From Pseudobdellovibrionaceae bacterium (GTDB lineage: Bacteria; Bdellovibrionota; Bdellovibrionia; Bdellovibrionales; Bdellovibrionaceae), in contig JAHBUV010000001.1 of NCBI GenBank assembly GCA_019637915.1, positions 372,001 to 436,000 on the forward strand: a stretch of 64,000 bases of DNA. The letters are read 5' to 3'. Made by a program: the position numbers and the translations under genes. Below the pieces are notes generated by a model. The model saw nothing but the letters and a program-made list of their open reading frames with translations, was not told the DNA's origin and did not search any database. Position 1 is the first letter of the stretch, and each line of letters begins with the position of its first letter. This document shows positions 1-64,000 of this stretch, one piece after another.

Positions 1-554
1 ATTCCATCAACACCTTGGCGGATGCGCCGGGGCGTTTAAAGGAAATCGAGGAGATGGAGTATCTGGCCTCCGGCGGCCCGGCGGATCTGTCAGGACTCGC
101 GTCATGGCAAAAAGCCAAAGATCTTCTCGTGCGGGATCAGGACGATGAGCAGAACATCGCCCAGAGCGCGGCCTTATTGGGTGAAAATCCTCCGCATGGT
201 CCCAGCAGACAGGAGGCGGATCAAGCCACGCTTCGAATTCTCTCTTCCTCGCCCGATCAAAACCGCTCTCGTCCGGGTCTGATTCCTTTTCAGCTCAGCC
301 GGATTCAGGCTTATGGCCCCCGACTCACGAGGCTCCAAGCCAATATGATCATCCTTGATTTTGGCGGCGCGCCTTTGCTCACCGCGCGCCTGCCCCTGGA
401 CCCGCACGGCGAAGAAAAAGAACTCTCGCGACAAAACGACGAGATCTTCCAAAAAATCCTGCGGTCATGCCTGACGATTTACAACGATCCCGGGATCAGC
501 AACGAGGAGATCCAGGCCGGCCCCTGCGCTTACCGGCCCCTCCCTGGACGATGA
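1..554 (+). CDS. Unknown protein, C-terminal part (cut by window start)
   Basis: The frame is open to the left edge, so the true start lies upstream; the visible part is about 184 residues. It is hydrophilic, mixed helix/loop, with no signal peptide, membrane segment or catalytic motif that I recognise. The end overlaps the next gene by an ATGA (551-554), so the two are probably co-transcribed and translationally coupled. The base composition is GC-rich like the rest of the left 52 kb. No function can be given. Confidence 0.6.
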   Translation, partial: SINTLADAPGRLKEIEEMEYLASGGPADLSGLASWQKAKDLLVRDQDDEQNIAQSAALLGENPPHGPSRQEADQATLRILSSSPDQNRSRPGLIPFQLSRIQAYGPRLTRLQANMIILDFGGAPLLTARLPLDPHGEEKELSRQNDEIFQKILRSCLTIYNDPGISNEEIQAGPCAYRPLPGR

Positions 555-1075
555 ACAATTCGTCATGTGCCAGGATGGCGCGGGCCCTCTACAATCATGC
601 CATGGCGGAGAGAGATGAAAACCCCGGTGAACGTTTGGTGCGAGTGTTCAACAGCCTGGCTCCAGGTCAGATGGATGTCTTGGACAAGCTCTATTCCCCG
701 ATCATCGAATTCCGGGATCCTCGGCACGAATTCCACAACCTCAAAGACCTGAAGGAATTCCTGCACAATCAATATCAGCACGTGCAGAGCTGTCATTTCG
801 AGCCAAGCAAATTCGTGCATGCCGGTTTCACCACCGTGGTGGAATGGACGATGGCCCTGAAGCACCGCTACCTGAACCTCGGTCAGGAGATCACTCTGAA
901 GGGCGTCAGCGTCGTCACGGAAGACCCGATCAGCCGGCTGATCATCGAGCACCGGGATTATTTCGATGTCAGCGCCCTGGTGCTGAAGAGCATCCCCGGC
1001 ATGGATTTCCTGAAGAAATCCTTCCGCAAACTCGAGGAATTCGAAAAGTCTTTCTCGTCCCGAACCAAATCCTGA
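551..1075 (+). CDS. NTF2/SnoaL-like fold protein
   Basis: A 174-residue protein with the order typical of SnoaL-like (nuclear transport factor 2-like) proteins: an N-terminal helix, then a segment about an 'LDKLYSPIIEFRDP' stretch, then beta-strand-rich sequence ending in a short helical tail. Such proteins are cone-shaped ligand-binding or small isomerase/hydrolase folds; no specific substrate is evident. I chose the ATG at 551 because it overlaps the upstream stop as ATGA; an alternative start is the ATG at 602. The stop codon (1073-1075) is formed by the first bases of the palindromic repeat that follows. Confidence 0.65.
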   Translation: MNNSSCARMARALYNHAMAERDENPGERLVRVFNSLAPGQMDVLDKLYSPIIEFRDPRHEFHNLKDLKEFLHNQYQHVQSCHFEPSKFVHAGFTTVVEWTMALKHRYLNLGQEITLKGVSVVTEDPISRLIIEHRDYFDVSALVLKSIPGMDFLKKSFRKLEEFEKSFSSRTKS

Positions 1076-1183
1076 AGGTACCGCCTACTTTCTGGTATCC
1101 CGCCGCATCATCAACAGCCTCTTTCATCGATGGCTTGTGGTTATGACACGTAGGGATACCAGAAAGTAGGCGGTACCTTCAGG
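1071..1183. repeat. Palindromic repeat, copy 1 (shared by two convergent genes)
   Basis: Two 31-base arms, 1071-1101 and 1153-1183, are exact reverse complements and begin CCTGAAGGTACCGCC. The 51-base interior is not palindromic. The outer TGA of each arm serves as stop codon of the flanking convergent genes (plus gene ending at 1075, RND gene ending at 1179). The outer 27 bases of the arms recur at 28913-29039 and 30969-31095. It probably acts as a bidirectional transcript end and may be a miniature mobile or REP-like element. Confidence 0.85.
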
Positions 1184-4100
1184 CGAGGCCTTCGTTGCCG
1201 ACTTCGGTGAAGGCGCGGCGGATTTCTTCGCGGTTTTGCTGGCGCTTTTGGATGCGGCTGAAGAGCTCGTAGACCGAGGGCACGACGTAGATCGTCAGGA
1301 AGGTCGAGACCGTGACGCCACCGATGATGGAGACCGCCATGGGCACGCCCGTCTCCGAACCCGCGCCCAAAGACAAGGCCGGCGGGATGGCGGCCGTGAT
1401 GCAGGCGAAGGACGTCATCAGGATCGGACGCAAGCGCACGGGGCAAGCCTCGAGCAAAGCCTTTTTCACGTCCTTCTCGCCGCGATCGCGCACGGCATTG
1501 GTGAAATCGACGAGCAGGATGGAATTCTTTTTGACGATGCCCATGAGCAGGATCAAGCCGATCATCGAATAAATGTTCAGCGACTGGTTGGTGATCAAGA
1601 GCGCCAGGAAGGCCCCGCTCACGCTGAACGGCAAAGCGATCAGCACCGAGATCGGATCGATGAAGGAATTGAACTGCGTGCCCAGCACCATGAAGGCCAC
1701 GAAAATCCCCAACACGAGGGCGAAGATCAGGCTCTCGAAGGACTCCTTGAAGGTCTGCGCGCTGCCGCTCAAAACCAGGCGGTAACCCGGCGGCAGGTCT
1801 TTTTCCTTCGACTCGATGAAGTTGATCGCCTCCTGCTGCGAATGCCCCGGAGCCGGATTGGCGAACACGGAGATGGCCCGCTGCCGGTCGATGCGGGTGA
1901 TGGACTGCATGGCGGGCTGGATGCTCTCCACCGTCACGTCGCGCATGGGCACGAGGTTGTTGCGCTGATTGTTGACCTTGAGGTCCCGCAAGGTCTTCAG
2001 GTTCTGGTAAGCCGGCTCCACCTGCAGCATGACGTAATAGCGGTGCCCGCTCTCCGTGTACTGATTCACCCGCATGCCGCCGATCATGGCCCCGATGGTG
2101 TCGCCGATGTCCTTGACGCTCACCCCGCGCAAACCCGCCTGCAGGCGGTCCGGCAGGATCTCCACCTCGGGTTTCCCCAGCAGGTAATCCGTGTCGATGT
2201 CGGTCGCCAGGCCCTTTTGCTTCATCTCCTCCATCATGCCCGAAGCGATCTTCCAGAGTTTGTCCCAATCATCGCCGCGCAAGGTGAACTCGATGGGAAA
2301 GCCCCGCGAGGCGGTGAACCCGCGCATGGACAGATCCTGCAAGACCACCTGCAGGCTCGGATCGATGGCGGAGAGCCCCTCGCGCAGGACGGCCATGAAT
2401 TCCTGCTGGCTCAAACGCCGTCCGGTCCGCGGATCGACGGGGCGCTTGTCCGGTTCGTGCATGGTCACGAAAATGATCGCCGTGTTGTAGGAGGCCCCCG
2501 TGAAGCCCCCCACCGCCACGTAAGTCTGCCGGATCTCGGGCCGCCCCTTCATCCACTCCTCGGCCTTTTTCATCAGGGCGTCGGTGCGGTCGATGGAGGC
2601 TTCGACGTCGGTCTTGACGCGCACGAGGAAAATGCTCTGGTCCTGGGGCGGCGAGAACTCCTTGCGCAGGAAAAAGACGCTGCCGAACGACAGCACCATC
2701 ACCAGCGTCGCCACCATCACCACCTTCCAGGGGTGATTCAAGGTCGCGGCCAGGCTGCGCGTGTAAACGGCGCGCAGCCAGTCCATGAAGGCCTCGAAAC
2801 GACGGCCGATGAAGTCCGTGCGTTTTTTCACCGAGCCGAAACGCGACAGGCGCATCGGCGTGATGGTCAGCGCCTCGAGCAGCGACAACAGCACCGTCAC
2901 CGAGATGGTGACCCCGAACTGAAAGAAAAACTGCCCGATCACGCCGGTCATGAAAGCCACCGGCAGGAAAATCGCGACGATCGCCACGGTCGCCGCCACC
3001 GCCGCGAAGGTGATCTCCCGCGCGCCCACGATGGCGGCCTTCAGGCGCGGCTGCCCCTCCTCGTTGTGGCGGAAGATGTTCTCGAGCACCATGATCGAGT
3101 CGTCGACCACGATGCCGATGGCGAGGCTCAAACCCAGCAGCGTGAAGGTGTTGAGGGTGAAGCCCATGAAGTACAAAACGATGAAGGCCCCCATGATCGA
3201 CGTCGGGATGGCCAGGATCACGTTGAAGGTCGCCGACAGGCTGCCGAGGAAGATCCAGCAGGCCACGGCGGTCAAGGCCGCCGACAGAAACAGGTTGGTG
3301 GTGAGCTCATGGACCGAGTCCTCAATAAAACGTGTTGTGTCGAAGTTGATGGCGATGGCGTAGCCCGGCGGCAGGGACTTCGACACCTCCTCCACGCGCC
3401 CCTTGACGGCGCGGGCGACGGCCACGGCGTTGGAGCCCTTTTGCTTGACGATCCCCAGACCCACCGCCGGCACGCCGTTGAAGCGGGACAGGCGCGTGAG
3501 CTCCTGCAGCCCCGGCTCGATGCGGGCCACGTCCCGCAAGCGCACCACGTTGGTGGGGTCCTGGTTCAGCTGCCCGGCCCGGCGGATGACGACGATGTTG
3601 CCGAAGTCCTGGGCGTTTTTGGCCTCGCCCAGCGTGCGCAGGTTGAAGTTGCGGCCGTCCTCGCTGAAATTGCCCCCGGGCATCTCGATGTTCTCGAGGT
3701 TGAGGGCGTCGATGACGTCCGTCACGGCGATGTTCCGTCGCAGCATCTCGGGCGGTTTCAGCCACACCCGCATGGCCGGTTCGACGTAGCCGCCGAGCAG
3801 GACGTTGCCGACGCCGGAAATGCTGGTGAAACGGTCTTTGACGAAATCCCGCGCGAAACTCATGAGCCCGCGCAGATCCCCCTTGTCGCTGGTCAAAGCC
3901 AGCCAGACGATCGGCTGGTCGTCGGGGTTGGTCTTCGTGATGGTGGGCGGGTCGACGTTCTGCGGGAAAAGTTTTTGCGCCGCCGTCACCTTCGTCTGAG
4001 TGTCCTGAACGGCGGCATCGACGTTGCGGCTGAGTTCGAACTCCAAAGTGGCGGTCAGGGTCCCCACCGAAGACACCGTCGTGAGGGTGCGCAGGCCCTC

Positions 4101-4322
4101 GATGGACATCAATTGGTCCTCGAGCGGATCGGAGATGGTGCTCTCCATGACCTCGGGGGCCGCCCCCTGCAGGGTGATGGTGACGGTCACCACCGGGAAG
4201 TCGACGTCGGGCAACTGGCTGACGCCCATGCGGGAAAAGCCGACGGCGCCGAACACCATGAGACCGGCCATCAACATCCAGGCGAACACGGAATTGCGAA
4301 TGGAGACGTCGGACGTGCGCAC
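1179..4322 (-). CDS. RND efflux transporter, HAE1/AcrB type
   Basis: A 1047-residue inner-membrane pump of the AcrB/MexB family, which exchanges protons for hydrophobic or amphiphilic substrates. Visible: TM1 in the first 35 residues; the porter-domain stretch 'SQLPDVDFP'; the TM2 motif 'AIPTSIMGA'; paired aspartates of the proton relay in 'GIVVDDS' near residue 400; a second repeat after about residue 540 with 'GIVKKNSILLVDF' near 940. The usual length is 1020-1060. I chose the GTG at 4322, preceded by GAGGGGG, rather than the ATG 20 codons upstream. No membrane-fusion or outer-membrane partner is encoded nearby. A divergent MFS gene lies upstream. Confidence 0.93.
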   Translation of the reverse strand: MRTSDVSIRNSVFAWMLMAGLMVFGAVGFSRMGVSQLPDVDFPVVTVTITLQGAAPEVMESTISDPLEDQLMSIEGLRTLTTVSSVGTLTATLEFELSRNVDAAVQDTQTKVTAAQKLFPQNVDPPTITKTNPDDQPIVWLALTSDKGDLRGLMSFARDFVKDRFTSISGVGNVLLGGYVEPAMRVWLKPPEMLRRNIAVTDVIDALNLENIEMPGGNFSEDGRNFNLRTLGEAKNAQDFGNIVVIRRAGQLNQDPTNVVRLRDVARIEPGLQELTRLSRFNGVPAVGLGIVKQKGSNAVAVARAVKGRVEEVSKSLPPGYAIAINFDTTRFIEDSVHELTTNLFLSAALTAVACWIFLGSLSATFNVILAIPTSIMGAFIVLYFMGFTLNTFTLLGLSLAIGIVVDDSIMVLENIFRHNEEGQPRLKAAIVGAREITFAAVAATVAIVAIFLPVAFMTGVIGQFFFQFGVTISVTVLLSLLEALTITPMRLSRFGSVKKRTDFIGRRFEAFMDWLRAVYTRSLAATLNHPWKVVMVATLVMVLSFGSVFFLRKEFSPPQDQSIFLVRVKTDVEASIDRTDALMKKAEEWMKGRPEIRQTYVAVGGFTGASYNTAIIFVTMHEPDKRPVDPRTGRRLSQQEFMAVLREGLSAIDPSLQVVLQDLSMRGFTASRGFPIEFTLRGDDWDKLWKIASGMMEEMKQKGLATDIDTDYLLGKPEVEILPDRLQAGLRGVSVKDIGDTIGAMIGGMRVNQYTESGHRYYVMLQVEPAYQNLKTLRDLKVNNQRNNLVPMRDVTVESIQPAMQSITRIDRQRAISVFANPAPGHSQQEAINFIESKEKDLPPGYRLVLSGSAQTFKESFESLIFALVLGIFVAFMVLGTQFNSFIDPISVLIALPFSVSGAFLALLITNQSLNIYSMIGLILLMGIVKKNSILLVDFTNAVRDRGEKDVKKALLEACPVRLRPILMTSFACITAAIPPALSLGAGSETGVPMAVSIIGGVTVSTFLTIYVVPSVYELFSRIQKRQQNREEIRRAFTEVGNEGLA

Positions 4323-4479
4323 AGAATCCCCCTCAAGGCCCGAAACGCTTCGATTGTCAGGGGGGAAAGCGAGCCCCCGCAAGCCGCGGCGCGAGCCATG
4401 AAAAAATCATGAACTGCGACCCAGACCTCTCCTCCGGCGCCGTTGACTCCCCCGGGGAATGCTCTTCCAATGAAGGCAT

Positions 4480-5709
4480 ATGTCCACACCCGTCGCCGCC
4501 CCCGTGCGTTCCTTCTCGTCGTACCAGAAATTCGTCGTCGCCCTGCTGGCTTTCCTGCAGTTCACGATCATCCTGGATTTCATGATCCTCTCGCCCCTCG
4601 GCGCGGTCCTGATGCCCTCCCTGCACATCTCGCCGGCGCAGTTCGGCAGCGTCGTGTCGGCCTACGCGTTCAGCGCCGGGATCTCGAGCCTGCTCGCGGC
4701 GGGGTTCGCGGACCGCTTCGACCGCAAGAAGCTGCTGCTCTTTTTCTACACCGGCTTCGTCCTCGGGACCCTGATGTGCGGCCTGGCGCCGAATTACCAC
4801 ATGCTGCTGATCGCGCGCGTCGTGACCGGGCTTTTCGGCGGCGTCATCGGCTCCATCGTGCTCGCCATCACCACGGATCTTTTCGAGCTGGACATGCGCG
4901 GCCGCGTGATGGGCTACGTGCAGACCGCCTTCGCCGCGAGCCAGATCCTCGGCATCCCCGCCGGCCTCTTCGTCTCGAACCACTGGGGCTGGCACGCGCC
5001 CTTCCTGATGATCGTCGCGATCAGCGCCGCGGTGGGCGTCCTGATCTGGCTGTTCCTGAAGCCCATCAACGCCCATCTGGCCCTGCATCCCGACCGCAAC
5101 CCCTTCCATCACCTGCTGATGACGGTCTCGGTGCCGCGCTACCTGCTGGCTTTCGCCGCCACGTCCCTGCTGTCCATCGGCGGCTTCATGCTCATGCCCT
5201 TCGGCAGCGCTTTCACCGTGCACAACCTCGGCATCGACATGGACAAGCTGCCGACGATTTATCTGATCACCGGCGTCTGCGCCATCTTCATGGGCCCCCT
5301 CGTCGGGCGCGCCAGCGACTCCTTCGGCAAATTCAAGGTCTTCACCTTCGGCACCGCCATGAGCATCCTCATGGTGGTCGTTTACACCAATCTCGGCGTG
5401 ACGCCTTTGTCCTGGGTGATCGTCGTGAACGCACTGATGTTCGTGGGGATTTTTTCGCGCATGATCCCGTCACAGGCCTTGACCTCCGCCATTCCGGAGC
5501 CCGCCAGTCGCGGCGCTTTCATGGCGGTGAGCGCCTCGTTGCAGCAGGTCTCCGGGGGTCTCGCCTCGTTGCTGGCGGGCTGGATCGTCATCGAAGGCGC
5601 CGACGGCAAACTCGAGCACTTCAACACCCTGGGATACATCATGGTCGGCACGGCCCTGATCAGCCTGGTGATGATGGCCTTCATCCACCGTCTGGTGCCG
5701 GAAAAATAA
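4480..5709 (+). CDS. MFS transporter
   Basis: A 409-residue major facilitator superfamily protein with about 12 hydrophobic segments. The loop 2-3 signature 'GFADRFDRKKLLLFF' (about residues 78-92) is clear, and a related stretch 'GPLVGRASDSFGKFKVF' marks the second half. The general type resembles drug/sugar-efflux MFS proteins (AraJ/Bcr-like); the substrate cannot be told. The ATG follows a GAAGG-type site. It is divergent from the RND pump with about 160 bases between, so the two may share a regulatory region. It converges on the small membrane protein at 5715. Confidence 0.85.
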   Translation: MSTPVAAPVRSFSSYQKFVVALLAFLQFTIILDFMILSPLGAVLMPSLHISPAQFGSVVSAYAFSAGISSLLAAGFADRFDRKKLLLFFYTGFVLGTLMCGLAPNYHMLLIARVVTGLFGGVIGSIVLAITTDLFELDMRGRVMGYVQTAFAASQILGIPAGLFVSNHWGWHAPFLMIVAISAAVGVLIWLFLKPINAHLALHPDRNPFHHLLMTVSVPRYLLAFAATSLLSIGGFMLMPFGSAFTVHNLGIDMDKLPTIYLITGVCAIFMGPLVGRASDSFGKFKVFTFGTAMSILMVVVYTNLGVTPLSWVIVVNALMFVGIFSRMIPSQALTSAIPEPASRGAFMAVSASLQQVSGGLASLLAGWIVIEGADGKLEHFNTLGYIMVGTALISLVMMAFIHRLVPEK

Positions 5710-5714
5710 TCTTC

Positions 5715-5963
5715 CTATTCGCTTTTTTTGCGGGCGGCTGGATGGCCGGCCCCGGGCGAAGCGCCGCCCTGGAGGTTGGGGTTCGCGCTCTCCCCGTCCC
5801 AATGCGGACCGGCGGAGGTGCCCTCTTCATGGGTGCGCTCAACCTCGTGGTGGACACGGCCCGAGATTCCCACCCATTCCGGGAAGAACACGGCGATCGC
5901 CCCGTACACCACGAAGGACAGGATAAAAATCACCACGGCGGAGATGATGAACCAGGTTTCCAT
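5715..5963 (-). CDS. Small single-pass membrane protein
   Basis: An 82-residue protein with an N-terminal hydrophobic helix (about residues 5-29) and a hydrophilic, glycine/glutamate-rich tail. A strong GGAGG ribosome binding site lies 7 bases before the ATG, which supports the call. The tail ends in a KKSE-type basic/acidic terminus. No family is recognised; the topology resembles small respiratory-complex or envelope accessory proteins, but that is only a shape comparison. Confidence 0.65.
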   Translation of the reverse strand: METWFIISAVVIFILSFVVYGAIAVFFPEWVGISGRVHHEVERTHEEGTSAGPHWDGESANPNLQGGASPGAGHPAARKKSE

Positions 5964-6066
5964 GACGACCCTCCAGATCTTGTGATGATCTTGACCCTGA
6001 AACAGGCCTCCAGAAGATCATCACTCCCCCTTGGATCGCATTAACTTCACACTGAGTCAAAGAGCC

Positions 6067-6465
6067 TTAGTGTTCCAAAAGCGGATTCGGCTCTGGAACG
6101 ACATGCAGACGGCGCTTGCCCAAGGACACCAGGGCGGCTTCGCAGATGACGGCGGCGGCGCTGGGACCCACGGCGGCCCCGCAGTGGGAGAAATCGCCCT
6201 GCTCCAAATAGCGCAGGAAATCCTGGGGGCTCGGCCATCCCTTCATGTCGCCGGCGAAGGCGAACCATTGGCCGTCCTCGATGGGAACCAGGGAGATGCG
6301 CAGCTTCTCCGCCACCTCCCAGGCGAACTCGATGTCGCGGGAATAAAAACGCAAAGGGCGCTCCCCTTTGTCCGTGCGCTCATGCAAAACCTTGTTTTTC
6401 GCCCACACTTCGTGACCGAAGATTTCTTGGGCCACGCGGGCGTCGATTTCACGTCCTGGACGCAT
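6067..6465 (-). CDS. Phage ABA-sandwich-domain-like protein
   Basis: A 132-residue protein. The N-terminal 'REIDARVAQEIFGHEVWA' followed by 'YSRDIEFAWEVAEKL' is the arrangement of the phage ABA sandwich domain family (start motif 'REIDALVAE...', then 'YSTDIAAAW'). The function of this family is unknown; members occur in phages and chromosomes. CGGAGGATCC precedes the ATG at 6465, fixing the start. It appears monocistronic, divergent from the secreted hydrolase at 6640. The family call is from memory of the consensus, hence moderate certainty. Confidence 0.7.
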   Translation of the reverse strand: MRPGREIDARVAQEIFGHEVWAKNKVLHERTDKGERPLRFYSRDIEFAWEVAEKLRISLVPIEDGQWFAFAGDMKGWPSPQDFLRYLEQGDFSHCGAAVGPSAAAVICEAALVSLGKRRLHVVPEPNPLLEH

Positions 6466-6639
6466 TGGATCCTCCGTTTTTCGAGAGCCCCAGCCTATGC
6501 AATGCCCCCGCGGGACACAGCCGGCTTTTCCGGATGTGAAGAAATCCCGACCGCGCCCACCCTCTTGAAAACTCTTCCCTTCCCCTTCGCCACGCGCTGC
6601 GATAAGTGAAATCATCTTTTTGCCAACGAGGTCTTTGCC

Positions 6640-8364
6640 GTGAAGAACTTTGTCCTGATTGCCGCCTTGCTCGGGCCCGGGGTCGCCGCGGCCGCCTTGC
6701 CCTGGATCAGTTCCGCCCCCACCGCCTCCCTCAAGTCCGAAGCCGTTTCCTCCCAGTGGAACTGGCAGCCCAGCGGTTACGAGAGCACGCCCATCTCCGC
6801 GGAATGCCATTGGACGCGGATGGAAAAAGTTCTCTGGGCCGGCGGCAGTGAAGACGCTTTGGCCGGCCGCCTGGAAAAATGGTTCAGCCGCTGCGGCCCG
6901 GAGCTGTCCAAAGACCGCCGCCCCTCGCCCCTCAACCTCCTGCAGTTCATCAACGTCAACCATTCCTTGAAACAAGCGCCCTATCTGCAGCGGGTGACGT
7001 TCGGTTTGTCCGATGGACGCATCCTGCGGGGCCTCGCCGCGTTCAAGCCCGGCAACCGCCCCCGCCCCCTGGTGATCGCCATGTGCGGCGTTTTCTGCCG
7101 CATCGAAAACGGCCCCAGCCTGCGGGCGTTTTACATGCAGCTCTTCGAGGAAAGCCCGTTTCACCTGATCATGCTCGGCAACCCCACCGGGGCCGATTTC
7201 AGCATCGACAACGGCTCCGTCGCCATGGGCGGCTTCGACGGCGGCGCCATGATCCTCGACGTGGTGAAAAAGGTCCGCGCCTCGTCCCTGAACCAGAAAA
7301 TCACCAGCATCCACGTGACCGGCGTGAGCCTGGGCAGCCACAGCGTGCTCTACGCTTCGCTTTATGACTCCTTCGCGGCGAACGGCTTTCCGACGGTGTC
7401 GAGTTTCACGGCGGTCTGCCCCGTCGTCGACCTGCAGGCCTCCGTGGAGCGCGGCATGACGGGCGCCCTGCGCGGTTCCTACTATCGCAGCCAGACCCGC
7501 GTGTTCCTGGAGCAGGTGACCCGCCACATTCCCATCCTGTCGGCCCTCGCGCCGTCCCTGCAGGCCTCCGGCAACAACCCGCTGAGAATCCTGTTCAACG
7601 AAGGCGTCGTCAGCTACTACAACGGCTTCAACGGCCGCGCCCCTTGGGACCTGCAGCCTTTGCAAGGCCGCCGCATCAACAGCAGCCAGGACCTGAAAGA
7701 GATCAACCGTTTTCAGAATTGGGCGCGCTTCGTTCGCCGTCCGACGCTGGCCCTGTACACCCACGACGACGAGTTCGTGGTGCCGACGGTCAACTCCACG
7801 CGCCTGGTGCGCAGCCTGGGGGCCGTGCCCAACCGACAGCTGGGCGTGACGGGCGTGGCCCACGGCAACCACTGCGCCATGGCCGCCTCTTACGGTTGGC
7901 GCAATTACACCGCCCTGTTGCGCGGTCATATCCTGGCGCACACGGCGGAGCGCGCCTCTTACCTGCGCCTCAGCGCCACCATTCCCTTCGTCGCCCGTCC
8001 CGGCGATTTCCCGCTGGGTTCCCAGGGCCGCGTCGTCGCCTACGGCTGGGAACTGCAGGCCGGATCCGCGCAGGTGCGCCTGCGCCTGCGCGCCTTCCAA
8101 CCCATCGCCCGCGAGTGCCAGCGCCGCGAGAACGACCTGAACCTGACGCCGCCGGATTGCAGCCCGGAGTTTTCGGCCTCTTACCCCGTGTCCATGTTCA
8201 GCGCCGCGGGTTTGCGCGTTCCCAACAGCTCCTTCGAAGCCAACACCATGTCCCGCTGGCTCAACGCCAACTCGTGGATTCTCGGCCCCAATGGCGAGGA
8301 GATCACGGGACAGATCGAAACCCTGCCCGCCGCCGTCCGCGTGCGCGGCGCCTACGAGCTCTGA
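6640..8364 (+). CDS. Exported alpha/beta-hydrolase
   Basis: A 574-residue protein with a Sec signal peptide (residues 1-19, cleavage near 'VAAAA'). The nucleophile elbow 'GVSLGS' places the likely catalytic serine near residue 230. Likely acid and histidine are in 'HDDEF' (about 375-379) and 'GVAHGNH' (about 404-410), in the right order for an alpha/beta-hydrolase triad. The last 130 residues are an extra beta-rich region of unknown role. It probably acts in the periplasm or outside the cell on esters, lipids or peptides. Start GTG at 6640 with GAGG upstream. Confidence 0.75.
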   Translation: MKNFVLIAALLGPGVAAAALPWISSAPTASLKSEAVSSQWNWQPSGYESTPISAECHWTRMEKVLWAGGSEDALAGRLEKWFSRCGPELSKDRRPSPLNLLQFINVNHSLKQAPYLQRVTFGLSDGRILRGLAAFKPGNRPRPLVIAMCGVFCRIENGPSLRAFYMQLFEESPFHLIMLGNPTGADFSIDNGSVAMGGFDGGAMILDVVKKVRASSLNQKITSIHVTGVSLGSHSVLYASLYDSFAANGFPTVSSFTAVCPVVDLQASVERGMTGALRGSYYRSQTRVFLEQVTRHIPILSALAPSLQASGNNPLRILFNEGVVSYYNGFNGRAPWDLQPLQGRRINSSQDLKEINRFQNWARFVRRPTLALYTHDDEFVVPTVNSTRLVRSLGAVPNRQLGVTGVAHGNHCAMAASYGWRNYTALLRGHILAHTAERASYLRLSATIPFVARPGDFPLGSQGRVVAYGWELQAGSAQVRLRLRAFQPIARECQRRENDLNLTPPDCSPEFSASYPVSMFSAAGLRVPNSSFEANTMSRWLNANSWILGPNGEEITGQIETLPAAVRVRGAYEL

Positions 8365-8485
8365 TCCCGGAAGGGGCCTGGAAACGGGCTCCGGTGACGT
8401 TCCGGTCTCAACAGCCGCCTGAAAGTTCGACGGCGCTTTCCCTCGAGGGGCTTTAAAACGCCGGAAACCTGGCCCCGAACCTGCA

Positions 8486-9256
8486 ATGCCCTTCGGCATG
8501 GAACTCCGCACGTCCCGGCACCCGCGCCGGCCCCTCTGGAAACTCGTGATGGCCTGTCTCATTCTGAGCGGCCTCACTCTCGCCCCCGGCGAAGGCATGG
8601 CCTTCGATTGGAGTTTCCAGGTGGCGAGCCAGCTCAACCGGAAGATCGAAACCGCCAACCGCCAGGTGAAAAACGTCAACCGCCCGGATGAGGATTGCGC
8701 CCTGTGCGGCGAAACCGCGAGCGGCACGGCCACGGTCGCGAGGAAACACCCGCCGCGCACGGAGGCCCGCCGCCAGGAGCCGGCGATCAAACTGTCCGCC
8801 TTCAGCAAGTACCAGCCCCTCATCACCGGCGGCAGCTGCCGCATCAGCGGCCGCGGCTTCGGCATGCGCCACCATCCGATCCTGAAGAAAACGGTTTACC
8901 GCCACGGCCGCCGCGTGCGCATCCCCATGTACCGCTTCCACGACGGCCAGGACATCCCCGCCGCACGCGGCACCCCGATCCGCGCCCCGATGGACGGGCA
9001 CATCGTCAGCCGCGGACGCCGCGGCGGTTACGGGAACGCCGTCACCCTGAAAATGGCCAACGGCATCAGCATCCTGGTGGCCCACTTGTCGAAGTACGGT
9101 CGTTCCGGTTCCGTGAAAAAAGGCGAGATCATCGGCTACGTGGGCAGCACCGGCCTGGCGACGGGACCCCACCTGCACCTGACGGTCATCAGCGCCTCCG
9201 GGAAGAAAGTCGATCCGAAACGTGTTTTCAGCTATAAAGAAATGTGCAACCGCTGA
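8486..9256 (+). CDS. LytM/M23 peptidoglycan endopeptidase
   Basis: A 256-residue exported protein with an N-terminal hydrophobic segment (about residues 19-37). The M23 metallopeptidase core is complete: 'GFGMRHHP' (about 124-131, first zinc histidine), 'HDGQD' (about 152, zinc aspartate) and 'GPHLHL' near 228 with the HxH motif. All zinc ligands are present, so it is predicted to be active on peptidoglycan cross-links rather than a degenerate activator. The hydrophilic residues 45-100 form a linker. The small exported protein at 9279 follows within 25 bases and is likely co-transcribed. Confidence 0.9.
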   Translation: MPFGMELRTSRHPRRPLWKLVMACLILSGLTLAPGEGMAFDWSFQVASQLNRKIETANRQVKNVNRPDEDCALCGETASGTATVARKHPPRTEARRQEPAIKLSAFSKYQPLITGGSCRISGRGFGMRHHPILKKTVYRHGRRVRIPMYRFHDGQDIPAARGTPIRAPMDGHIVSRGRRGGYGNAVTLKMANGISILVAHLSKYGRSGSVKKGEIIGYVGSTGLATGPHLHLTVISASGKKVDPKRVFSYKEMCNR

Positions 9257-9278
9257 GCGAGGCGAGGAGGAGATCGCG

Positions 9279-9599
9279 ATGAAACAACTTTTGATCCTGT
9301 TCACGGTTTTCAGCCTCTCGCCGGTCGTCGCCTCGGCGGCCCCTTCGTACGCGGCGTTCGAGAAAGCTTGTCGCGAACAGCTTGAGGGCCACAAAAAAGC
9401 CAAAGAGGTCTGCGCCTGCATGAGCCGCAACTTCGCCATCAAAAAACTCGATGACCGCCAGGTGCGTCTCCTCACCGAGCTCTACCGGGGCGTCGAGCAC
9501 GGCGCCGTGGACAACGGGGAGAACAACGCCCTCTTCGAATTCGAAGAGGATGTCGCGATGCTCTGCCTGAAGAACCAACGCGCCGTCATCAAACCCTGA
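9279..9599 (+). CDS. Small exported cysteine-containing protein
   Basis: A 106-residue protein with a clear signal peptide (residues 1-20, 'VVASAA'). The mature part is helical with a C-A-C motif near residue 45 and further cysteines near 30 and 98, which could form disulfides in the periplasm. AGGAGG lies about 8 bases before the ATG at 9279; I preferred this to an in-frame start 19 codons upstream that would hide the signal peptide. It follows the M23 peptidase closely. No family is recognised. Confidence 0.7.
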   Translation: MKQLLILFTVFSLSPVVASAAPSYAAFEKACREQLEGHKKAKEVCACMSRNFAIKKLDDRQVRLLTELYRGVEHGAVDNGENNALFEFEEDVAMLCLKNQRAVIKP

Positions 9600-9668
9600 T
9601 CCTGACCGCGGGTTCAAGGCCCCTTGTTTTTCTTGCCTTTTGGCAGGGCCTCCTCGAGGATCAGGGGC

Positions 9669-10388
9669 ATGCCTGAACCCCGCCCCACTCCACCCGCTGA
9701 AAACACCTTCGTGAGCCTGGGCTGCAACATCGTGCTGCCCGTGGTGATCCTCAATCACCTCACCGCGCGCCTGGGACCGGCCACGGCCCTGGTGCTGGCT
9801 TTGGCTTTCCCGCTGGGCTACGGCCTCTGGGACTGGTGGCGCCGGCGCAAAGCCAATATGTTTTCCATTCTCGGCCTGTTGAACACCCTGATCACCGGCG
9901 GACTCGCCCTGATCGGCGTCACGGGGTTCTGGTTCGCCGTCAAAGAGGCGGCTTTCCCGTTTCTGATCGGTCTTTTCGTGCTGGGCTCGTCGTGGACGCG
10001 CAAGCCCGCCGTGCAGACGATCTTCCTGAACCCGAACCTCTTCCAGCTCGAACGCATGCAGGAGAGCATCCGCCAGCACGGGCGCGAGGCCGAGTTCTCG
10101 CAGCTGCTGCGCGATTCGACGCGCTGGCTGGCTCTGTCGTTTTTTTTCAGCGCCGTGCTGAACTTCGCCCTGGCCTCAAGAATTTTTATTGATCTGCCCC
10201 TGGATCTTCCCGCCGACGCGCGCAGCGCCCGCCTGAACGAGCAGATCGCGCAGATGACCCAGTGGTCGATGCTGGTGATCCTGGTGCCCTCCATGGCCTT
10301 CCTGATGGGGATCCTTTATTTCGTGATCCGGCGCATCCGGCAGATCACCGGCCTCAGCGACGATGAATTCATGAAAGTGAACGGCTAG
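9669..10388 (+). CDS. Polytopic membrane protein, VC0807-like
   Basis: A 239-residue protein with about five or six hydrophobic helices. 'PLGYGLWDWWRRRKANMFS' (about residues 42-60) followed by a TM pair and a 'FPFLIGLFVLGSS' segment resembles the VC0807 family of inner-membrane proteins of unknown role. Start ATG 9669 behind AGGGG. The stop codon overlaps that of the convergent gene in the palindrome CTAG (10385-10388). The family assignment is from memory and moderate. Confidence 0.65.
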   Translation: MPEPRPTPPAENTFVSLGCNIVLPVVILNHLTARLGPATALVLALAFPLGYGLWDWWRRRKANMFSILGLLNTLITGGLALIGVTGFWFAVKEAAFPFLIGLFVLGSSWTRKPAVQTIFLNPNLFQLERMQESIRQHGREAEFSQLLRDSTRWLALSFFFSAVLNFALASRIFIDLPLDLPADARSARLNEQIAQMTQWSMLVILVPSMAFLMGILYFVIRRIRQITGLSDDEFMKVNG

Positions 10389-11122
10389 AAGCCTTCCGGC
10401 ATTTCCGGCATGGGCGGGGGCGGCGGGAAATCGCCGAAGTCCGGCACCGGGGGTGGCGGCGGGAAGCCCTCGCCGCTCTCGAAGGGCACGCCCACGCCCG
10501 GCGGGGGCGGCGGCATGTCTTCGTACTCCGACATCGGCGGCGGCGGGATGTAACCGCTGCCCGCTCCCCCGAAGTCCTCGTTGTAGCTGGGCGGCGGCGG
10601 GAAATTCGGCGTGGCTCCGCCGCCACCGCCGGCCCCGCCGAAGGACGATCCGCCCTTCGCTCCCGGCGCGCCGAACAACTGGCGCTTGGACACCTCGAAG
10701 CGCGGGCGTTGGGTGTCGAGACCCAGCTCCCGCTCGTCGCTCAAGCCGCTGCGCTGACGGCCGCGTTTCAACATCGCTTGTTTTTGACGGATGTACTCGG
10801 CTTCGTGCTTGCGCATGTCCCTGGCTTGGGACTGGCGGCGCGTCTGATCCTCGCGGTCTTCCGGGCCGCCCTCGCGGGGCGACTGGGCGTGGCGGCGTTT
10901 TTTGTATTCGGCGATGGCGGCCGCGCGCTGCCGCTCCCACTTCTCGAGCTCCTCGAGGTAGGCGGTGCGTCCCTTCTCGCGCTCGCGGTCAAAGACGCGC
11001 TCGTTGCGGCGATGCTCGAAAAAACCGGCGCGGCGGTTTTCATCCCAGCTCGGAGGCGTCGGATCGGCGTGGGCCACGGCAGAGCCCGCCAGAACGAGAA
11101 GAAGAGGGAAAAACGATTTCAC
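10385..11122 (-). CDS. Exported charged coiled-coil and proline/glycine-rich protein
   Basis: A 245-residue protein: signal peptide (1-19, 'VAHA'), then a highly charged helical segment rich in Arg, Lys and Glu (about 25-130), then a low-complexity tail (about 150-245) of glycine runs and PPPP/PPPPP blocks separated by acidic and aromatic residues. Such tails are typical of envelope-surface or wall-spanning linkers. It starts with GTG just after a GGGGGA stretch, an unusually tight spacing. No family is recognised. Confidence 0.65.
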   Translation of the reverse strand: MKSFFPLLLVLAGSAVAHADPTPPSWDENRRAGFFEHRRNERVFDREREKGRTAYLEELEKWERQRAAAIAEYKKRRHAQSPREGGPEDREDQTRRQSQARDMRKHEAEYIRQKQAMLKRGRQRSGLSDERELGLDTQRPRFEVSKRQLFGAPGAKGGSSFGGAGGGGGATPNFPPPPSYNEDFGGAGSGYIPPPPMSEYEDMPPPPPGVGVPFESGEGFPPPPPVPDFGDFPPPPPMPEMPEGF

Positions 11123-11225
11123 TCCCCCATCTTAACAGCCCGTTCCGAGTAAATCGCGCGATGAAAAAAGAACCTCGACCTTGGAAGGGATGGGTCCTAT
11201 GATATTTTCTTCCTTCGAGGTGAAG

Positions 11226-12242
11226 ATGGAACATGTTTGGGATCTGCTGACATTCGCCGGTGAGTTCTTGATCGTCATCCTGGGCATCGCGGCCCTCCTG
11301 CTCGTGTTCGTCGCCGTGGCGGCGCGCTCCAGCCAGAAACCGGACCTGGAGATCGAGCACCTCAACCACCGCTTCGAACAACGGGCCCGCCGCCTGCGCG
11401 CCTCCTGGCTGACGGCCAAAGAGAAAAAAGCCGAGGGCAAAGAGCTCAAAGAAAAAATGAAGGCCGAAAAAACCAGGAGCGGCGGGAAACCGCGCACTTA
11501 CGTCCTCGACTTCAAGGGGGACATCAAGGCCTCGGCGACGGATCATCTGCGCGAGGAGATCAGCGCCATCCTGGATGCCCGCGAAGCCGGGGACGACGTG
11601 GTGCTGCGCCTGGAGAGCCCGGGCGGCATGGTGCACGGCTATGGGCTCGCCGCGGCTCAACTGATGCGATTGAAAAAGGCCGGCGTGCCCCTCACGATCT
11701 GCGTCGACAAGGTGGCGGCCAGCGGCGGCTACATGATGGCCTGCACGGCGGAGCGCATTTGCGCCGCGCACTTCGCCATCGTCGGCAGCATCGGCGTCGT
11801 CGCCCAGGTCCCGAACCTGCACCGCCTGCTGCGCAAGCACGACGTCGATTACAAGGAATACACCGCCGGGGAATACAAGCGCACGGTGAGCTTCCTGGGG
11901 GAGATCACCACCAAGGGGGAAGAGAAATTCCGGGAACAACTGGAGGAAACCCACGTTTTGTTCAAGTCTTTCATTCAGGAGAACCGCCCCCGCGTCGACC
12001 TCGCCAAGGTCGCCACCGGCGAGCACTGGTACGGCGTGCAGGCTCGCGATCTCGCCCTGATCGACGAGGTCATGACCAGCGACGAGCTGCTGCACCGTCT
12101 GGCGCCGGATCGCCGCCTGATCCACGTGAAGTTCCATAAGAAACAACCCATGAGTGAAAAGCTCAGCGGCATTTTGGGCCAAGCCCTGCGCCGCGGTCTT
12201 TTGTCCTCGGTGGAGGAGCTGGAGAGCCGCCGTTGGCCGTGA
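11226..12242 (+). CDS. sohB: SohB-type membrane-anchored S49 peptidase
   Basis: A 338-residue protein with an N-terminal TM helix (about residues 7-33), a charged linker, then an S49 peptidase domain from about residue 90. The nucleophile is the serine of 'ASGGYMMAC' near 166; the general-base lysine is in 'TAGEYKRT' near 218, the usual Ser-Lys dyad of SppA/SohB. The size fits SohB rather than the long tandem SppA. Predicted periplasmic peptide or membrane-protein fragment degradation. Start ATG 11226 (GAGG upstream); longer in-frame starts add only unlikely sequence. Confidence 0.88.
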   Translation: MEHVWDLLTFAGEFLIVILGIAALLLVFVAVAARSSQKPDLEIEHLNHRFEQRARRLRASWLTAKEKKAEGKELKEKMKAEKTRSGGKPRTYVLDFKGDIKASATDHLREEISAILDAREAGDDVVLRLESPGGMVHGYGLAAAQLMRLKKAGVPLTICVDKVAASGGYMMACTAERICAAHFAIVGSIGVVAQVPNLHRLLRKHDVDYKEYTAGEYKRTVSFLGEITTKGEEKFREQLEETHVLFKSFIQENRPRVDLAKVATGEHWYGVQARDLALIDEVMTSDELLHRLAPDRRLIHVKFHKKQPMSEKLSGILGQALRRGLLSSVEELESRRWP

Positions 12243-12354
12243 GGGCTTCCCCTTATGGAAGGGATAAAAAGTCTTTCTTTGATTTGAAGGACGCTGTGAG
12301 TTAACTGGACCCCCCTGCCCGTCAAGGGCGGGCCAGCGCCGTAAAGGAATGACG

Positions 12355-13323
12355 ATGCAAGACTCCGTGGTGGTGTCAGTCCGCAACCTCGAAACGAGCT
12401 TCTTCACGAAGATGGGGCCCGTGCGCGCCGTGAACGATGTCTCTTACGACATCCACCGCGGCGAGACCCTGGGCATCGTCGGGGAAAGCGGCTGCGGCAA
12501 ATCCGTCACGTCCTTCTCCCTGATGCGGTTGATCGAGCATCCGGGGCGCATCACCGGGGGTCAGGTCCTCCTGCAGGGCCGCGATCTTCTCCAGCTGCCG
12601 GAAGCGCGGATGGAGGATGTCCGCGGCGGCGAGATGGCCATGATCTTCCAGGAACCCATGACGGCCCTGAATCCGGTTTTGACCATCGGCCATCAGATTG
12701 ACGAACAGGTCCTGCGCCACAAAAAAGTCACTCCCAAGGAGGCGCGCGAGCGCTCCATCGAGATGCTCTCGCTGGTCGGCATCCCCTCGCCGGAGGAGCG
12801 TTATCACAATTACCCCCATCAGCTGTCGGGCGGCATGCGGCAGCGGGCGATGATCGCCATGGCCCTGTCCTGCGATCCGGTGTTCCTGATCGCCGATGAA
12901 CCGACCACGGCTTTGGACGTGACGATTCAGGCGCAGATCCTCGAGCTCATTCAGAACCTGCAGCAGAAGTTCCGGATGTCGGTGCAGTTCATCACGCACG
13001 ATCTCGGCGTCATCTCCGAGATCTCCGACCGGGTGCTGGTGATGTACGGCGGGCAGATGTGCGAAACGGCGGACACCGTCGAGCTCTTCAACAATCCCCG
13101 CCACCCTTACACCGCCGCCCTGATCGCCTCGCGGCCGAAGTTCGGCAGCCGCCCCCATCGCCTGACGACGATCGAAGGCAGCGTGCCGGCGCCCCACGAG
13201 CTGCCGCCGGGTTGCCCCTTCTACAATCGCTGCCCGCGCCGGCTGGACGAGTGCCGCGTCCAACGCCCGCCGGTGAGCACGATCAAACCGGGCCATCAAG
13301 TGGCCTGCTTCAACCCGCTGTGA
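12355..13323 (+). CDS. oppD: Oligopeptide/dipeptide ABC transporter ATPase, OppD type
   Basis: A 322-residue ATPase: Walker A 'GESGCGKS' (about 43-50), Q-loop '[11 protein letters not shown]', signature 'LSGGM' (about 157), Walker B ending 'ADEPTTALD' (about 179-187), and the C-terminal oligopeptide-transporter extension with the cysteine motif '[12 protein letters not shown]', which in some Opp/Dpp ATPases binds an Fe-S cluster. First gene of oppD-oppF-oppA-oppB-oppC, all on one strand with short gaps. I chose ATG 12355, 6 bases after AAGGA, over ATG 12349, which abuts it. Confidence 0.93.
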
Positions 13324-13331
13324 GGCCGAGC

Positions 13332-14339
13332 ATGAGTGCACCCCCGAACGACATTCTGCTGGAAGCCCGCCACATCAAAAAATACTTCCCCATCCGCAAG
13401 GGGCTCTTCCGCCGCGAGGTCGCCCAGGTCAAGGCCGTCGACGACGTGTCGCTGACCATCCGCAAGGGCGAGACCCTGGGTCTGGTCGGCGAATCGGGTT
13501 GCGGCAAATCCACGCTGGGCCGCACCCTGATCCGCCTGTACGAACCCACCGCCGGCGACATCCGCTTCGAGAACCAGGATTTCCGCCGCCTGTCGGGGCG
13601 CGATCTGCGACAGGCGCGGAAAAACATCCAGATGATTTTCCAGGACCCCTACGCCGCCCTGGATCCGCGCATGACCGTGGGCCAGATCCTCATGCAGCCT
13701 TTCGAGATCCACGGCCTGCTGAACGGCGCCCAGCGCATCCAGCGCGCCCGCGAGCTGCTGGAGCTCGTGGGTCTGCGCGCCGCCCACGTCAACCGCTACC
13801 CCCATGAGTTTTCCGGCGGCCAGCGCCAGCGCATCTGCATCGCCCGCGCCATCGCCCTGGAGCCGGACCTCATCGTCTGCGACGAGCCGGTGTCGGCCCT
13901 GGACGTGTCGATCCAGGCGCAGATCCTGAATTTACTGAAGGACCTGCAGGAAAAGCTGAAGCTGACCTATTTGTTCGTCTCCCATGACCTGTCGGTGATC
14001 GATTATTTCTGCGATCGCGTCGCCGTCATGTACCTGGGGAAAATCGTCGAGCTCGCGCCGAAGGACGAGCTTTTCAAGAATCCGCGCCATCCCTACACGC
14101 AGGCCCTGATCCAGGCCATCCCGCGCGTCGGCGAGGGCAAAAAGCGCATGAAAAAATCCCTCTCCGGCGAAGTGCCGAGCCCGATCAACCCGCCTTCCGG
14201 CTGCAGCTTCCATCCCCGTTGCCCGCACGTCATGGACGTCTGCCGTTCGCGGATCCCGACTTTGCAACCGAGCCCCGGTCAGGACAATCCGGTGGCCTGC
14301 TGGCTCTACGAACAACCCCCCGCGCGACAAGGAGTGTGA
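13332..14339 (+). CDS. oppF: Oligopeptide/dipeptide ABC transporter ATPase, OppF type
   Basis: A 335-residue ATPase partner of OppD. Walker A 'GESGCGKS' about 53-60, Q-loop 'IFQDPYAALDP', signature 'FSGGQRQR' about 160, Walker B 'CDEPVSALD' about 183, and the C-terminal family motif with cysteines 'GCSFHPRCP'. The 'YFPIRKGLFRR' segment near the N terminus is typical of OppF/DppF. It starts 8 bases after the oppD stop. OppD and OppF are expected to form the heterodimeric motor on the cytoplasmic face. Confidence 0.94.
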   Translation: MSAPPNDILLEARHIKKYFPIRKGLFRREVAQVKAVDDVSLTIRKGETLGLVGESGCGKSTLGRTLIRLYEPTAGDIRFENQDFRRLSGRDLRQARKNIQMIFQDPYAALDPRMTVGQILMQPFEIHGLLNGAQRIQRARELLELVGLRAAHVNRYPHEFSGGQRQRICIARAIALEPDLIVCDEPVSALDVSIQAQILNLLKDLQEKLKLTYLFVSHDLSVIDYFCDRVAVMYLGKIVELAPKDELFKNPRHPYTQALIQAIPRVGEGKKRMKKSLSGEVPSPINPPSGCSFHPRCPHVMDVCRSRIPTLQPSPGQDNPVACWLYEQPPARQGV

Positions 14340-14340
14340 G

Positions 14341-16017
14341 ATGAAATACCTGTGGACCTGTCTGGCGATGAGCCTCGCCCTCCCGGCCTTCGCCGCGCCC
14401 GACAACAGCGAATTGAAGATCGGCATCTCGCAGGAGTTCGAGAACATGAATCCCCTGATCATGTCGATGATGGCGACGACCTACATGTCCCGCCTGGTGG
14501 GGCGGGCGCTGGTGACCCTGGACGCCGACAACCGCTGGGTCCCGCAGCTCGCCAAGGACATCCCGAGCCTGGAAAAGGGCACGGCCAAAATCGTCGAGGC
14601 TGGCGGCAAAAAGAAAATCGTCGCGCACTGGGAGATCCTCGACAAGGCCAACTGGGGCGACGGCACGCCGATGACCTGCGCGGACTTCGCCTTCGCCCGC
14701 GAGGTGGCCCTGTCGCCGACGGTCTCGGTCGGCGAGCGCGAAACCTTCGGCCTGGTCGAAAAGATCGACTGGGATCCGAAGACGCCGAAAAAATGCACTT
14801 TCACCTACGAGAAAGCCCGCTGGGACTTCTACCAGCTGCCGCAGTTCTACCCCCTGCCGAAGCACGTCGAAGGCCCGGTCTTCGAAAAATACGGCAAACA
14901 AAAAGAAGGCTACGAGAAGAACTCCAACTACGTGAAGGCGCCGACCACGCCGGGCCTGTACAACGGCCCCTACGTGATCAGCGAGGTGAAGCTCGGCGAT
15001 CACGTGACCTTCACGCCCAACGCCCACTTCTACGGCGAAAAAGCGAAGATCCGGAAAATTATCGTCAAGCTGATCTCCAACACCGGCACCATGGAGGCGA
15101 ACCTGCGTTCCGGCACCATCGACATGGTGTCGAGCCTCGGCCTCGCGCTGGACCAGGCCATCGCCTTCGAGAAAAAAGCCAAGGCCGAAGCCCTGCCCTT
15201 CACGGTGCTCTACACGCCGTCCAGCACCTATGAGCACATCGACATCAATCTCGACACGCCCGCCCTGAAGGACGTGCGCGTGCGCAAGGCCCTCCTGCAC
15301 GGGATCAACCGCGAGGATCTGGTGAAGGCCCTGTTCGAAGGACGGCAATCCGCGGCCTATCATTTCATCTCGCCGAAAGATCCCTGGTACACGACGGACC
15401 CGGGATATGTGACCACCTACCGTTACTCGAAGCGCCTGGCGCAGAAGCTCCTCGACGAGGCCGGCTGGAAAGTCGGACCCGACGGCTACCGCGTGAAGGA
15501 CGGCAAGCGTTTGTCCTTCGTGTTCATGACGACCTCGGGCAACAAGACCCGCGAGCTCGTGCAGACCTACCTTCAGGAGCAATGGAAACAGCTCGGCATC
15601 GAGGTCCTGATCAAGAACGAACCGGCCAAGGTGTTTTTCGGCGAGACCACGCGCAAGCGCAAATTCGCGGGCCTCGTGATGTTCGCCTGGGTGTCGGCGC
15701 CGGAGAGCAATCCGCGCTCGACCCTGTCGTCGAAATCCATCCCCAGCTCGAAAAACGGCTGGGCGGGACAGAACATCTCCGGCTGGGTGAATCCCGAGGT
15801 CGATCAGGCCATCGAGGCCATCGACCTCGAGTTCGACGCCAAGAAGCGCCTGCAGTACGCCCATGAACTGCAGAAGCACTACACCGCCGACGTGCCGGTG
15901 CTGCCGATGTTCTACCGCTCGGACATTTCGGTCATCCCGAAGAACCTGAAGAACTACCGCATGACGGGACACCAGTTCGCCGAGACCAACGAAGCCGAGA
16001 AGTGGACCCTGGAGTAG
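14341..16017 (+). CDS. oppA: Peptide-binding protein of ABC importer (SBP family 5)
   Basis: A 558-residue periplasmic solute-binding protein with a signal peptide (1-18, 'AFAA'). Family 5 features: 'LKIGISQEFENMNP' at the mature start, 'AREVALSP', 'NGPYVISEVKLGDHVTFTPN', and the C-terminal 'HELQKHYTADVPVLPMFYRS'. No lipobox cysteine, so it is soluble in the periplasm. It starts 1 base after the oppF stop, inside the operon. The bound peptide or other substrate is not predictable from sequence. Confidence 0.92.
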   Translation: MKYLWTCLAMSLALPAFAAPDNSELKIGISQEFENMNPLIMSMMATTYMSRLVGRALVTLDADNRWVPQLAKDIPSLEKGTAKIVEAGGKKKIVAHWEILDKANWGDGTPMTCADFAFAREVALSPTVSVGERETFGLVEKIDWDPKTPKKCTFTYEKARWDFYQLPQFYPLPKHVEGPVFEKYGKQKEGYEKNSNYVKAPTTPGLYNGPYVISEVKLGDHVTFTPNAHFYGEKAKIRKIIVKLISNTGTMEANLRSGTIDMVSSLGLALDQAIAFEKKAKAEALPFTVLYTPSSTYEHIDINLDTPALKDVRVRKALLHGINREDLVKALFEGRQSAAYHFISPKDPWYTTDPGYVTTYRYSKRLAQKLLDEAGWKVGPDGYRVKDGKRLSFVFMTTSGNKTRELVQTYLQEQWKQLGIEVLIKNEPAKVFFGETTRKRKFAGLVMFAWVSAPESNPRSTLSSKSIPSSKNGWAGQNISGWVNPEVDQAIEAIDLEFDAKKRLQYAHELQKHYTADVPVLPMFYRSDISVIPKNLKNYRMTGHQFAETNEAEKWTLE

Positions 16018-16020
16018 AAT

Positions 16021-16992
16021 GTGCTGACTTACATCCTCCGCCGAGTCCTGCAAACCCTCGTCGTGATCGCGCTGCTGTCCTACGTGGTGTTCACGCTGAT
16101 GGCCCTCATGCCCGGCGATCCCGTCGAGATGATGATCGCCTCGAACCCGAAGATCACCGCCGAGGACATCGTGCGCTTGCGCGAGTTCTACGGCCTCGAT
16201 CAGCCCGCCTGGAAACGCTACGCCAACTGGGTGGGCACGATCAGCCAGGGGGACCTCGGTTATTCGCGGACCTACCGCGTGCCGGTGATGGAGCTGATGG
16301 GCCCGCGCCTGCTGAACACGCTGATTCTGTCGGTCTGCGCTTTGAGTTTTTCCTTGTTGGTCGGCATCACGCTCGGCGTGCTGTCGGCCCTGAAGCCCGG
16401 CGGCCGGCTGGATTCTTTTTTCAGCGTCTTCAGTTTCGCCGGCATCTCCATCCCGTCGTTTTGGCTGGGGATCATGCTGATCATCGTTTTTTCGGTGAAG
16501 CTCGGCTGGTTCCCGGCCGGCGGCACGCAGACCATCGGCATGGAGGGGGCCTCCTGGTACCGCGAGTTTTTCGACCGCGGCTGGTACCTGGTCCTGCCCG
16601 TCATGTCCTTGAGCATCCAGCAGATCGGCACCTTCATGCGCTATGCCCGTTCCGCCATGATGGAGGTGCTGCGGCTGGATTTCATCCGCACCGCCAAGGC
16701 CAAGGGTCTTTCGCGCGGCCGCGTGCTGTGGAAGCACGCCTTCCGCAACGCCCTGATCCCGCTGATCACCATCGCGGCCTTGAGCCTGTCGAACGTTTTT
16801 TCGGGCGCCATTCTGACCGAGACGGTGTTCTCGTACCAGGGCGTCGGCAAACTCGTTTACGACTCCATCATCGCCAACGACTTCAACGTCGCCATGGTGT
16901 CCTTCATCATTTCCGTCAGCATGGTGCTGATGATGAACCTGGTCGCCGACATCCTCTACGGTTTCGCGGATCCGCGAATCTCCTACTCGTGA
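16021..16992 (+). CDS. oppB: Peptide ABC transporter permease, OppB type
   Basis: A 323-residue permease with six TM helices. 'MLTYILRRVLQTLVVIALLSYVVF' is the standard N terminus of DppB/OppB proteins; 'LMPGDPVEMM' and 'REFYGLDQPAWKRYANWV' follow, and the EAA-like loop 'RTAKAKGLSRGRVLWKHAFRNALIP' (about residues 224-248) contacts the ATPases. Start is GTG at 16021; the overlapping ATG two bases before is out of frame and stops at once. Spacing from oppA is 3 bases. Confidence 0.94.
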   Translation: MLTYILRRVLQTLVVIALLSYVVFTLMALMPGDPVEMMIASNPKITAEDIVRLREFYGLDQPAWKRYANWVGTISQGDLGYSRTYRVPVMELMGPRLLNTLILSVCALSFSLLVGITLGVLSALKPGGRLDSFFSVFSFAGISIPSFWLGIMLIIVFSVKLGWFPAGGTQTIGMEGASWYREFFDRGWYLVLPVMSLSIQQIGTFMRYARSAMMEVLRLDFIRTAKAKGLSRGRVLWKHAFRNALIPLITIAALSLSNVFSGAILTETVFSYQGVGKLVYDSIIANDFNVAMVSFIISVSMVLMMNLVADILYGFADPRISYS

Positions 16993-17002
16993 AGGGCATT
17001 CC

Positions 17003-18199
17003 ATGAGCAGCGCCAACCCCCCCGTGAACGACACCGCGACGATGCAGCGAATGGAACAGGCCCAGTCGATGAAGGCCATCGTCTTCCGCCAGTTCCTGGA
17101 TCACCGCCTGGCCGTGGTGGGGGCGGTGATCATCGCCTTCCTGCTGACCACGGCCCTGTGTGCGCCCCTGATCTCCGCCCTCACCGGCCTGTCGCCGGAG
17201 AGCCAGAACGTCGGCGCCCGCTACCTGCTGCCCTTTCAAAAAGCCGTGATCCCGTCCGATCAGCGCGAGATCGCCATGGAGCAATGGATCAACGCGCACC
17301 CGGGCGAGGCGGCGGTTCTGCAAAAGGCCCTCATCGAACGAAACCTCGCCACGGGGGACGAGGAGGAGGCTCTTTACGACGTGGTCACCCGCGACATCGT
17401 CGAGGCCAAGCAGGGATTGCAGGCCATCCGCGATCTGCCCGGCGGTGACGAACTGGTGAAAATGTCCCAGGGGTGGGAGCGCTTTCACGTGTTCGGCACC
17501 GACGAGATCGGGCGCGACGTTTTCATCCGTTTGATCTATGGGGCGCGCGTTTCCATCGGCGTCGGTTTGCTGGTGGCCTTCGCCTCGGGGATGATCGGCT
17601 TTCTGATCGGCTCGCTCGCCGGTTTTTACGGCGGCCTGATCGATGCGTTTTTGATGCGCGTGACGGATGCGCTCTTGTCCCTGCCGATTTTCCCGGTGCT
17701 GATCGTCTTCGCCGCCATCGACCTGAACAAGATCCCCTGGCTCAGCTCGCTCATCGGCGGCGAGCACGAGAGCATCTTCAAGATGGTGATGATCCTGTGC
17801 CTGTTCTCCTGGATGACGGTGGCGCGCCTGGTCCGCGGCAGCATCCTGTCCCTGCGTGAGCGCGAGTTCATTCTCGCCGCCCGCACGCTGGGGGCGCGGG
17901 ACCGCACCATCATCGCCCGGCACCTGTTCCCGAACGTCATCGCGCCCATGATCGTCGCCATCACTCTCGGCGTGGGTGAGAGCATCCTTTTTGAGGCCGC
18001 TCTGTCCTTTTTGGGGCTTGGCATCATGCCGCCGGCGGCCAGCTGGGGGAACATGCTCAATAACGCGCAGGAAGTGATTTATAATAATATTTGGCTCGCC
18101 GTTCTGCCGGGGCTTATGATTTTAATCACGGTGGTCAGCTTCAATTTCCTGGGCGATGGCTTGCAGGACGCCATGGATCCGAAGTCCATCCGCCGCTAA
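17003..18199 (+). CDS. oppC: Peptide ABC transporter permease, OppC type, with enlarged periplasmic loop
   Basis: A 398-residue permease. The C-terminal 240 residues are standard OppC: 'HVFGTDEIGRDVFIRLIYGARVSIGVG', EAA-like loop 'REFILAARTLGARDRTIIARHLFPN', and 'LSFLGLGIMPPAASWGNMLNN'. Between TM1 (about residues 32-54) and the 'GTDEIGRD' motif (about 166) there are some 110 residues instead of the usual 20-40, a charged, probably helical insert facing the periplasm. Enlarged loops of this kind occur in some OppC/DppC groups. The gene closes the opp operon. Confidence 0.93.
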   Translation: MSSANPPVNDTATMQRMEQAQSMKAIVFRQFLDHRLAVVGAVIIAFLLTTALCAPLISALTGLSPESQNVGARYLLPFQKAVIPSDQREIAMEQWINAHPGEAAVLQKALIERNLATGDEEEALYDVVTRDIVEAKQGLQAIRDLPGGDELVKMSQGWERFHVFGTDEIGRDVFIRLIYGARVSIGVGLLVAFASGMIGFLIGSLAGFYGGLIDAFLMRVTDALLSLPIFPVLIVFAAIDLNKIPWLSSLIGGEHESIFKMVMILCLFSWMTVARLVRGSILSLREREFILAARTLGARDRTIIARHLFPNVIAPMIVAITLGVGESILFEAALSFLGLGIMPPAASWGNMLNNAQEVIYNNIWLAVLPGLMILITVVSFNFLGDGLQDAMDPKSIRR

Positions 18200-18200
18200 A

Positions 18201-18222
18201 GGCCCGCACCCAGCGCGGGCCA
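18201..18222 (+). terminator. GC-rich hairpin after the opp operon
   Basis: GGCCCGC and GCGGGCC, split by about seven bases, lie directly after the oppC stop. There is no T-run, so it may act as a mRNA 3' stabiliser or weak terminator rather than a classical intrinsic one. Confidence 0.4.
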
Positions 18223-18232
18223 AGGAGTGTCC

Positions 18233-18607
18233 ATGCGACGTTTGTTTCCGATCATCCTGTTGATGGTGGCGGGCCCCGCCTCTCTGGCCCGGGCGAATTT
18301 CACCGTGTCCCCGAGCCAGGTCAATTTCGGCCGCGTGGCCGTGGGACAGATGGCCGTCCCCCAATCCGTTTTCGTTTCCTCGCAGAAAAACGAGGAAACG
18401 CGCCTGACCGTCTCCAACTGGAGCTGCACCCAGGATTTCCAGATCTGGCCGGCGGGTTGTTACTCGCCCATGCCCCCTTACGGAAACTGCATCTTTCAGG
18501 TGAGGTACCGTCCCTTGCGCGCCGGCTTCCACAGCTGCGTCGTGCAGGTCCGCGATCAATACGGCCTTACTTCCAGCGTCATGCTGGCCGGCACGGGAGA
18601 AGAGTGA
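18233..18607 (+). CDS. Small exported Ig-like (ASH/choice-of-anchor type) protein
   Basis: A 124-residue protein with a signal peptide (1-21, 'ARA'). The mature part 'FTVSPSQVNFGRVAVGQ' with alternating strands and a 'VMLAGTGEE' end is the pattern of the ASPM-SPD2-Hydin-like Ig fold found in bacterial choice-of-anchor-D proteins. It contains three cysteines that may pair outside the cytoplasm. AAGGAG lies 5 bases before ATG 18233. The next gene starts 1 base after its stop, so the two are co-transcribed. Confidence 0.7.
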   Translation: MRRLFPIILLMVAGPASLARANFTVSPSQVNFGRVAVGQMAVPQSVFVSSQKNEETRLTVSNWSCTQDFQIWPAGCYSPMPPYGNCIFQVRYRPLRAGFHSCVVQVRDQYGLTSSVMLAGTGEE

Positions 18608-18608
18608 C

Positions 18609-18893
18609 ATGAAAAAACTGTTGATGAGCCTCGTTGTCGCCTTCGGCCTGCCGGCCTGGGGGGCGTCCAAGAAAGCCGATGCCGTCACCTGCGTGCGCGC
18701 CGGCTGCAGCGGCGAACTCTGCCTGACCACGCGGGAACGCGACGACATGATGAGCACCTGCGTGTGGCGCGAGGAATTCGCCTGCCGCAAGCTCATGGAT
18801 TGCGCGGCCGACGCCAAGGGCGGCTGCGAACTCAAAGCCACCGAAGCCTCGAAGGAATGTGAAAAGAAACTCCCCAAGGGACAGAATCTTTAA
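18609..18893 (+). CDS. Small exported eight-cysteine-cluster protein
   Basis: A 94-residue protein: signal peptide (1-18) and a mature domain with exactly eight cysteines ('TCVRAGCSGELC', 'STCVW', 'FACRKLMDC', 'GGC', 'KEC'). The spacing resembles the eight-cysteine-cluster domain seen in small secreted proteins of several Gram-negative lineages; four disulfides are likely. Function unknown. Follows the Ig-like protein with a 1-base gap. Confidence 0.72.
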   Translation: MKKLLMSLVVAFGLPAWGASKKADAVTCVRAGCSGELCLTTRERDDMMSTCVWREEFACRKLMDCAADAKGGCELKATEASKECEKKLPKGQNL

Positions 18894-18973
18894 GCTCCCG
18901 GCCCCCCGGCGGTGTCATTTCGCCGGGGTGGCTGACAATCGCCGTGACAGCCTTGTGCTTTTTTCAACGAAAC

Positions 18974-18992
18974 GGCCCCGAGGGGCCTTTTA
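18974..18992 (+). terminator. Intrinsic terminator
   Basis: GGCCCC-GA-GGGGCC followed by TTTTAAA, about 80 bases after the eight-cysteine gene. Confidence 0.6.
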
Positions 18993-19046
18993 AAGCCCCT
19001 CCCGACGGCATGGTCCTTGGATGGTCTTCCGCCGGGAGAGTGGTGC

Positions 19047-19592
19047 ATGCCGGTGAAACAAAACAAATACTTTCTGATGTTGATGATGATCGTCTCGGTG
19101 ATGTTGGCCTCGATGGCCGCCAAAGCTCAGACGGAGATCGAGATGTCCTGCCGGGCCAAGGCCAAAGAGGTCGCCCTGCAAGCTTACGAGGGCTGCGTGA
19201 CGGAAACCCGGGCGACCCGCCTGCAGGAAATCCGCGATGGTTACAAAAGTGAAATGGCCGACGTCAAAGCGAAGTACGACCGCATGATGCAGGAGATTTC
19301 ACCCTCTTCGGAAGCTCCGGCCGAAAAGCCCGGCGCGAAGAGCGGCGGCAAAGCGGCGCCGACGCGGTCCGTGCAGAACAAAGGCGCGGCGAAGAATTAT
19401 GTTCCTGAAACGCCGGTGATCGGCATGGCGAAAAAGCTGCCGGCCAAGCAGAACAACAACGGTCCCGCCCGCCCCATGAACAGCGTGGATGAAATCCCCC
19501 AAGCCGTGGTGGTGCCGAGAAGCGCCTCCGAGACGGTGACTTTGCCGGAGAGCGGCGATCTGTCGAAGCAGGACACCTCCGGCTTCATGTGA
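19047..19592 (+). CDS. Exported helical/low-complexity protein
   Basis: A 181-residue protein with a basic N terminus and long hydrophobic signal segment (about residues 9-28, ending 'AKAQ'), a helical domain with two cysteines (about 30-85), then an Ala/Pro/Lys-rich disordered tail. Start ATG 19047 sits 6 bases after GGGAGAG. It has its own terminators on both sides, so it is monocistronic. No family recognised. Confidence 0.65.
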   Translation: MPVKQNKYFLMLMMIVSVMLASMAAKAQTEIEMSCRAKAKEVALQAYEGCVTETRATRLQEIRDGYKSEMADVKAKYDRMMQEISPSSEAPAEKPGAKSGGKAAPTRSVQNKGAAKNYVPETPVIGMAKKLPAKQNNNGPARPMNSVDEIPQAVVVPRSASETVTLPESGDLSKQDTSGFM

Positions 19593-19633
19593 GTCTTTGA
19601 CACAAGGAATCCTGACCGTTTCTCCGTTTCCAA

Positions 19634-19658
19634 AGCCGGCCCTGAGCCGGCTTTTTTG
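19634..19658 (+). terminator. Intrinsic terminator
   Basis: A perfect stem AAGCCGGC / GCCGGCTT around a CCTGA loop, followed by a run of six T; a strong rho-independent terminator for the gene ending at 19592. Confidence 0.85.
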
Positions 19659-19742
19659 TTTTCCGCGGCCTTTCCGGGACCTCTCTTGCTTTTTCCAAAC
19701 TCCGGGACTAGTTTGGCCCTTTCCACTTCGTCGGAGGTTTCC

Positions 19743-20045
19743 ATGGGAGAATTCAGCCTGACCCATATTCTTTTGGTGGCCGTGATCTTTCTGATCTTTT
19801 TCGGCCCCAGCCGCCTGCCGCAACTGGGTCAGTCCCTGGGCAAAGCCATCCGCGGCTTCAAAGACGGCCTGAATGAAATCAACATCGACTCGAAGGACGT
19901 CACCCACCAGCGTCTGCAAAATCCCCCGCCGCCGGACGTGACTCAACAAGCCCACATGGCCCCGACGCAAAAACCGGCGGCAACCGAAACCGCGGCCCCG
20001 GCCACGGCCAGCAGCGCCGAGTCGGATAAAAAACCGCAAGCCTGA
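19743..20045 (+). CDS. tatA: Twin-arginine translocase subunit TatA/E
   Basis: A 100-residue protein: short N-terminal TM helix ('HILLVAVIFLIFFGPSRLP', about 8-26) with the conserved FGP hinge, the amphipathic helix 'LGQSLGKAIRGFKDGL', then a disordered Pro/Ala-rich tail. This is the pore-forming component that moves folded proteins with RR signals across the inner membrane. GGAGG precedes the ATG. No tatB or tatC lies next to it, so they must be elsewhere. Confidence 0.93.
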   Translation: MGEFSLTHILLVAVIFLIFFGPSRLPQLGQSLGKAIRGFKDGLNEINIDSKDVTHQRLQNPPPPDVTQQAHMAPTQKPAATETAAPATASSAESDKKPQA

Positions 20046-20068
20046 GTTATCAAAGACAATCCGGCTCA

Positions 20069-20110
20069 AAAAAAATCCCACGCCCGGCACCGGACGTGGG
20101 ATTTTTTTTT
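20069..20110 (+). terminator. Strong bidirectional intrinsic terminator
   Basis: Stem AATCCCACG / CGTGGGATT flanked by an A-run on the left and nine or more T on the right; it ends tatA and can also stop leftward transcription from the minus-strand operon to its right. Confidence 0.85.
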
Positions 20111-20184
20111 GATGCCCGGAAGATTCCGGGATGGATCCACCTCCGCCGGCAGGTGCCCGGGTCGCAGCCACCGTCTCCAATGCC

Positions 20185-20209
20185 TCGCGCGACAGAAAGG
20201 GAACTGTTA
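20185..20209. repeat. Half copy of the GCGCGACA...GAACTGT repeat
   Basis: GCGCGACAGAAAGGGAACTG differs at only two or three positions from the right arm of the hairpin at 42566-42612. The left arm is missing. The end of the repeat supplies the stop codon of the 33-residue ORF on the minus strand. Confidence 0.6.
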
Positions 20210-20308
20210 CCCCGGGCCGTCGAAAAAGACGAGGGCGGCGCCGAGGGCGAGGATCAGGCCGAGCGCCCAGAGCTTCGTTTTCAAACGGAAGTTCGTGGCC
20301 GAACGCAT
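20207..20308 (-). CDS. 33-residue membrane microprotein
   Basis: A short ORF directly after the GDPD gene: its ATG begins 1 base after the GDPD stop codon (TAAAATG), suggesting coupled translation. The product has a basic N terminus (MRSATNFRLKTK) and a hydrophobic helix (about residues 13-29), ending 'FFDGPG'. It is too small for usual gene finders. Membrane insertion is likely; function unknown. Confidence 0.5.
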   Translation of the reverse strand: MRSATNFRLKTKLWALGLILALGAALVFFDGPG

Positions 20309-20309
20309 T

Positions 20310-21086
20310 TTAGAATTTCTCCGCCGGCAGGGAGGCCGGGGTGAGTTTGTCGGTGATCAGGCTGCGGGCGCCGGCGCGCAGCAGGGCGTGGGCGTGACCG
20401 GGATCGTTCACCGTCCACACCGCGAAAGGAATTTCGCGGCGCCTGAGTTCGGCGAGGACCTCCGGGGTCAGCATGCGCTCATCCAGATTCAAAAGATGGA
20501 TGCTGAGGAAAGGCGCGAACAGGAGTTTGCGCAACGGCCAGGAGTTGCCTTTTTCTTTTTGCTCCGTCACCAGCAAGGCCCGCGGCACCTCCGGCGCCAG
20601 GCGCGAGCACAACGCCAAAGAGAACGGATTGAAAGACGAAAAGATCACCCGGGACTCGGCCTTGGCGGCGCGCACGGCCTCGACGACCGCGGCCTCGAGA
20701 CGGCCCAGGCCCTTCAGCGGGCTCTTCAATTCGATGTTGAAGCTCTCCGTGACCGAGGCGTCGACCAGCACGTCTTTCAGCGCCGGCGCCTTGGCGAGAC
20801 GGCGCAGTTCCTCCGCCGTCATCGTCTGGATGAGATCCTCGCGACCGCCCAAACGGGACAGATCCTCGTCGTGGAAAACCACGGCGACGCCGTCTTTCGA
20901 CAACCGCACGTCGAGTTCGCACATCTCGAAACCCGCCAGGCGCGCCGCCCGGAAGGCCTCCGTGGTGTTCTCCTGGAAGCCCGCCGCCCAGTAACCCCGG
21001 TGGGCCTGCAGCAAAGGCAAAGGCCGGTGCGCCGACGGCCACGGCTCGGCGCGGATCAGCCGCCAGATGGGAGAGGTCATTTTCAT
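20310..21086 (-). CDS. Glycerophosphodiester phosphodiesterase family protein
   Basis: A 258-residue protein with the GDPD TIM-barrel signatures: 'QAHRGYWAAGFQENTTEAF' (HRG near residue 29 and the ENT motif), 'CELDVRLSKDGVAVVFHDE' (metal-binding E, D and catalytic H), 'FNIELK' and the C-terminal 'FAVWTVND'. It hydrolyses glycerophosphodiesters to glycerol-3-phosphate and an alcohol. No signal peptide, so cytoplasmic. It overlaps the AsmA-like gene upstream by 4 bases (ATGA). Confidence 0.9.
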   Translation of the reverse strand: MKMTSPIWRLIRAEPWPSAHRPLPLLQAHRGYWAAGFQENTTEAFRAARLAGFEMCELDVRLSKDGVAVVFHDEDLSRLGGREDLIQTMTAEELRRLAKAPALKDVLVDASVTESFNIELKSPLKGLGRLEAAVVEAVRAAKAESRVIFSSFNPFSLALCSRLAPEVPRALLVTEQKEKGNSWPLRKLLFAPFLSIHLLNLDERMLTPEVLAELRRREIPFAVWTVNDPGHAHALLRAGARSLITDKLTPASLPAEKF

Positions 21087-23071
21087 TTCCTCTCCTCCAC
21101 CAGGCGCGGCTCATCCCGCGTGCCTTCCACCGACCAGCGCTGGACGCGGTCCTTGCTCCGGAGCTGCACCTGACCGCGCAGTTGACCCGTCGGCTCCCAA
21201 CCCCCGTCCGCCGTCAAGACGCCGGAAGGTTTTTCCAGATGGGCGATGACGCGATTCCAACTGATTTTATTGAAGTTCCTGAAACGGAATTGACCGCTCA
21301 GCTCCTTGAGGGCGGCCGCGCCGCCCTCGCGGGTTTCCGGGGTCAGGATCGGCTCGATGATTTTCCAGGCCGTCGAGTCCGCGCCGAACTCCAGAAGATC
21401 CAGATGCGGCGACAGCACGATGTCCCCCGCGGTCTCATCGAATTGCATCTGCAGACCGCGCAGCCGCGCCCCTTCCATCGTCAAATGCGACCACTTCAAG
21501 GCGCCCTTCAAACGCTCCGGCACGCCGTCGCGCAGACGCGCCTGCAGATGCCCCTGCAAAGGACCGATCTCCCCGTTGCGGGTCATGACCTTCTGCACGG
21601 CCGGGGCCAGCACCAGGCGTTCGATCTTCAGGCGCAGCTCCGAATCATGGAAATCCGGCGAGGACTCCAGGCGCGCCTCGCCCAGGAATTCACCGCGGTC
21701 GAACTCCGCGCGGTCCACGCCGATGAGCCAGCGCCCCTTGTCCCGGCGCACGCGCCCATGCAGGCGGTTCACCGTCTGGATCTCGCGCTGGCCCTGGTTG
21801 GCGAAGATGAACTCCAGTCCCGAGTGCTCGCCGCTCAAGAGGAAATTCTGGTCGTCCTGGACATCCAGCACGCCCGTGAAACGCCCGACCTTGTTCAGGA
21901 CCGGCGAAGGATGGGAGCGCTGCAGGAACTGCAGCAAACGATCCAGATCCAGGGAGCGGATGTCCAGGCGCGACGGCGCGAACTTCAAGGGATACAGGCG
22001 CTCGATCACCAGCTGCTCGGCCGAGAGATCCCCCAGATCGCCCTCCAGGCGCAGTTCGCGCAGGACGACGGGGGCCTCCTTGAGCTTGTCCAGGGGGCCG
22101 TTGATGTCGGCTTTCAGCGACAGCCAGGACTGGCGCGGATTGAAGTCGACCGCGCGACCGCCCAGCCGGCGCACCAGGATCAGCAGCTGGCTGAGGGGCA
22201 GGTGGCGCAAATCCGCCGCCGCGTGCAGCTCGCGGGTCTCCAGGGAGTAGCGACCCTGCAAGGTGTAGGCGCCTTCGCGCCAATGGCCGAAGAAACGCAT
22301 GTCCAGCAAACGCTCGGGGAATTCCTTGTACTCCAGCTCCATGTTGGTCATGGACAGCGAGTCCACCTGACCCTCGTCGCGGAAACCGTGGGTGCGGGCC
22401 TTGACCTGGTAAACCCGCGGTTGCGACGAGCGCACGTGGAATTCGAAATCGTTCAGGTCGACGGAGCCCTCGGGATAGACCTCCGACACCAGGGTCAGAC
22501 GGCGGATGCGCAAGCGCTCCATGTCGCCGGAAGCGGCCAGGGACGGCTTCTGCTCGCGACGCACGATGGAGACCACCGAGACCGGTCCCGCCGCCGGCGA
22601 CTCCTCCGTTTTTCCGGGAAGGCTTTCGGTGTTTTCGCAGGCCGCGGGGCGCGTCGCCGTCAGGCGCAGCTCCACTTCCCCCGCCTCGACGGTCTGCCAG
22701 GGCGCGCGCCCCGACAACCAGGCGGGCACGGACAAGGGCAGCACGATCTCATCGGCGAGCAGGCGCGGCGACATCCAACAAGAGTTGTTGGACTCCATGC
22801 GCACGCGGCTGACCACCACCGCCAGGCGGGGCAGGAAACCGTCGGCCAAGGAGATGCGGGCGTCCTCGAAGCTCACGCGCACGTCCGGATGGATGCGGAC
22901 GGCGGCGTTCTCGACCTGCTGGCGCACCTTGGACGGATTGATCAGGCCCCGGATGAAAAGCCCCAGCACCAGGGCCACCACGAGGCCGGAGAAAAAAATC
23001 ATTCCCCCCGGCTGGTCGGCCACGCCGTGGCGGTCGTCATTGAACCGAGGGTGCCGGGAAGGAGTCCTCAT
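21083..23071 (-). CDS. AsmA/TamB-like envelope protein
   Basis: A 662-residue protein with one N-terminal TM anchor (about residues 24-42) and a long periplasmic part made of repeated amphipathic beta strands ('DARISLADGFLPRLAVVVSRVRM', 'LNDFEFHVRSSQP'), as in AsmA/YhdP/TamB proteins that form hydrophobic grooves for lipid transport between membranes. The call rests on architecture and on the paired 'L..D..V.V..V.' strands. It overlaps greA upstream and the GDPD gene downstream by ATGA, a three-gene unit. Confidence 0.7.
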   Translation of the reverse strand: MRTPSRHPRFNDDRHGVADQPGGMIFFSGLVVALVLGLFIRGLINPSKVRQQVENAAVRIHPDVRVSFEDARISLADGFLPRLAVVVSRVRMESNNSCWMSPRLLADEIVLPLSVPAWLSGRAPWQTVEAGEVELRLTATRPAACENTESLPGKTEESPAAGPVSVVSIVRREQKPSLAASGDMERLRIRRLTLVSEVYPEGSVDLNDFEFHVRSSQPRVYQVKARTHGFRDEGQVDSLSMTNMELEYKEFPERLLDMRFFGHWREGAYTLQGRYSLETRELHAAADLRHLPLSQLLILVRRLGGRAVDFNPRQSWLSLKADINGPLDKLKEAPVVLRELRLEGDLGDLSAEQLVIERLYPLKFAPSRLDIRSLDLDRLLQFLQRSHPSPVLNKVGRFTGVLDVQDDQNFLLSGEHSGLEFIFANQGQREIQTVNRLHGRVRRDKGRWLIGVDRAEFDRGEFLGEARLESSPDFHDSELRLKIERLVLAPAVQKVMTRNGEIGPLQGHLQARLRDGVPERLKGALKWSHLTMEGARLRGLQMQFDETAGDIVLSPHLDLLEFGADSTAWKIIEPILTPETREGGAAALKELSGQFRFRNFNKISWNRVIAHLEKPSGVLTADGGWEPTGQLRGQVQLRSKDRVQRWSVEGTRDEPRLVEERK

Positions 23072-23553
23072 TTGTATTCGAAGGAAAGAACCTCATAGTC
23101 TTTGTCCCCTTTGGGACTCTGCACGGTCACGGCGTCGCCGATCTTTTTGCCGATGAGGGAACGGGCCAGGGGGGAAAGAACGGAGATCATGCCTTTTTTC
23201 ACGTCGGCTTCATCGACACCGACGATTTGATAGGTGGACTCTTCTTCCGTTTCGGAGTCGCAGATCTTCACGGTGGCGCCGAAGACGATGCGATCGGCGC
23301 TGATGGTGCTGATGTCCACGACTTCGGCCGTGGCCAGTTTCGATTGGATCTCGGCGATCCGACCTTCGATCAGGCCCTGGCGCTCTTTGGCGGATTCGTA
23401 TTCGGCGTTTTCGCTGATGTCGCCTTGGGCGCGGGCCTCTTCAATGGCCTTGATCACGGCCGGGCGCTCCTCATGGAGGAGCTTTTTCAGCTCCGCTTCC
23501 AGCAGGGCTTTCCCACGCACGGTCATCGGCAGTTTGTCAGACGGGTTGGCCAT
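23068..23553 (-). CDS. greA: Transcription elongation factor GreA
   Basis: A 161-residue protein: N-terminal coiled-coil with 'AIEEARAQGDISENAEYESAKERQ' (acidic DISENAEY tip that enters the RNA polymerase secondary channel) and the C-terminal FKBP-like domain ending 'SPLARSLIGKKIGDAVTVQSPKG'. It stimulates cleavage of backtracked RNA. ATG 23553 follows GAGGTG. Divergent from nrnA; first gene of the greA-asmA-gdpd chain. Confidence 0.96.
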   Translation of the reverse strand: MANPSDKLPMTVRGKALLEAELKKLLHEERPAVIKAIEEARAQGDISENAEYESAKERQGLIEGRIAEIQSKLATAEVVDISTISADRIVFGATVKICDSETEEESTYQIVGVDEADVKKGMISVLSPLARSLIGKKIGDAVTVQSPKGDKDYEVLSFEYK

Positions 23554-23710
23554 AAGCACCTCACTTCAAAGCCCAGCACTCTAGATCAAAATCCCCCATG
23601 GCGGCAACAATATAGTGCATCGCATCAGAGGTCTGGTTTGCGGGCATTTTCCTCCCTCGTTCTACCCAGAGGGAGGGGCGGCCGATATCCTTAAGGGACG
23701 GGAGACCTCA

Positions 23711-24700
23711 TTGGAACGCCTCATTGAACTCATCCAGAAATCTCAATCCATTCTCTTGTCCACCCACCGGCAGTGCGACGGCGATGGTTTGGGCGCCGAG
23801 CTGGCCCTTTATTTCGCGCTGAAAAAAATCAACAAGGACGTGCGCATCATCAACGTCGATGAAACCCCGCGCAAGTACCGCTTCCTGAGCCCGGATTTCC
23901 ACATCACCTATTTCAGCGAGAAGCCCGACCTGCAGGCGCAGGCCGATCTCTGCCTGATTTTCGATACAAACGACGAGCGTTTGCTTGAGCCGCTCTACTC
24001 CAAGGTGCTGAAGCCCCATTGCCGGCACATCGCCTTCATCGACCATCATCCCGTGCTGAAGCAGGGGCCCCAACCCACGCGGGACTCCTTCATCGACGTG
24101 CAGAGCGCCAGCACCGGCGAGATCGCCTACCGCATCATCCGCGCCCTGGGCATCGAGCTCGACACCGACATCGCCAAGGCGCTCTACACCAGCATCACCT
24201 TCGACACCCAGCTTTACCGCTACATCCGCGGCTCGGCGAACTCCCACCGCATCGCCGCCGAACTGCTCGATTACCCGATCGACGTGACGCTGATCCACCG
24301 CCACCTCTTCGGCCACCAGACGGTGCAGAAATTCGCCTTCCTGGCGAAGGCCCTCGGGCAGATCGAGTACTTCTGCGACGGGCAGCTGGCGATCCTGAAA
24401 CTGCGCGACGCCGACCTGTTCCACTACAATCTCGAGCCCGACGAGTCCCGCGACGTCATCGACATGGTGATGAACATCGAGACCCTGGAGGCCGCCGCGC
24501 TCTTCCGCGAGGACGCCCCGGGAGAGTACAAGGTCTCCCTGCGCTCCAAAGGACAGATCGAAGTGGTCAGCGTCGCCGAACAGCTCGGCGGCGGGGGCCA
24601 CGTGCACGCCGCCGGCGCCTTCGTGCGACGGCCCTACAACGAGGTGAAGGACCTGGTGGTGCGCGAACTCAGCAAAAAGCTGTCCGTCGCGGGAACATGA
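23711..24700 (+). CDS. nrnA: DHH-family phosphoesterase (NrnA-like oligoribonuclease)
   Basis: A 329-residue protein of the DHH/DHHA1 group. 'THRQCDGDGLGAELAL' (DxD motif, about 18-33), 'FDTND', 'IDHHPVL' (DHH motif, about residue 111) and the C-terminal DHHA1 signature 'GGGGHVHAAGAF' (about 294). Such enzymes degrade nanoRNA and/or 3'-phosphoadenosine phosphate. I chose TTG 23711, after GGGAG, because translation upstream lacks conserved features. The Fe-S gene downstream overlaps by ATGA. Confidence 0.88.
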   Translation: MERLIELIQKSQSILLSTHRQCDGDGLGAELALYFALKKINKDVRIINVDETPRKYRFLSPDFHITYFSEKPDLQAQADLCLIFDTNDERLLEPLYSKVLKPHCRHIAFIDHHPVLKQGPQPTRDSFIDVQSASTGEIAYRIIRALGIELDTDIAKALYTSITFDTQLYRYIRGSANSHRIAAELLDYPIDVTLIHRHLFGHQTVQKFAFLAKALGQIEYFCDGQLAILKLRDADLFHYNLEPDESRDVIDMVMNIETLEAAALFREDAPGEYKVSLRSKGQIEVVSVAEQLGGGGHVHAAGAFVRRPYNEVKDLVVRELSKKLSVAGT

Positions 24701-24981
24701 ACCGCCAGCGCCGGCGCTCCGAGATCATCTGCCGCTGCAACGAAGTGCCCCGCGAGGTGATCGAGAAGGCCATCCGCGGCGGCTGCGACACCCTCAACAA
24801 GATCTTCGACGAGACGACGGCCGGGGTCGGACCCTGCGGCGGCAGCTGCCGGCGCAAGCTCAAGCCCCTGCTCGACCACTTCCTGAAGACCGGCGGATTC
24901 CCCGACAAGATCGTCGAGGACAATTCCGTGCGCGTCGATCCGGACCGCCGCGTCCTCCCCGACGAAGACGACGGGGAATGA
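24697..24981 (+). CDS. BFD-like [2Fe-2S]-binding protein
   Basis: A 94-residue protein with the BFD fold signature: 'IICRCNEVPREVIEKAI' and 'GVGPCGGSCRRKL', giving CxC plus CxxxC-type ligands for a [2Fe-2S] cluster, as in bacterioferritin-associated ferredoxin. A long acidic tail follows. It overlaps nrnA by ATGA. No bacterioferritin is encoded nearby, so the redox partner is unknown. Confidence 0.85.
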   Translation: MNRQRRRSEIICRCNEVPREVIEKAIRGGCDTLNKIFDETTAGVGPCGGSCRRKLKPLLDHFLKTGGFPDKIVEDNSVRVDPDRRVLPDEDDGE

Positions 24982-24986
24982 CGCCC

Positions 24987-26855
24987 TCAGATCGCTCTCA
25001 ATAAAAATAATTGCCGGCCGGCGCAGGCGCGCAGGTCCTTCTGCAGCCGGCGCGCCTGCGGCAGGGTCTCGCCGTTCAGGCGCAGCTCGGGGCGCTTCAG
25101 GGAAAAAACCGACTGGTAGATCAGGCCCGTCCTGTCGGACACGACCTTCTGCTCGAAGTCCATCCAGGGGCTCCGCACCTGGCAGTCGAGATCGGTCTCG
25201 CCCTGCAGGCGGAACCCCTTGAGGATGAAACTCTCGCGGTAAGTGTAGACCTTGCCGAGCAGGATGTCGCCGCCGCGGTCCTTCAGCGGCAGGTTGCGGA
25301 AACGTTCGATCACGTCCTCGCGCACGGGCGAGAAGCCGGGGCCGGCGCTGCTGCGGACCCAGAAGTTCTCGAACTGCGCCGTGGCCGTGTAGCCGCGCAG
25401 ATCGCCCGTGTCGCGGGCCATGTCGACGTCGTCCACCTTCACGTCCAGCAGCGAGGCCTGCGGCATCAGGCGCTGCACGTGCTGCTCGACGTAGGAGCGC
25501 AGGCCATCGGTCTTGACCTGCTCGCCGGCGGCGACGGGATTGAAACCCTCGTAGCGCGTGGCCATGCGCACCTTGCTGACGCCGTCCTTTTCCCCGATCA
25601 CCTCGGCGACCGACAGCGTGCGGTAGTCCTCCGGCGCGATGGCGCGCACCGGGAGCAGGCTGCTGCCCGCGCTGTCGAGCACCAGGGCCGGGCGGCCGGC
25701 GATCTCGTCGGAAAGGAAGTTCACGCGCGCCGCCGGGTTGGTGGGATCGACCCACCACGAGCGCTCCCCGTCGGTGACGCGGATGATGACGTGGTTGAAC
25801 ACGTTGTCCGTGGGGATGCGGTAGAGGAAATCGCCGGGGCTTTCCTCGGAATTGAGGATGACCACGGGTTTGGCCTCCAGCCCCGCGAGCTTCAGCATCT
25901 TGATGGCGACCAGGGCGAAGTCCTTGCAGTCCCCCGACAGGGTGCGGGTGATCTCGGCGAGGCTGCGCGGCACGTACATCTGCTCGGAGGCGCGCCAGTC
26001 GCCGAAGTAACGAAGCTTGCCATGCATGCGCGTCAGGACTTTCTGGATGCGGCGATCGGGATCCTTCTCCTTGCGCAGGCTGCGGGCGAAATCCTCATCG
26101 CCCTTGGACAGGCGGCCCTCGAGGCGCTTGTCGAATTCCTTCGCCGAGTGCTGGCCGTAGACTTTCCAGTCGGACAGAAAACTCGCGAGCAGGATCACTT
26201 GGCGATGGTGCCCCAGGTGGGCGTCGTCCTCGTCCGCCAGCGCGAGGCTGAACGGCTTGCGGGCGCTGAAACTCAGCTCGCGGCCCCCCGACGCGGTTTT
26301 CACCTCGAAGGCGCCGGTGGGATCCTGCAGGGCCTGGAACAAAGGCGTTTCCGCCCTCACGTTCCACGAGAAGGCGCGGTAGGCCCCCGAATCCAGCACG
26401 AAGGACTGTCCCCAAAAGCCGGGCTCCAGGGCCGTGCGCGTGCTGATCTCGTACTCGAACTCGATCTCGGAGCCTTCCTGCACGTCGGGGAAATTCAGCA
26501 CCATCTCGGTGAGGCTGCTGAAACCCGGATTGTCGTCGGTGACCCCGCGCTCCTGGATGTCCTGATCCGTGAGGGCGCGCCAGCGCCCTTCGGTGCGGCT
26601 GCCGGCCTTGATGATCCGGACCGACTCGAAATTCCTGTAAAAGCGGATCGCCCGGCTGCCGACGCTCTCGCGCGCGTCCTGGCGCTGCAGGCGGATGTGC
26701 CACAACCATTTGTCGCGGCTGGTGCCGTCGGCGGCGACCCGCGTTTCGCGACGGACGTTTTTGAACAGCACGGGCACTTCGTCGAAATTCGCCGGTCGCG
26801 CCGCCGCCAGCGACGGCAGCAGCAGCAGGCTTCCCGCCCACAGCCGCAGCTTCAT
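24987..26855 (-). CDS. Exported DUF3857 / transglutaminase-like protein
   Basis: A 622-residue protein with a signal peptide (1-19). The N-terminal half has DUF3857-type sequence ('NFPDVQEGSEIEFEYEIST'), followed by a transglutaminase-like domain: 'TLSGDCKDFALVAIKML' holds the catalytic cysteine (about residue 305), and 'NHVIIRVTDGERSWWVDPTN' holds the histidine and aspartate. All three residues of the triad are present. Members with this layout are periplasmic and of unknown substrate. It overlaps the upstream BFD-like gene by 4 bases. Confidence 0.85.
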   Translation of the reverse strand: MKLRLWAGSLLLLPSLAAARPANFDEVPVLFKNVRRETRVAADGTSRDKWLWHIRLQRQDARESVGSRAIRFYRNFESVRIIKAGSRTEGRWRALTDQDIQERGVTDDNPGFSSLTEMVLNFPDVQEGSEIEFEYEISTRTALEPGFWGQSFVLDSGAYRAFSWNVRAETPLFQALQDPTGAFEVKTASGGRELSFSARKPFSLALADEDDAHLGHHRQVILLASFLSDWKVYGQHSAKEFDKRLEGRLSKGDEDFARSLRKEKDPDRRIQKVLTRMHGKLRYFGDWRASEQMYVPRSLAEITRTLSGDCKDFALVAIKMLKLAGLEAKPVVILNSEESPGDFLYRIPTDNVFNHVIIRVTDGERSWWVDPTNPAARVNFLSDEIAGRPALVLDSAGSSLLPVRAIAPEDYRTLSVAEVIGEKDGVSKVRMATRYEGFNPVAAGEQVKTDGLRSYVEQHVQRLMPQASLLDVKVDDVDMARDTGDLRGYTATAQFENFWVRSSAGPGFSPVREDVIERFRNLPLKDRGGDILLGKVYTYRESFILKGFRLQGETDLDCQVRSPWMDFEQKVVSDRTGLIYQSVFSLKRPELRLNGETLPQARRLQKDLRACAGRQLFLLRAI

Positions 26856-27286
26856 GAAGTTTTCCCCAAGCGGTAAGCGATGATTTTCTCCACGTCCGGG
26901 CGGCAGGTGCCGCACGAGGTGCTGGCCGAGGTCCAGCGGCTGACCACCTCCGGCGTGTGGGCGCCGGTGACGATGGCCTGATCGACGATGACCGTCGCCA
27001 CCAGCCGGCAATGGCAGATCTCGGCGTCCTTGTAGGGGAAATCCCATTCGCCGCGGCGTTTGAGGATCAATTCGCGGATCAGCATGTCCGTGTGACCGCT
27101 CCCCGCCGGCAGGGCCCAGCTCTGCGGGTCGTCGCCGTGCCGTTCACGCAGGGCGCGCACCTGCTGCAGCAGGGCCTCGCAGCCGATCAGGCGCAAACGG
27201 CAGGTGCCGTTCTCCAGGGTCGCCTCCAGCAGATCGCGCCCGTGCAACAGCGCCGTCCAGGTTTGTGTCGGGTTCATGTTGCCCAT
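26852..27286 (-). CDS. BFD-like [2Fe-2S] domain protein with N-terminal extension
   Basis: A 144-residue protein. The C-terminal half, 'EICHCRLVATVIVDQAIVTGAHTPEVVSRWT' then 'SCGTCRPDVEKIIAYRLG', is a BFD-type [2Fe-2S] domain with CxC and CxxC ligands. The N-terminal 80 residues are a separate small domain I do not recognise, resembling the N-terminal part of NifU-type scaffolds only in size. First gene of a two-gene unit with the transglutaminase protein. Start ATG 27286; ATG 27277 is also possible. Confidence 0.8.
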   Translation of the reverse strand: MGNMNPTQTWTALLHGRDLLEATLENGTCRLRLIGCEALLQQVRALRERHGDDPQSWALPAGSGHTDMLIRELILKRRGEWDFPYKDAEICHCRLVATVIVDQAIVTGAHTPEVVSRWTSASTSCGTCRPDVEKIIAYRLGKTS

Positions 27287-27321
27287 TCTATCGGGAGAGG
27301 GGACAATTGGGAAAGTTTTCC

Positions 27322-28134
27322 ATGAAGGTCTTGATCCTGAGCCGCCGGCCCTCTTTGTATTCGCCCCGTCGCCTTCTCGAGGAGTTCGAGAAGGCCGGAC
27401 ATACGTCCGTCCTCCTGGACCCCGACCTGGGCGATGAGTGCCGGCAATTCGAGCCGCAAGTCATCGTGCCGCGTTTCGGGGCCTGGAAGTTCGAGGAGTC
27501 CTTGAGCCTGCTGCAATCCTTTGAAAAACGCCGCGTGCCTTGCGTGAACCGCCCGAACGCCCTGCGGGACGCGCGCCACAAATGGATCGCCTACCTGACC
27601 CTGCGCGAGGCCGAACTGCCCGTGCTGCCGACCTCCTGCCTGACGAAAGCGGAATTGCCCACGCAGTACCCCTATGTGGTGAAGATCCCGGATCTGTGCA
27701 AGGGCGAAGGGGTGTTTTTGATCCGCAAGCATGAAGACCGACTGGCTCTGCTGGGTCCCGCCGAAGTGCCCGAGTGGGTGATGCAGCCCTACATGGCTTA
27801 CGCCGAGGGGCGCGACCGCCGTTTCCTCGTCACCCGTGAAGAAGGCATCATCGCCGCCATCGAGCGCGAGGCCGCCGCCGGTGATTTCCGCAGCAACCTG
27901 TCCTTGGGGGGCCGGGGCCGCATCCATGAGCCCTCCGCCTTGGAAAAGCGCCTGGTGATGGACGCCTTGGACGTCTTTGGCCTGCATGTGGCCGGCGTGG
28001 ACCTGATGCTCACCCCGCAGGGCCCCATCATCAATGAGGTGAACGGCTGTCCGGGGCTGGAAGGTCTCGAAAAAATCACCGGCGTCAACGCCGCCGCGGC
28101 CTACGTGCGCCAGGCGGAGGCCCTGCTGCGCTGA
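27322..28134 (+). CDS. RimK-like ATP-grasp ligase
   Basis: A 270-residue ATP-grasp protein of the RimK class: N-terminal pre-ATP domain 'MKVLILSRRPSLYSPRRLLEEF', 'VNRPNALRDARHKW' (about 72-85), ATP-binding strand 'YPYVVKIPDLCKGEGVFLI', and the metal-binding 'GPIINEVNGCPGLEGLEKITG' near the C terminus. RimK family members add amino acids to protein or small-molecule carboxylates; the substrate here is not evident. ATG 27322. Divergent from the BFD-like gene. Confidence 0.88.
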   Translation: MKVLILSRRPSLYSPRRLLEEFEKAGHTSVLLDPDLGDECRQFEPQVIVPRFGAWKFEESLSLLQSFEKRRVPCVNRPNALRDARHKWIAYLTLREAELPVLPTSCLTKAELPTQYPYVVKIPDLCKGEGVFLIRKHEDRLALLGPAEVPEWVMQPYMAYAEGRDRRFLVTREEGIIAAIEREAAAGDFRSNLSLGGRGRIHEPSALEKRLVMDALDVFGLHVAGVDLMLTPQGPIINEVNGCPGLEGLEKITGVNAAAAYVRQAEALLR

Positions 28135-28187
28135 ACATTCACGCGGCTCGCCTTGATCCGCGCGGGCTCCCGGCCCACCATGGCCCC

Positions 28188-28913
28188 ATGACGGAAGCCG
28201 TGCACCTCGTGCCCATCCTGCAAGACAATTACGTGTTCGTGGCGGTCTCCCGCGACGGCCGCGCCGTGGTCGTCGATCCGGGCGAAGCGCGCGAGGTGCG
28301 GGACTTCCTGCGGGAGCGAGACTTGATCCTGGACGCCGTGCTGATCACCCACCATCACGGCGATCACGTGGGCGGCGTGGCGGAACTGCTCGCGACCACC
28401 AATCCCCTGGCGAAGGTCTTCGTCCCGCGCCGGGACCGCGGCCGCTGGGACTTCACAACGGATTTTGTTGATGAGGGGGATCTGGTCGAAACCGCCGGGT
28501 TTTCCTTCCGGGTGATGGCCCTGCCCGGCCATACCCTGGATCACGTGGCCTATCATGAGGAATCGCGGGGCTGGCTGTTCTCGGGCGACGTGCTGTTCGG
28601 TTTGGGCTGCGGCCGTCTTTTTGAAGGCACGCCGGCGATGATGCACCAAAGCCTGCGGCGCTTGACGGCACTGCCCGACGCCACGCGGGTCTTCTGCGCC
28701 CATGAGTACACGGAAACGAATTTGCGCTTCCTGCGCAGCCTCGATGAAACACGCGACTTGAGCGAACTGGAACAGGACGTGCGCGGCAAGCGGCGGCAGG
28801 GCCAACCGACCGTGCCGCTGTCCCTCGAGAGGGAAAAGCGCTGGAACCCTTTCCTGGGCGCCACAAACATCGCGGAGTTCACCACCCTCCGCGAACGCCG
28901 GAATCATTTCTGA
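28188..28913 (+). CDS. gloB: Hydroxyacylglutathione hydrolase (glyoxalase II)
   Basis: A 241-residue metallo-beta-lactamase-fold enzyme: 'ITHHHGDHVGGV' (THxHxDH metal motif, about 53-64), 'LPGHTLDHVAY', 'FSGDVLFGLGCGRLFEG' and 'CAHEYTETNLRF', the full set of glyoxalase II signatures. It hydrolyses S-D-lactoylglutathione to D-lactate and glutathione in the cytoplasm. The stop codon lies in the first bases of palindromic repeat copy 2. Confidence 0.93.
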   Translation: MTEAVHLVPILQDNYVFVAVSRDGRAVVVDPGEAREVRDFLRERDLILDAVLITHHHGDHVGGVAELLATTNPLAKVFVPRRDRGRWDFTTDFVDEGDLVETAGFSFRVMALPGHTLDHVAYHEESRGWLFSGDVLFGLGCGRLFEGTPAMMHQSLRRLTALPDATRVFCAHEYTETNLRFLRSLDETRDLSELEQDVRGKRRQGQPTVPLSLEREKRWNPFLGATNIAEFTTLRERRNHF

Positions 28914-29039
28914 AGGTACCGCCTACTTTCTGGTATCCCACCGCATTATCAATCTCGCGTTCCGGCCTTTCCACTCTGCAAGCAAAGAAAGACTGACCGG
29001 AGATAACGCGAAGTGATACCAGAAAGTAGGCGGTACCTT
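28913..29039. repeat. Palindromic repeat, copy 2
   Basis: 127 bases beginning AAGGTACCGCCTACTTTCTG and ending in the reverse complement. Against the reverse complement of copy 3 (30969-31095) I count only four base differences, all near one end of the interior. It ends gloB on one side and supplies the TAA of the exported protein on the other. Confidence 0.88.
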
Positions 29040-29465
29040 TTAAAACAGAACGCTCAGAACACCCACGGTCTGCTGCAATTCGCGGGCGACGGGGTTGTTG
29101 GCGCCGAGACAGCCCGTGAGCTGCTTCCTGCCGGAGATCGCCGTCACGAAACTGCGCGGGCAAAGGCCGCGGTCATTCGTCTTGCCTTTGGTTTTTTCGA
29201 TCTTCTCGCGAAGGAACTGGTAATCCGTTTGGCTGATGTCACGGACACCTTGGCTGCCGGCATTGTTCATGAATTTCACCGTCGCCCCTTTGGCAAACGG
29301 CGTGATAGAGAACTGGCTGACACGATCACCATAGACCACCTGAAAGCGCAGCTCATTCTTCGCCGGCGGAATGGCCGCGCGCGCGGTTTTCTTTTTCGCA
29401 GCGAAGGCCGGCGCGGCGGCCAAGGTCAGGGCGAGAATCAGTTGTTTGAACGCAAAAAACTTCAT
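29040..29465 (-). CDS. Small exported protein of unknown function
   Basis: A 141-residue protein with a signal peptide (1-22, 'AFAA'), a basic stretch 'KKKTARAA', then a mixed alpha/beta domain ('RFQVVYGDRVSQFSITPFAKG') with two cysteines near 101 and 118. It overlaps the metallopeptidase gene upstream by 4 bases (ATGA), so the two form a unit. The TAA stop is created by the edge of repeat copy 2. It may be a partner or substrate of the peptidase; that is inference from coupling only. Confidence 0.65.
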   Translation of the reverse strand: MKFFAFKQLILALTLAAAPAFAAKKKTARAAIPPAKNELRFQVVYGDRVSQFSITPFAKGATVKFMNNAGSQGVRDISQTDYQFLREKIEKTKGKTNDRGLCPRSFVTAISGRKQLTGCLGANNPVARELQQTVGVLSVLF

Positions 29466-30892
29466 TGGGTGCCTCCGGCGCCGGGAGCGGGAATCGCGGG
29501 ATATTCAGTCCCGCGTTGTTCGTTTTCCGCAGGCAGCTCCACCTCGGAATCACAATAAACGATCTCCGAATGTCGTTCCGGGCATCCCATTTGGCCTCGT
29601 GCTTTGGGTTGGCTCAGGACGATCTTGTTAATCCTCTCCGCCGCGTTCGGGTGGACCCCAACCGGGTTATTGGGGTCCATTTGCCAGCACAGCATCCGGT
29701 AAGCATTGGCATAACCATCCTGATATTGTCGCTGGTCCAGCTTGTGATTCTTTTCGATGTAGGATGGGAGAATCTCCATGGCCAGCCAATCACTGAAGCT
29801 TTCCGTGATTTGGTCCGCATCACAGAAGGGTTCCGGCTCGACCCGCTTTGTCCCATCAGAAGAGCCCACCGCGCCATGGCTATGACCATAACCCGCGAAG
29901 AACGTTCCGGCCGCTTTCTTCGCGCCGATGGAGTCTGAACGCCTCAAACAGGAAATCACGTTCCGGAAAGGAAATTGTTTCTCCAGTTTCTCGGTGGCGC
30001 CTTTATTTTGATATTTAAAACCAAGATCCTGTGGACCGTAGCCGATGAAACAGGGATCGATGCTGTGGGACAGCTCATGGGCGATGACCATTGCGATCTG
30101 AAACTCGCTGTTCGATTGCTGGCTGAAACCCGAGCAGTATTTAAAAATGTTCTTCGTGGGATTGTAGAAAGCGTTGGGAGTGAGCAAGGGGGAAAGGCCC
30201 TGCGTCGCATTGGGCGTCATATCCGAGCAATCCGACCCGTCGAAGCGGATACCTTTGATTTTGCCGATCATGAATTTTTTCTGAGCATCAGGAATCGAAA
30301 GCTGACCGATCCGCTGGGCAATCAAAGCCTTGATGTCCGGAAAAATGCGGTCCTGGATCTTCTTCTCCATTTTGGCATCCAGCAAGTCGACTCGTCCCTG
30401 CTGGCTGAGATCGGACACCACTGTCTGGTACTCATGGCTGTGCATGACATAGCTGATCTCTTTCAAGTTCATTCCTTGCGTGATGCCCGCCATGGGCATC
30501 ATGCTTCCCATGATCTGGCGCTGGGTCAGCGTCGTCAGCGCATCCAAGAGATTGTCATTGCAGGATTTTTGATCCTCCGACGATTCACTCAGGCATTGTG
30601 GCGATTTTTTCAATCCGAATGCGGCCAGTGCCTGGTCCTTGAAGTAGCTCTTTTCCGGGTCATCGAGGTATTTTTTGAAGCGTTCCTCGATGCGGCCACG
30701 GGATTTTTCCGCGTAATCCGCCATTTTCTTCTGAAAAGTCGACGAGCTGATCACTTCCCCCGTGGCATCCTTGTGAGTTCCCGGGGCACAGGAAATGCGG
30801 GCCAGGTCATTGCAGATCGGAGGAACTTGCGCCTGAGCGGCGATCGGCGCGACGGAGAGAAACATCGTGATGAAGACGCTTTTCGTTTTCAT
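29462..30892 (-). CDS. Exported HExxH zinc metallopeptidase
   Basis: A 476-residue protein with a signal peptide (1-21, 'AQAQ'). 'VIAHELSHSIDP' (about 272-283) is an HExxH zinc motif of the M13 (neprilysin)-like form, and 'TESFSDWLAMEIL' about 95 residues later supplies a plausible third-ligand glutamate. 'VGVHPNAAERINKI' near the C terminus matches the usual HP.A.eR motif after the active site. At least eight cysteines suggest disulfides. The base composition is less GC-rich than that of its neighbours, and the gene pair lies between inverted repeats. Confidence 0.8.
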   Translation of the reverse strand: MKTKSVFITMFLSVAPIAAQAQVPPICNDLARISCAPGTHKDATGEVISSSTFQKKMADYAEKSRGRIEERFKKYLDDPEKSYFKDQALAAFGLKKSPQCLSESSEDQKSCNDNLLDALTTLTQRQIMGSMMPMAGITQGMNLKEISYVMHSHEYQTVVSDLSQQGRVDLLDAKMEKKIQDRIFPDIKALIAQRIGQLSIPDAQKKFMIGKIKGIRFDGSDCSDMTPNATQGLSPLLTPNAFYNPTKNIFKYCSGFSQQSNSEFQIAMVIAHELSHSIDPCFIGYGPQDLGFKYQNKGATEKLEKQFPFRNVISCLRRSDSIGAKKAAGTFFAGYGHSHGAVGSSDGTKRVEPEPFCDADQITESFSDWLAMEILPSYIEKNHKLDQRQYQDGYANAYRMLCWQMDPNNPVGVHPNAAERINKIVLSQPKARGQMGCPERHSEIVYCDSEVELPAENEQRGTEYPAIPAPGAGGTQ

Positions 30893-30968
30893 GGCCCATC
30901 ATGGCACGCGGCACCCGCCCCTTCAATCCGCTCCGAATCTCCCCGGCGAAAGTCCAGAGAGCTTCCTG

Positions 30969-31095
30969 AAGGTACCGCCTACTTTCTGGTATCCCGCCGC
31001 GTTGTCTCCGGTCAGTCTTTCTTTGCTTGCAGAGTGGAAAGGCCGGAACGCGAGATTGATAATGCGGTGGGATACCAGAAAGTAGGCGGTACCTT
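30969..31095. repeat. Palindromic repeat, copy 3 (inverted relative to copy 2)
   Basis: 127 bases, the same length as copy 2 but in reverse orientation, with four differences. Its right end forms the TAA stop of the SDR-SRPBCC gene. Copies 2 and 3 flank 29040-30968. The 76 bases between the peptidase start (30892) and this repeat hold no gene and presumably the peptidase promoter. Confidence 0.88.
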
Positions 31096-32499
31096 TTATG
31101 CGAGGGCTGGTTTGCTGTGGCGGCCGAGGAGGGGGACCTGTCCGTAGATCTCGCCGATGGCTTCGCGGCGGTAGGTGAAGATCTTCTCCACGTCGGCGCG
31201 CACGAGGCCGTGGCCGCCGAGCCAGCCGAGGTAACCGCCCGGCAGGATGTAACGGACCGTGTCCGTCATCAGCGTGCCGGATCCCAGGCGTTCGAACTGG
31301 TGCGTGTGGTGCCAGAGCTTGTACGGCCCCTTCAATTGCGTGTCGACGAAATGAAAGGGCGGGTTCCAGTCCTCGATGCGCGTGCGCCACTTCACCGGCA
31401 GGCCGTGGACTTTCAACCGGTACTCGATCTCGGTGCCGCTCTGAATGTCCACGGGATGCATCGACAGCACGTGGAAATCCAGCATGGGCGGCGTCAGGCG
31501 CGCCAGATTCCCCGCCTCGCAGAAAAACGGGAACAGCTGGTCCGGCGGCAACGGCAGGTACTGCTCCGCCACGAAGATCTGCTCGCCGCGGTTGTAGGGA
31601 ACCAGCAGATCGAACAAAGCCGTCTTGAGATCGTGGAACAGGAAATCATAACCCGTGCGTCGGATCATGACGGACGAGACCTTCTGCGAATCCGTGATGA
31701 TCTGGGCCTTTTCCCCGAGCAAGGGCCGCAGCGCCCATTTCGGCGCCGCCATCAGGTGAGGACGGCGCACGATCGCGGCCAAGGTCTTCACGAAATCGCG
31801 GTGGCGCACCGGCTGCGGGGCCACGGCGTTGAAAGAGCCTTTCAAACCCACGTTGTCGAAGGCGTGCAGGAAAAGCCCCACGGCGTCCTCGAGATGGATC
31901 CAACTCATCCATTGCCCGCCCCCGCCGAGGGAGCCGCCCACACCCGCCAGGAACGGCGTCAGCATCTCGTTGAGGGCCCCGCCCTTGTGCGAGAGCACCA
32001 CGCCCAGACGCAGGCAGACGACGCGGGTGCCGTCCTCGGAAAAAGCCTTCGCCTCTTTTTCCCAGGCCACGCACAGCTGCGCCAGGAAGTCCGTGCCGGC
32101 GGCGGCGTTTTCGGTGAGCTCCTCTTCCCCGCGGTCGCCGTAAAATCCCACGGCGGAGGCCGAGACCAGGGTCTTCACCGGCGTGCGGAAACTGGCGCGC
32201 AGGTGGCGCAAGGACAGCACGCGGGAATCCACCAGGCGTTTTTTCTTTTTCGAGGTCCAACGGCCCTCGGCGACGGAATCCCCGAGCAGGTGGATCACCG
32301 CCTCGACGCCCTCGAGGCGGGCCGGCGGCAAAGGCCCCTGCAGAAGATCGCCCTCGATCACCTCGCAAGGAAAGGGGCATTGCAACCGCGCTTTGCGCTG
32401 GTCGCGGGAGACCACGCAGACTTCGTGCCCGGCCCGCACCAGGGCTTTGCCGAGCTCCTTGCCGATCAGTCCGGTGGCTCCGGTCAGGAGGATTTTCAT
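31096..32499 (-). CDS. TIGR01777-type SDR epimerase fused to SRPBCC domain
   Basis: A 467-residue fusion. Residues 1-300: NAD(P)-binding SDR 'GATGLIGKELGKAL', 'VIHLLGDSVAEGRW', 'SASAVGFYGDRGEEELTE' and a C-terminal DUF1731-type segment ('APKWALRPLLGEKAQIITDSQKV'), as in YfcH/TIGR01777 proteins. Residues 310-467: an SRPBCC (START-like) domain, 'QYLPLPPDQLFPFFCEAGNLARLTPP' through 'YILPGGYLGWLGG'. The second domain usually occurs as a separate 150-residue protein. It overlaps the photolyase gene upstream by 4 bases. Substrate unknown. Confidence 0.88.
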   Translation of the reverse strand: MKILLTGATGLIGKELGKALVRAGHEVCVVSRDQRKARLQCPFPCEVIEGDLLQGPLPPARLEGVEAVIHLLGDSVAEGRWTSKKKKRLVDSRVLSLRHLRASFRTPVKTLVSASAVGFYGDRGEEELTENAAAGTDFLAQLCVAWEKEAKAFSEDGTRVVCLRLGVVLSHKGGALNEMLTPFLAGVGGSLGGGGQWMSWIHLEDAVGLFLHAFDNVGLKGSFNAVAPQPVRHRDFVKTLAAIVRRPHLMAAPKWALRPLLGEKAQIITDSQKVSSVMIRRTGYDFLFHDLKTALFDLLVPYNRGEQIFVAEQYLPLPPDQLFPFFCEAGNLARLTPPMLDFHVLSMHPVDIQSGTEIEYRLKVHGLPVKWRTRIEDWNPPFHFVDTQLKGPYKLWHHTHQFERLGSGTLMTDTVRYILPGGYLGWLGGHGLVRADVEKIFTYRREAIGEIYGQVPLLGRHSKPALA

Positions 32500-33812
32500 A
32501 CCGCGGCTCCTTTCAAGGCGGCGGCGTAAGCGCGCAGAGCGCGGCCGCGGGCCTCGTCGTGGTTCACCAAAGGCTTGAGCGCCCCGGCGCTGCCCCATTC
32601 CGGCACCCAACGACGGATGTACTCACCGTCAGGGTCGAATTTTTTCGCCTGGGTCAGGGGATTGAAAATGCGGAAGTACGGGGCGGCGTCGCAGCCGCTG
32701 CCCGCCGCCCACTGCCAGTTGCCGTTGTTGGCGGAGAGGTCATAGTCCAGCAGGCGGCGCGCGAAATAGGCTTCGCCCTCGCGCCAGTGGATCAGCAGGT
32801 GCTTGCAGAGGAAACTCGCCGTCACCATGCGCGCCCGGTTGTGCATGAATCCCGTGGCGTTGAGCTCGCGCATGCCGGCGTCGACCAAAGGATAACCGGT
32901 TTTCCCTTCCGCCCAGCGCTCGAAATCGCGCCGGGAGTTCCGCCAGGCGATGTCATCGTACTCCGGCCGGAAGGACCGCTCCACCACGCGGGGATGATGC
33001 CAAAGAATCTGCTTGAAGAAATCCCGCCAGATCAATTCCGACAGCCAGGTGGCGTTGAGCTCACGCCCCAGGCGGGCCAGGGCGCGCACGCTGACCGTGC
33101 CAAAACGCAGGTGCGGACCCAGATGGGTCGTGCCGTTTTCCAACGCGGGGAAATCCCGGGTCTTGTCGTAATCGCGGATGAGGGCCTTGGACAGCCGGCG
33201 CGGCGGGGCTTTGAGCAGGCTGCGCGTGAAACCGAGTTCTCCGAGGGACGGCAATTCCTCCCGGGATTTCGGGCGATGGAAATGACCCCGGTGACGCCCC
33301 CAGGAGAAAGGTTTCAAATCCTGCTCCGAAAGACGCTTGAGCACCTTGTTCTTGTAAGGCGTGAAGACGGTGTAAGGCCGGCCGGCTTCCGTCAGCACCT
33401 CGTCCCTCTCGAAAAGGGATTGATCCTTGGAGGACTTCACCTCGATGCCTTGGCCGCGCAGGAACCCGCTCACTTCCTCGTCGCGGCGGCGGGCCGCGGG
33501 CTCGTCGTCATGATTGAAGTACACGGCGCGCACGCGGTGCTCGCGCACGAGCTTTTTCCAGACGTCCAAAGGCGGACCCCGGCGCGTCCACAGCTCGGCT
33601 CCCTCTTCGCGCAAGGCCTCCCGCAGAAAACCCAGGCTGTCATGAAGGAAACTGACGCGGGCGTCATCCCGGTCTTCCAGACGCCCCAGAATGTCCGTAT
33701 CGAAAATAAAAAGGGGTTGAACCGCTCTTTGCTCCGACAAAGCGTGAAAAAGTCCCGCATTGTCTTCCAAACGCAGGTCACGACGGAACCAAAAAACGGT
33801 GATTTCGGACAT
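32496..33812 (-). CDS. phr: Cryptochrome/DNA photolyase
   Basis: A 438-residue protein: N-terminal photolyase alpha/beta domain 'VFWFRRDLRLEDNAGLFHAL', and the FAD-binding C-terminal domain 'ELIWRDFFKQILWHHPRVV', 'GYPLVDAGMRELNATGFMHNRARMV', 'NNGNWQWAAGSGCDAAPYFRIFNP'. These match class I CPD photolyases, which repair UV dimers with blue light. The conserved tryptophans of the electron chain appear to be present. Forms a unit with the SDR-SRPBCC gene; such pairing is seen in several genomes. Start ATG 33812. Confidence 0.93.
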   Translation of the reverse strand: MSEITVFWFRRDLRLEDNAGLFHALSEQRAVQPLFIFDTDILGRLEDRDDARVSFLHDSLGFLREALREEGAELWTRRGPPLDVWKKLVREHRVRAVYFNHDDEPAARRRDEEVSGFLRGQGIEVKSSKDQSLFERDEVLTEAGRPYTVFTPYKNKVLKRLSEQDLKPFSWGRHRGHFHRPKSREELPSLGELGFTRSLLKAPPRRLSKALIRDYDKTRDFPALENGTTHLGPHLRFGTVSVRALARLGRELNATWLSELIWRDFFKQILWHHPRVVERSFRPEYDDIAWRNSRRDFERWAEGKTGYPLVDAGMRELNATGFMHNRARMVTASFLCKHLLIHWREGEAYFARRLLDYDLSANNGNWQWAAGSGCDAAPYFRIFNPLTQAKKFDPDGEYIRRWVPEWGSAGALKPLVNHDEARGRALRAYAAALKGAAV

Positions 33813-33897
33813 GACACGATGATAATTGTTGAGCGCGATCAGCACCAGATCTAAGTTCAATGGTGATCGAAACATCAAATCGAGGTGTCGGTCTGCC

Positions 33898-35247
33898 ATG
33901 TCAGAAAACAAGGGTCCGCGAAAGATCGATCGCATCAAATCCGGCGTCCTCTCCCGGGGCTTGAGCCTGGCGCGTCTCGGGATTGGCACGGGGGCCCAAT
34001 TGGCCGGGCGCGGAATCGCCCAGCTCTGGGAAAACAAGGATTTCCGCGACGAGAAATGGAAGGCCTTTTTCAGCGAGCAAGCCCGGCGTTTTTCCCGCGA
34101 GATGGGCGAACTCAAAGGGTCGCTGATGAAGGCCGGGCAGATGCTCTCCATGTACGGCGAGCATTTTTTCCCGCCGGAAGTGAACCAATTCCTGAAATCC
34201 CTGCAGCATGAAAGCCCCCCCGTGCGCTGGCCCGCCATGCGCGCCACGCTGGTCAAGGAATTGGGCGAAGCGAAGCTCGCCGAACTTGAAATCGAGGAGG
34301 ACAGTCTCGCTTCGGCCTCGATGGGACAGGTGCACCGCGCCCGCATCCGCGCCACCGGTGAGCAGATCGTTTTGAAAATCCAGTACCCCGGCGTCGACAA
34401 GGCCGTGGACAGCGACTTGCGCGCCATCCGCGGTTTTTTGAACATGATGCAGGTCTTCCCGAAGGACTTCAACGCCGACCCGATTTTCGATGAGCTGCGC
34501 GAGATGCTGCAGCAGGAAACGGATTATCGCCTCGAGGCCGACCTCACGGAGCGCTACGCCGCCGAACTCCAAGGCGATGAACGCTACGTGGTGCCGCGGG
34601 TGTTCCGCGATTACTCCACCGGCAAGGTGCTGGCGCTGAGCTTCGAAGCCGGCGTGCGCGTCGATGATCCCCTGGTGCAGTCCCTGTCCGCCGGGCGCCG
34701 CCACCGCCTGGCGGAAAATTACCTCGATCTTTATTTCCTCGAGATCTTCCGCTGGAGCCTGGTGCAGACCGACCCCCATGCCGGCAATTACCGCGTCCGC
34801 CTGCGCCCCGACGGCCGCGACCAGCTGGTGCTGCTCGATTTCGGCGCGACCCGCCCTTACGGGGAGAAATTCATGGGCCCCTACCGGCGCATGATCAAGG
34901 CGAGCGTGCTCGGGGATCTCAAGAAATTCCACCGCGCCGCCCGCGATCTCAGTTTCCTGCAGGAGAACGACGACCCCGCTCTGGAGAAGCTCTTCGAGGA
35001 GTTCTGCTTCATGATCGTCGAGCCCTTCCGCGAGAACGGCTTTGACTGGAAGAACACCGATCTGCCCCAGCGCACCTCCCGCAAAGTGCTCGAGATCCTG
35101 AGGGGCTTCGCGTGGCGCACGCCGCCGCGCGAGGTGCTTTTCCTGGACCGCAAGACCGGCGGCGTGTTCATCATGATGTCTTTGTTGGGAGCGAAAATCC
35201 AAGGGCGCGATCTGATTCTGCGCTATCTGTCCGAGATCGGGGACTGA
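33898..35247 (+). CDS. ABC1/UbiB-family atypical kinase
   Basis: A 449-residue protein with the hallmark 'KGSLMKAGQMLSMYG' (KxGQ motif, about residues 74-88), 'EEDSLASASMGQVHRAR' (Ala-rich loop), 'VLKIQYPGVDKAVDSDL', 'TDPHAGNY' and 'LLDFGATRPY' (DFG). UbiB/ADCK proteins are ATPases linked to quinone biosynthesis and lipid handling. No C-terminal TM pair is obvious, so it is nearer the ADCK1/MDR-type soluble group. GAGGTG precedes the ATG. Confidence 0.9.
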   Translation: MSENKGPRKIDRIKSGVLSRGLSLARLGIGTGAQLAGRGIAQLWENKDFRDEKWKAFFSEQARRFSREMGELKGSLMKAGQMLSMYGEHFFPPEVNQFLKSLQHESPPVRWPAMRATLVKELGEAKLAELEIEEDSLASASMGQVHRARIRATGEQIVLKIQYPGVDKAVDSDLRAIRGFLNMMQVFPKDFNADPIFDELREMLQQETDYRLEADLTERYAAELQGDERYVVPRVFRDYSTGKVLALSFEAGVRVDDPLVQSLSAGRRHRLAENYLDLYFLEIFRWSLVQTDPHAGNYRVRLRPDGRDQLVLLDFGATRPYGEKFMGPYRRMIKASVLGDLKKFHRAARDLSFLQENDDPALEKLFEEFCFMIVEPFRENGFDWKNTDLPQRTSRKVLEILRGFAWRTPPREVLFLDRKTGGVFIMMSLLGAKIQGRDLILRYLSEIGD

Positions 35248-35252
35248 AAGGG

Positions 35253-35753
35253 ATGAGCATGTCACTTCGTTCGTTGTTGCCCGCGCTGTTGCTGTCCATG
35301 AGCGTGAGCTCCCTGGCCCGGGCCGAATCGTCCAAAAAAATCACCTGGGCCGACGTGCCGACGCAGGTCCTGCGCGGCGAAAAGCCCGAGGCTTCGCCGC
35401 GGGTGAAACTGGTGCTCCTGGATTTCTGGGCCTCGTGGTGCGAGCCCTGCCGGCAGTCCCTGCCGTTTTACGACGAGCTTCAGAGGAAATACGCCGCCAA
35501 GGGCGTGCTGTTCATCGCCGTCAGCGCCGATGAGCAGGAAAAAGAAGCGCGGGAATTTTTGAAAAACGTCAAATTCTCTTTCCCCGCCGTTTGGGACAAG
35601 GACCGCCACCTGGTGAACAAGTTGCAGCTGCAGGCCATCCCCGCCCTGGTGGCGATGAAGGCCGACGGCGAGGTGCTGGGCACCGAGCGCGGCTTCACCG
35701 TGCAAAAGCGCCGCGCCCTGCCCGGCAAGATCGACGCCTGGCTGGCCAAATAG
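35253..35753 (+). CDS. TlpA-like periplasmic thioredoxin
   Basis: A 166-residue protein with a signal peptide (1-23, 'ARA') and a thioredoxin fold: 'LLDFWASWCEPCRQSLPFYDEL' with the active site WCEPC at 62-66, and the cis-proline region 'LQAIPALVAM'. It is likely a thiol-disulfide reductase of the TlpA/ResA class, often used in cytochrome c or oxidase assembly; the CtaA gene nearby would fit that. Start ATG 35253, 5 bases after the UbiB-like gene. Confidence 0.88.
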   Translation: MSMSLRSLLPALLLSMSVSSLARAESSKKITWADVPTQVLRGEKPEASPRVKLVLLDFWASWCEPCRQSLPFYDELQRKYAAKGVLFIAVSADEQEKEAREFLKNVKFSFPAVWDKDRHLVNKLQLQAIPALVAMKADGEVLGTERGFTVQKRRALPGKIDAWLAK

Positions 35754-35756
35754 AAT

Positions 35757-36698
35757 TCAATCCTGATGCCGGGGATCGACGCAGTCGCTGCCCTGGGGTT
35801 CGACCTCCAGAGTGGCCTCGACGACGCCGTCCTCGCGCAACAGCGTCTTCACTTTCTTTTTGAGCTCCGCCACCGCGGCGACCGACAAGGAGGCATCCAC
35901 CACCAGGTGGGCCGTGAACACGTGGCGATCGCCGTCCATGGACCACAGATGGGAGTGGTGCAATTCGCAAACGCCCGGCACGGCGCGGACCTTCGACTCG
36001 AGGGCCTCGAAATCCACCGCCGACGGCACCTCCTGCAGGAAGACCGACAAAACGCCGCGCAGATTGCGCAGGACATTGAAGAGGATCCAGATCGCGATCC
36101 CACAACCCAGCAAAGCGTCGATCTGCACCCAGCCGGTGAGCTTGATGACGACGGCCCCGATCAGGACGGCCACCCAGCCCAGCACGTCCTCGAGCAGGTG
36201 CCAGAGGATCATTTTCTCCGAGAGCGAGGTGCCCTTCGACACCCGCCACATGGCGAAGCCGTTCACGCCGACGCCGAGAAAGGCCAGGATCAACATGCCG
36301 TCGGCATGGGGAGCCTGCGGCTGCCACAGGCGCGGCACGGACTCGGAGAGGATCCAGGCGGAGCCCAACGCCAGCACCAGTCCCGTGATCAGGGCCGCGG
36401 CCGCGGAGTAGCGACGGTAGCCGTAGGAATAGCGTTTGTCGGAGGATCTCAAGGACAATCGCTCCAGAACCACCGTGAGGCCGATGGCGAAGGCGTCGCC
36501 GAAATCATGCAAGGCATCCGACAGGATCGCGACGGAGTCCGTCCAGAAACCGCCGAAGACTTCAAGGATGGCGAAACCCAGGTTCAGCGCGAAAACCAAA
36601 CCCAGCCGCCCCATGGCGCCGCCGCCGGAGCCCGGGGCGTGATCATGGGAATGACCGTGAGAGTGACCATGATGGTGGTGGTGATGACCCGAGCCCAT
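35757..36698 (-). CDS. Cation diffusion facilitator (CzcD/ZitB type)
   Basis: A 313-residue transporter. The N terminus is histidine-rich (about 12 His in the first 22 residues), typical of zinc-exporting CDF proteins and not a cloning tag. Six TM helices follow; 'DSVAILSDALHDFGDAFAIG' (about 52-71) holds the HxxxD metal site of TM2 and the matching TM5 lies near 'GWVAVLIGAVVIKLTGW'. The C-terminal cytoplasmic domain 'GVCELHHSHLWSMDGDRHVFTAHLVV' is intact. Exports Zn/Co/Cd. Confidence 0.92.
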   Translation of the reverse strand: MGSGHHHHHHGHSHGHSHDHAPGSGGGAMGRLGLVFALNLGFAILEVFGGFWTDSVAILSDALHDFGDAFAIGLTVVLERLSLRSSDKRYSYGYRRYSAAAALITGLVLALGSAWILSESVPRLWQPQAPHADGMLILAFLGVGVNGFAMWRVSKGTSLSEKMILWHLLEDVLGWVAVLIGAVVIKLTGWVQIDALLGCGIAIWILFNVLRNLRGVLSVFLQEVPSAVDFEALESKVRAVPGVCELHHSHLWSMDGDRHVFTAHLVVDASLSVAAVAELKKKVKTLLREDGVVEATLEVEPQGSDCVDPRHQD

Positions 36699-36772
36699 CC
36701 CTCGATGGTCCCGCGAAGGCCCCGCGCCGTCAACCTTGACCCATGCTTCGCCCGCATTGTAGTTTCGCCCCG

Positions 36773-37648
36773 ATGAAACTGCGTCGAGCCGCCGAGATCC
36801 TGTTCTTTTACACCTTGCTGGTGATTCTGTGGGGCGCCTGGGTGCGCATCTCCCACTCCGGGGACGGCTGCGGGGAATCCTGGCCCCTTTGCCAAGGCGA
36901 ATTCGTGCCCGGCACCAGCCACGGCAAAACCTGGGTGGAGTACACCCACCGTCTGATGTCGGGCTTTTACGGCCTCTTCGTGTTCGGCCTGTGGTGGGCC
37001 GTCGTGAAAGTCGCGCCCGCGGGTTCGGGCCGCCGGCGCGCCGCCCACGCGGTTCTGATCTTCACCATCACCGAGGCCCTGCTCGGCGCCAAGCTCGTGA
37101 TCTTCGGCCTGGTCAGCGCCAACAGTTCCTGGGGACGGACCTTCGCCATGTCCCTGCACCAGTTGAATTCGCTGCTGCTCACGGGCTCGGTGACCCTGCT
37201 GTGGATGTCCCTGTCGAATCCGGCCCTGCGCTGGCGCCCGCGCGGCGCTTTCGTGGGGTTGATCTTCCTGGCGATCGCCGTGACCGGGGCCTGGGCCGCC
37301 CTCGCCTCCACACTGTTCCCCTCCGAAAATCTTTGGGAAGGCCTGATGAAGGACTTCGCGCCCGACTCCCATCACTTGCTGCGTCTGCGCGTCCTGCATC
37401 CCTTGAGCGCCTTGCTCGGCGGCGGCGGCCTGGCGGTTTACCTGTGGATGAAGGGCTTCGATCAAACGGGTCCCGAACGCCGCCTGCACCAGCAAACGGC
37501 GGTTTTCCTTTTCGGCGGCCTGCTGTTCGGCATTCTCACTTTGCTGATGCTGTCGCCGGTGTGGATGAAGCTCGCCCACCTGGGACTCGCCCACCTGCTG
37601 TGGGCGGCGCTGGTGCGCTGGGGATTCACGCCCAAACCGGGCGTTTAA
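36773..37648 (+). CDS. ctaA: Heme A synthase, COX15/CtaA family
   Basis: A 291-residue membrane protein with about eight hydrophobic helices. 'GAWVRISHSGDGCGESWPLCQGEFVP' and 'WVEYTHRLMSGFYG' match the first heme-ligand region, and 'LHQLNSLLL' and 'RVLHPLSALLGG' give further conserved histidines. It oxidises heme O to heme A for aa3-type oxidases, implying aerobic respiration. Start ATG 36773. Its TAA overlaps the stop of the convergent LON-domain gene in TTAA (37645-37648). Confidence 0.9.
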   Translation: MKLRRAAEILFFYTLLVILWGAWVRISHSGDGCGESWPLCQGEFVPGTSHGKTWVEYTHRLMSGFYGLFVFGLWWAVVKVAPAGSGRRRAAHAVLIFTITEALLGAKLVIFGLVSANSSWGRTFAMSLHQLNSLLLTGSVTLLWMSLSNPALRWRPRGAFVGLIFLAIAVTGAWAALASTLFPSENLWEGLMKDFAPDSHHLLRLRVLHPLSALLGGGGLAVYLWMKGFDQTGPERRLHQQTAVFLFGGLLFGILTLLMLSPVWMKLAHLGLAHLLWAALVRWGFTPKPGV

Positions 37649-38262
37649 ACGGTGATCTCGCTGGACTCGGCGAGACGATGCAGGAAGCGGATTTTCTCAT
37701 TGAGGCTGTTGAACTCCAGCACCATCTGCTGCAAGTCGTAGTCGCGGATCAAGTAAGCGGAAAAAGCCCCGACGATCTCTTCCGGTCCCGTCAGGTTGGC
37801 GAGGAAAAGGTCCCTCTGTTGCGTGTCGGGAATGTGGGAGGAGATCCAGCGCGCCAGGATCTTGTTCAAAGCGTGCACCTGGGGGCGCAGCTCGGGATCG
37901 ATGTGCAGATCCTCCGGGACCGGCTCGGCCTCGCACAGGATGACGCCGCCCTCGGCGCTCTTCACCTCGCCCAGGCGGCACTTGCCGATGCCCTGGATGA
38001 ACACCAGCATGGTGCTGTTGGCGCGCTCCTCAATGACCTGAGTGGAACCGAAGCCGGCGATCTCACGGACGAAAGACACCTTCTGCCCCGGCACCACCTC
38101 GGTGACGGCGGTCGGATCCTCGATGAAACCCAAGGCGATGGGGATTTGAGTTTCGACGGATTGCCGAACCATGTCCAGATAGCGTGGCTCAAAAATATTC
38201 AGCGGTTTGGTGGTCCGCGGAAAAAGAGTCACATTGATGAGAGGAAACAAAAAAACGTCCAT
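37645..38262 (-). CDS. LON substrate-binding-domain protein
   Basis: A 205-residue protein equal to the N-terminal domain of Lon proteases without ATPase or peptidase: 'FLFPLINVTLFPRTTKPLNIFEPRYLDMV' at the start, then 'FGSTQVIEERANSTMLVFIQGIGKCRL' and a C-terminal helical bundle 'YDLQQMVLEFNSLNEKIRFL'. Stand-alone LON-domain proteins are widespread and probably act as substrate adaptors. Start ATG 38262 is preferred to the longer frame. Confidence 0.85.
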   Translation of the reverse strand: MDVFLFPLINVTLFPRTTKPLNIFEPRYLDMVRQSVETQIPIALGFIEDPTAVTEVVPGQKVSFVREIAGFGSTQVIEERANSTMLVFIQGIGKCRLGEVKSAEGGVILCEAEPVPEDLHIDPELRPQVHALNKILARWISSHIPDTQQRDLFLANLTGPEEIVGAFSAYLIRDYDLQQMVLEFNSLNEKIRFLHRLAESSEITV

Positions 38263-38294
38263 GACAAGACGACTCCAAGACTTACAATGATTGT

Positions 38295-38705
38295 ATGGCT
38301 GAGCCGGACTCCACACAAACAATCGTTTTTTTTGACGGTGTCTGTCATCTTTGCAGCGCTTTCGTGGATTTCGTCGTTCGACGGGATCGCGCCGGGCGAT
38401 TGCGATTCGCCCCTCTGCAAGGCCAAACCGCCGCCCGCCTGCTCTCGGAAGAGGATCGCCGCGACTTCGACAGCGTGCTCGTGCTTCACGACGGCCGCAT
38501 TGAAAAACGCTCCGACGCCGTCTTGAGCGTGTTCTCGCGGTTGCCCCTTCCCTGGTCGGTGCTGGCGCGCCTGGGCCGCCGGCTGCCGCGAAGACTTCGT
38601 GACGCGATCTATTCGTTCATCGCCCGTCGTCGCTATGCTTGGTTCGGTCAGGCGGACAGCTGCCGCCTTCCCACGGAACAAGAACGACGGTTTCTTTTGG
38701 ATTGA
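38295..38705 (+). CDS. DCC-family thiol-disulfide oxidoreductase (DUF393)
   Basis: A 136-residue protein with 'IVFFDGVCHLCSAFVDFVVRRD' (DxxCxxC near residue 14, which names the family) and 'LRFAPLQGQTAARLL'. A middle basic stretch and 'RRYAWFG' complete the DUF393 layout. Predicted cytoplasmic thiol oxidoreductase of unknown partner. It overlaps or abuts the VTT-domain gene that follows. Confidence 0.85.
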   Translation: MAEPDSTQTIVFFDGVCHLCSAFVDFVVRRDRAGRLRFAPLQGQTAARLLSEEDRRDFDSVLVLHDGRIEKRSDAVLSVFSRLPLPWSVLARLGRRLPRRLRDAIYSFIARRRYAWFGQADSCRLPTEQERRFLLD

Positions 38706-38716
38706 AAGGCGGCCCC

Positions 38717-39406
38717 TTGCTTTCGCGTCTGTGCAAAATCCTTCTGCTGATGCTTCTCGCCGCGCTCGCCTGGCAGGTGGCGCAGTGGGATTTCAGCTTC
38801 GGGCATCTCCTGCGCGAGCAGGAGCGCGGCCGCCAGTTCATCGCGGGCCACCCCGTCGGCAGCGTGTTTTTGTTCTGGACCCTGTGCCTGCTGAGCTCGG
38901 TGATCCCCTTTCCCCTGGCCGCTTTGCTGACCATGGCCGCCGGAACTTTTTTCGGGCTGATCCCCGGAATCCTGATCGCCTTGATCGGCAACACCCTGGG
39001 CGCGGGGCTCGCCTTCCTCCTGGCGCGCTGGCTCTTCGGCCAAAGCCTGCGCCGGCGTTTCCTGCAGCACCTGCAACCCATTGAGGAGGGCCTGCAGCGG
39101 GACGGCGCGCTTTTTCTTTTCACGATGCGCCTGGTGCCGATCCTGCCGTTTTTCGCCGTCAACCCGCTGATGGCCCTGACCCCGCTGAAGGCATGGACTT
39201 TTTTGTGGGTGAGCGCGGTCGGCATGATCCCCAGCGTTCTGCTTTACGTGAACGCCGGCACGCAGTTGCGCGTGGTCGAGAAGCCCGAGGATCTGCTGAG
39301 TCCGGTGCTGTGGGCGTCGTTTCTGGCGCTGGGACTGCTGCCTTGGGCGATGAAAAAACCCGTGGCCTGGATGAGGCAGCGCCTCATGTCGGGATCGCAC
39401 CCCTGA
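38717..39406 (+). CDS. TVP38/TMEM64 (VTT-domain) membrane protein
   Basis: A 229-residue polytopic protein of the DedA/VTT superfamily: 'FFGLIPGILIALIGNTLGAGLAFLLARWLFG' (the conserved re-entrant region, about 79-110), then 'FLFTMRLVPILPFFAVN' and 'TFLWVSAVGMIPSVLLYVNAG'. These proteins flip or exchange lipids in the inner membrane. I used TTG 38717, 5 bases after AAAGGCGG; an alternative TTG at 38702 overlaps the upstream stop. The 3' end overlaps the convergent Nudix gene by 23 bases. Confidence 0.85.
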   Translation: MLSRLCKILLLMLLAALAWQVAQWDFSFGHLLREQERGRQFIAGHPVGSVFLFWTLCLLSSVIPFPLAALLTMAAGTFFGLIPGILIALIGNTLGAGLAFLLARWLFGQSLRRRFLQHLQPIEEGLQRDGALFLFTMRLVPILPFFAVNPLMALTPLKAWTFLWVSAVGMIPSVLLYVNAGTQLRVVEKPEDLLSPVLWASFLALGLLPWAMKKPVAWMRQRLMSGSHP

Positions 39407-39794
39407 TCGCCTCGACGAAGGGCCGGTCCGCCGCCAGAAGGATGTCCGCCCTCAACGCGGCCGGCGCCACCCACTCCATGGCGTCGTGCTCGTGCAGAAC
39501 CAGCTCGCCGGAACGGTGCCGGCAGAGGAACAATTCCAAATCGATGTCCGCCGTGTCGGCATGGTGCACGTGACGACCGAGCGAGGCGCCCACGCTGACG
39601 GTCACGCCGAGTTCCTCCTCGATCTCCCGGGCCAAGGCTTGCGTCGGTGATTCGCCGGGTTCGATCTTGCCGCCGGGGAATTCCCACATGCCGGCCCCCG
39701 TGTCATGGGGAGGACGGCGCACGATCAGGACTTTCTTCCCCTCGACCAGCACCGCCCCGACCACGCGGATGTAACGACGACCCGACTGATTCAT
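39384..39794 (-). CDS. mutT: Nudix hydrolase, MutT type
   Basis: A 136-residue protein with a perfect Nudix box, 'GGKIEPGESPTQALAREIEEELG' read as G-x5-E-x7-REUxEExGU (about residues 41-63). The N terminus 'VVGAVLVEGKKVLIVRRP' and 'WEFPGG' are typical of MutT/8-oxo-dGTPases. It cleans oxidised nucleotides from the dNTP pool; specificity not proven. Start ATG 39794; an in-frame ATG at 39819 is possible. Confidence 0.88.
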   Translation of the reverse strand: MNQSGRRYIRVVGAVLVEGKKVLIVRRPPHDTGAGMWEFPGGKIEPGESPTQALAREIEEELGVTVSVGASLGRHVHHADTADIDLELFLCRHRSGELVLHEHDAMEWVAPAALRADILLAADRPFVEAIRGAIPT

Positions 39795-39839
39795 AAATCC
39801 ACTTTGCCCGGGATTCATCGATCTTGCTACACTCAAATC

Positions 39840-40595
39840 ATGTTCCGCGGCGAAAACCTCTCTCATTTTTCCCTCCGCAATATGCTCATCTGGGTGCTGA
39901 TGTCCTTCCAGGCCGGAGCCATCAACGCCGGCGGCTTCATCGCCTGCAGCCGCTTCGTCACCCACACCACGGGCTTCGCCACGCTGTTCGGCACGGAGCT
40001 GGCGCGCGGGGAACTCACCGCGGGGATCGGCATCCTTTCGGTGCCCTGCTACTTTCTCCTCGGCGCCATGCTGTCGGCCTTCCTCGTCGATCGCCGCCGC
40101 ATCCAGGGGCAGCAGCCCCTGTACTCCGCCGTCATGGGCCTGGTCTGCTTGATTCTTTTCACCGTCGTCGTCGCCGGCAACCTGGGCTTCTTCGGCGTGT
40201 TCAACCACCCCATGGTGATGGCGCGGGATTACGCTTTCCTCGCCCTGCTGTGCTTCGTGAGCGGCTTGCAGAACGCCATGGTGACTTCGGCTTCGGGCGC
40301 GGTCGTGCGCACCACCCACCTGACGGGATTGACCACGGATCTCGGCATCGGTTTGGTGCGCGTGATCTCGCAGACCCGCGTGCTGTCCCGCGAGGATGAG
40401 ATCCGCGCCGTGTGGATGCGTCTCGGGATCATCGGCAGTTTCATCCTCGGCTCCACGGCCGGCGCCTTCGTTTTCTTCACGCAGCAGTATTGGGGCTTTT
40501 TGCTCCCGGCCCTCGTCGCCTCGGTGTTGTGGGTCATGACCATGAAGCGCTTCCGGGTGCAGACTGCGGCGGCGACGGAGGGTTCGCAGGCATGA
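39840..40595 (+). CDS. YoaK-like membrane protein (DUF1275)
   Basis: A 251-residue membrane protein with about six or seven TM helices. 'SFQAGAINAGGFIACSRFVTHTTGFATLFGTELARG' and 'LCFVSGLQNAMVTSASGAVVRTTHLTGLTTDLGIGL' are the two characteristic, internally related segments of the DUF1275 (YoaK) family. Function unknown. Its stop overlaps the ATG of the Na/Pi transporter (ATGA), so the two, and the DMT gene after, form an operon. Confidence 0.88.
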   Translation: MFRGENLSHFSLRNMLIWVLMSFQAGAINAGGFIACSRFVTHTTGFATLFGTELARGELTAGIGILSVPCYFLLGAMLSAFLVDRRRIQGQQPLYSAVMGLVCLILFTVVVAGNLGFFGVFNHPMVMARDYAFLALLCFVSGLQNAMVTSASGAVVRTTHLTGLTTDLGIGLVRVISQTRVLSREDEIRAVWMRLGIIGSFILGSTAGAFVFFTQQYWGFLLPALVASVLWVMTMKRFRVQTAAATEGSQA

Positions 40596-42214
40596 TCGAT
40601 TTCGGCAATTCCTTTTTCGTGATCCTGATCGGCGGCGTGGCGCTCTTCCTCTACGGCATGAGCATGGCCTCGCACTCCCTCGAAAAACTCATGGCCGGGC
40701 GGATCACGGGCCTGCTCACGAAACTCTCCGGCAACCAGTTCCTGGGCATCGTCACCGGCGTGTCCCTGACCACGTTGCTGCAGAGCTCGGGCGCCGTGAC
40801 CTCGATGCTCGTGGGCCTGGGCTCCGCCAAGGTCATCACGTTGCGCCAGGTGATGGGCGTGATCATCGGCACGGCCATCGGCTCCACCATCACGGTGCAG
40901 TTGATCTCCTTCGACATCGGCGCTTACGCCTTGCCGACCTTCGCCCTCGCCTTCGCTTTTTATTTCCAGGCGAAAAAGCCGGCGGTGAAGAATGTCGCCC
41001 TGGTTTTCATGGGCTTCAGCCTGCTGTTCCTCGGCCTCAAGATGATCTCGGTGTCCTCCCACCACTTCGCCGACAACCCCTTGCTGCGCGAGTTCTTCGA
41101 GAACATCCGCGAAAACCCGGTGTACTCGTTCCTGATCGCCATGATCTTCTGCGCCCTCGTGCAATCGAGCGCCGTCACCATCGGTCTGGCCATGAGCCTG
41201 GTTTCCGCCGGCGCCATCACGCAATTCGACTCGATGCTGTGGGTGTACGGCGCCAACATCGGCACCACGTCGGTGGCGCTGATCGCGGCGGCGGGCGGCA
41301 ACTACATCGGGCGCCAGGTGGCCTGGGCGCATTTCTTCTACAAAACCCTGAGCGTGGTGATCTTCTATCCCTTCACTCAGTGGTTCATCGTGCTGGTGGA
41401 GCAGTTCCAGACGACGCCCGCCCGCGTGGTCGCCAACGGCCATCTGGTTTTCAACCTGGCCTCGGCGGTGATCTTCTTCCCCTTCATCAACAAGGCCGCG
41501 AACCTGATCGAGAAAATGTTCCCGCGCCATCCGTCGGAAGTGTTTGGCGCCGAGTTCGTCAACATGAACAATTACCAGAGCTCGGCCCTGGCGGTGTCCT
41601 ACGGCCAGCGCGAGATCATGCGCACGGCGGACATCGTGCTGTCGATGATCCGCGACTCGATCCTGCTCTTTGAGAAGCCGGATCCGGTGCTGCTCGAGTC
41701 CATCAAGGACCGCGACAACAAGGTGGACTTCCTCTACCGCGAAGTGAAGATGTTCCTGCTCGATCACGCCAACCGCTCGTCGACGGCCGTGCACCAGAAC
41801 ATCATGGCGATGATCATGTTCCTGTCAGACCTGGAGCGCGCCGCCGATTCCATCGACATCAACCTGATCGCGCTCGCCATCAAGAAAAACGCCCTGCACC
41901 TGGAATTCTCCGAGGAGGGCTGGAAAGAGATCCGCGACCTGCACGAGCAGGTGGTGCGCGTCTCGCTGACCGCCATCAATTCATTCCAGAACCGCGAGCT
42001 CGCCAACGAGGCCATCCGCATGAAGCGCGAGCTGACGAAATTCGAGATCCACCTGCGGGAGAACCACATCACCCGCCTGAACCGCGGGTTGACGACCTCG
42101 ATCAACACGAGCTCCATCCACCTGGATCTGCTGAGCGAGTACCGCCGCATCGCGAGCCTCCTGTGCAATCAGGCCTACGCGCAGGACAAACTGTCCGCGA
42201 GGGCGGAGGGATGA
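40592..42214 (+). CDS. Na+/phosphate cotransporter with PhoU-like tail
   Basis: A 540-residue NptA/PNaS family protein. The two QSS signatures of the transport repeats are clear: 'LLQSSGAVTSMLVGL' (about 65) and 'LVQSSAVTIGLAMSL' (about 190). After about residue 330 the protein becomes a soluble helical PhoU-like domain ('LSDLERAADSIDINLIALAI'). It imports or exports phosphate with sodium. Overlaps genes on both sides by ATGA. Confidence 0.92.
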   Translation: MIDFGNSFFVILIGGVALFLYGMSMASHSLEKLMAGRITGLLTKLSGNQFLGIVTGVSLTTLLQSSGAVTSMLVGLGSAKVITLRQVMGVIIGTAIGSTITVQLISFDIGAYALPTFALAFAFYFQAKKPAVKNVALVFMGFSLLFLGLKMISVSSHHFADNPLLREFFENIRENPVYSFLIAMIFCALVQSSAVTIGLAMSLVSAGAITQFDSMLWVYGANIGTTSVALIAAAGGNYIGRQVAWAHFFYKTLSVVIFYPFTQWFIVLVEQFQTTPARVVANGHLVFNLASAVIFFPFINKAANLIEKMFPRHPSEVFGAEFVNMNNYQSSALAVSYGQREIMRTADIVLSMIRDSILLFEKPDPVLLESIKDRDNKVDFLYREVKMFLLDHANRSSTAVHQNIMAMIMFLSDLERAADSIDINLIALAIKKNALHLEFSEEGWKEIRDLHEQVVRVSLTAINSFQNRELANEAIRMKRELTKFEIHLRENHITRLNRGLTTSINTSSIHLDLLSEYRRIASLLCNQAYAQDKLSARAEG

Positions 42215-42549
42215 GCGCCGTCACGCCGATCGGCCTGCTGGTCCTGTCGAATCTGTTCATGACCTTCGCGTGGTACGGCCACCTGAAGAGCCACCGCGAC
42301 AGCGCCCTGTGGATCGTCATCCTCGTCAGCTGGGGCATCGCTTTTTTCGAGTACTGCTTCCAGGTCCCGGCCAACCGCCTGGGCGCCGAGCACTACAGTC
42401 TGCCGCAACTGAAGATCCTGCAAGAGGTCATCACCATGGTCGTCTTCGCCGGCTTCAGCGTCTGGTTCATGAAAGTGCCCCTGAAGCTCGACTTCCTCTG
42501 GGCCGGCTGCTGCCTGGTCGGCGCCGTGTACTTCATCTTTCGCAGCTAA
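42211..42549 (+). CDS. DMT-family membrane protein (DUF486)
   Basis: A 112-residue four-helix protein: 'LVLSNLFMTFAWYGHLKS', 'WGIAFFEYCFQVPANRLG', 'LQEVITMVVFAGFSVWFM'. This is the DUF486 group of the drug/metabolite transporter superfamily, which work as small dimers; substrate unknown. ATGA overlap with the Na/Pi gene; GGAGGG precedes the ATG. Confidence 0.88.
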   Translation: MSAVTPIGLLVLSNLFMTFAWYGHLKSHRDSALWIVILVSWGIAFFEYCFQVPANRLGAEHYSLPQLKILQEVITMVVFAGFSVWFMKVPLKLDFLWAGCCLVGAVYFIFRS

Positions 42550-42565
42550 GACTCGCGTCCAAGGT

Positions 42566-42612
42566 CACAGTTCCCTTTTTGTCGCGCGATGCGCGACAAA
42601 AAAGGAACTGTG
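42566..42612. terminator. Long inverted-repeat hairpin between convergent genes
   Basis: Two 22-base arms (CACAGTTCCC... / ...GGAACTGTG) separated by GAT, with one mismatch, contain T- and A-runs next to a GTCGCGC/GCGCGAC stem, so each strand makes a terminator. A related half copy occurs at 20185-20209, so this is a dispersed repeat doing the work of a terminator. Confidence 0.75.
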
Positions 42613-42621
42613 GCCGACGAC

Positions 42622-43194
42622 CTACGGGACGGGGCGGACCTTGCGGGTGGCGGTGAAGATGGAGTCGTACTCGGCCGAGAGGCGCTGGAGCAGTTCGGCG
42701 GCGAAGGGCTTCGGGTCCAAACCGAAATCGTCACGCAGGGCGCAGGTGGCGACCGGGGTGCCGGCGTTCACGACGTTCATCGCGAAGTGCACGAGGGTCG
42801 ACACCGGCGAGCGGGTGGCGATGCTGATGCTGAGCTTTTTCCCACCCCAATAAATGTCATCGCCGTCGCGGCGCAATTCCCGGGCCCAAGGCTGGCCGGC
42901 CCCGTGCTCCTGCAGCAGGTCTTTCGCCAAAGAGGCCATCAGCCTTTGCACGCAAACGCCCGCGAACAGATCGCGGTCGAAGATCTCGATGATGAAATGC
43001 AGCATGCCGCCGCCGCGGATCTCGGCTTTTTGCAGCAGGTCCTCACCGTCCACCATGTGGGCAAAATCGATGCGGCAAGCGCCCTCCCAAGCCACAGTGG
43101 AATCACCGAGAAGGCCATGGTCCAGGTAGGCGTACAACGAACGCAGTTGAGTGCCGTCATAGGGGAAATTCTTCTCGATCCACAGGGTCTTCAT
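42622..43194 (-). CDS. DUF366 family protein
   Basis: A 190-residue protein: 'MKTLWIEKNFPYDGTQLRSLYAYLDHGLLGDSTVAWEGAC' and 'ISIATRSPVSTLVHFAMNVVNAGTP' match the DUF366 family, an uncharacterised alpha/beta protein often found next to queuosine genes. Here it overlaps queC by 4 bases (ATGA), which supports a role linked to deazaguanine or tRNA modification; this is association, not proof. Confidence 0.85.
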   Translation of the reverse strand: MKTLWIEKNFPYDGTQLRSLYAYLDHGLLGDSTVAWEGACRIDFAHMVDGEDLLQKAEIRGGGMLHFIIEIFDRDLFAGVCVQRLMASLAKDLLQEHGAGQPWARELRRDGDDIYWGGKKLSISIATRSPVSTLVHFAMNVVNAGTPVATCALRDDFGLDPKPFAAELLQRLSAEYDSIFTATRKVRPVP

Positions 43195-43886
43195 GTCGGG
43201 TCCTCAAAAAGCGGGTTCACGTCGGCGCCGGCGGCGCGGAAGGCGCGTTTGTCGCGCTGGCAGGATTCGCAGCGGCCGCAGGGGCGCGCTCCATCAAAGT
43301 AACAAGGCCACAGCCAGGAGAAATCCACGCCCAGATCGCGGGCCCACACGGCGATGGCGGGCTTGTCCAGATCCTGCGTGAAACACCCCACCCGCACGTG
43401 ATTCGACGTCGAGTAGGCGAACGATCCGTCCAGGGCCTTCATGAAGGCCGGCGTGTTGTCCGGGAAGGTCGCGCCCTCTTCGGCGTTGAAACCCGGCACC
43501 ACGACCTGCGCCCCCAAAGCCTCGGCGTAGCCGGCGGCGATGTTGAGCAAAATGCCGTTGCGGTTCGGCACCCACACGGACTTCGCGGTCTCGAGCGAGC
43601 GCCCGTGATCGTCCATGCTGACTTCGTCCCCCACCGGCACCTCGCGCGTGCGATCCAGCAAAGAGGACTGGCCGATATCGCGAAAGAAAGGCAGTTCCAA
43701 AACCCGATGGGGAATGTTCAAACGCGCGGCGAGGCTTTGCGACGCCGCCACCTCGCGACGGGCGGCACGCTGCCCGTAGTCCAGCGTCAGGGCCAATCGC
43801 ACGTCCCAGCCCGCGTCCCGGGCGGCGTACAGATTCGTGGTGGAGTCCAACCCCGCCGACAGCAGGACGACGGCGGAGACCTTCAC
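43191..43886 (-). CDS. queC: 7-cyano-7-deazaguanine synthase QueC
   Basis: A 231-residue PP-loop enzyme: 'LLSAGLDSTTNLYAA' (about 8-22; the usual SGGxDS appears as SAGLDS), 'LTLDYGQRAARREVAAS', 'WVPNRNGILLNIAAGYAEALG', and zinc cysteines 'CYFDGARPCGRCESC'. It converts 7-carboxy-7-deazaguanine to preQ0 with ATP and ammonia. The product feeds QueA and Tgt encoded upstream in the same strand run. The Ala in place of Gly in the PP-loop is tolerated in some QueC proteins. Confidence 0.92.
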   Translation of the reverse strand: MKVSAVVLLSAGLDSTTNLYAARDAGWDVRLALTLDYGQRAARREVAASQSLAARLNIPHRVLELPFFRDIGQSSLLDRTREVPVGDEVSMDDHGRSLETAKSVWVPNRNGILLNIAAGYAEALGAQVVVPGFNAEEGATFPDNTPAFMKALDGSFAYSTSNHVRVGCFTQDLDKPAIAVWARDLGVDFSWLWPCYFDGARPCGRCESCQRDKRAFRAAGADVNPLFEDPT

Positions 43887-44152
43887 TTCGCTCCCCGTTT
43901 TTTGCTTTTCAGGCGCCGCAGGCCCTGGCTGATGCTCTGGGCCCGCATGAGGATTTTCCCGGCGAGCAAAGACAGATCACCCATCTTGCCCTCGCGGCTG
44001 CTTTCCAGCGTCACGATCAGACGGTCGATCTTGTCCTGCAACTGCGGATTCATCCGCACCAGCACCTGGTCGACCATTTTTTTGGAGGTCTTCACCCAGC
44101 CGGTCCTGGCGGGGGATTTTTTCGAGGTCTTTTTTCGCTTCTTCACTGCCAT
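43883..44152 (-). CDS. Small lysine-rich basic protein
   Basis: An 89-residue protein with a very basic N terminus ('AVKKRKKTSKKSPARTG') and a helical middle ('MVDQVLVRMNPQLQDKIDRLIVTLES') ending 'LKSKKRGAK'. It could bind nucleic acid; no family is recognised. It overlaps queC downstream (ATGA) and the end of recJ upstream, so it belongs to the recJ-queC-DUF366 unit. Start ATG 44152 is preferred to a longer frame. Confidence 0.65.
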   Translation of the reverse strand: MAVKKRKKTSKKSPARTGWVKTSKKMVDQVLVRMNPQLQDKIDRLIVTLESSREGKMGDLSLLAGKILMRAQSISQGLRRLKSKKRGAK

Positions 44153-45891
44153 GGGTTCACCTTGAGATCCCGGATCAGGATCTGCATCGAGCGGTTGCCG
44201 GCGAAGTAATTCCACTGCAACTCGCCCAGAAAATCGAAAGACTCCGCGTCGCCGTCCAGCGCGTGCTTCTGCCGCTCCGTCGGCGAAAAGAGCAGCGCCT
44301 CCCAGCTGGCGGAACCTTCAGGATCGGAAATTTTCAATTTGATGTGCCCGCCCCGCAGCTCCCGCTGCGACAGGACCTTCACCCGCGACAGGCGGAACAG
44401 CGGCGTCTGAAAACCCGTGCCGAAGGGACCGACGAAATCATGCCACTTCATCACGTGAGGGCCGATCTCGCCCAGGTTCACGTCCAGATCGTAGAGGATT
44501 TCCAGGGGCCGCGGCTTCAGCTTCATGTCGCGGAAATAGGCGCTGAGGCGGGCCACGAATTCCCCCACGCGCGGGCGGTGCAACTCGAAACCCGCCGCCG
44601 CCGAGTGACCGCCGAAACGGGTCAAGACGTCCGCCGCCGAACCCATCGCATCCACCAGGCACGCGTCCGAACCGTTGGGCAAACGCGCGCTGCCGACGAT
44701 GACGCCCTCCTGCTCATCCAGGGAGCCGACGAAGGCCGGGCGGTTCAGATTCTGCGCGAGCTTCGTGGCGATCAAACCCACGACGCCGCGGTGGAAGCTC
44801 TCGGAGGCGACAAAAACGAAATCCTCGTGGGGCCAGCCCTGCAGCATCCGCAGGGCCTTTTGCTCGGCATCCGATTGCAGCTGCACGCGGGTGCTGTTGC
44901 TTTCCATCACGTGATGGATCAGGCGGCGGGCCTCGCTGTCGGAGTCGCACAGGAAAATATCGATGGGCAAAACCCCGGCCTCCATACGGCTGAGCGCGTT
45001 CAGCTTCGGCGCGAAGCGGATCGCCACATCCTGGCTGGTCAGAGGGCGGCCGGAAAGTTCCAGCTCGTTCAGCAGGGCGCGCAGTCCCGGACGCCGGGTC
45101 TCCGCCAGCACCACCAGGCCGTGTTTGACGAGGACGCGATTGTCCTCGCGCAGGGGCACCATGTCCGTGAGGGTGGCGATGGTGAAAAAATCCAGGATGG
45201 ATTTCAAATCCAGCTCGCCGGCGCCCGATTGTCGGTCGTGCAGGGTCTTTTTCAAAGCGCGCAGCAGATAGAAACCCACGCCTGCGCCGCACAGGTAACC
45301 CAAGCCCGAGTCATCCCCCGGTTGATTGGGATTCACCACCGCCACGGCGGGCGGCAAAACCTCGCCCGGCAGATGATGGTCCGTCAGAACGACGTCCAGG
45401 CCCAACTCGCGGGCTTTTTCGCAGGCGGCCAGGGAGGTGATGCCCACATCGACGGTGACGATCAACTTCACGCCCTGACGGTGCAGGTCCTCGACGGCCG
45501 CCGCGTGAAACCCGTAGCCCTCGGACAAACGCTTGGGCTGGTAGCGCAAAACCTCGGCGAAACCGAGATCCCGCAACCCCGTCCACAGCAGGGCCAAACC
45601 CGACGTGCCATCCAGATCGAAGTCGGCGTAGATGCAGATCTTCTCACGGCGCTCGAAAGCCTCCACCAAACGGTCGATGGCCTTGTCCATGTTTTTCAGG
45701 AGAAAGGGATCCTTGAGATCCGCCAGCCGCGGATAGAGCAGCTGTTGCAGCTGCTCGACATTGTCGACGCCCCGGCCCTGCAGCAACCGCAGGATCAAGG
45801 GTGGCAGAGCCGATCCCGGCCCCTTCGCGAGCGCCGGCGGAGTCTCCTCCACCGGACTTTCCGCCAAACGGGATTTCCAGATCGGCTCCAT
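44143..45891 (-). CDS. recJ: Single-strand DNA exonuclease RecJ
   Basis: A 582-residue DHH enzyme: 'ICIYADFDLDGTSGLALLWTGL' (DxD motif, about 75), 'VLTDHHLPGEVLPPAVAVVNP' (DHH motif, about 170), 'ALSRMEAG' and the DHHA1 'RFGGHSAAAGFELH' (about 430), then the OB-fold domain 'FGTGFQTPLFRLSRVKVLSQ'. It degrades ssDNA 5'-3' in recombination and mismatch repair. GGAGG precedes ATG 45891. Follows secF in the same direction. Confidence 0.95.
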   Translation of the reverse strand: MEPIWKSRLAESPVEETPPALAKGPGSALPPLILRLLQGRGVDNVEQLQQLLYPRLADLKDPFLLKNMDKAIDRLVEAFERREKICIYADFDLDGTSGLALLWTGLRDLGFAEVLRYQPKRLSEGYGFHAAAVEDLHRQGVKLIVTVDVGITSLAACEKARELGLDVVLTDHHLPGEVLPPAVAVVNPNQPGDDSGLGYLCGAGVGFYLLRALKKTLHDRQSGAGELDLKSILDFFTIATLTDMVPLREDNRVLVKHGLVVLAETRRPGLRALLNELELSGRPLTSQDVAIRFAPKLNALSRMEAGVLPIDIFLCDSDSEARRLIHHVMESNSTRVQLQSDAEQKALRMLQGWPHEDFVFVASESFHRGVVGLIATKLAQNLNRPAFVGSLDEQEGVIVGSARLPNGSDACLVDAMGSAADVLTRFGGHSAAAGFELHRPRVGEFVARLSAYFRDMKLKPRPLEILYDLDVNLGEIGPHVMKWHDFVGPFGTGFQTPLFRLSRVKVLSQRELRGGHIKLKISDPEGSASWEALLFSPTERQKHALDGDAESFDFLGELQWNYFAGNRSMQILIRDLKVNPWQ

Positions 45892-45908
45892 GGAACCTCC
45901 GCTCCGGG

Positions 45909-46835
45909 TTAAGCGGGGCGACGTTTTTTCAGTTTATCCACCAGGAGGATAAACGGCGCCGCCACGTAGATCGATGAATAAGTCCCGAAGAACACGCCGA
46001 TGGTGATCGAGAAGGCGATGTCCTCCACCGTTCCTTCCGCGAAGATCGCCAGGCACAAAGAGGCCACGAAGGTCGTTCCGGAGGTGATCAAGGTCCGCCC
46101 CAACATGTCGTTGATGGCTTTGTTGATGATGAACTTCCAGCCGCGGTCGCGATAGTGATCTTCCGTCTCCCGGATCCGGTCGAACACGACAATGGTGTCG
46201 TTGAGCGAGAAACCGATCAGGGTCAGGATGGCGGCCAGGATCGGGATGTTCACTTCCCGGCCCGTCGCCACGAAGATCGCCAGGGTGATCAAGGCATCAT
46301 GGAACAGGCAGACCACGGCGCCCGGCGAGTACACGTAGTCGAAACGCAAGCCGATGTAGATCAGGATCACGAGCAGACAGTAAAACACGGCGAGGAAGCT
46401 GTTGCGCTTCAACTCCGCGCCCGCCTGGGGACCGACCGTATCGACGCGGCGGATCTCCGGCCCGTTGGCGGCGAAGCCCGTCTCGATCAATGCCCGCAGC
46501 TTGGTGATGGAGTTGTTCAGGATCTCGTTGGTCTCTTTGTCGTTGGCGCCCTGACGTCCCTGGAAGCGGATCAGGTACTCATTGCCCTCGCCGAAAGCCT
46601 GCACGCCGACATCGCCCAGATCCAGCTTGGCGATCTCCTCGCGCAGGTGATCGATCGACAGCGGCTGGGCGAATTTCACCTGGATCTCGGTTCCCCCGCG
46701 GAAATCGATCCCGTAGTTGATCCCCTTCACCATCAGGTAGCCGGCCGACAGGATCATGAACAGCAGGGAAATCCCGCCGAACAGCCACACTTTGCCGACA
46801 AAATCAAAACGTCCGTAATCATGTTGTTGATTCAT
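45909..46835 (-). CDS. secF: Protein translocase subunit SecF
   Basis: A 308-residue membrane protein: 'INYGIDFRGGTEIQVKF' (about 34-50), periplasmic P4 domain, 'VDTVGPQAGAELKRNSFLAV' and the TM-rich end 'GFSLNDTIVVFDRIRE' (the conserved LNDTIVVFDR, about 214). SecDF uses the proton gradient to complete protein export. It lies 15 bases after secD. Confidence 0.96.
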   Translation of the reverse strand: MNQQHDYGRFDFVGKVWLFGGISLLFMILSAGYLMVKGINYGIDFRGGTEIQVKFAQPLSIDHLREEIAKLDLGDVGVQAFGEGNEYLIRFQGRQGANDKETNEILNNSITKLRALIETGFAANGPEIRRVDTVGPQAGAELKRNSFLAVFYCLLVILIYIGLRFDYVYSPGAVVCLFHDALITLAIFVATGREVNIPILAAILTLIGFSLNDTIVVFDRIRETEDHYRDRGWKFIINKAINDMLGRTLITSGTTFVASLCLAIFAEGTVEDIAFSITIGVFFGTYSSIYVAAPFILLVDKLKKRRPA

Positions 46836-46850
46836 ATTCCGCTCCGTCCC

Positions 46851-48539
46851 TTACACCGAAAGCTTTTTGACGCCGAAACGGGTCACGAGAGTGTCCACGA
46901 TCACTTTGGAAACGAAGACGTTGGCGAACATGGTCGCCACGATCCCCGCCAGCAGGGTCACGGCGAAGCCGCGCACCGGGCCCGTCCCGAAGTACAGGAG
47001 AACCAACGCGGTCGCCCCCGTCGTGATGTTCGAGTCGAGAATGGCGGACATGGCGCGGTTGTAACCTTCCTGGATGGCCAGCTTGAAGGAACCCCCGGCC
47101 CGCAGTTCATCGCGGATCCTTTCGTTGATCAGCACGTTGGCATCCACGGCCACGCCGACGCTGAGGGCGATCCCCGCGATCCCGGGAAGGGTCAGGGTGG
47201 CGCCCAAAGTGGTGAGCAAGGCGAAGATGGTCAGCAGGTTGACGCCCATGCAGACCGTCGCCACCACACCCATGGCGCGGTAGTAAGCGATCGTGAAGAT
47301 CAGGATCAAGGCGATCCCGACGTAGGAGCCCAGCTTGGCTTTGTCCAGGGCGTCCGCCCCCAGGCTCGGACCCACGCGGCGCTCTTCGAGCTGCTCGAGG
47401 GTGGCCGGCAAGGCCCCGGCGCGCAGGGAGGTCGAGATCATCTTCGCTTCATCCATCATCTGCTGGCGATCGCGACCGCCGAGGGTGATGACGGCGGAAC
47501 CGCCGGAGATGCGCTCTTTCAGGTTCGGCGCCGATTTGACGATTTTGTCGAGCACGATGGCCATCTGGCGGCCGACGTTGGCGCCCGTGATCTCGGCGAA
47601 CTTGTTGCCGCCGGCCGGGTTGAAACGCAAAGCCACCTCCGGCTCGCCGTACTGACCGTAGGTCACGAAGGCGCCGTCGAGATCGCCGCCACCCAGACCG
47701 CTGTCGGATTTGAGCAGCAAGGGAATGGCCCCGTCCTCCATCTTCTGGGCGTTCGGGGATTTTTCAAAGTAAACGACGTGTTTTGCCGGAAGCTTTCCCG
47801 CCAGGTCTTTGTTCAAGCGGGTGACGTAGTCGGAGTACTTCATAGTCTCCATGGAATAGCCGCCGGCCTTTTGCGCCTCATCGATCAGCTTTTGCAGCTG
47901 GGCCGGATCCATCTCGTGGGAGACGATCATGAAATCCAGGCGGGCCGTCGTGTTGATCAGCTGTTTGGCGCGCTCGGCATCGGCCATCCCGGGCAACTGC
48001 ACGAGGATGCGGTTCGTGCCCTGCTGGCTGATCGAGGGCTCCGCCACGCCGAACTCGTCGATGCGGTTGCGGATGGTCTCGATCGCCTGCTGAATGACCT
48101 TTTCCTTGTAGTCGGCGATGTAGGCGTCGAAATAGCGCGCGTTCACCGTGTCCCCGGAAGATTCCATGATCTGCAGGGTCGTGCCGTAACGGTCCTTCAG
48201 CAGGGACTCGACGCGGGCCTTGGCCGCGGCGTCGGTGACGATGCTGATCTCGCCGCGGGTGGCGTCCACGACCTTGATGTCGCGGACCGGGATCTGGTCC
48301 TTGTCGAATTCGGCGCGCAGGCTGACCACCATGCGGTTGGTGCTTTCGGTGAGCACGCCGTCCACGTCGGCGCCCATCACCAAGTGCAGGCCGCCCTGGA
48401 TGTCGAGGCCGTAGTTCAGTTTCGATTTCGACGGCCACCATTTGACGTTGTCGAGGTTCACCACGTTCGGCAGAACCCAGATGATGGCCATGGCCAGGCC
48501 GATGAGGGCGAGGGTCAGGCGGACTCTGTAGCTATTCAT
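46851..48539 (-). CDS. secD: Protein translocase subunit SecD
   Basis: A 562-residue membrane protein: 'LNYGLDIQGGLHLVMGADVD' (about 39-58), 'RNRIDEFGVAEPSISQQGTNRILVQLPG', 'GRQMAIVLD' and the last TM block 'GVAVDANVLINERIRDELR' with conserved D and R. It partners SecF and YajC, directly adjacent. Length slightly short of E. coli SecD but with all domains. Confidence 0.96.
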   Translation of the reverse strand: MNSYRVRLTLALIGLAMAIIWVLPNVVNLDNVKWWPSKSKLNYGLDIQGGLHLVMGADVDGVLTESTNRMVVSLRAEFDKDQIPVRDIKVVDATRGEISIVTDAAAKARVESLLKDRYGTTLQIMESSGDTVNARYFDAYIADYKEKVIQQAIETIRNRIDEFGVAEPSISQQGTNRILVQLPGMADAERAKQLINTTARLDFMIVSHEMDPAQLQKLIDEAQKAGGYSMETMKYSDYVTRLNKDLAGKLPAKHVVYFEKSPNAQKMEDGAIPLLLKSDSGLGGGDLDGAFVTYGQYGEPEVALRFNPAGGNKFAEITGANVGRQMAIVLDKIVKSAPNLKERISGGSAVITLGGRDRQQMMDEAKMISTSLRAGALPATLEQLEERRVGPSLGADALDKAKLGSYVGIALILIFTIAYYRAMGVVATVCMGVNLLTIFALLTTLGATLTLPGIAGIALSVGVAVDANVLINERIRDELRAGGSFKLAIQEGYNRAMSAILDSNITTGATALVLLYFGTGPVRGFAVTLLAGIVATMFANVFVSKVIVDTLVTRFGVKKLSV

Positions 48540-48545
48540 GTCGGT

Positions 48546-48899
48546 CTATCCTTTTTTTTCCGCGGTGACTTTGCCGGAAGCGGCGATCTGCGAGCGCAGC
48601 ATTTTCACGCGCACGCCGTCGGCGATTTCCAAGGTGACGAATTGTTCGGTCAGGCCTTCGACGCGGCCGAGGATGCCCGAAGCGGTGATGACGTCATCGC
48701 CGCGCTTCAGCTCCGCAACGAACTTCTGATGATCTTTCTGGCGTTTCGACTGCGGACGCAGCACCAGGAAGTACATCACGGCCAGGATGAACAGAAAGGG
48801 AACCATGGACATCAGGAAACTCGGCTGCTCGGCGGCGGCGCCGGGGGCTGCGGCCGGCGTTTGAGCGAGAGCGGACACGGATGTCAGAAGCCAATGCAT
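48546..48899 (-). CDS. yajC: Preprotein translocase accessory protein YajC
   Basis: A 117-residue single-pass membrane protein. 'MVPFLFILAVMYFLVLRPQSKRQKDHQKFV' is the YajC core with the LRPQ.K motif after the TM helix, followed by the soluble 'LKRGDDVITASGILGRV' domain. Start ATG 48899 (GGAGG upstream). First gene of yajC-secD-secF, downstream of queA-tgt, a conserved bacterial order. Confidence 0.95.
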   Translation of the reverse strand: MHWLLTSVSALAQTPAAAPGAAAEQPSFLMSMVPFLFILAVMYFLVLRPQSKRQKDHQKFVAELKRGDDVITASGILGRVEGLTEQFVTLEIADGVRVKMLRSQIAASGKVTAEKKG

Positions 48900-48966
48900 G
48901 AGGAACCTCCACTTGATCAAATGCTAAAGTGGAAATTCAGCATGGGCCCTCTGTGAAATCAATCAT

Positions 48967-51101
<2,135 letters not shown>

Positions 51102-51186
51102 GGGAGCCCGTTTGTCCGGGAAAAAGAAACGCCGGTCAAGCTCGGGCCGGACCGGCGCGGGGAGATTCAGAGGGAAAATGTGCGAA

Positions 51187-51651
51187 TTACAAAGAGCGCT
51201 GGAATTTCACGACGGCGCTTTGAGCGCCCGCCTCGAAACGGCCTTCGAAAGAGGCGCGGTCCTCGTCGTGCACCAGGGTCATGCGCAGGGTTTCGCCTTC
51301 GGCCGTCACCAATTTCAAGGTGCGGCTGGCTTCATCGTAAACGCCCTGGAAAAGACGCTGGCCCAGATCCTGGCCCGTGACCGTCACCTTGGGATCGAGA
51401 CTCAGCAAAGGCACGCCCTGAGCGCTGCGCAGGCCGGTCTGATGAAGCTCTTGCTCCACGGTCATTTCGAGGCGCGTGGATTTGGCGCCGACTTGCGCGA
51501 CACCCGTCCAGCGGCCCAGCAACAGGCTGACATCGGACTGCGGGCGCAGCTCACCCATCTGAACGCCCTGGCCGCGGCCGGAAAAGCCGCCCGCCGCCTG
51601 CGTTTGCACGGTCACCGTCATCAACAACATCAAAGCCAGAATGGATTTCAT
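51187..51651 (-). CDS. Small exported protein of unknown function
   Basis: A 154-residue protein with a signal peptide (1-19, 'TQAA'), a glycine-rich N terminus, then a probable beta-barrel-like domain ('LLLGRWTGVAQVGAKSTRLEMTVEQEL' through 'VVKFQRSL') of lipocalin-like size. 'LLGRWTG' resembles the start motif of small lipocalin-like domains, so that fold is possible. GAGAGGTG precedes ATG 51651. Confidence 0.65.
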   Translation of the reverse strand: MKSILALMLLMTVTVQTQAAGGFSGRGQGVQMGELRPQSDVSLLLGRWTGVAQVGAKSTRLEMTVEQELHQTGLRSAQGVPLLSLDPKVTVTGQDLGQRLFQGVYDEASRTLKLVTAEGETLRMTLVHDEDRASFEGRFEAGAQSAVVKFQRSL

Positions 51652-51772
51652 AGGCACCTCTCGGGGCTTTCAGAGGCAAAAGAAAGGCCACGCGCGCGCC
51701 CCTTCAGATCGAAAAGAGGGCCCCGGAAACGTCGAAATCCTGGTCAGTCACCGTCAAAAGACGGCGGAGGGC

Positions 51773-52123
51773 TCAGAACAGCGCCCAGTGCAGGAAAACG
51801 CTCACGAGCGAGAGCACGATGGAGCCGAAGATCGCCGACCACCAGGAGGAAAGCTCGAAGCCCGGCAGGAAAAAGGCCGCGATCTTGAGAATGGCGCCGT
51901 TCACCACGAAGGTGAAAAGGCCCAGGGTCAGGAGATTGATCGGCAAAGTCAGGAAGAACAGCAGGGGCCACAGCAAAGCATTGACGAGACCGATGCCGAG
52001 CGCGGCCAGCACCGCCGCGAAGTAGCCGGAAATACGGAAGCCCGGCACGATCCAGGCCGTCACGAACACGGCGAGACCGGACACCAACCAGGACAGGATC
52101 AAGTGAGAGGATTCGTTTTCCAT
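51773..52123 (-). CDS. Four-TM membrane protein, phage-holin-4-2/DUF360 type
   Basis: A 116-residue protein with four TM helices. 'FVTAWIVPGFRISGYFAAVLAALGIGLVNALLWPLL' and 'LPINLLTLGLFTFVVNGAILKIAAFFLPGFEL' match the Phage_holin_4_2 family, a chromosomal membrane protein group that is not usually a true holin. ATG 52123 is preferred to a start ten codons upstream. This is the last chromosomal gene before the island. Confidence 0.85.
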   Translation of the reverse strand: MENESSHLILSWLVSGLAVFVTAWIVPGFRISGYFAAVLAALGIGLVNALLWPLLFFLTLPINLLTLGLFTFVVNGAILKIAAFFLPGFELSSWWSAIFGSIVLSLVSVFLHWALF

Positions 52124-52277
52124 CCAGAAACTCCATACGAGGAAGAAGATCATTCCTGAATTCGGGTATACCTGTTAACCGGTCTACCTGAATTCAGGTA
52201 TGATGCAGGTCTGATTCAGGAAGACCGGGATTCCTGTCTTCCTGTGGTCATTTTTCGTTGGTTGAAGAGGATTAAGT
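52124..52277. promoter_or_regulatory. Intergenic junction region with palindromes
   Basis: No gene. It holds TACCTGAATTCAGGTA (52186-52201), a perfect 16-base palindrome; an imperfect direct copy of its core at 52156-52175 (CCTGAATTCGGGTATACCTG); and an inverted repeat CAGGAAGAC / GTCTTCCTG (52218-52245). These lie between the last chromosomal gene and the tRNA-like junction and could be regulator-binding sites. Confidence 0.5.
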
Positions 52278-52364
52278 TGGTGCGCGAGGGGGGACTTGAA
52301 CCCCCACGCGGTTAAGCACATGCCCCTCAAACTTATGCGTCTACCAAATAAGGGTATCCCCTAC
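52278..52364 (-). tRNA. tRNA-Leu(GAG)-like sequence, degenerate (candidate att site)
   Basis: The minus strand has a perfect T-arm (GGGGGTTCAAGTCCCCC) followed by CTCGCGC-A-CCA, an intact 3' half, and D-loop-like TTTGGTAGAC. The anticodon loop would be TTGAGGG (GAG, Leu), but its stem has a mismatch and wobbles, and the 5' acceptor strand (GTAGGGG) pairs with CTCGCGC with two mismatches. The D-stem does not pair. The total of 87 nt fits a class II tRNA. It sits where composition changes, so it is best read as a displaced tRNA 3' end created by integration; the intact gene would be at the other end of the island. Confidence 0.6.
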
Positions 52365-52683
52365 GATTTCATTGGGCAATAGGTTTTTGGGTGGATTGGT
52401 TGATGGGAGAGCGAATTGGTCGGGGAATAATTTTTACGCTGACGCGACGAATTAACCCCTCAAGACCTAATACCGGTTTTGGGAATGGGTCTTAGAATTG
52501 TTGTAAGCCGGATTTTTGAGGGAGAGAGTTGCTTGCCTGTCATCACCAGAATTTGGATGAATTCACGCACTAACTTTTAATATTAATTCTGACGGTAGTT
52601 ATGCTTATCTGGAGTGACGACTAAAGACCGTTTTAAAACTCCAAGATTGGCCTTTAAATGACTTTGTCGATAGTATTGGGTAT
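52365..52683. other. AT-rich intergenic stretch at island edge
   Basis: No ORF found. Apart from the CCGGTATTAG motif at 52468-52480 it is AT-rich, with several TTTTAA-type tracts. It separates the tRNA-like junction from the first island gene and probably holds the promoter for 52684. Confidence 0.5.
52468..52480 (-). promoter_or_regulatory. AAAACCGGTATTA motif, copy 1
   Basis: Minus strand AAAACCGGTATTA, about 100 bases upstream of the tRNA-like sequence. Same core as the copies at 62361, 56016, 54886 and 54733. Confidence 0.45.
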
Positions 52684-53649
52684 ATGAGCCAATGGAACTT
52701 CTACGACACTGTAAACCCCAACCAAGAATCAGCCTCCGCCTTCAGAGATTTGATTGAGTACGACTACAATATTAATTTTAAGGTCTTTCAGATATTAGAA
52801 GTAGCCTTTCGGGCACTCATGTCTTCCGGAGTAATTGAAGAAGTTAAAACCAAAGCTATCAAGCGATATGCCTTCGGGGGCTACTCTTACGACACCTTCC
52901 CAGGATTGAAGGGTTCTAGAGAAACTTTAGACGCCGCGATGAGAAGAACTACCGATCCCAAAGAGTTTGTTTCTGATGTGAATGATTTAGTGAACCAACA
53001 CTTCTCTAAACACAAACAGGAATTGGGACTTACTAAAATCGGAATCGTGAAGTTATCTAATTTGAATATCGCAATGTCTGATTATGAAAACTTCGTAAAG
53101 AGTTTAGACCTGAACAAATTCAAGAGTGGTAAGGCTATATTTGACGATTTCACTAAGAGAACAATTATTGATGCCTACCAACAAGGAATAGCTGAAGGGT
53201 TAGAAATCGCCGATAGGTCCGTAGAAGATTTAATTAAGTTTACGGAAAATGGGATGGAGTTTCAGCTTCAATACTTCGGCTATTTTACTGATTACCTTCT
53301 TACTGGCCATCACTTCTGGAGATATGCTCTCAGTAAGGTTTTTAAGAATCGAAAAGAAAGACTCCCAGTTACTTCTCTACTTGTGGAAAAGATAAAGTAT
53401 GAGCACATGGGGAATGTTTCCGAAAACCTTCGTCTAAATGAAGAGTTCTTCAATGAGCATTTTAATGCGGGCTTGGTTAGAACCAGAATTGATAACTCTC
53501 TACGCTCTAAAAATAATAAGCGACAAGAATTTGTATTAGAAAGTCCTCTCGGGGCTAAGATGATTGATGGGGTTTTTGACCTCTTTGATAATCATAATGA
53601 AGAGTTCAATAGATTAACGAAACGACTTCGTTTCGGTAAGTATGTTTAA
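52684..53649 (+). CDS. Unrecognised island protein
   Basis: A 321-residue, soluble, charged, mostly helical protein rich in Phe, Lys and Asn, with no signal peptide, membrane helix or cysteine motif. I recognise no family. The coding sequence is clearly AT-rich, unlike the chromosomal part. The ATG at 52684 is the first in frame; no strong ribosome site is visible. Its TAA overlaps the stop of the convergent gene in the palindrome TTAA (53646-53649). Confidence 0.65.
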   Translation: MSQWNFYDTVNPNQESASAFRDLIEYDYNINFKVFQILEVAFRALMSSGVIEEVKTKAIKRYAFGGYSYDTFPGLKGSRETLDAAMRRTTDPKEFVSDVNDLVNQHFSKHKQELGLTKIGIVKLSNLNIAMSDYENFVKSLDLNKFKSGKAIFDDFTKRTIIDAYQQGIAEGLEIADRSVEDLIKFTENGMEFQLQYFGYFTDYLLTGHHFWRYALSKVFKNRKERLPVTSLLVEKIKYEHMGNVSENLRLNEEFFNEHFNAGLVRTRIDNSLRSKNNKRQEFVLESPLGAKMIDGVFDLFDNHNEEFNRLTKRLRFGKYV

Positions 53650-54725
53650 GCCGTTTTCTTGATGTTCTTAAAAAACTTATCTACATCAGGTAATTCAAAA
53701 TCCTTGGCATTCTCTTTTTGAATGTATTCTTGAGTTGGAGCCTGTTTGGATTTTCCTTCGCTATAATTCTTCCACTCTTTAAATAATTTTGCCGGAGTCT
53801 TATATCGGCTCCGCTTAAAGAGTCTTCGCTTACTGGTTTTAAAACCACTCACTTCCCCGACCTTAGAGGCTATATCAATCGCCAAGACTGAAAACCACAT
53901 GGCGGATTTAAAGGTTGCTTTAAAGAACCTAATATCGTCCTGGATGGCCTTTACCAAGGCGTTATCATCTTGAGGTGGGGTCTTCTTTTTACCGATAGCC
54001 ATCAACATCCTATAAGCCTTTTGTTGCACTTTCGGGTCAGTCTCTAACCGTTGGATTAAGTCCTTATGATTGGTGATATCTTCTAAAGTGAAACCACAAG
54101 AACTCATGAGCTGATATTCTCTTTCCCGTTTCTCAGCCATCTTACGGTTTTTCTCTGAAGGATTGAGTTCAATTTGTAAAAGCATTTGGCGGTCAAATCT
54201 ATCCAGGTAATCAAGAGCCTGGTAATAGGTCTCCACCACTTCTTCCTTACTCACATCAAATTGTTTTCCCGGATTTCTGAGTAGGTATTTTTTAAGTAAA
54301 CTATCAAAGTCTTTTGCGTAACGGATTTCATCGGCGGTAAATCCCAGGCGGAGTAACTTCTCCATTCCTGGACGTGATTTCTTTCCTTGGTTTTTTATTT
54401 GTTCTAATTCCAATAACTGGAGCTGTTTAAAGTCAGGACTAATTAAGTTACCCACCTGAAGATTCTTTCTTAGCTCATTCACTCTCGTATAAAAATCCAC
54501 TGGGTCAGTACAAGTGCTCTCTAAATATTCTTGGGCTAAATCCTCAGGTTTACTTTCAACAAACACGGCAATCTTTTTCTCCGCTTCTTCTTCCGTGAAG
54601 TTTTTCATAATCCCAAAACCTTGGGCGATGGTATTGGCCCGACAAACTGGTCCTAATGGGATAGCCATTTGCCCAATGGTTAAATCAAACGCTTTTCCAC
54701 AGTAGTTACAGTTCATTTTACTCAT
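53646..54725 (-). CDS. Unrecognised island protein with N-terminal Cys motif
   Basis: A 359-residue, highly charged helical protein. The first 30 residues 'MNCNYCGKAFDLTIGQMAIPLGPVCRAN' carry CxxC plus a distant Cys, a possible incomplete zinc-binding hook. The rest has several helical segments and a basic stretch near residue 300 ('SKRRLFKRSRYKTP'). It may bind DNA, which is inference. The CCAGTATC motif lies directly before the ATG. No match recognised. Confidence 0.65.
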   Translation of the reverse strand: MSKMNCNYCGKAFDLTIGQMAIPLGPVCRANTIAQGFGIMKNFTEEEAEKKIAVFVESKPEDLAQEYLESTCTDPVDFYTRVNELRKNLQVGNLISPDFKQLQLLELEQIKNQGKKSRPGMEKLLRLGFTADEIRYAKDFDSLLKKYLLRNPGKQFDVSKEEVVETYYQALDYLDRFDRQMLLQIELNPSEKNRKMAEKREREYQLMSSCGFTLEDITNHKDLIQRLETDPKVQQKAYRMLMAIGKKKTPPQDDNALVKAIQDDIRFFKATFKSAMWFSVLAIDIASKVGEVSGFKTSKRRLFKRSRYKTPAKLFKEWKNYSEGKSKQAPTQEYIQKENAKDFELPDVDKFFKNIKKTA

Positions 54726-54732
54726 ATCTATA

Positions 54733-54745
54733 GATACTGGTTTTT
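54733..54745 (-). promoter_or_regulatory. AAAAACCAGTATC motif, copy 2
   Basis: Minus strand AAAAACCAGTATCTATAGAT directly before the ATG at 54725 (7 bases separate motif and start), so the motif lies in a very short leader or spans the start region. Confidence 0.45.
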
Positions 54746-54885
54746 CATCGTTATGAAAAAACCGCTAACCTTTCCAAAATAGATTAGGGATGAGACACGG
54801 GGACTCTTAAAACAGGGTCTTATTGAGGGATAGTCGCCCATTATAAACGCTATCTTTCAATATATCACGGACGCGGATATACTAA

Positions 54886-54901
54886 TAAAAAACCCGGTAT
54901 C
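54886..54901 (+). promoter_or_regulatory. AAAAAACCCGGTATCA motif, copy 3
   Basis: Plus strand, 22 bases before the ATG at 54924, with GGGAGAGGAG between as ribosome site. Upstream lies CAATATATCA, similar to the operator repeats at 60618 and 60641. Confidence 0.45.
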
Positions 54902-54923
54902 ATAAGGGAGAGGAGAAAACTTT

Positions 54924-55580
54924 ATGAAATACCTAAGTCTTTTGTTAGTAGTTGGTTTAATGGTGGGTTGTGCGTCTGGAGTTAAGAAACTGGACACGCA
55001 ATTGGATTCAGTTCAAGGGCAAACCCAAAACGGTGTCATTGGTCTTAAGGATAACCAAGCGGTTATTCAAGAGAAGCGATCCGCTGAAGATGAACTTCGC
55101 GTTCAGGTCTGGAAGAACTATCAATTAGAAAATGACCTCAACCACGAATACTACATGGTTCTTTGGTGCTATGACGATTTAGCTGACCCTCGTTTAGGTG
55201 GAAACGGTGAAGTTTCTGAAGCTCCGAACCTAAAGAAAATTAAAAACTCCGTGGCTGTAAAAGAAGAGTTTGGTTTAGAGGATAAACGCTTGGTCGTGGT
55301 TAAAACTTCTTCTTTTGAGGATGAATTAAAAGTTGAGCGCCAGTATGAGACCGCAATGACTACTATGCTTAGCGAAGTTAAACGAACTCGCGGTGCTTGT
55401 GAGCGTAAAATGGGTGTGGCCCGAATCAAGGCCGGTCTCCCTTCTAAGCGTTATCAAGGTAAGCCAGTAATCACCCCTGCGGGAACATTGGACCACATGA
55501 TAGCTCCGCATGAATCTAACTTAGACGACGCTTTTAAAATTAAGGAACAAGACACTTCAAATGCTACCTCTAAGAACTAA
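54924..55580 (+). CDS. Lipoprotein (island)
   Basis: A 218-residue protein with signal peptide and lipobox 'LMVGCAS' (Cys16). The mature part is hydrophilic with a helical region ('DELRVQVWKNYQLENDLNHEYYMVLWCYDD') and two or three further cysteines. Strong GGAGAGGAG site. The next gene begins 20 bases before this stop. Function unknown; such island lipoproteins may mark the cell surface (e.g. exclusion) but nothing shows this. Confidence 0.75.
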   Translation: MKYLSLLLVVGLMVGCASGVKKLDTQLDSVQGQTQNGVIGLKDNQAVIQEKRSAEDELRVQVWKNYQLENDLNHEYYMVLWCYDDLADPRLGGNGEVSEAPNLKKIKNSVAVKEEFGLEDKRLVVVKTSSFEDELKVERQYETAMTTMLSEVKRTRGACERKMGVARIKAGLPSKRYQGKPVITPAGTLDHMIAPHESNLDDAFKIKEQDTSNATSKN

Positions 55581-55974
55581 CCCAGCGACGGCTCATTTAG
55601 ATTCACTCTTTGAAGTGAATTGGGAGTCGTTGCCAAGGTTTAATCAAAAATCCTTTTCAGATAATCCAGCGGTATATGGGAATGTAGACTTAACCGATGC
55701 TTGCGGGATTATCTTTCGTCGCCTTTGTGCGGTCTTCCCGGAGTTATATGATGTATCTCCAAAAATGAAGTCATGTGTTGAACGGGCTATTGCTCTTGCT
55801 TTTATGGAAGTTAATAACTCCAAATCTAAAACTTCTTTCAATCCCAGCTTTGATAATTTCGCTTCTTGTATGTTCTTGGCTCTCTTTAATAATATTAGTA
55901 ATCCCTACGACAATAAGTGGGCTAAGCGAATTTTGATGTTCAAGCTCACTGGCACTATCCAATTGGACCAGTAA
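55561..55974 (+). CDS. Unrecognised island protein, overlapping the lipoprotein gene
   Basis: A 137-residue soluble protein, no signal peptide, helical ('MKSCVERAIALAFMEVNNSKSK'), with Cys at about 49, 56, 71 and 99. ATG at 55561 overlaps the lipoprotein gene by 20 bases in another frame, so translation is probably coupled. No match recognised. Confidence 0.55.
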   Translation: MLPLRTNPATAHLDSLFEVNWESLPRFNQKSFSDNPAVYGNVDLTDACGIIFRRLCAVFPELYDVSPKMKSCVERAIALAFMEVNNSKSKTSFNPSFDNFASCMFLALFNNISNPYDNKWAKRILMFKLTGTIQLDQ

Positions 55975-56015
55975 GACCCTGATTTTGCTCGACTCTTTCA
56001 CTCTAAGATTCACCT

Positions 56016-56030
56016 GAAAAACCGGTATCT
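56016..56030 (+). promoter_or_regulatory. GAAAAACCGGTATCT motif, copy 4
   Basis: Plus strand, 17 bases before the ATG at 56048, followed by ATCTATAGAGGTG, which also serves as ribosome site. Same core as the other copies. Confidence 0.5.
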
Positions 56031-56047
56031 ATCTATAGAGGTGATCT

Positions 56048-56275
56048 ATGGATAGTGAAGAGTTCGTTTTTACAGATTTAAGTTCCAGTTCTTGGGTGGA
56101 TAGTTGTGAGTATAGTGAGAGCCAGAAAATACTTCGGGTGCATTTACAATCCAAGGACTCATACGAATACTACAATGTTTCCGAAACAACTTATGCCGAA
56201 TTTATTAGTGCCGACTCTCACGGGACTTATTTAAATCGCTATATTAAACCCTACCACAAGTTTGACGCCATCTAA
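56048..56275 (+). CDS. KTSC-domain protein
   Basis: A 75-residue protein with the KTSC pattern: 'DLSSSSWVDSCEYSESQKILRVHL' then 'YEYYNVSETTYAEFISADSHGTYLNRYIKPYH', matching the short domain named after the KTSC motif, common in phages and plasmids and as a C-terminal extension of some lysyl-tRNA synthetases. Function unknown. Its TAA overlaps the ATG of the next gene (TAATG). Confidence 0.8.
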   Translation: MDSEEFVFTDLSSSSWVDSCEYSESQKILRVHLQSKDSYEYYNVSETTYAEFISADSHGTYLNRYIKPYHKFDAI

Positions 56276-57309
56276 TGGATGTAAAACCCGAATCCCTTAG
56301 TGAAGAAGAGATTCGTAGATTAGTGGCCGGTTTGCGAATAACCGACGCCCTTAATTTTTCTTTATTCAATGCTCCGCCTAAGAAACAAAAGGCTTGGTGG
56401 ATTTATAAAGACTTATTAGAGAACGGTTATGGGGAAAAAGACTTTAATGTAGCTTACGATAAAATTCGTGATTTCTTTGAACAACGAACCAGAAGAAATC
56501 AAAGTAAGCTCTTTACTCACTTTTTCAATTTGCCAGCCACTTATGATAATATCTATCTCTTCAATTTGGATTACCGAAACGTAGATATGAGTGACACCAG
56601 AATCCAAAAGATTTCCGATTACATTTTCAGTGAATTCAGAAAGGTTCAAGACCCGACACCATTAGGTCTCACGCCGTATGTAGTCTTTTATGCCTTAAAA
56701 AAACTTTATTCTCCCCGTTGGGATGAAGATGCCAGAGGATTTGATGTTATAGACCTACGCTATAAAGTCAGCGAACACTTAAGGTATAGTGGCTCCAGCG
56801 AAGATGTCTTCCTTGACCCCATTTTAGACTATATCACTTCATTCAATCCAAAAGGAAAAGAGCACCTAATTGGTCAGATTCAAACGGCAGAGAAAAAGAA
56901 ATCTCAAGATGGTTCTCTTGGCGTAACCGAAGATAAGGAAGTGGGAATTAACAACGATAAAGTTGGCTTTCAAGACAGACAAACTTTAAGCGAACACTTA
57001 ACCCATAAAGTTAGCTCTTTAACTATCGCACTGAATTATGGAGAGTTTGAGTGGTGTAAAGAAATTGAATTAGCTTTTATCAAAAATGAATTTCCCAAAG
57101 AGTTGCCCGATTTGAAAGTAAAGAACCCGGGAAGAGTTCCCGAAGTCTTAAAACTCTGGAATGGGACTCGTCGTTATAATCTCCTTATTCAAAACTGTCA
57201 TGGGATTATGAATGCGGAACAATTAGAAATACTCACGAAGTTAAGACAGGCTATCGTTCAACAAGCCACTAAGCTCTTATCCATCTATCGTAAAAAAGAG
57301 AGTGCTTAA
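56275..57309 (+). CDS. Unrecognised island protein
   Basis: A 344-residue soluble helical protein with many aromatic residues, no cysteine motif or signal. It overlaps the KTSC gene by one base. 'SEEEIRRLVAGLRITDALNFSLFNAPPKKQKAWWIYKDLLENG' at the start looks like a helical DNA- or protein-binding module; the central region carries a low-complexity linker ('KKKSQDGSLGVTEDKEVGINN', about residues 208-228). No family recognised. Confidence 0.6.
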   Translation: MDVKPESLSEEEIRRLVAGLRITDALNFSLFNAPPKKQKAWWIYKDLLENGYGEKDFNVAYDKIRDFFEQRTRRNQSKLFTHFFNLPATYDNIYLFNLDYRNVDMSDTRIQKISDYIFSEFRKVQDPTPLGLTPYVVFYALKKLYSPRWDEDARGFDVIDLRYKVSEHLRYSGSSEDVFLDPILDYITSFNPKGKEHLIGQIQTAEKKKSQDGSLGVTEDKEVGINNDKVGFQDRQTLSEHLTHKVSSLTIALNYGEFEWCKEIELAFIKNEFPKELPDLKVKNPGRVPEVLKLWNGTRRYNLLIQNCHGIMNAEQLEILTKLRQAIVQQATKLLSIYRKKESA

Positions 57310-57350
57310 AAAGGAAAGGCCCCACGATTTCTCGTAAGGCCTTACCAGGA

Positions 57351-57374
57351 GAACCTCTATGCCCCCATAGAGGT
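57351..57374. terminator. Hairpin between convergent genes
   Basis: Perfect stem AACCTCTAT / ATAGAGGTT with a 6-base loop, between the gene ending at 57309 and the minus-strand gene ending at 57390; an AAGGCC/GGCCTT repeat just upstream may add to it. No T-run. Confidence 0.5.
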
Positions 57375-57389
57375 TGGATGGAACAATTT

Positions 57390-57803
57390 TTAAATGGTAA
57401 CTTTCTCCCAATAGGACTTCATTTCTTTGTTAGTCTTTTTGGATGGAATATAAATAAAAGTGTTTTTAAGTTTTCCTTCTGCTTTTAATTCCTTGATTGC
57501 GGAAAGTAGAGTCATATACGGAACCCGACAATCAACGGACTTATAATACCAAGGTCTTGTGATAAATAAGAACCAGATTTGAACAAATGATTTTACCGCT
57601 TCAATAGCTTCAGGACTAAATCCTAATTCACCATTAACAACTTTCTTAAAAACGAAATCAACTACATCTACATAGTTGCCAGCGGATGCCAGCCAAGGAG
57701 AAGCAACTTGATGTTCAAATAGGAAATTATAAACCTCTTGTTTGTTGCTCAAATCTAAAAATCTATTTCCGTACTTAATTACTGTAATACTGGATTTATT
57801 CAT
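57390..57803 (-). CDS. Unrecognised island protein
   Basis: A 137-residue protein; AAAGGAG precedes the ATG at 57803, so the longer frame is rejected. Contains 'WFLFITRPWYYKSVDCRVPYMTLLSAIKELKAEGKLKNTFIYIPSK', with no known motif. Positively charged C terminus. Same strand as the candidate Rep gene, separated from it by a bidirectional terminator. Function unknown. Confidence 0.6.
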   Translation of the reverse strand: MNKSSITVIKYGNRFLDLSNKQEVYNFLFEHQVASPWLASAGNYVDVVDFVFKKVVNGELGFSPEAIEAVKSFVQIWFLFITRPWYYKSVDCRVPYMTLLSAIKELKAEGKLKNTFIYIPSKKTNKEMKSYWEKVTI

Positions 57804-57845
57804 AAAAACTCCTTTGCCGTTCTCTTTATAAATGGAACTTAAAAA

Positions 57846-57877
57846 GCAAACCCCCATATTTCTATGAGGGTTTTTGC
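57846..57877. terminator. Bidirectional hairpin terminator
   Basis: GCAAACCCCCATA / TATGAGGGTTTTTGC with T-runs on both sides, between the two minus-strand genes; most likely ends the 57954 gene's transcript. Confidence 0.65.
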
Positions 57878-57953
57878 CTTAGACAGAGTGGTCGGAGTCA
57901 AATCAACCACATTAAAGTTCCAGGAAGGAGGAACACTATATAAATGGAAAATA

Positions 57954-58562
57954 TTAGGCTTTGTTGCCGATTGATTTAAGTAACTCTTCAAGAGGAACTA
58001 AAGGTTGGTCCGCTAACGGTAATCCAGCATCAAGTCGGTTGATAATGTCAGCCTTTTTAGAGATTTCAACTAAATGGTCGTGCATTCCTTTTTTGAACTT
58101 CTTGTCAGCATTCAAAAATCTACGCAAACTTTTAGCAATTTGTTTTTCAAACTCTAAAACCCAAACGAATTGGTCGGGGTAGTCGTTGTGGTTGCTGGAA
58201 CGGACCATATCTCGTTTGTCTTCTTGAAGGTTTAATAACGCTCTTAAGGATTTGTATAGAGCCCACTGGTTAGTATCCGAGTTGTAAGAATATCGTGTCG
58301 TCGCTTTACCTTTATGAGCCATGATGATTTCTTTTCTAATTAATCCCATAAACTCCAATTTTAGAAGTGAGTATTGAATCCGATAAAGACCAATGTTTTC
58401 TCCAGAGTAAAGGCTGAAACGGGAAGAAAGTGTTCTTAAGCTAACTCTCTTTTTTCCATGAGGCGAATTGAGGATATTAAAAAGAATCTCTCTATCTAAG
58501 CTCTCAAGTAATGGGTTGCCTTCAAAAAATGACGGTAAACGGGTGAAAAATAATTCTTTCAT
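57954..58562 (-). CDS. Winged-helix DNA-binding protein, candidate plasmid replication initiator
   Basis: A 202-residue protein. The N-terminal 90 residues form a probable winged helix: 'LDREILFNILNSPHGKKRVSLRTLSSRFSLYSGENIGLYRIQYSLLKLEFMGLIRKEII' (helix-turn-helix plus a basic wing). The C-terminal half is helical. Immediately upstream lie four iterons and an AT-rich run, the usual place of a rep gene. That makes an initiator or iteron-binding regulator the best reading, but the family is not recognised. AAAGGAGT precedes the ATG. Confidence 0.55.
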   Translation of the reverse strand: MKELFFTRLPSFFEGNPLLESLDREILFNILNSPHGKKRVSLRTLSSRFSLYSGENIGLYRIQYSLLKLEFMGLIRKEIIMAHKGKATTRYSYNSDTNQWALYKSLRALLNLQEDKRDMVRSSNHNDYPDQFVWVLEFEKQIAKSLRRFLNADKKFKKGMHDHLVEISKKADIINRLDAGLPLADQPLVPLEELLKSIGNKA

Positions 58563-58857
58563 AACTGACTCCTTTTAGGTTTGTGAACAAGGTGTCTAAT
58601 CCTGTTCTTAGTTTCTAAATGGAATTGGTTATTAAAATTGGCTTTTTCTTTTATCGGTGGGGTGTATCTATCAAAGATACGAGGTGTATCTATTACAGAT
58701 ATAGGTGTATCTACCATAGATACGGGGTGTATCTACTATAGATGATCGTCTTATTACTCTAAACTTATTATTAAAATAAAATAGGCTGATACATCTTAAT
58801 ATATACCCCTCATTGCCTTACCGCCCATAAGGGCTGGCAATAAGGGTTCAGTGAGTT
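58563..58857. promoter_or_regulatory. Candidate replication origin: iterons plus AT-rich region
   Basis: Four repeats of GGTGTATCTAnnnnnnAGAT-type sequence start at 58661, 58683, 58704 and 58726 (22, 21, 22 bases apart, about two helical turns). Each carries a GTATCT...AGATAC-like inverted repeat. They are followed by an A/T-rich stretch (about 58750-58805). This is the plan of an iteron-type origin, lying just upstream of a winged-helix gene. It could instead be a regulator's operator array. Confidence 0.55.
58661..58745. repeat. Iteron-like direct repeats (4 x about 22 bp)
   Basis: Unit start GGTGTATCTA at 58661, 58683, 58704, 58726, with the later part of each unit AGATA-like. The repeats are direct, not inverted, with near-constant spacing. 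Confidence 0.7.
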
Positions 58858-59070
58858 TTACTGGGAAGAAGAAGGGTTGGCAGGGCTGACTACCTCAAAG
58901 GCCTTTATCAGTCGTTCTAGGCTTATCCAGACCCCTTGGGGATGTTCTCCATCAGAGATGGTAACAATCCTCACTTGGTCGGAAAGTAGACGGTCAATTT
59001 TCATTAACTTACCACTTCTCTTGCCTTTGACTAATTGGCCTTCAAAATACGTCATTAAAACCCTGCTCAT
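58858..59070 (-). CDS. Small island protein
   Basis: A 70-residue protein from 'MSRVLMTYFEGQLVKGKRSGKLMKIDRLLSDQVRIVTISDGEHPQGVWISLERL'. I chose the ATG at 59070 because the longer frame starts at TTG without a ribosome site. Beta-rich in the middle ('VRIVTISDGEHPQGVWI'); unknown. No domain recognised. Confidence 0.5.
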   Translation of the reverse strand: MSRVLMTYFEGQLVKGKRSGKLMKIDRLLSDQVRIVTISDGEHPQGVWISLERLIKAFEVVSPANPSSSQ

Positions 59071-59127
59071 TAAACCCCAGTTATTAAATGTAAAATAATT
59101 GTCAAAAAAGAAGTTCTTCTCAGAGGA

Positions 59128-59159
59128 CAAAAAGGGGCCAACCAATTAAGGTCAGCCCC
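59128..59159 (-). terminator. Intrinsic terminator after the island lipoprotein
   Basis: On the minus strand, GGGGCTGACC / GGTTGGCCCC stem followed by TTTTTTG, just downstream of the stop at 59185. Confidence 0.7.
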
Positions 59160-59184
59160 GAATGGATATTGCTTTTAATTGTAC

Positions 59185-60183
59185 TTACATATCTTGAGGA
59201 CGAGTAATGCTAAGACCGGCCACATCAGCCGTAGTCCAAGTAGACGCGTTCCCAATTAAGTTCCCGGGCAAGCCAGAGGCCGACAAGCTAACTCCACAAG
59301 CACTGTCTGAAGTAGCCGAACCGCCATTCAGATAATTTGCCACGCACGAGCGATAGTGGAGAGTATTCCCACCGAAAGATACGGAATCAATATCTTCATT
59401 AACCACATAAGTAGAGGCGAACTCCAGATACGAACCGCCTACCGAACCGGCCATAAATCCGTTAGGACTTGTGTTGGTAGTAGTGTTTTGGAAAAGTGCC
59501 CAGGTGAATGATGTGCTCCCGTTGTTAACAAAGTAGCCGTAGTTATTCATTGCGGAAATCACAGAGCCGTACTGAAGTTTCAAAGCGTTAGTAGCTGTAT
59601 CAACGCGGTAGAATACTTCATAGAGGTCGCCGTTGCTTGCTTCAGTGATAACGTGGATGTTTTGTGGGCTTCCGCATTTGAAAGCAATGTAGGCTGAGTC
59701 ACCAGAAGAATTCGTCATCTTCAAAGCGTGGTCAGGAACTACAGAGCCGTCACCGATATTCCAGGAACCGCTACCAGCCATCAGATTGATATTCCAACCG
59801 GCAAAAGTAAAACTACCAGAAGTCGGAATAGACTCACAACTTGCGATATCATTATCGTAAGCCATATCGTTAAGAGTGTTGATTACCTGATTGGTATTAT
59901 TCACCAGAATTTGCGTGGTTGAATATTGAGTTTTAATTGTAGAGTAAGCACTGTCACCATCGGCTGACATTGCGTTAATTAACCCTTGACTCATCACTTT
60001 AGCGGACAAGGTATTAACCGTAGAGCCGGTAACACAATCCTTGCTTCCACATTTTACTTGAGCGGGTTTAATAATCTTCGGTGAGAACGTATCTCCAGAA
60101 CCACCACTACCGCCACCACCAGAACCTCCGCAAGCAGTCAACAAGGTCATCAACATTCCTAGAGCAATCATTTGTTTTTTCAT
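59185..60183 (-). CDS. Lipoprotein with glycine/serine linker (island)
   Basis: A 332-residue protein with signal and lipobox 'LLTACGG' (Cys18), then a GGSGGGGSGGSG-like linker, then a beta-rich exported domain with many Asn, Ser and Thr and cysteine pairs ('KCGSKDCVTGS', 'FKCGS', 'DSACGVS'). The look is that of a surface-exposed adhesin-like or recognition lipoprotein; no named family. GGAGAGAGG precedes the ATG. It has its own terminator. Confidence 0.72.
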   Translation of the reverse strand: MKKQMIALGMLMTLLTACGGSGGGGSGGSGDTFSPKIIKPAQVKCGSKDCVTGSTVNTLSAKVMSQGLINAMSADGDSAYSTIKTQYSTTQILVNNTNQVINTLNDMAYDNDIASCESIPTSGSFTFAGWNINLMAGSGSWNIGDGSVVPDHALKMTNSSGDSAYIAFKCGSPQNIHVITEASNGDLYEVFYRVDTATNALKLQYGSVISAMNNYGYFVNNGSTSFTWALFQNTTTNTSPNGFMAGSVGGSYLEFASTYVVNEDIDSVSFGGNTLHYRSCVANYLNGGSATSDSACGVSLSASGLPGNLIGNASTWTTADVAGLSITRPQDM

Positions 60184-60209
60184 ATATTCCCTCTCTCCTT
60201 TATTGTTAT

Positions 60210-60515
60210 TTACAGTTTCTTTTGGACATTTATTTGGACTTCAAATTTCCCCGAGAATACTTCCTTCAACAGTTTTTCTGTGAATTGGGCATGGACGGGG
60301 TCTTCACAACCGAAGACCAAATAAAACATTGAAACCCCCAAACACTCCGCAAGCTTTGCAACCGCTTGCCATGAACGGGGCACTCTCCCGTTCTTCAAGT
60401 GATGGAGAGTTGTGAGGGGGATGTCACACATCAAAGCCAACTCTTTCAGCGAGTTGATACCCCGAGCCTTCATTAGGATATTTATATTGTCGGCTATACA
60501 AATTTTCATACCCAT
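60210..60515 (-). CDS. XRE-family HTH transcription regulator
   Basis: A 101-residue protein from 'MGMKICIADNINILMKARGINSLKELALMCDIPLTTLHHLKNGRVPRSWQAVAKLAECLGVSMFYLVFG', a Cro/C1-type helix-turn-helix with the second half suiting a repressor dimer. Start ATG 60515 (AAGGAA upstream); the longer frame is unlikely. The region just upstream carries repeated ATATATCAA sites, probable operators for this protein. It may control the lipoprotein gene next to it. Confidence 0.7.
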   Translation of the reverse strand: MGMKICIADNINILMKARGINSLKELALMCDIPLTTLHHLKNGRVPRSWQAVAKLAECLGVSMFYLVFGCEDPVHAQFTEKLLKEVFSGKFEVQINVQKKL

Positions 60516-60771
60516 TATTTTCGTCGTTTCCTTACTCTCGGTAGAGAGATATTTCCCATCCGAAAAACTTTTCTCTCTAAAGAGACTTGATATATAAAAA
60601 GATAGCATAGATATTTTAATATATCAACGCGGTGTATCGAAATATATCAAGAGTGGGTTTTAAAGGATTGCGGTTGAGTTCCCGCACCGAAGGTGAATCA
60701 ACGGGGCGGTTGCGTCCAGCAGCGGACTAAATTTCGTATAAGAAATTATCGTCAATACTTTGGCCTAGGCC
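60516..60771. promoter_or_regulatory. Operator/promoter region of the XRE gene
   Basis: Direct repeats AATATATCAA at 60618-60627 and 60641-60650, and the inverted form ACTTGATATAT at 60585-60595. Nearby are TCTCTCGG/GTAGAGAGA repeats (about 60535-60585). AT-rich, no gene; the right part (60660-60770) shows nothing that I can name. Confidence 0.5.
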
Positions 60772-60969
60772 TTAGCCGTTCAAAAACCCTTTAGCTTTGA
60801 GATGGGCATGGAGTTTATTTCGCTCCAGATAAAGAATCTTAAACGGTAATTCCAATTCAATTTCCGTGGGCCACTGTGAGACGGGAGTATTCCCGTGCGC
60901 TTTTGCCAGTTGAATTAACTGATCACTTCTTAAGTCTTCTGGAATGGTGTAAACGCGTTTCTTTGCCAT
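60772..60969 (-). CDS. Small island protein
   Basis: A 65-residue protein 'MAKKRVYTIPEDLRSDQLIQLAKAHGNTPVSQWPTEIELELPFKILYLERNKL' with GGAG before the ATG at 60969. Helical, slightly basic; possibly a small regulatory or antitoxin-like protein, though nothing recognisable supports that. Transcribed away from the HTH gene at 61086. Confidence 0.5.
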   Translation of the reverse strand: MAKKRVYTIPEDLRSDQLIQLAKAHGNTPVSQWPTEIELELPFKILYLERNKLHAHLKAKGFLNG

Positions 60970-61085
60970 ACTCCAACAGATACCGCCCAATTAGATATAT
61001 GGTTCTGTTGCAAAAATATTTACTTGGGTCTAAGCCAGTGATATATTTGAAGGGAGCGAAGTCAGACACACCGGGAGCGGATACG

Positions 61086-61328
61086 ATGAAGAAGAAACCG
61101 TATTTATTGATTAGAGAAGTTTACGAAAAGAAACAAAAGGAAATGGAAAAGAAAGGTCAAACCTTTACTTGGCAAGATTTTGCTGAGGCAATGGGGATGG
61201 AAAATCCAGCTTCTACTCGTAGTAATGTAGCTAAAATTTTAGATGATAAATACAACCCAACATTTAACAAGCTTTGTAACATCGCCGACGCCTTAGGCGT
61301 GAAAATTACTGATTTGATTAAGGCTTAG
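61086..61328 (+). CDS. HTH-type regulator (XRE-like)
   Basis: An 80-residue protein: 'MKKKPYLLIREVYEKKQKEMEKKGQTFTWQDFAEAMGMENPASTRSNVAKILDDKYNPTFNKLCNIADALGVKITDL'. The helix-turn-helix 'TWQDFAEAMGMENPASTRSNVAKIL' and 'LCNIADALGVKITDL' fit XRE-type regulators. I chose ATG 61086 (GGGAGCGG before it) rather than the longer frame that overlaps the gene at 60772. It sits divergent from the small gene, so it could be self-regulated. Confidence 0.65.
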   Translation: MKKKPYLLIREVYEKKQKEMEKKGQTFTWQDFAEAMGMENPASTRSNVAKILDDKYNPTFNKLCNIADALGVKITDLIKA

Positions 61329-61633
61329 TGAATAACTGGTTTAATACTTTTCTTTGGGTAAAATTGAATAAAATTATCCTCTACTGATTTCGCGCACTGT
61401 AATTTGATTTCTTCTTGTTTTAATGGGTCTAATTTGTAGAACTCATTTTCTTGCTGGAATACAAAATCATTATGAAAATGGAAAGAAACTTCACCCATTT
61501 TTGCCGGGTCAAACCCACTACTGGGCTTAATATCCAAAACTTTATATGATGATTGAATATCCCGTGAGCCGTCTTTTTTCACGGGCTTAAACATCACTAA
61601 AATCTTTAAGTAAACATCTACCCACGGTTTCAA
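61325..61633 (-). CDS. Unrecognised island protein
   Basis: A 102-residue protein, start probably TTG 61633, placed 5 bases after AAGGAT and just after the lipoprotein stop; an internal ATG start ('MFKPVKKDGS') is possible. Contains 'GEVSFHFHNDFVFQQENEFYKLDPLKQEEIKLQCAKSVEDNF'. Unknown. The 3' end overlaps the stop of the convergent HTH gene. Confidence 0.45.
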   Translation of the reverse strand: MKPWVDVYLKILVMFKPVKKDGSRDIQSSYKVLDIKPSSGFDPAKMGEVSFHFHNDFVFQQENEFYKLDPLKQEEIKLQCAKSVEDNFIQFYPKKSIKPVIH

Positions 61634-61642
61634 GATTAATCC

Positions 61643-61903
61643 TTAGTCAGTTAATTGGTCAGAAGTAATTCCCGAAACATTATACCCACACGAATTGAGT
61701 TTCCTGGTGAGCACGGCTTCACGCTCGGCAATGGTTTTGGCTTCTTTATTATCTCTCAGTTCTTTGTCTAAAAGACTAATGGCTTTATCAGAGTCATTTT
61801 TATCCATTGCATCTTCAAAGTTTTCGCAAAAGGTTTTTCCTGATGTCGCACAAGAAGATAGAGCTAATAACAGAACTGTTAAAAATAGGGTCTTACATTT
61901 CAT
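61643..61903 (-). CDS. Small lipoprotein (island)
   Basis: An 86-residue protein with signal and lipobox 'LSSCATSG' (Cys18), then a helical charged region ('ENFEDAMDKNDSDKAISLLDKELRDNKEAK') and a second and third cysteine. It overlaps the gene upstream by 4 bases (ATGA at 61900-61903). Role unknown. Confidence 0.65.
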   Translation of the reverse strand: MKCKTLFLTVLLLALSSCATSGKTFCENFEDAMDKNDSDKAISLLDKELRDNKEAKTIAEREAVLTRKLNSCGYNVSGITSDQLTD

Positions 61904-62244
61904 TTTTTCACCTTGGTTTGGGGTAGTGTTTTATCAAATTTCTCCATTCCATCTACCCAAGTTTTATTTTGGACATCTCCTTGAAGTCTTTTAAGACGTT
62001 CATTGGCTTCCACCCGCATTCTTGCGATTGGGGTTTTAGCTCCGTAAGTTTTCTCCCATAGAACTTTCTTAGTGTTTGGGTGAATAATTTGAACGATGAA
62101 CTTATTAGCCGAGTTATTTTTTGATTTAGGATAAATGATTTGAGTCATTAATTGTGGAGCAGTCTTACGCAATAAGACCGCTTTCAATCTATCTTGATCC
62201 TTGGCCTTCCGACCACGCTTTTTGGGCACCTTAATTTCAGTCAT
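61900..62244 (-). CDS. Basic island protein
   Basis: A 114-residue protein from 'MTEIKVPKKRGRKAKDQDRLKAVLLRK', very basic in its first 30 residues with an AT-hook-like 'KKRGRKAK', then a beta-rich middle ('KFIVQIIHPNTKKVLWEKTYGAKTPIARMRV'). TAGGAGG lies 7 bases before the ATG at 62244, so a longer frame is rejected. It may bind DNA. It sits just downstream of the tRNA-like sequence. Confidence 0.6.
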   Translation of the reverse strand: MTEIKVPKKRGRKAKDQDRLKAVLLRKTAPQLMTQIIYPKSKNNSANKFIVQIIHPNTKKVLWEKTYGAKTPIARMRVEANERLKRLQGDVQNKTWVDGMEKFDKTLPQTKVKK

Positions 62245-62262
62245 AATCTTTCCTCCTAAAAG

Positions 62263-62353
62263 AGGGAGCAGGAAGGATTCGAACCTTCGGCAAAGGCGCA
62301 CAACCTATGCCTCCTGGTAAAGTCCTTTCAGTCGTGGACCCACCACTACTCCC
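62263..62353 (-). tRNA. tRNA-like sequence, atypical, anticodon uncertain
   Basis: The minus strand gives 91 nt with a good acceptor stem (GGGAGTA / TGCTCCC, one wobble, an eighth G-C pair possible), an excellent T-arm (GAAGGTTCGAATCCTTC) and a hairpin GTCC/GGAC in the D position. No canonical anticodon arm can be drawn in the 30 bases between, and no CCA is encoded. It may be a derived class II tRNA, a remnant or a tRNA mimic. Calling it a functional tRNA would be unsafe. Confidence 0.45.
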
Positions 62354-62360
62354 ACTTACT

Positions 62361-62372
62361 AATACCGGTTTT
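62361..62372 (-). promoter_or_regulatory. AAAACCGGTATT motif, copy 5
   Basis: Minus strand AAAACCGGTATTAGTAAGT ends about 7 bases before the tRNA-like sequence, a position fitting a promoter for it. Confidence 0.5.
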
Positions 62373-62406
62373 AGAGGAGAATCTTAGATTATTAAAAAAT
62401 GATGAG

Positions 62407-62946
62407 CTAAGTGCTTGATTTGAGTTGTTTCTCTAAGGCACGACGGAGTTGTTGGCCGGATTTCATTTTTTCTCTATGAAGAGTGGTTTTTTTTAATTTC
62501 GGTGTAAGACTTAAGTGAGACCAGCCACTAACAGAGATATAATGTCCTTTTTCACGGACGCACTTCATATTGTTTAGTGCACATCTTGGAACGAAATATA
62601 TTTCTTTGGTTACGGCACAACGGACAACTAATAATTTGCGAGACCATCCACGCAATGCGGTCGGTAAATATCCAAAATTCTTTTGCGTTAACTCCGCGTC
62701 TACTTCAGGCGGTAGTGGAAGAGCTGATTTTTTATTCTTACTATTCACACGGGGAACATAGAGGCATTTTTGGCAAAATGTTTTTTGTTCTGGATGTTTG
62801 TTAGCCTTGATAAGAGCATATCCGTAGGCGTGAGTGGTTTCGCACTGACATTTATCACAGATTAGAGCTACCGGTGAATGCGTGGTAGGTGCTAAATCCT
62901 TAGGTTCATATCCGAATCTGATTTTCGTTCTCTCAATACTAATCAT
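62407..62946 (-). CDS. Zinc-ribbon-like island protein
   Basis: A 179-residue basic protein. 'ICDKCQCETTHAYGYALIKANKHPEQKTFCQKC' gives two CxxC pairs (about 30 and 58), a likely zinc ribbon; the start 'RFGYEPKDLAPTTHSPVALICDKC' resembles small phage zinc-ribbon proteins. Further Cys/His lie near 110-130. The C terminus 'SGQQLRRALEKQLK' is helical and basic. AAAGGAG precedes the ATG; this site lies on the 3' arm of a long RNA stem (62956-63035). Confidence 0.6.
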   Translation of the reverse strand: MISIERTKIRFGYEPKDLAPTTHSPVALICDKCQCETTHAYGYALIKANKHPEQKTFCQKCLYVPRVNSKNKKSALPLPPEVDAELTQKNFGYLPTALRGWSRKLLVVRCAVTKEIYFVPRCALNNMKCVREKGHYISVSGWSHLSLTPKLKKTTLHREKMKSGQQLRRALEKQLKSST

Positions 62947-62955
62947 AAAAGACTC

Positions 62956-63035
62956 CTTTATTTGTGATTAACCTCATGAGTGCGATTTGCCTCATTGGAG
63001 TCCGGTCTTCTCAGGACTACTAAATCACAAATAAA
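62956..63035 (-). promoter_or_regulatory. Structured 5' leader with 13-bp closing stem
   Basis: TTTATTTGTGATT (62956-62968) and AATCACAAATAAA (63023-63035) are exact reverse complements. On the minus strand the enclosed sequence has AGTCC...GGACT and TGAG...CTCA hairpins, drawing a three-way junction. The 3' arm runs straight into AAAGGAG and the ATG of the zinc-ribbon gene, so folding would affect ribosome access. Riboswitch, protein-binding leader or processing site; class unknown. Confidence 0.5.
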
Positions 63036-63059
63036 GTGGTCGTTTCTTGATAACCACCG

Positions 63060-63078
63060 GGTGATAAAAATTATCACC
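63060..63078. promoter_or_regulatory. 19-bp palindrome GGTGATAAAAATTATCACC
   Basis: A perfect interrupted palindrome between the structured leader and the gene ending at 63155. It is a plausible operator for an island regulator, or a transcript end; it has no T-run. The remaining bases to 63154 show nothing else. Confidence 0.5.
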
Positions 63079-63154
63079 AATGTATTATACAGAATTAAAA
63101 TGGTAATTTCCAATAAGGCTCAACAATTAATATTTTGAATAGATCAGTGAATTA

Positions 63155-63655
63155 TTAATCTATTAGACCGTTCAATTTCGTTCCGGGGTCAGGTCGGTTC
63201 ATAAGAATATCATCAATTAAGACCCGATTTTTATTAAAAACTCTCATCACGCCAGCTTCGTCTTCGGGACCAAGATTCCATGTGGAGTCTATAACAGCTT
63301 CTTTGAGAGTAATGAGTTGGTCATCGGAAAAATGGTTTAAGAATTCTTCGGTCATTATCCCAATTCGGTTAGTTCTCCCGCTTGGATCATAAAATCCTTT
63401 TAGTAAAATTCCCGAAAAAGAAATTAAAGATAAGTTCTGATGATAGAAGGCGTAGATGTTCTCTAAAATCTCAATGATACGTTTTTTATAAAACATCTCA
63501 CTAGCCGGACTCTTACAGGCCAAGTGATTACTCCAAGCGATTGCTTTAAAAATTAATTGAGGTGTTTGGTGAATATCAAGAACTTGGTTGGTCAGAGCTT
63601 TTACTTTTAATTGCTCCAGTTCTACATCCAAATCAGATAGGTTATGTTCGCTCAT
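63155..63655 (-). CDS. Unrecognised island protein
   Basis: A 166-residue soluble helical protein: 'LDVELEQLKVKALTNQVLDIHQTPQLIFKAIAWSNHLACKSPASEMFYKKRIIEILENIYAFYHQ' then 'DQLITLKEAVIDSTWNLGPEDEAGVMRVFNKNRV'. No motif recognised. Its ATG shares a base with the stop of the upstream winged-helix gene (TAATG), so translation is coupled. Confidence 0.6.
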   Translation of the reverse strand: MSEHNLSDLDVELEQLKVKALTNQVLDIHQTPQLIFKAIAWSNHLACKSPASEMFYKKRIIEILENIYAFYHQNLSLISFSGILLKGFYDPSGRTNRIGIMTEEFLNHFSDDQLITLKEAVIDSTWNLGPEDEAGVMRVFNKNRVLIDDILMNRPDPGTKLNGLID

Positions 63656-64000
63656 TAATTATCCTCCAGAATGAGAACGGTTTTCTTAGAGGATGTATCC
63701 CGTTTGACCAGACCACTTTCTTGTAATTCCTTAACGGCCCGGGAAATCTCGTTGGGGGAGGAACAGTTAATCTCTTTACGAATATCCTTATTCGTACTGG
63801 TTAAAGTTTTGTCTCCTTGAGCGCGGATTAAATCTAAGATTTTAGTTCCGGTATTAGATAGGGATAGTTCCCGTTGATTTTCTTTAAGGTGTTTACTCAA
63901 GGTTTGGTAATCCACCTTGAAATCAAATTTAGTTCCCGTATAGCCCGGGAGAGTTCTAATCAGGCCGGAACTTTCTAATTCTTTTAATAAAGCTCTGACT
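63655..64000 (-). CDS. Winged-helix protein, C-terminal part (cut by window end)
   Basis: The frame is open through the right edge; the GTG at 63915 is not necessarily the start. About 114 residues are visible. 'LDLIRAQGDKTLTSTNKDIRKEINCSSPNEISRAVKELQESGLVKRD' is a classic winged helix-turn-helix, and the edge fragment 'VRALLKELESSGLIRTL' looks like the recognition helix and wing of a second one, so a tandem wHTH protein is likely. Probably a regulator or replication protein. It is coupled to the next gene by TAATG. Confidence 0.65.
   Translation of the reverse strand, partial: VRALLKELESSGLIRTLPGYTGTKFDFKVDYQTLSKHLKENQRELSLSNTGTKILDLIRAQGDKTLTSTNKDIRKEINCSSPNEISRAVKELQESGLVKRDTSSKKTVLILEDN

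Follow-up and report, generated by a model that had tools for sequence, protein, structure and literature searches.

The window is the whole stretch of 64,000 nucleotides that was analysed. The locus under study lies between two convergent genes and was read as follows:

28188..28913, + strand: hydroxyacylglutathione hydrolase-like gene (Lactamase_B and HAGH_C), flank
28913..29039, + strand: REPIN-like dimer A, 127 bp, arms at 28913-28937 (+) and 29015-29039 (−)
29040..29465, − strand: small exported partner with a predicted Mago-like fold, 141 aa, overlapping the peptidase gene by 4 nt
29462..30892, − strand: exported HExxH zinc peptidase with a predicted M13/neprilysin-like fold, 476 aa, HELSH
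30969..31095, − strand: REPIN-like dimer B, the inverted sister copy of A, directly 3' of the epimerase stop codon
31096..32499, − strand: epimerase/DUF1731 gene, 467 aa from the ATG at 32499, flank

The repeats at 28913-29039 and 30969-31095 were 127 nt each, inverted to one another and 97% alike, which agrees with the 127-bp inverted copies with four differences described in the initial annotation. All four differences between A and B fell inside 11 nt of one arm, and the identity ended abruptly at AAGG...CCTT, i.e., exactly at the element ends. Each repeat was itself a near-palindrome, with 38-nt inverted ends and 51 nt in the middle, and the outer stems of 25 and 27 bp were perfect. No Rfam match was found in positions 28000-32500. 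Between the repeats, the initial annotation had also placed an HExxH peptidase with a signal peptide and, coupled to it, a small exported protein; both were recovered, the peptidase with HELSH and the two genes with their 4-nt overlap.

The 476-aa protein is predicted to be a compact, divergent neprilysin/PepO-like protein of the M13 fold. Its model (mean pLDDT 74) matched neprilysin, ECE-1, PepO, and Zmp1 with VIA Z values of 17-19, and the next family reached 6.8. NAFY (240-243), HELSH (272-276), and ESFSD (364-368) agree with the M13 motifs, and the likeness to M13 peptidases (neprilysin, PepO, Zmp1) consists of the predicted fold and these motifs. M13 peptidases have about 620-700 aa, whereas the present protein is shorter, was hit by no Pfam M13 profile with an E-value of 1 or below, and has the gene of a small exported partner directly downstream. 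Searches by sequence returned no useful solved relatives. An assignment to M48, for which the Pfam match was weak and below the cut-off, was rejected and replaced by the M13-like fold. Zinc peptidase activity is predicted from the motifs only.

The small gene lay directly downstream of the peptidase gene in 8/8 loci examined, and two cysteines were invariant in the five aligned partner sequences. In the partner model, a block with pLDDT above 80 began at about residue 41. Comparison with Mago nashi gave VIA Z 9-10 and an rmsd of 3.0 over about 100-105 residues, against a background of about 4; Foldseek alone gave no significant match to the model, with nothing below E 0.07. The partner is therefore predicted, from its model, to have a Mago nashi-like fold, which is odd for an exported bacterial protein. 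It may act as an inhibitor, as a chaperone, or in self-protection.

The pair was probably inserted in this lineage, because four relatives (G006, G013, G010, and the congener G001) carry the hydrolase and epimerase genes side by side and pointing towards one another, with no peptidase gene in between. All four could have lost it, but a gain here is more likely. The lower GC that had been noted for the cassette genes was borne out. The peptidase gene had the lowest GC (0.532) and the lowest GC3 (0.656) among the 46 window genes, which were called by a simple codon score with no gene finder (average GC 0.619, sd 0.033), and the small gene (0.573) had the fifth lowest GC. Conserved synteny of the cassette lacking the repeats, with a composition equal to that of its neighbours, was not encountered. 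Homologues of the peptidase were patchy (17/144 genomes of the class) and showed about 23-46% identity over aligned lengths that vary; the named homologues of the pair came from Bdellovibrionota MAGs. The cassette was found in one copy in the genome. At the hydrolase/epimerase junction of the congener there was an unrelated 201-bp palindrome (C216:5036-5236; L096:2430-2640), which belongs to a family of its own that gave dozens of matches across that genome.

We searched the genome (3.32 Mb, 14 contigs, 99.8% complete) with the arm sequence of the repeats, GGTACCGCCTACTTTCTGGTATC, and the element positions and spacers were read from the searched stretches. At no more than three mismatches, 36 arm copies were found, and the reversed-arm control gave 0. 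Most of these arms were paired in 14 inverted dimers; the others formed two gene-bounding pairs or stood singly (four). All 14 dimers had AAGGTA...TACCTT ends, their spacers were as short as a few bases and as long as about 140, and several were near-perfect hairpins with stems up to 45 bp. One more dimer of the family lay in the window:

1075..1179, no strand assigned: third same-family dimer, with a spacer unrelated to that of A and B, filling a convergent gene junction

As a chance match in the window, 0 such dimers would be expected. A and B were the only dimers of the arm family with a shared spacer, and they lay about 2 kb apart, a distance with a chance of about 0.1% for a given pair. 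The arm was absent from all 65 further family genomes. In a set of about 85,000 genomes, from which the present genome itself may be missing, it was found in 0 other species.

One of the two gene-bounding pairs, with its arms in inverted orientation, enclosed a transposase gene:

C1:2222738-2223430, between inverted arms at 2222577 (+) and 2223387 (−): RAYT/TnpAREP-like Y1 (HUH) transposase gene

Its product matched Pfam Y1_Tnp with 31.4 bits (cut-off 23). The match to NCBIfam REP_Tyr_transpos had an E-value of 2.9e-15, yet it stayed under the NCBIfam cut-off. The best solved relative was TnpArep 4er8, whose catalytic tyrosine is Y115 (PMC8266576); Y120 of the present protein aligned with Y115, and an HYH motif was present. 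This transposase is likely the partner of the element family. Transposases of the RAYT type were found in 37/60 relatives. A second RAYT gene (C1:670750-671367; L073:2606-3465) had a 69-nt inverted repeat of its own, and the motif AGGTGCCAGGTCCTG, related to that repeat, formed a perfect inverted repeat adjoining an isochorismatase unit (L061:5401-5461).

The repeats form a REPIN-like family that is private to this genome and belongs to the 'TIRtron' type, the name given to units in which a RAYT-like gene is combined with inverted repeats unrelated to GTAG REPs (PMC3733652). With the published TIRtron/TIRYT systems they share inverted terminal repeats on both sides of a RAYT-like Y1 tyrosine transposase gene, the dispersal of the repeats as singles and dimers (besides the gene-bounding pairs), and the HUH motif with a catalytic Tyr, here HYH and Y120 (PMC3733652). 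In contrast to those systems, the arm sequence is new and private to this genome, most dimer spacers are unrelated, and many dimers are near-perfect long hairpins. With the GTAG REPIN/RAYT systems (PMC2817692, PMC3116915) the family has in common the extragenic, inverted REP-like doublets and the transposase gene between two inverted copies. However, the 5' GTAG/GTGG head before the hairpin is absent, GTAG occurs only in the arm stem with no hairpin 3' of it, and the 36 arms compare with usually more than 100 copies per genome. The kind of element is thus already known, and the family is new. The repeats had first been read as the frame of the cassette; they are instead two of 14 dispersed dimers, both in the usual stop-codon position, with the RAYT gene located elsewhere.

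For 19/22 listed elements or arms, the distance to a stop codon was −3 to +11 nt, and at convergent pairs the element occupied the entire gap between the genes. Other convergent genes in the window were often −4 to +5 nt apart with no element between them. Because convergent genes are so tightly packed, an element that survives there abuts both stops. Dimer A separated the stop of the hydrolase gene from that of the small-protein gene, with which it converges, and B lay behind the epimerase stop, so both are in the standard position of the family. Since the hydrolase and epimerase genes converge, A and B, although mutually inverted, are oriented alike with respect to their upstream genes. The GTAG and CGTC families have likewise been reported close to the 3' ends of convergent genes (PMC3733652). 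Another convergent junction (42550-42621) held a strong hairpin of the CCTTTTTTGTCGCG type, which is unrelated to the arm family.

Abutment on stop codons and folding into long stems would also be expected if the repeats were selected bidirectional transcription terminators or stabilisers of mRNA ends and not selfish elements. We consider this improbable. A T-run terminator signal was sought at the repeats and none was found, the repeats are missing from every other genome of the family, and the compact convergent gaps elsewhere in the window do without them. A terminator role and mobility could be compatible.

The initial annotation had suggested that the cassette could have been inserted by recombination, or could invert or delete between the repeats. 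An insertion is supported by the empty sites and the low GC, but the repeats are not special to the cassette. A related reading is that A, the operon, and B form a composite mobile unit, for which the RAYT took the outermost dimer arms as ends and the operon as cargo. In favour of such a unit, its outer ends coincide exactly with the stop codons of the genes on either side, A and B are the sole sister pair and are close together, the junction is empty in four relatives, and the cassette is low in GC. Moreover, an isochorismatase gene likewise lies between two matching 42-nt arms, as in the RAYT unit. We nevertheless regard the composite unit as unlikely. The operon is single-copy, and the same cargo with both ends was not found at a second locus; A and B stand at standard element positions; and no other family genome has the arm, even those that have peptidase homologues. 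In other genera the peptidase and its partner were present without the arm, and no strong inverted pair was found around the peptidase homologues in G026, G019, and G018.

The only other close pair of dimers also counts against the composite unit. These 57-bp hairpins, at 596676 and 598341 (C1:596676-598397; L058:2677-4398), are 1.7 kb apart, and between them lie a methyltransferase gene and one of 137 aa. In six relatives, none of which has the arm, the methyltransferase gene likewise adjoins a dhs-like gene. Because this pair encloses syntenic genes, element pairs can arise around resident genes, and flanking repeats by themselves imply no mobilisation.

The isochorismatase-domain gene (C1:3198488-3199499; L061:4489-5500) lies between 42-nt arms of the family that match at 98%, and the left arm abuts the pstB stop codon. 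The unit was rejected as a proven insertion, because relatives do not have its two neighbours side by side and an empty site therefore cannot be defined. It is unlikely, slightly more so than the composite unit itself, that RAYT-linked inverted dimers can carry unrelated cargo, with A-operon-B moved jointly and the isochorismatase unit as a second, single-arm example. If true, REPIN-like elements would be composite gene movers. In the literature searched, no report of REP- or RAYT-bounded cargo was found.

The order of events could also be different, a dimer having come first to fill the convergent junction, with the operon then inserted beside or into it while the second dimer copy was made. 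Several other convergent junctions are filled by single dimers, and the congener has its one unrelated palindrome at the same junction. However, target duplication yields direct and not inverted copies, and the mechanism is not evident; we hold this course to be just as unlikely as the composite unit. Far less probable than any of these is an invertible switch in which the operon is flipped when A recombines with B. Inverted 127-bp copies 1.9 kb apart would provide the substrate, but neither a recombinase nor a promoter arrangement that would make flipping matter was seen. As the operon lies wholly inside the repeats, start region included, flipping would not obviously alter its expression.

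We therefore favour, with good though not full confidence, the reading that the 127-bp repeats belong to a dispersed, non-autonomous hairpin family with the RAYT as its likely partner, and that the operon entered the junction separately. This reading is based on the arms that bound the RAYT gene, their 36 occurrences in this genome only, the long stems, the position against stop codons, and the likeness of A and B that stops at the element ends. The transposase would recognise the folded arms on single strands and would copy or insert the element, and local copying may have produced B from A, or A from B. The peptidase-partner operon would be a separate accessory module at the phylum level, which reached the hydrolase/epimerase junction in this lineage apart from the elements, and the elements would have settled in the gene ends present there. 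Counting against separate arrival, the sole sister pair is 2 kb apart and borders the insertion, which joint arrival could fit too. Counting against the RAYT assignment are the match below the NCBIfam cut-off and arms that have no typical 5' GTAG head.

These results document a genome-private, RAYT-linked hairpin family in a relative of the Bdellovibrionaceae. They also carry the warning that a gene pair framed by inverted repeats need not have been moved by them. The gene pair, a compact neprilysin-like exported peptidase with a predicted Mago-like small exported partner, merits more attention. Should the partner turn out to act as inhibitor or chaperone, the two would be a new pair for peptidase control among predatory bacteria and related organisms.
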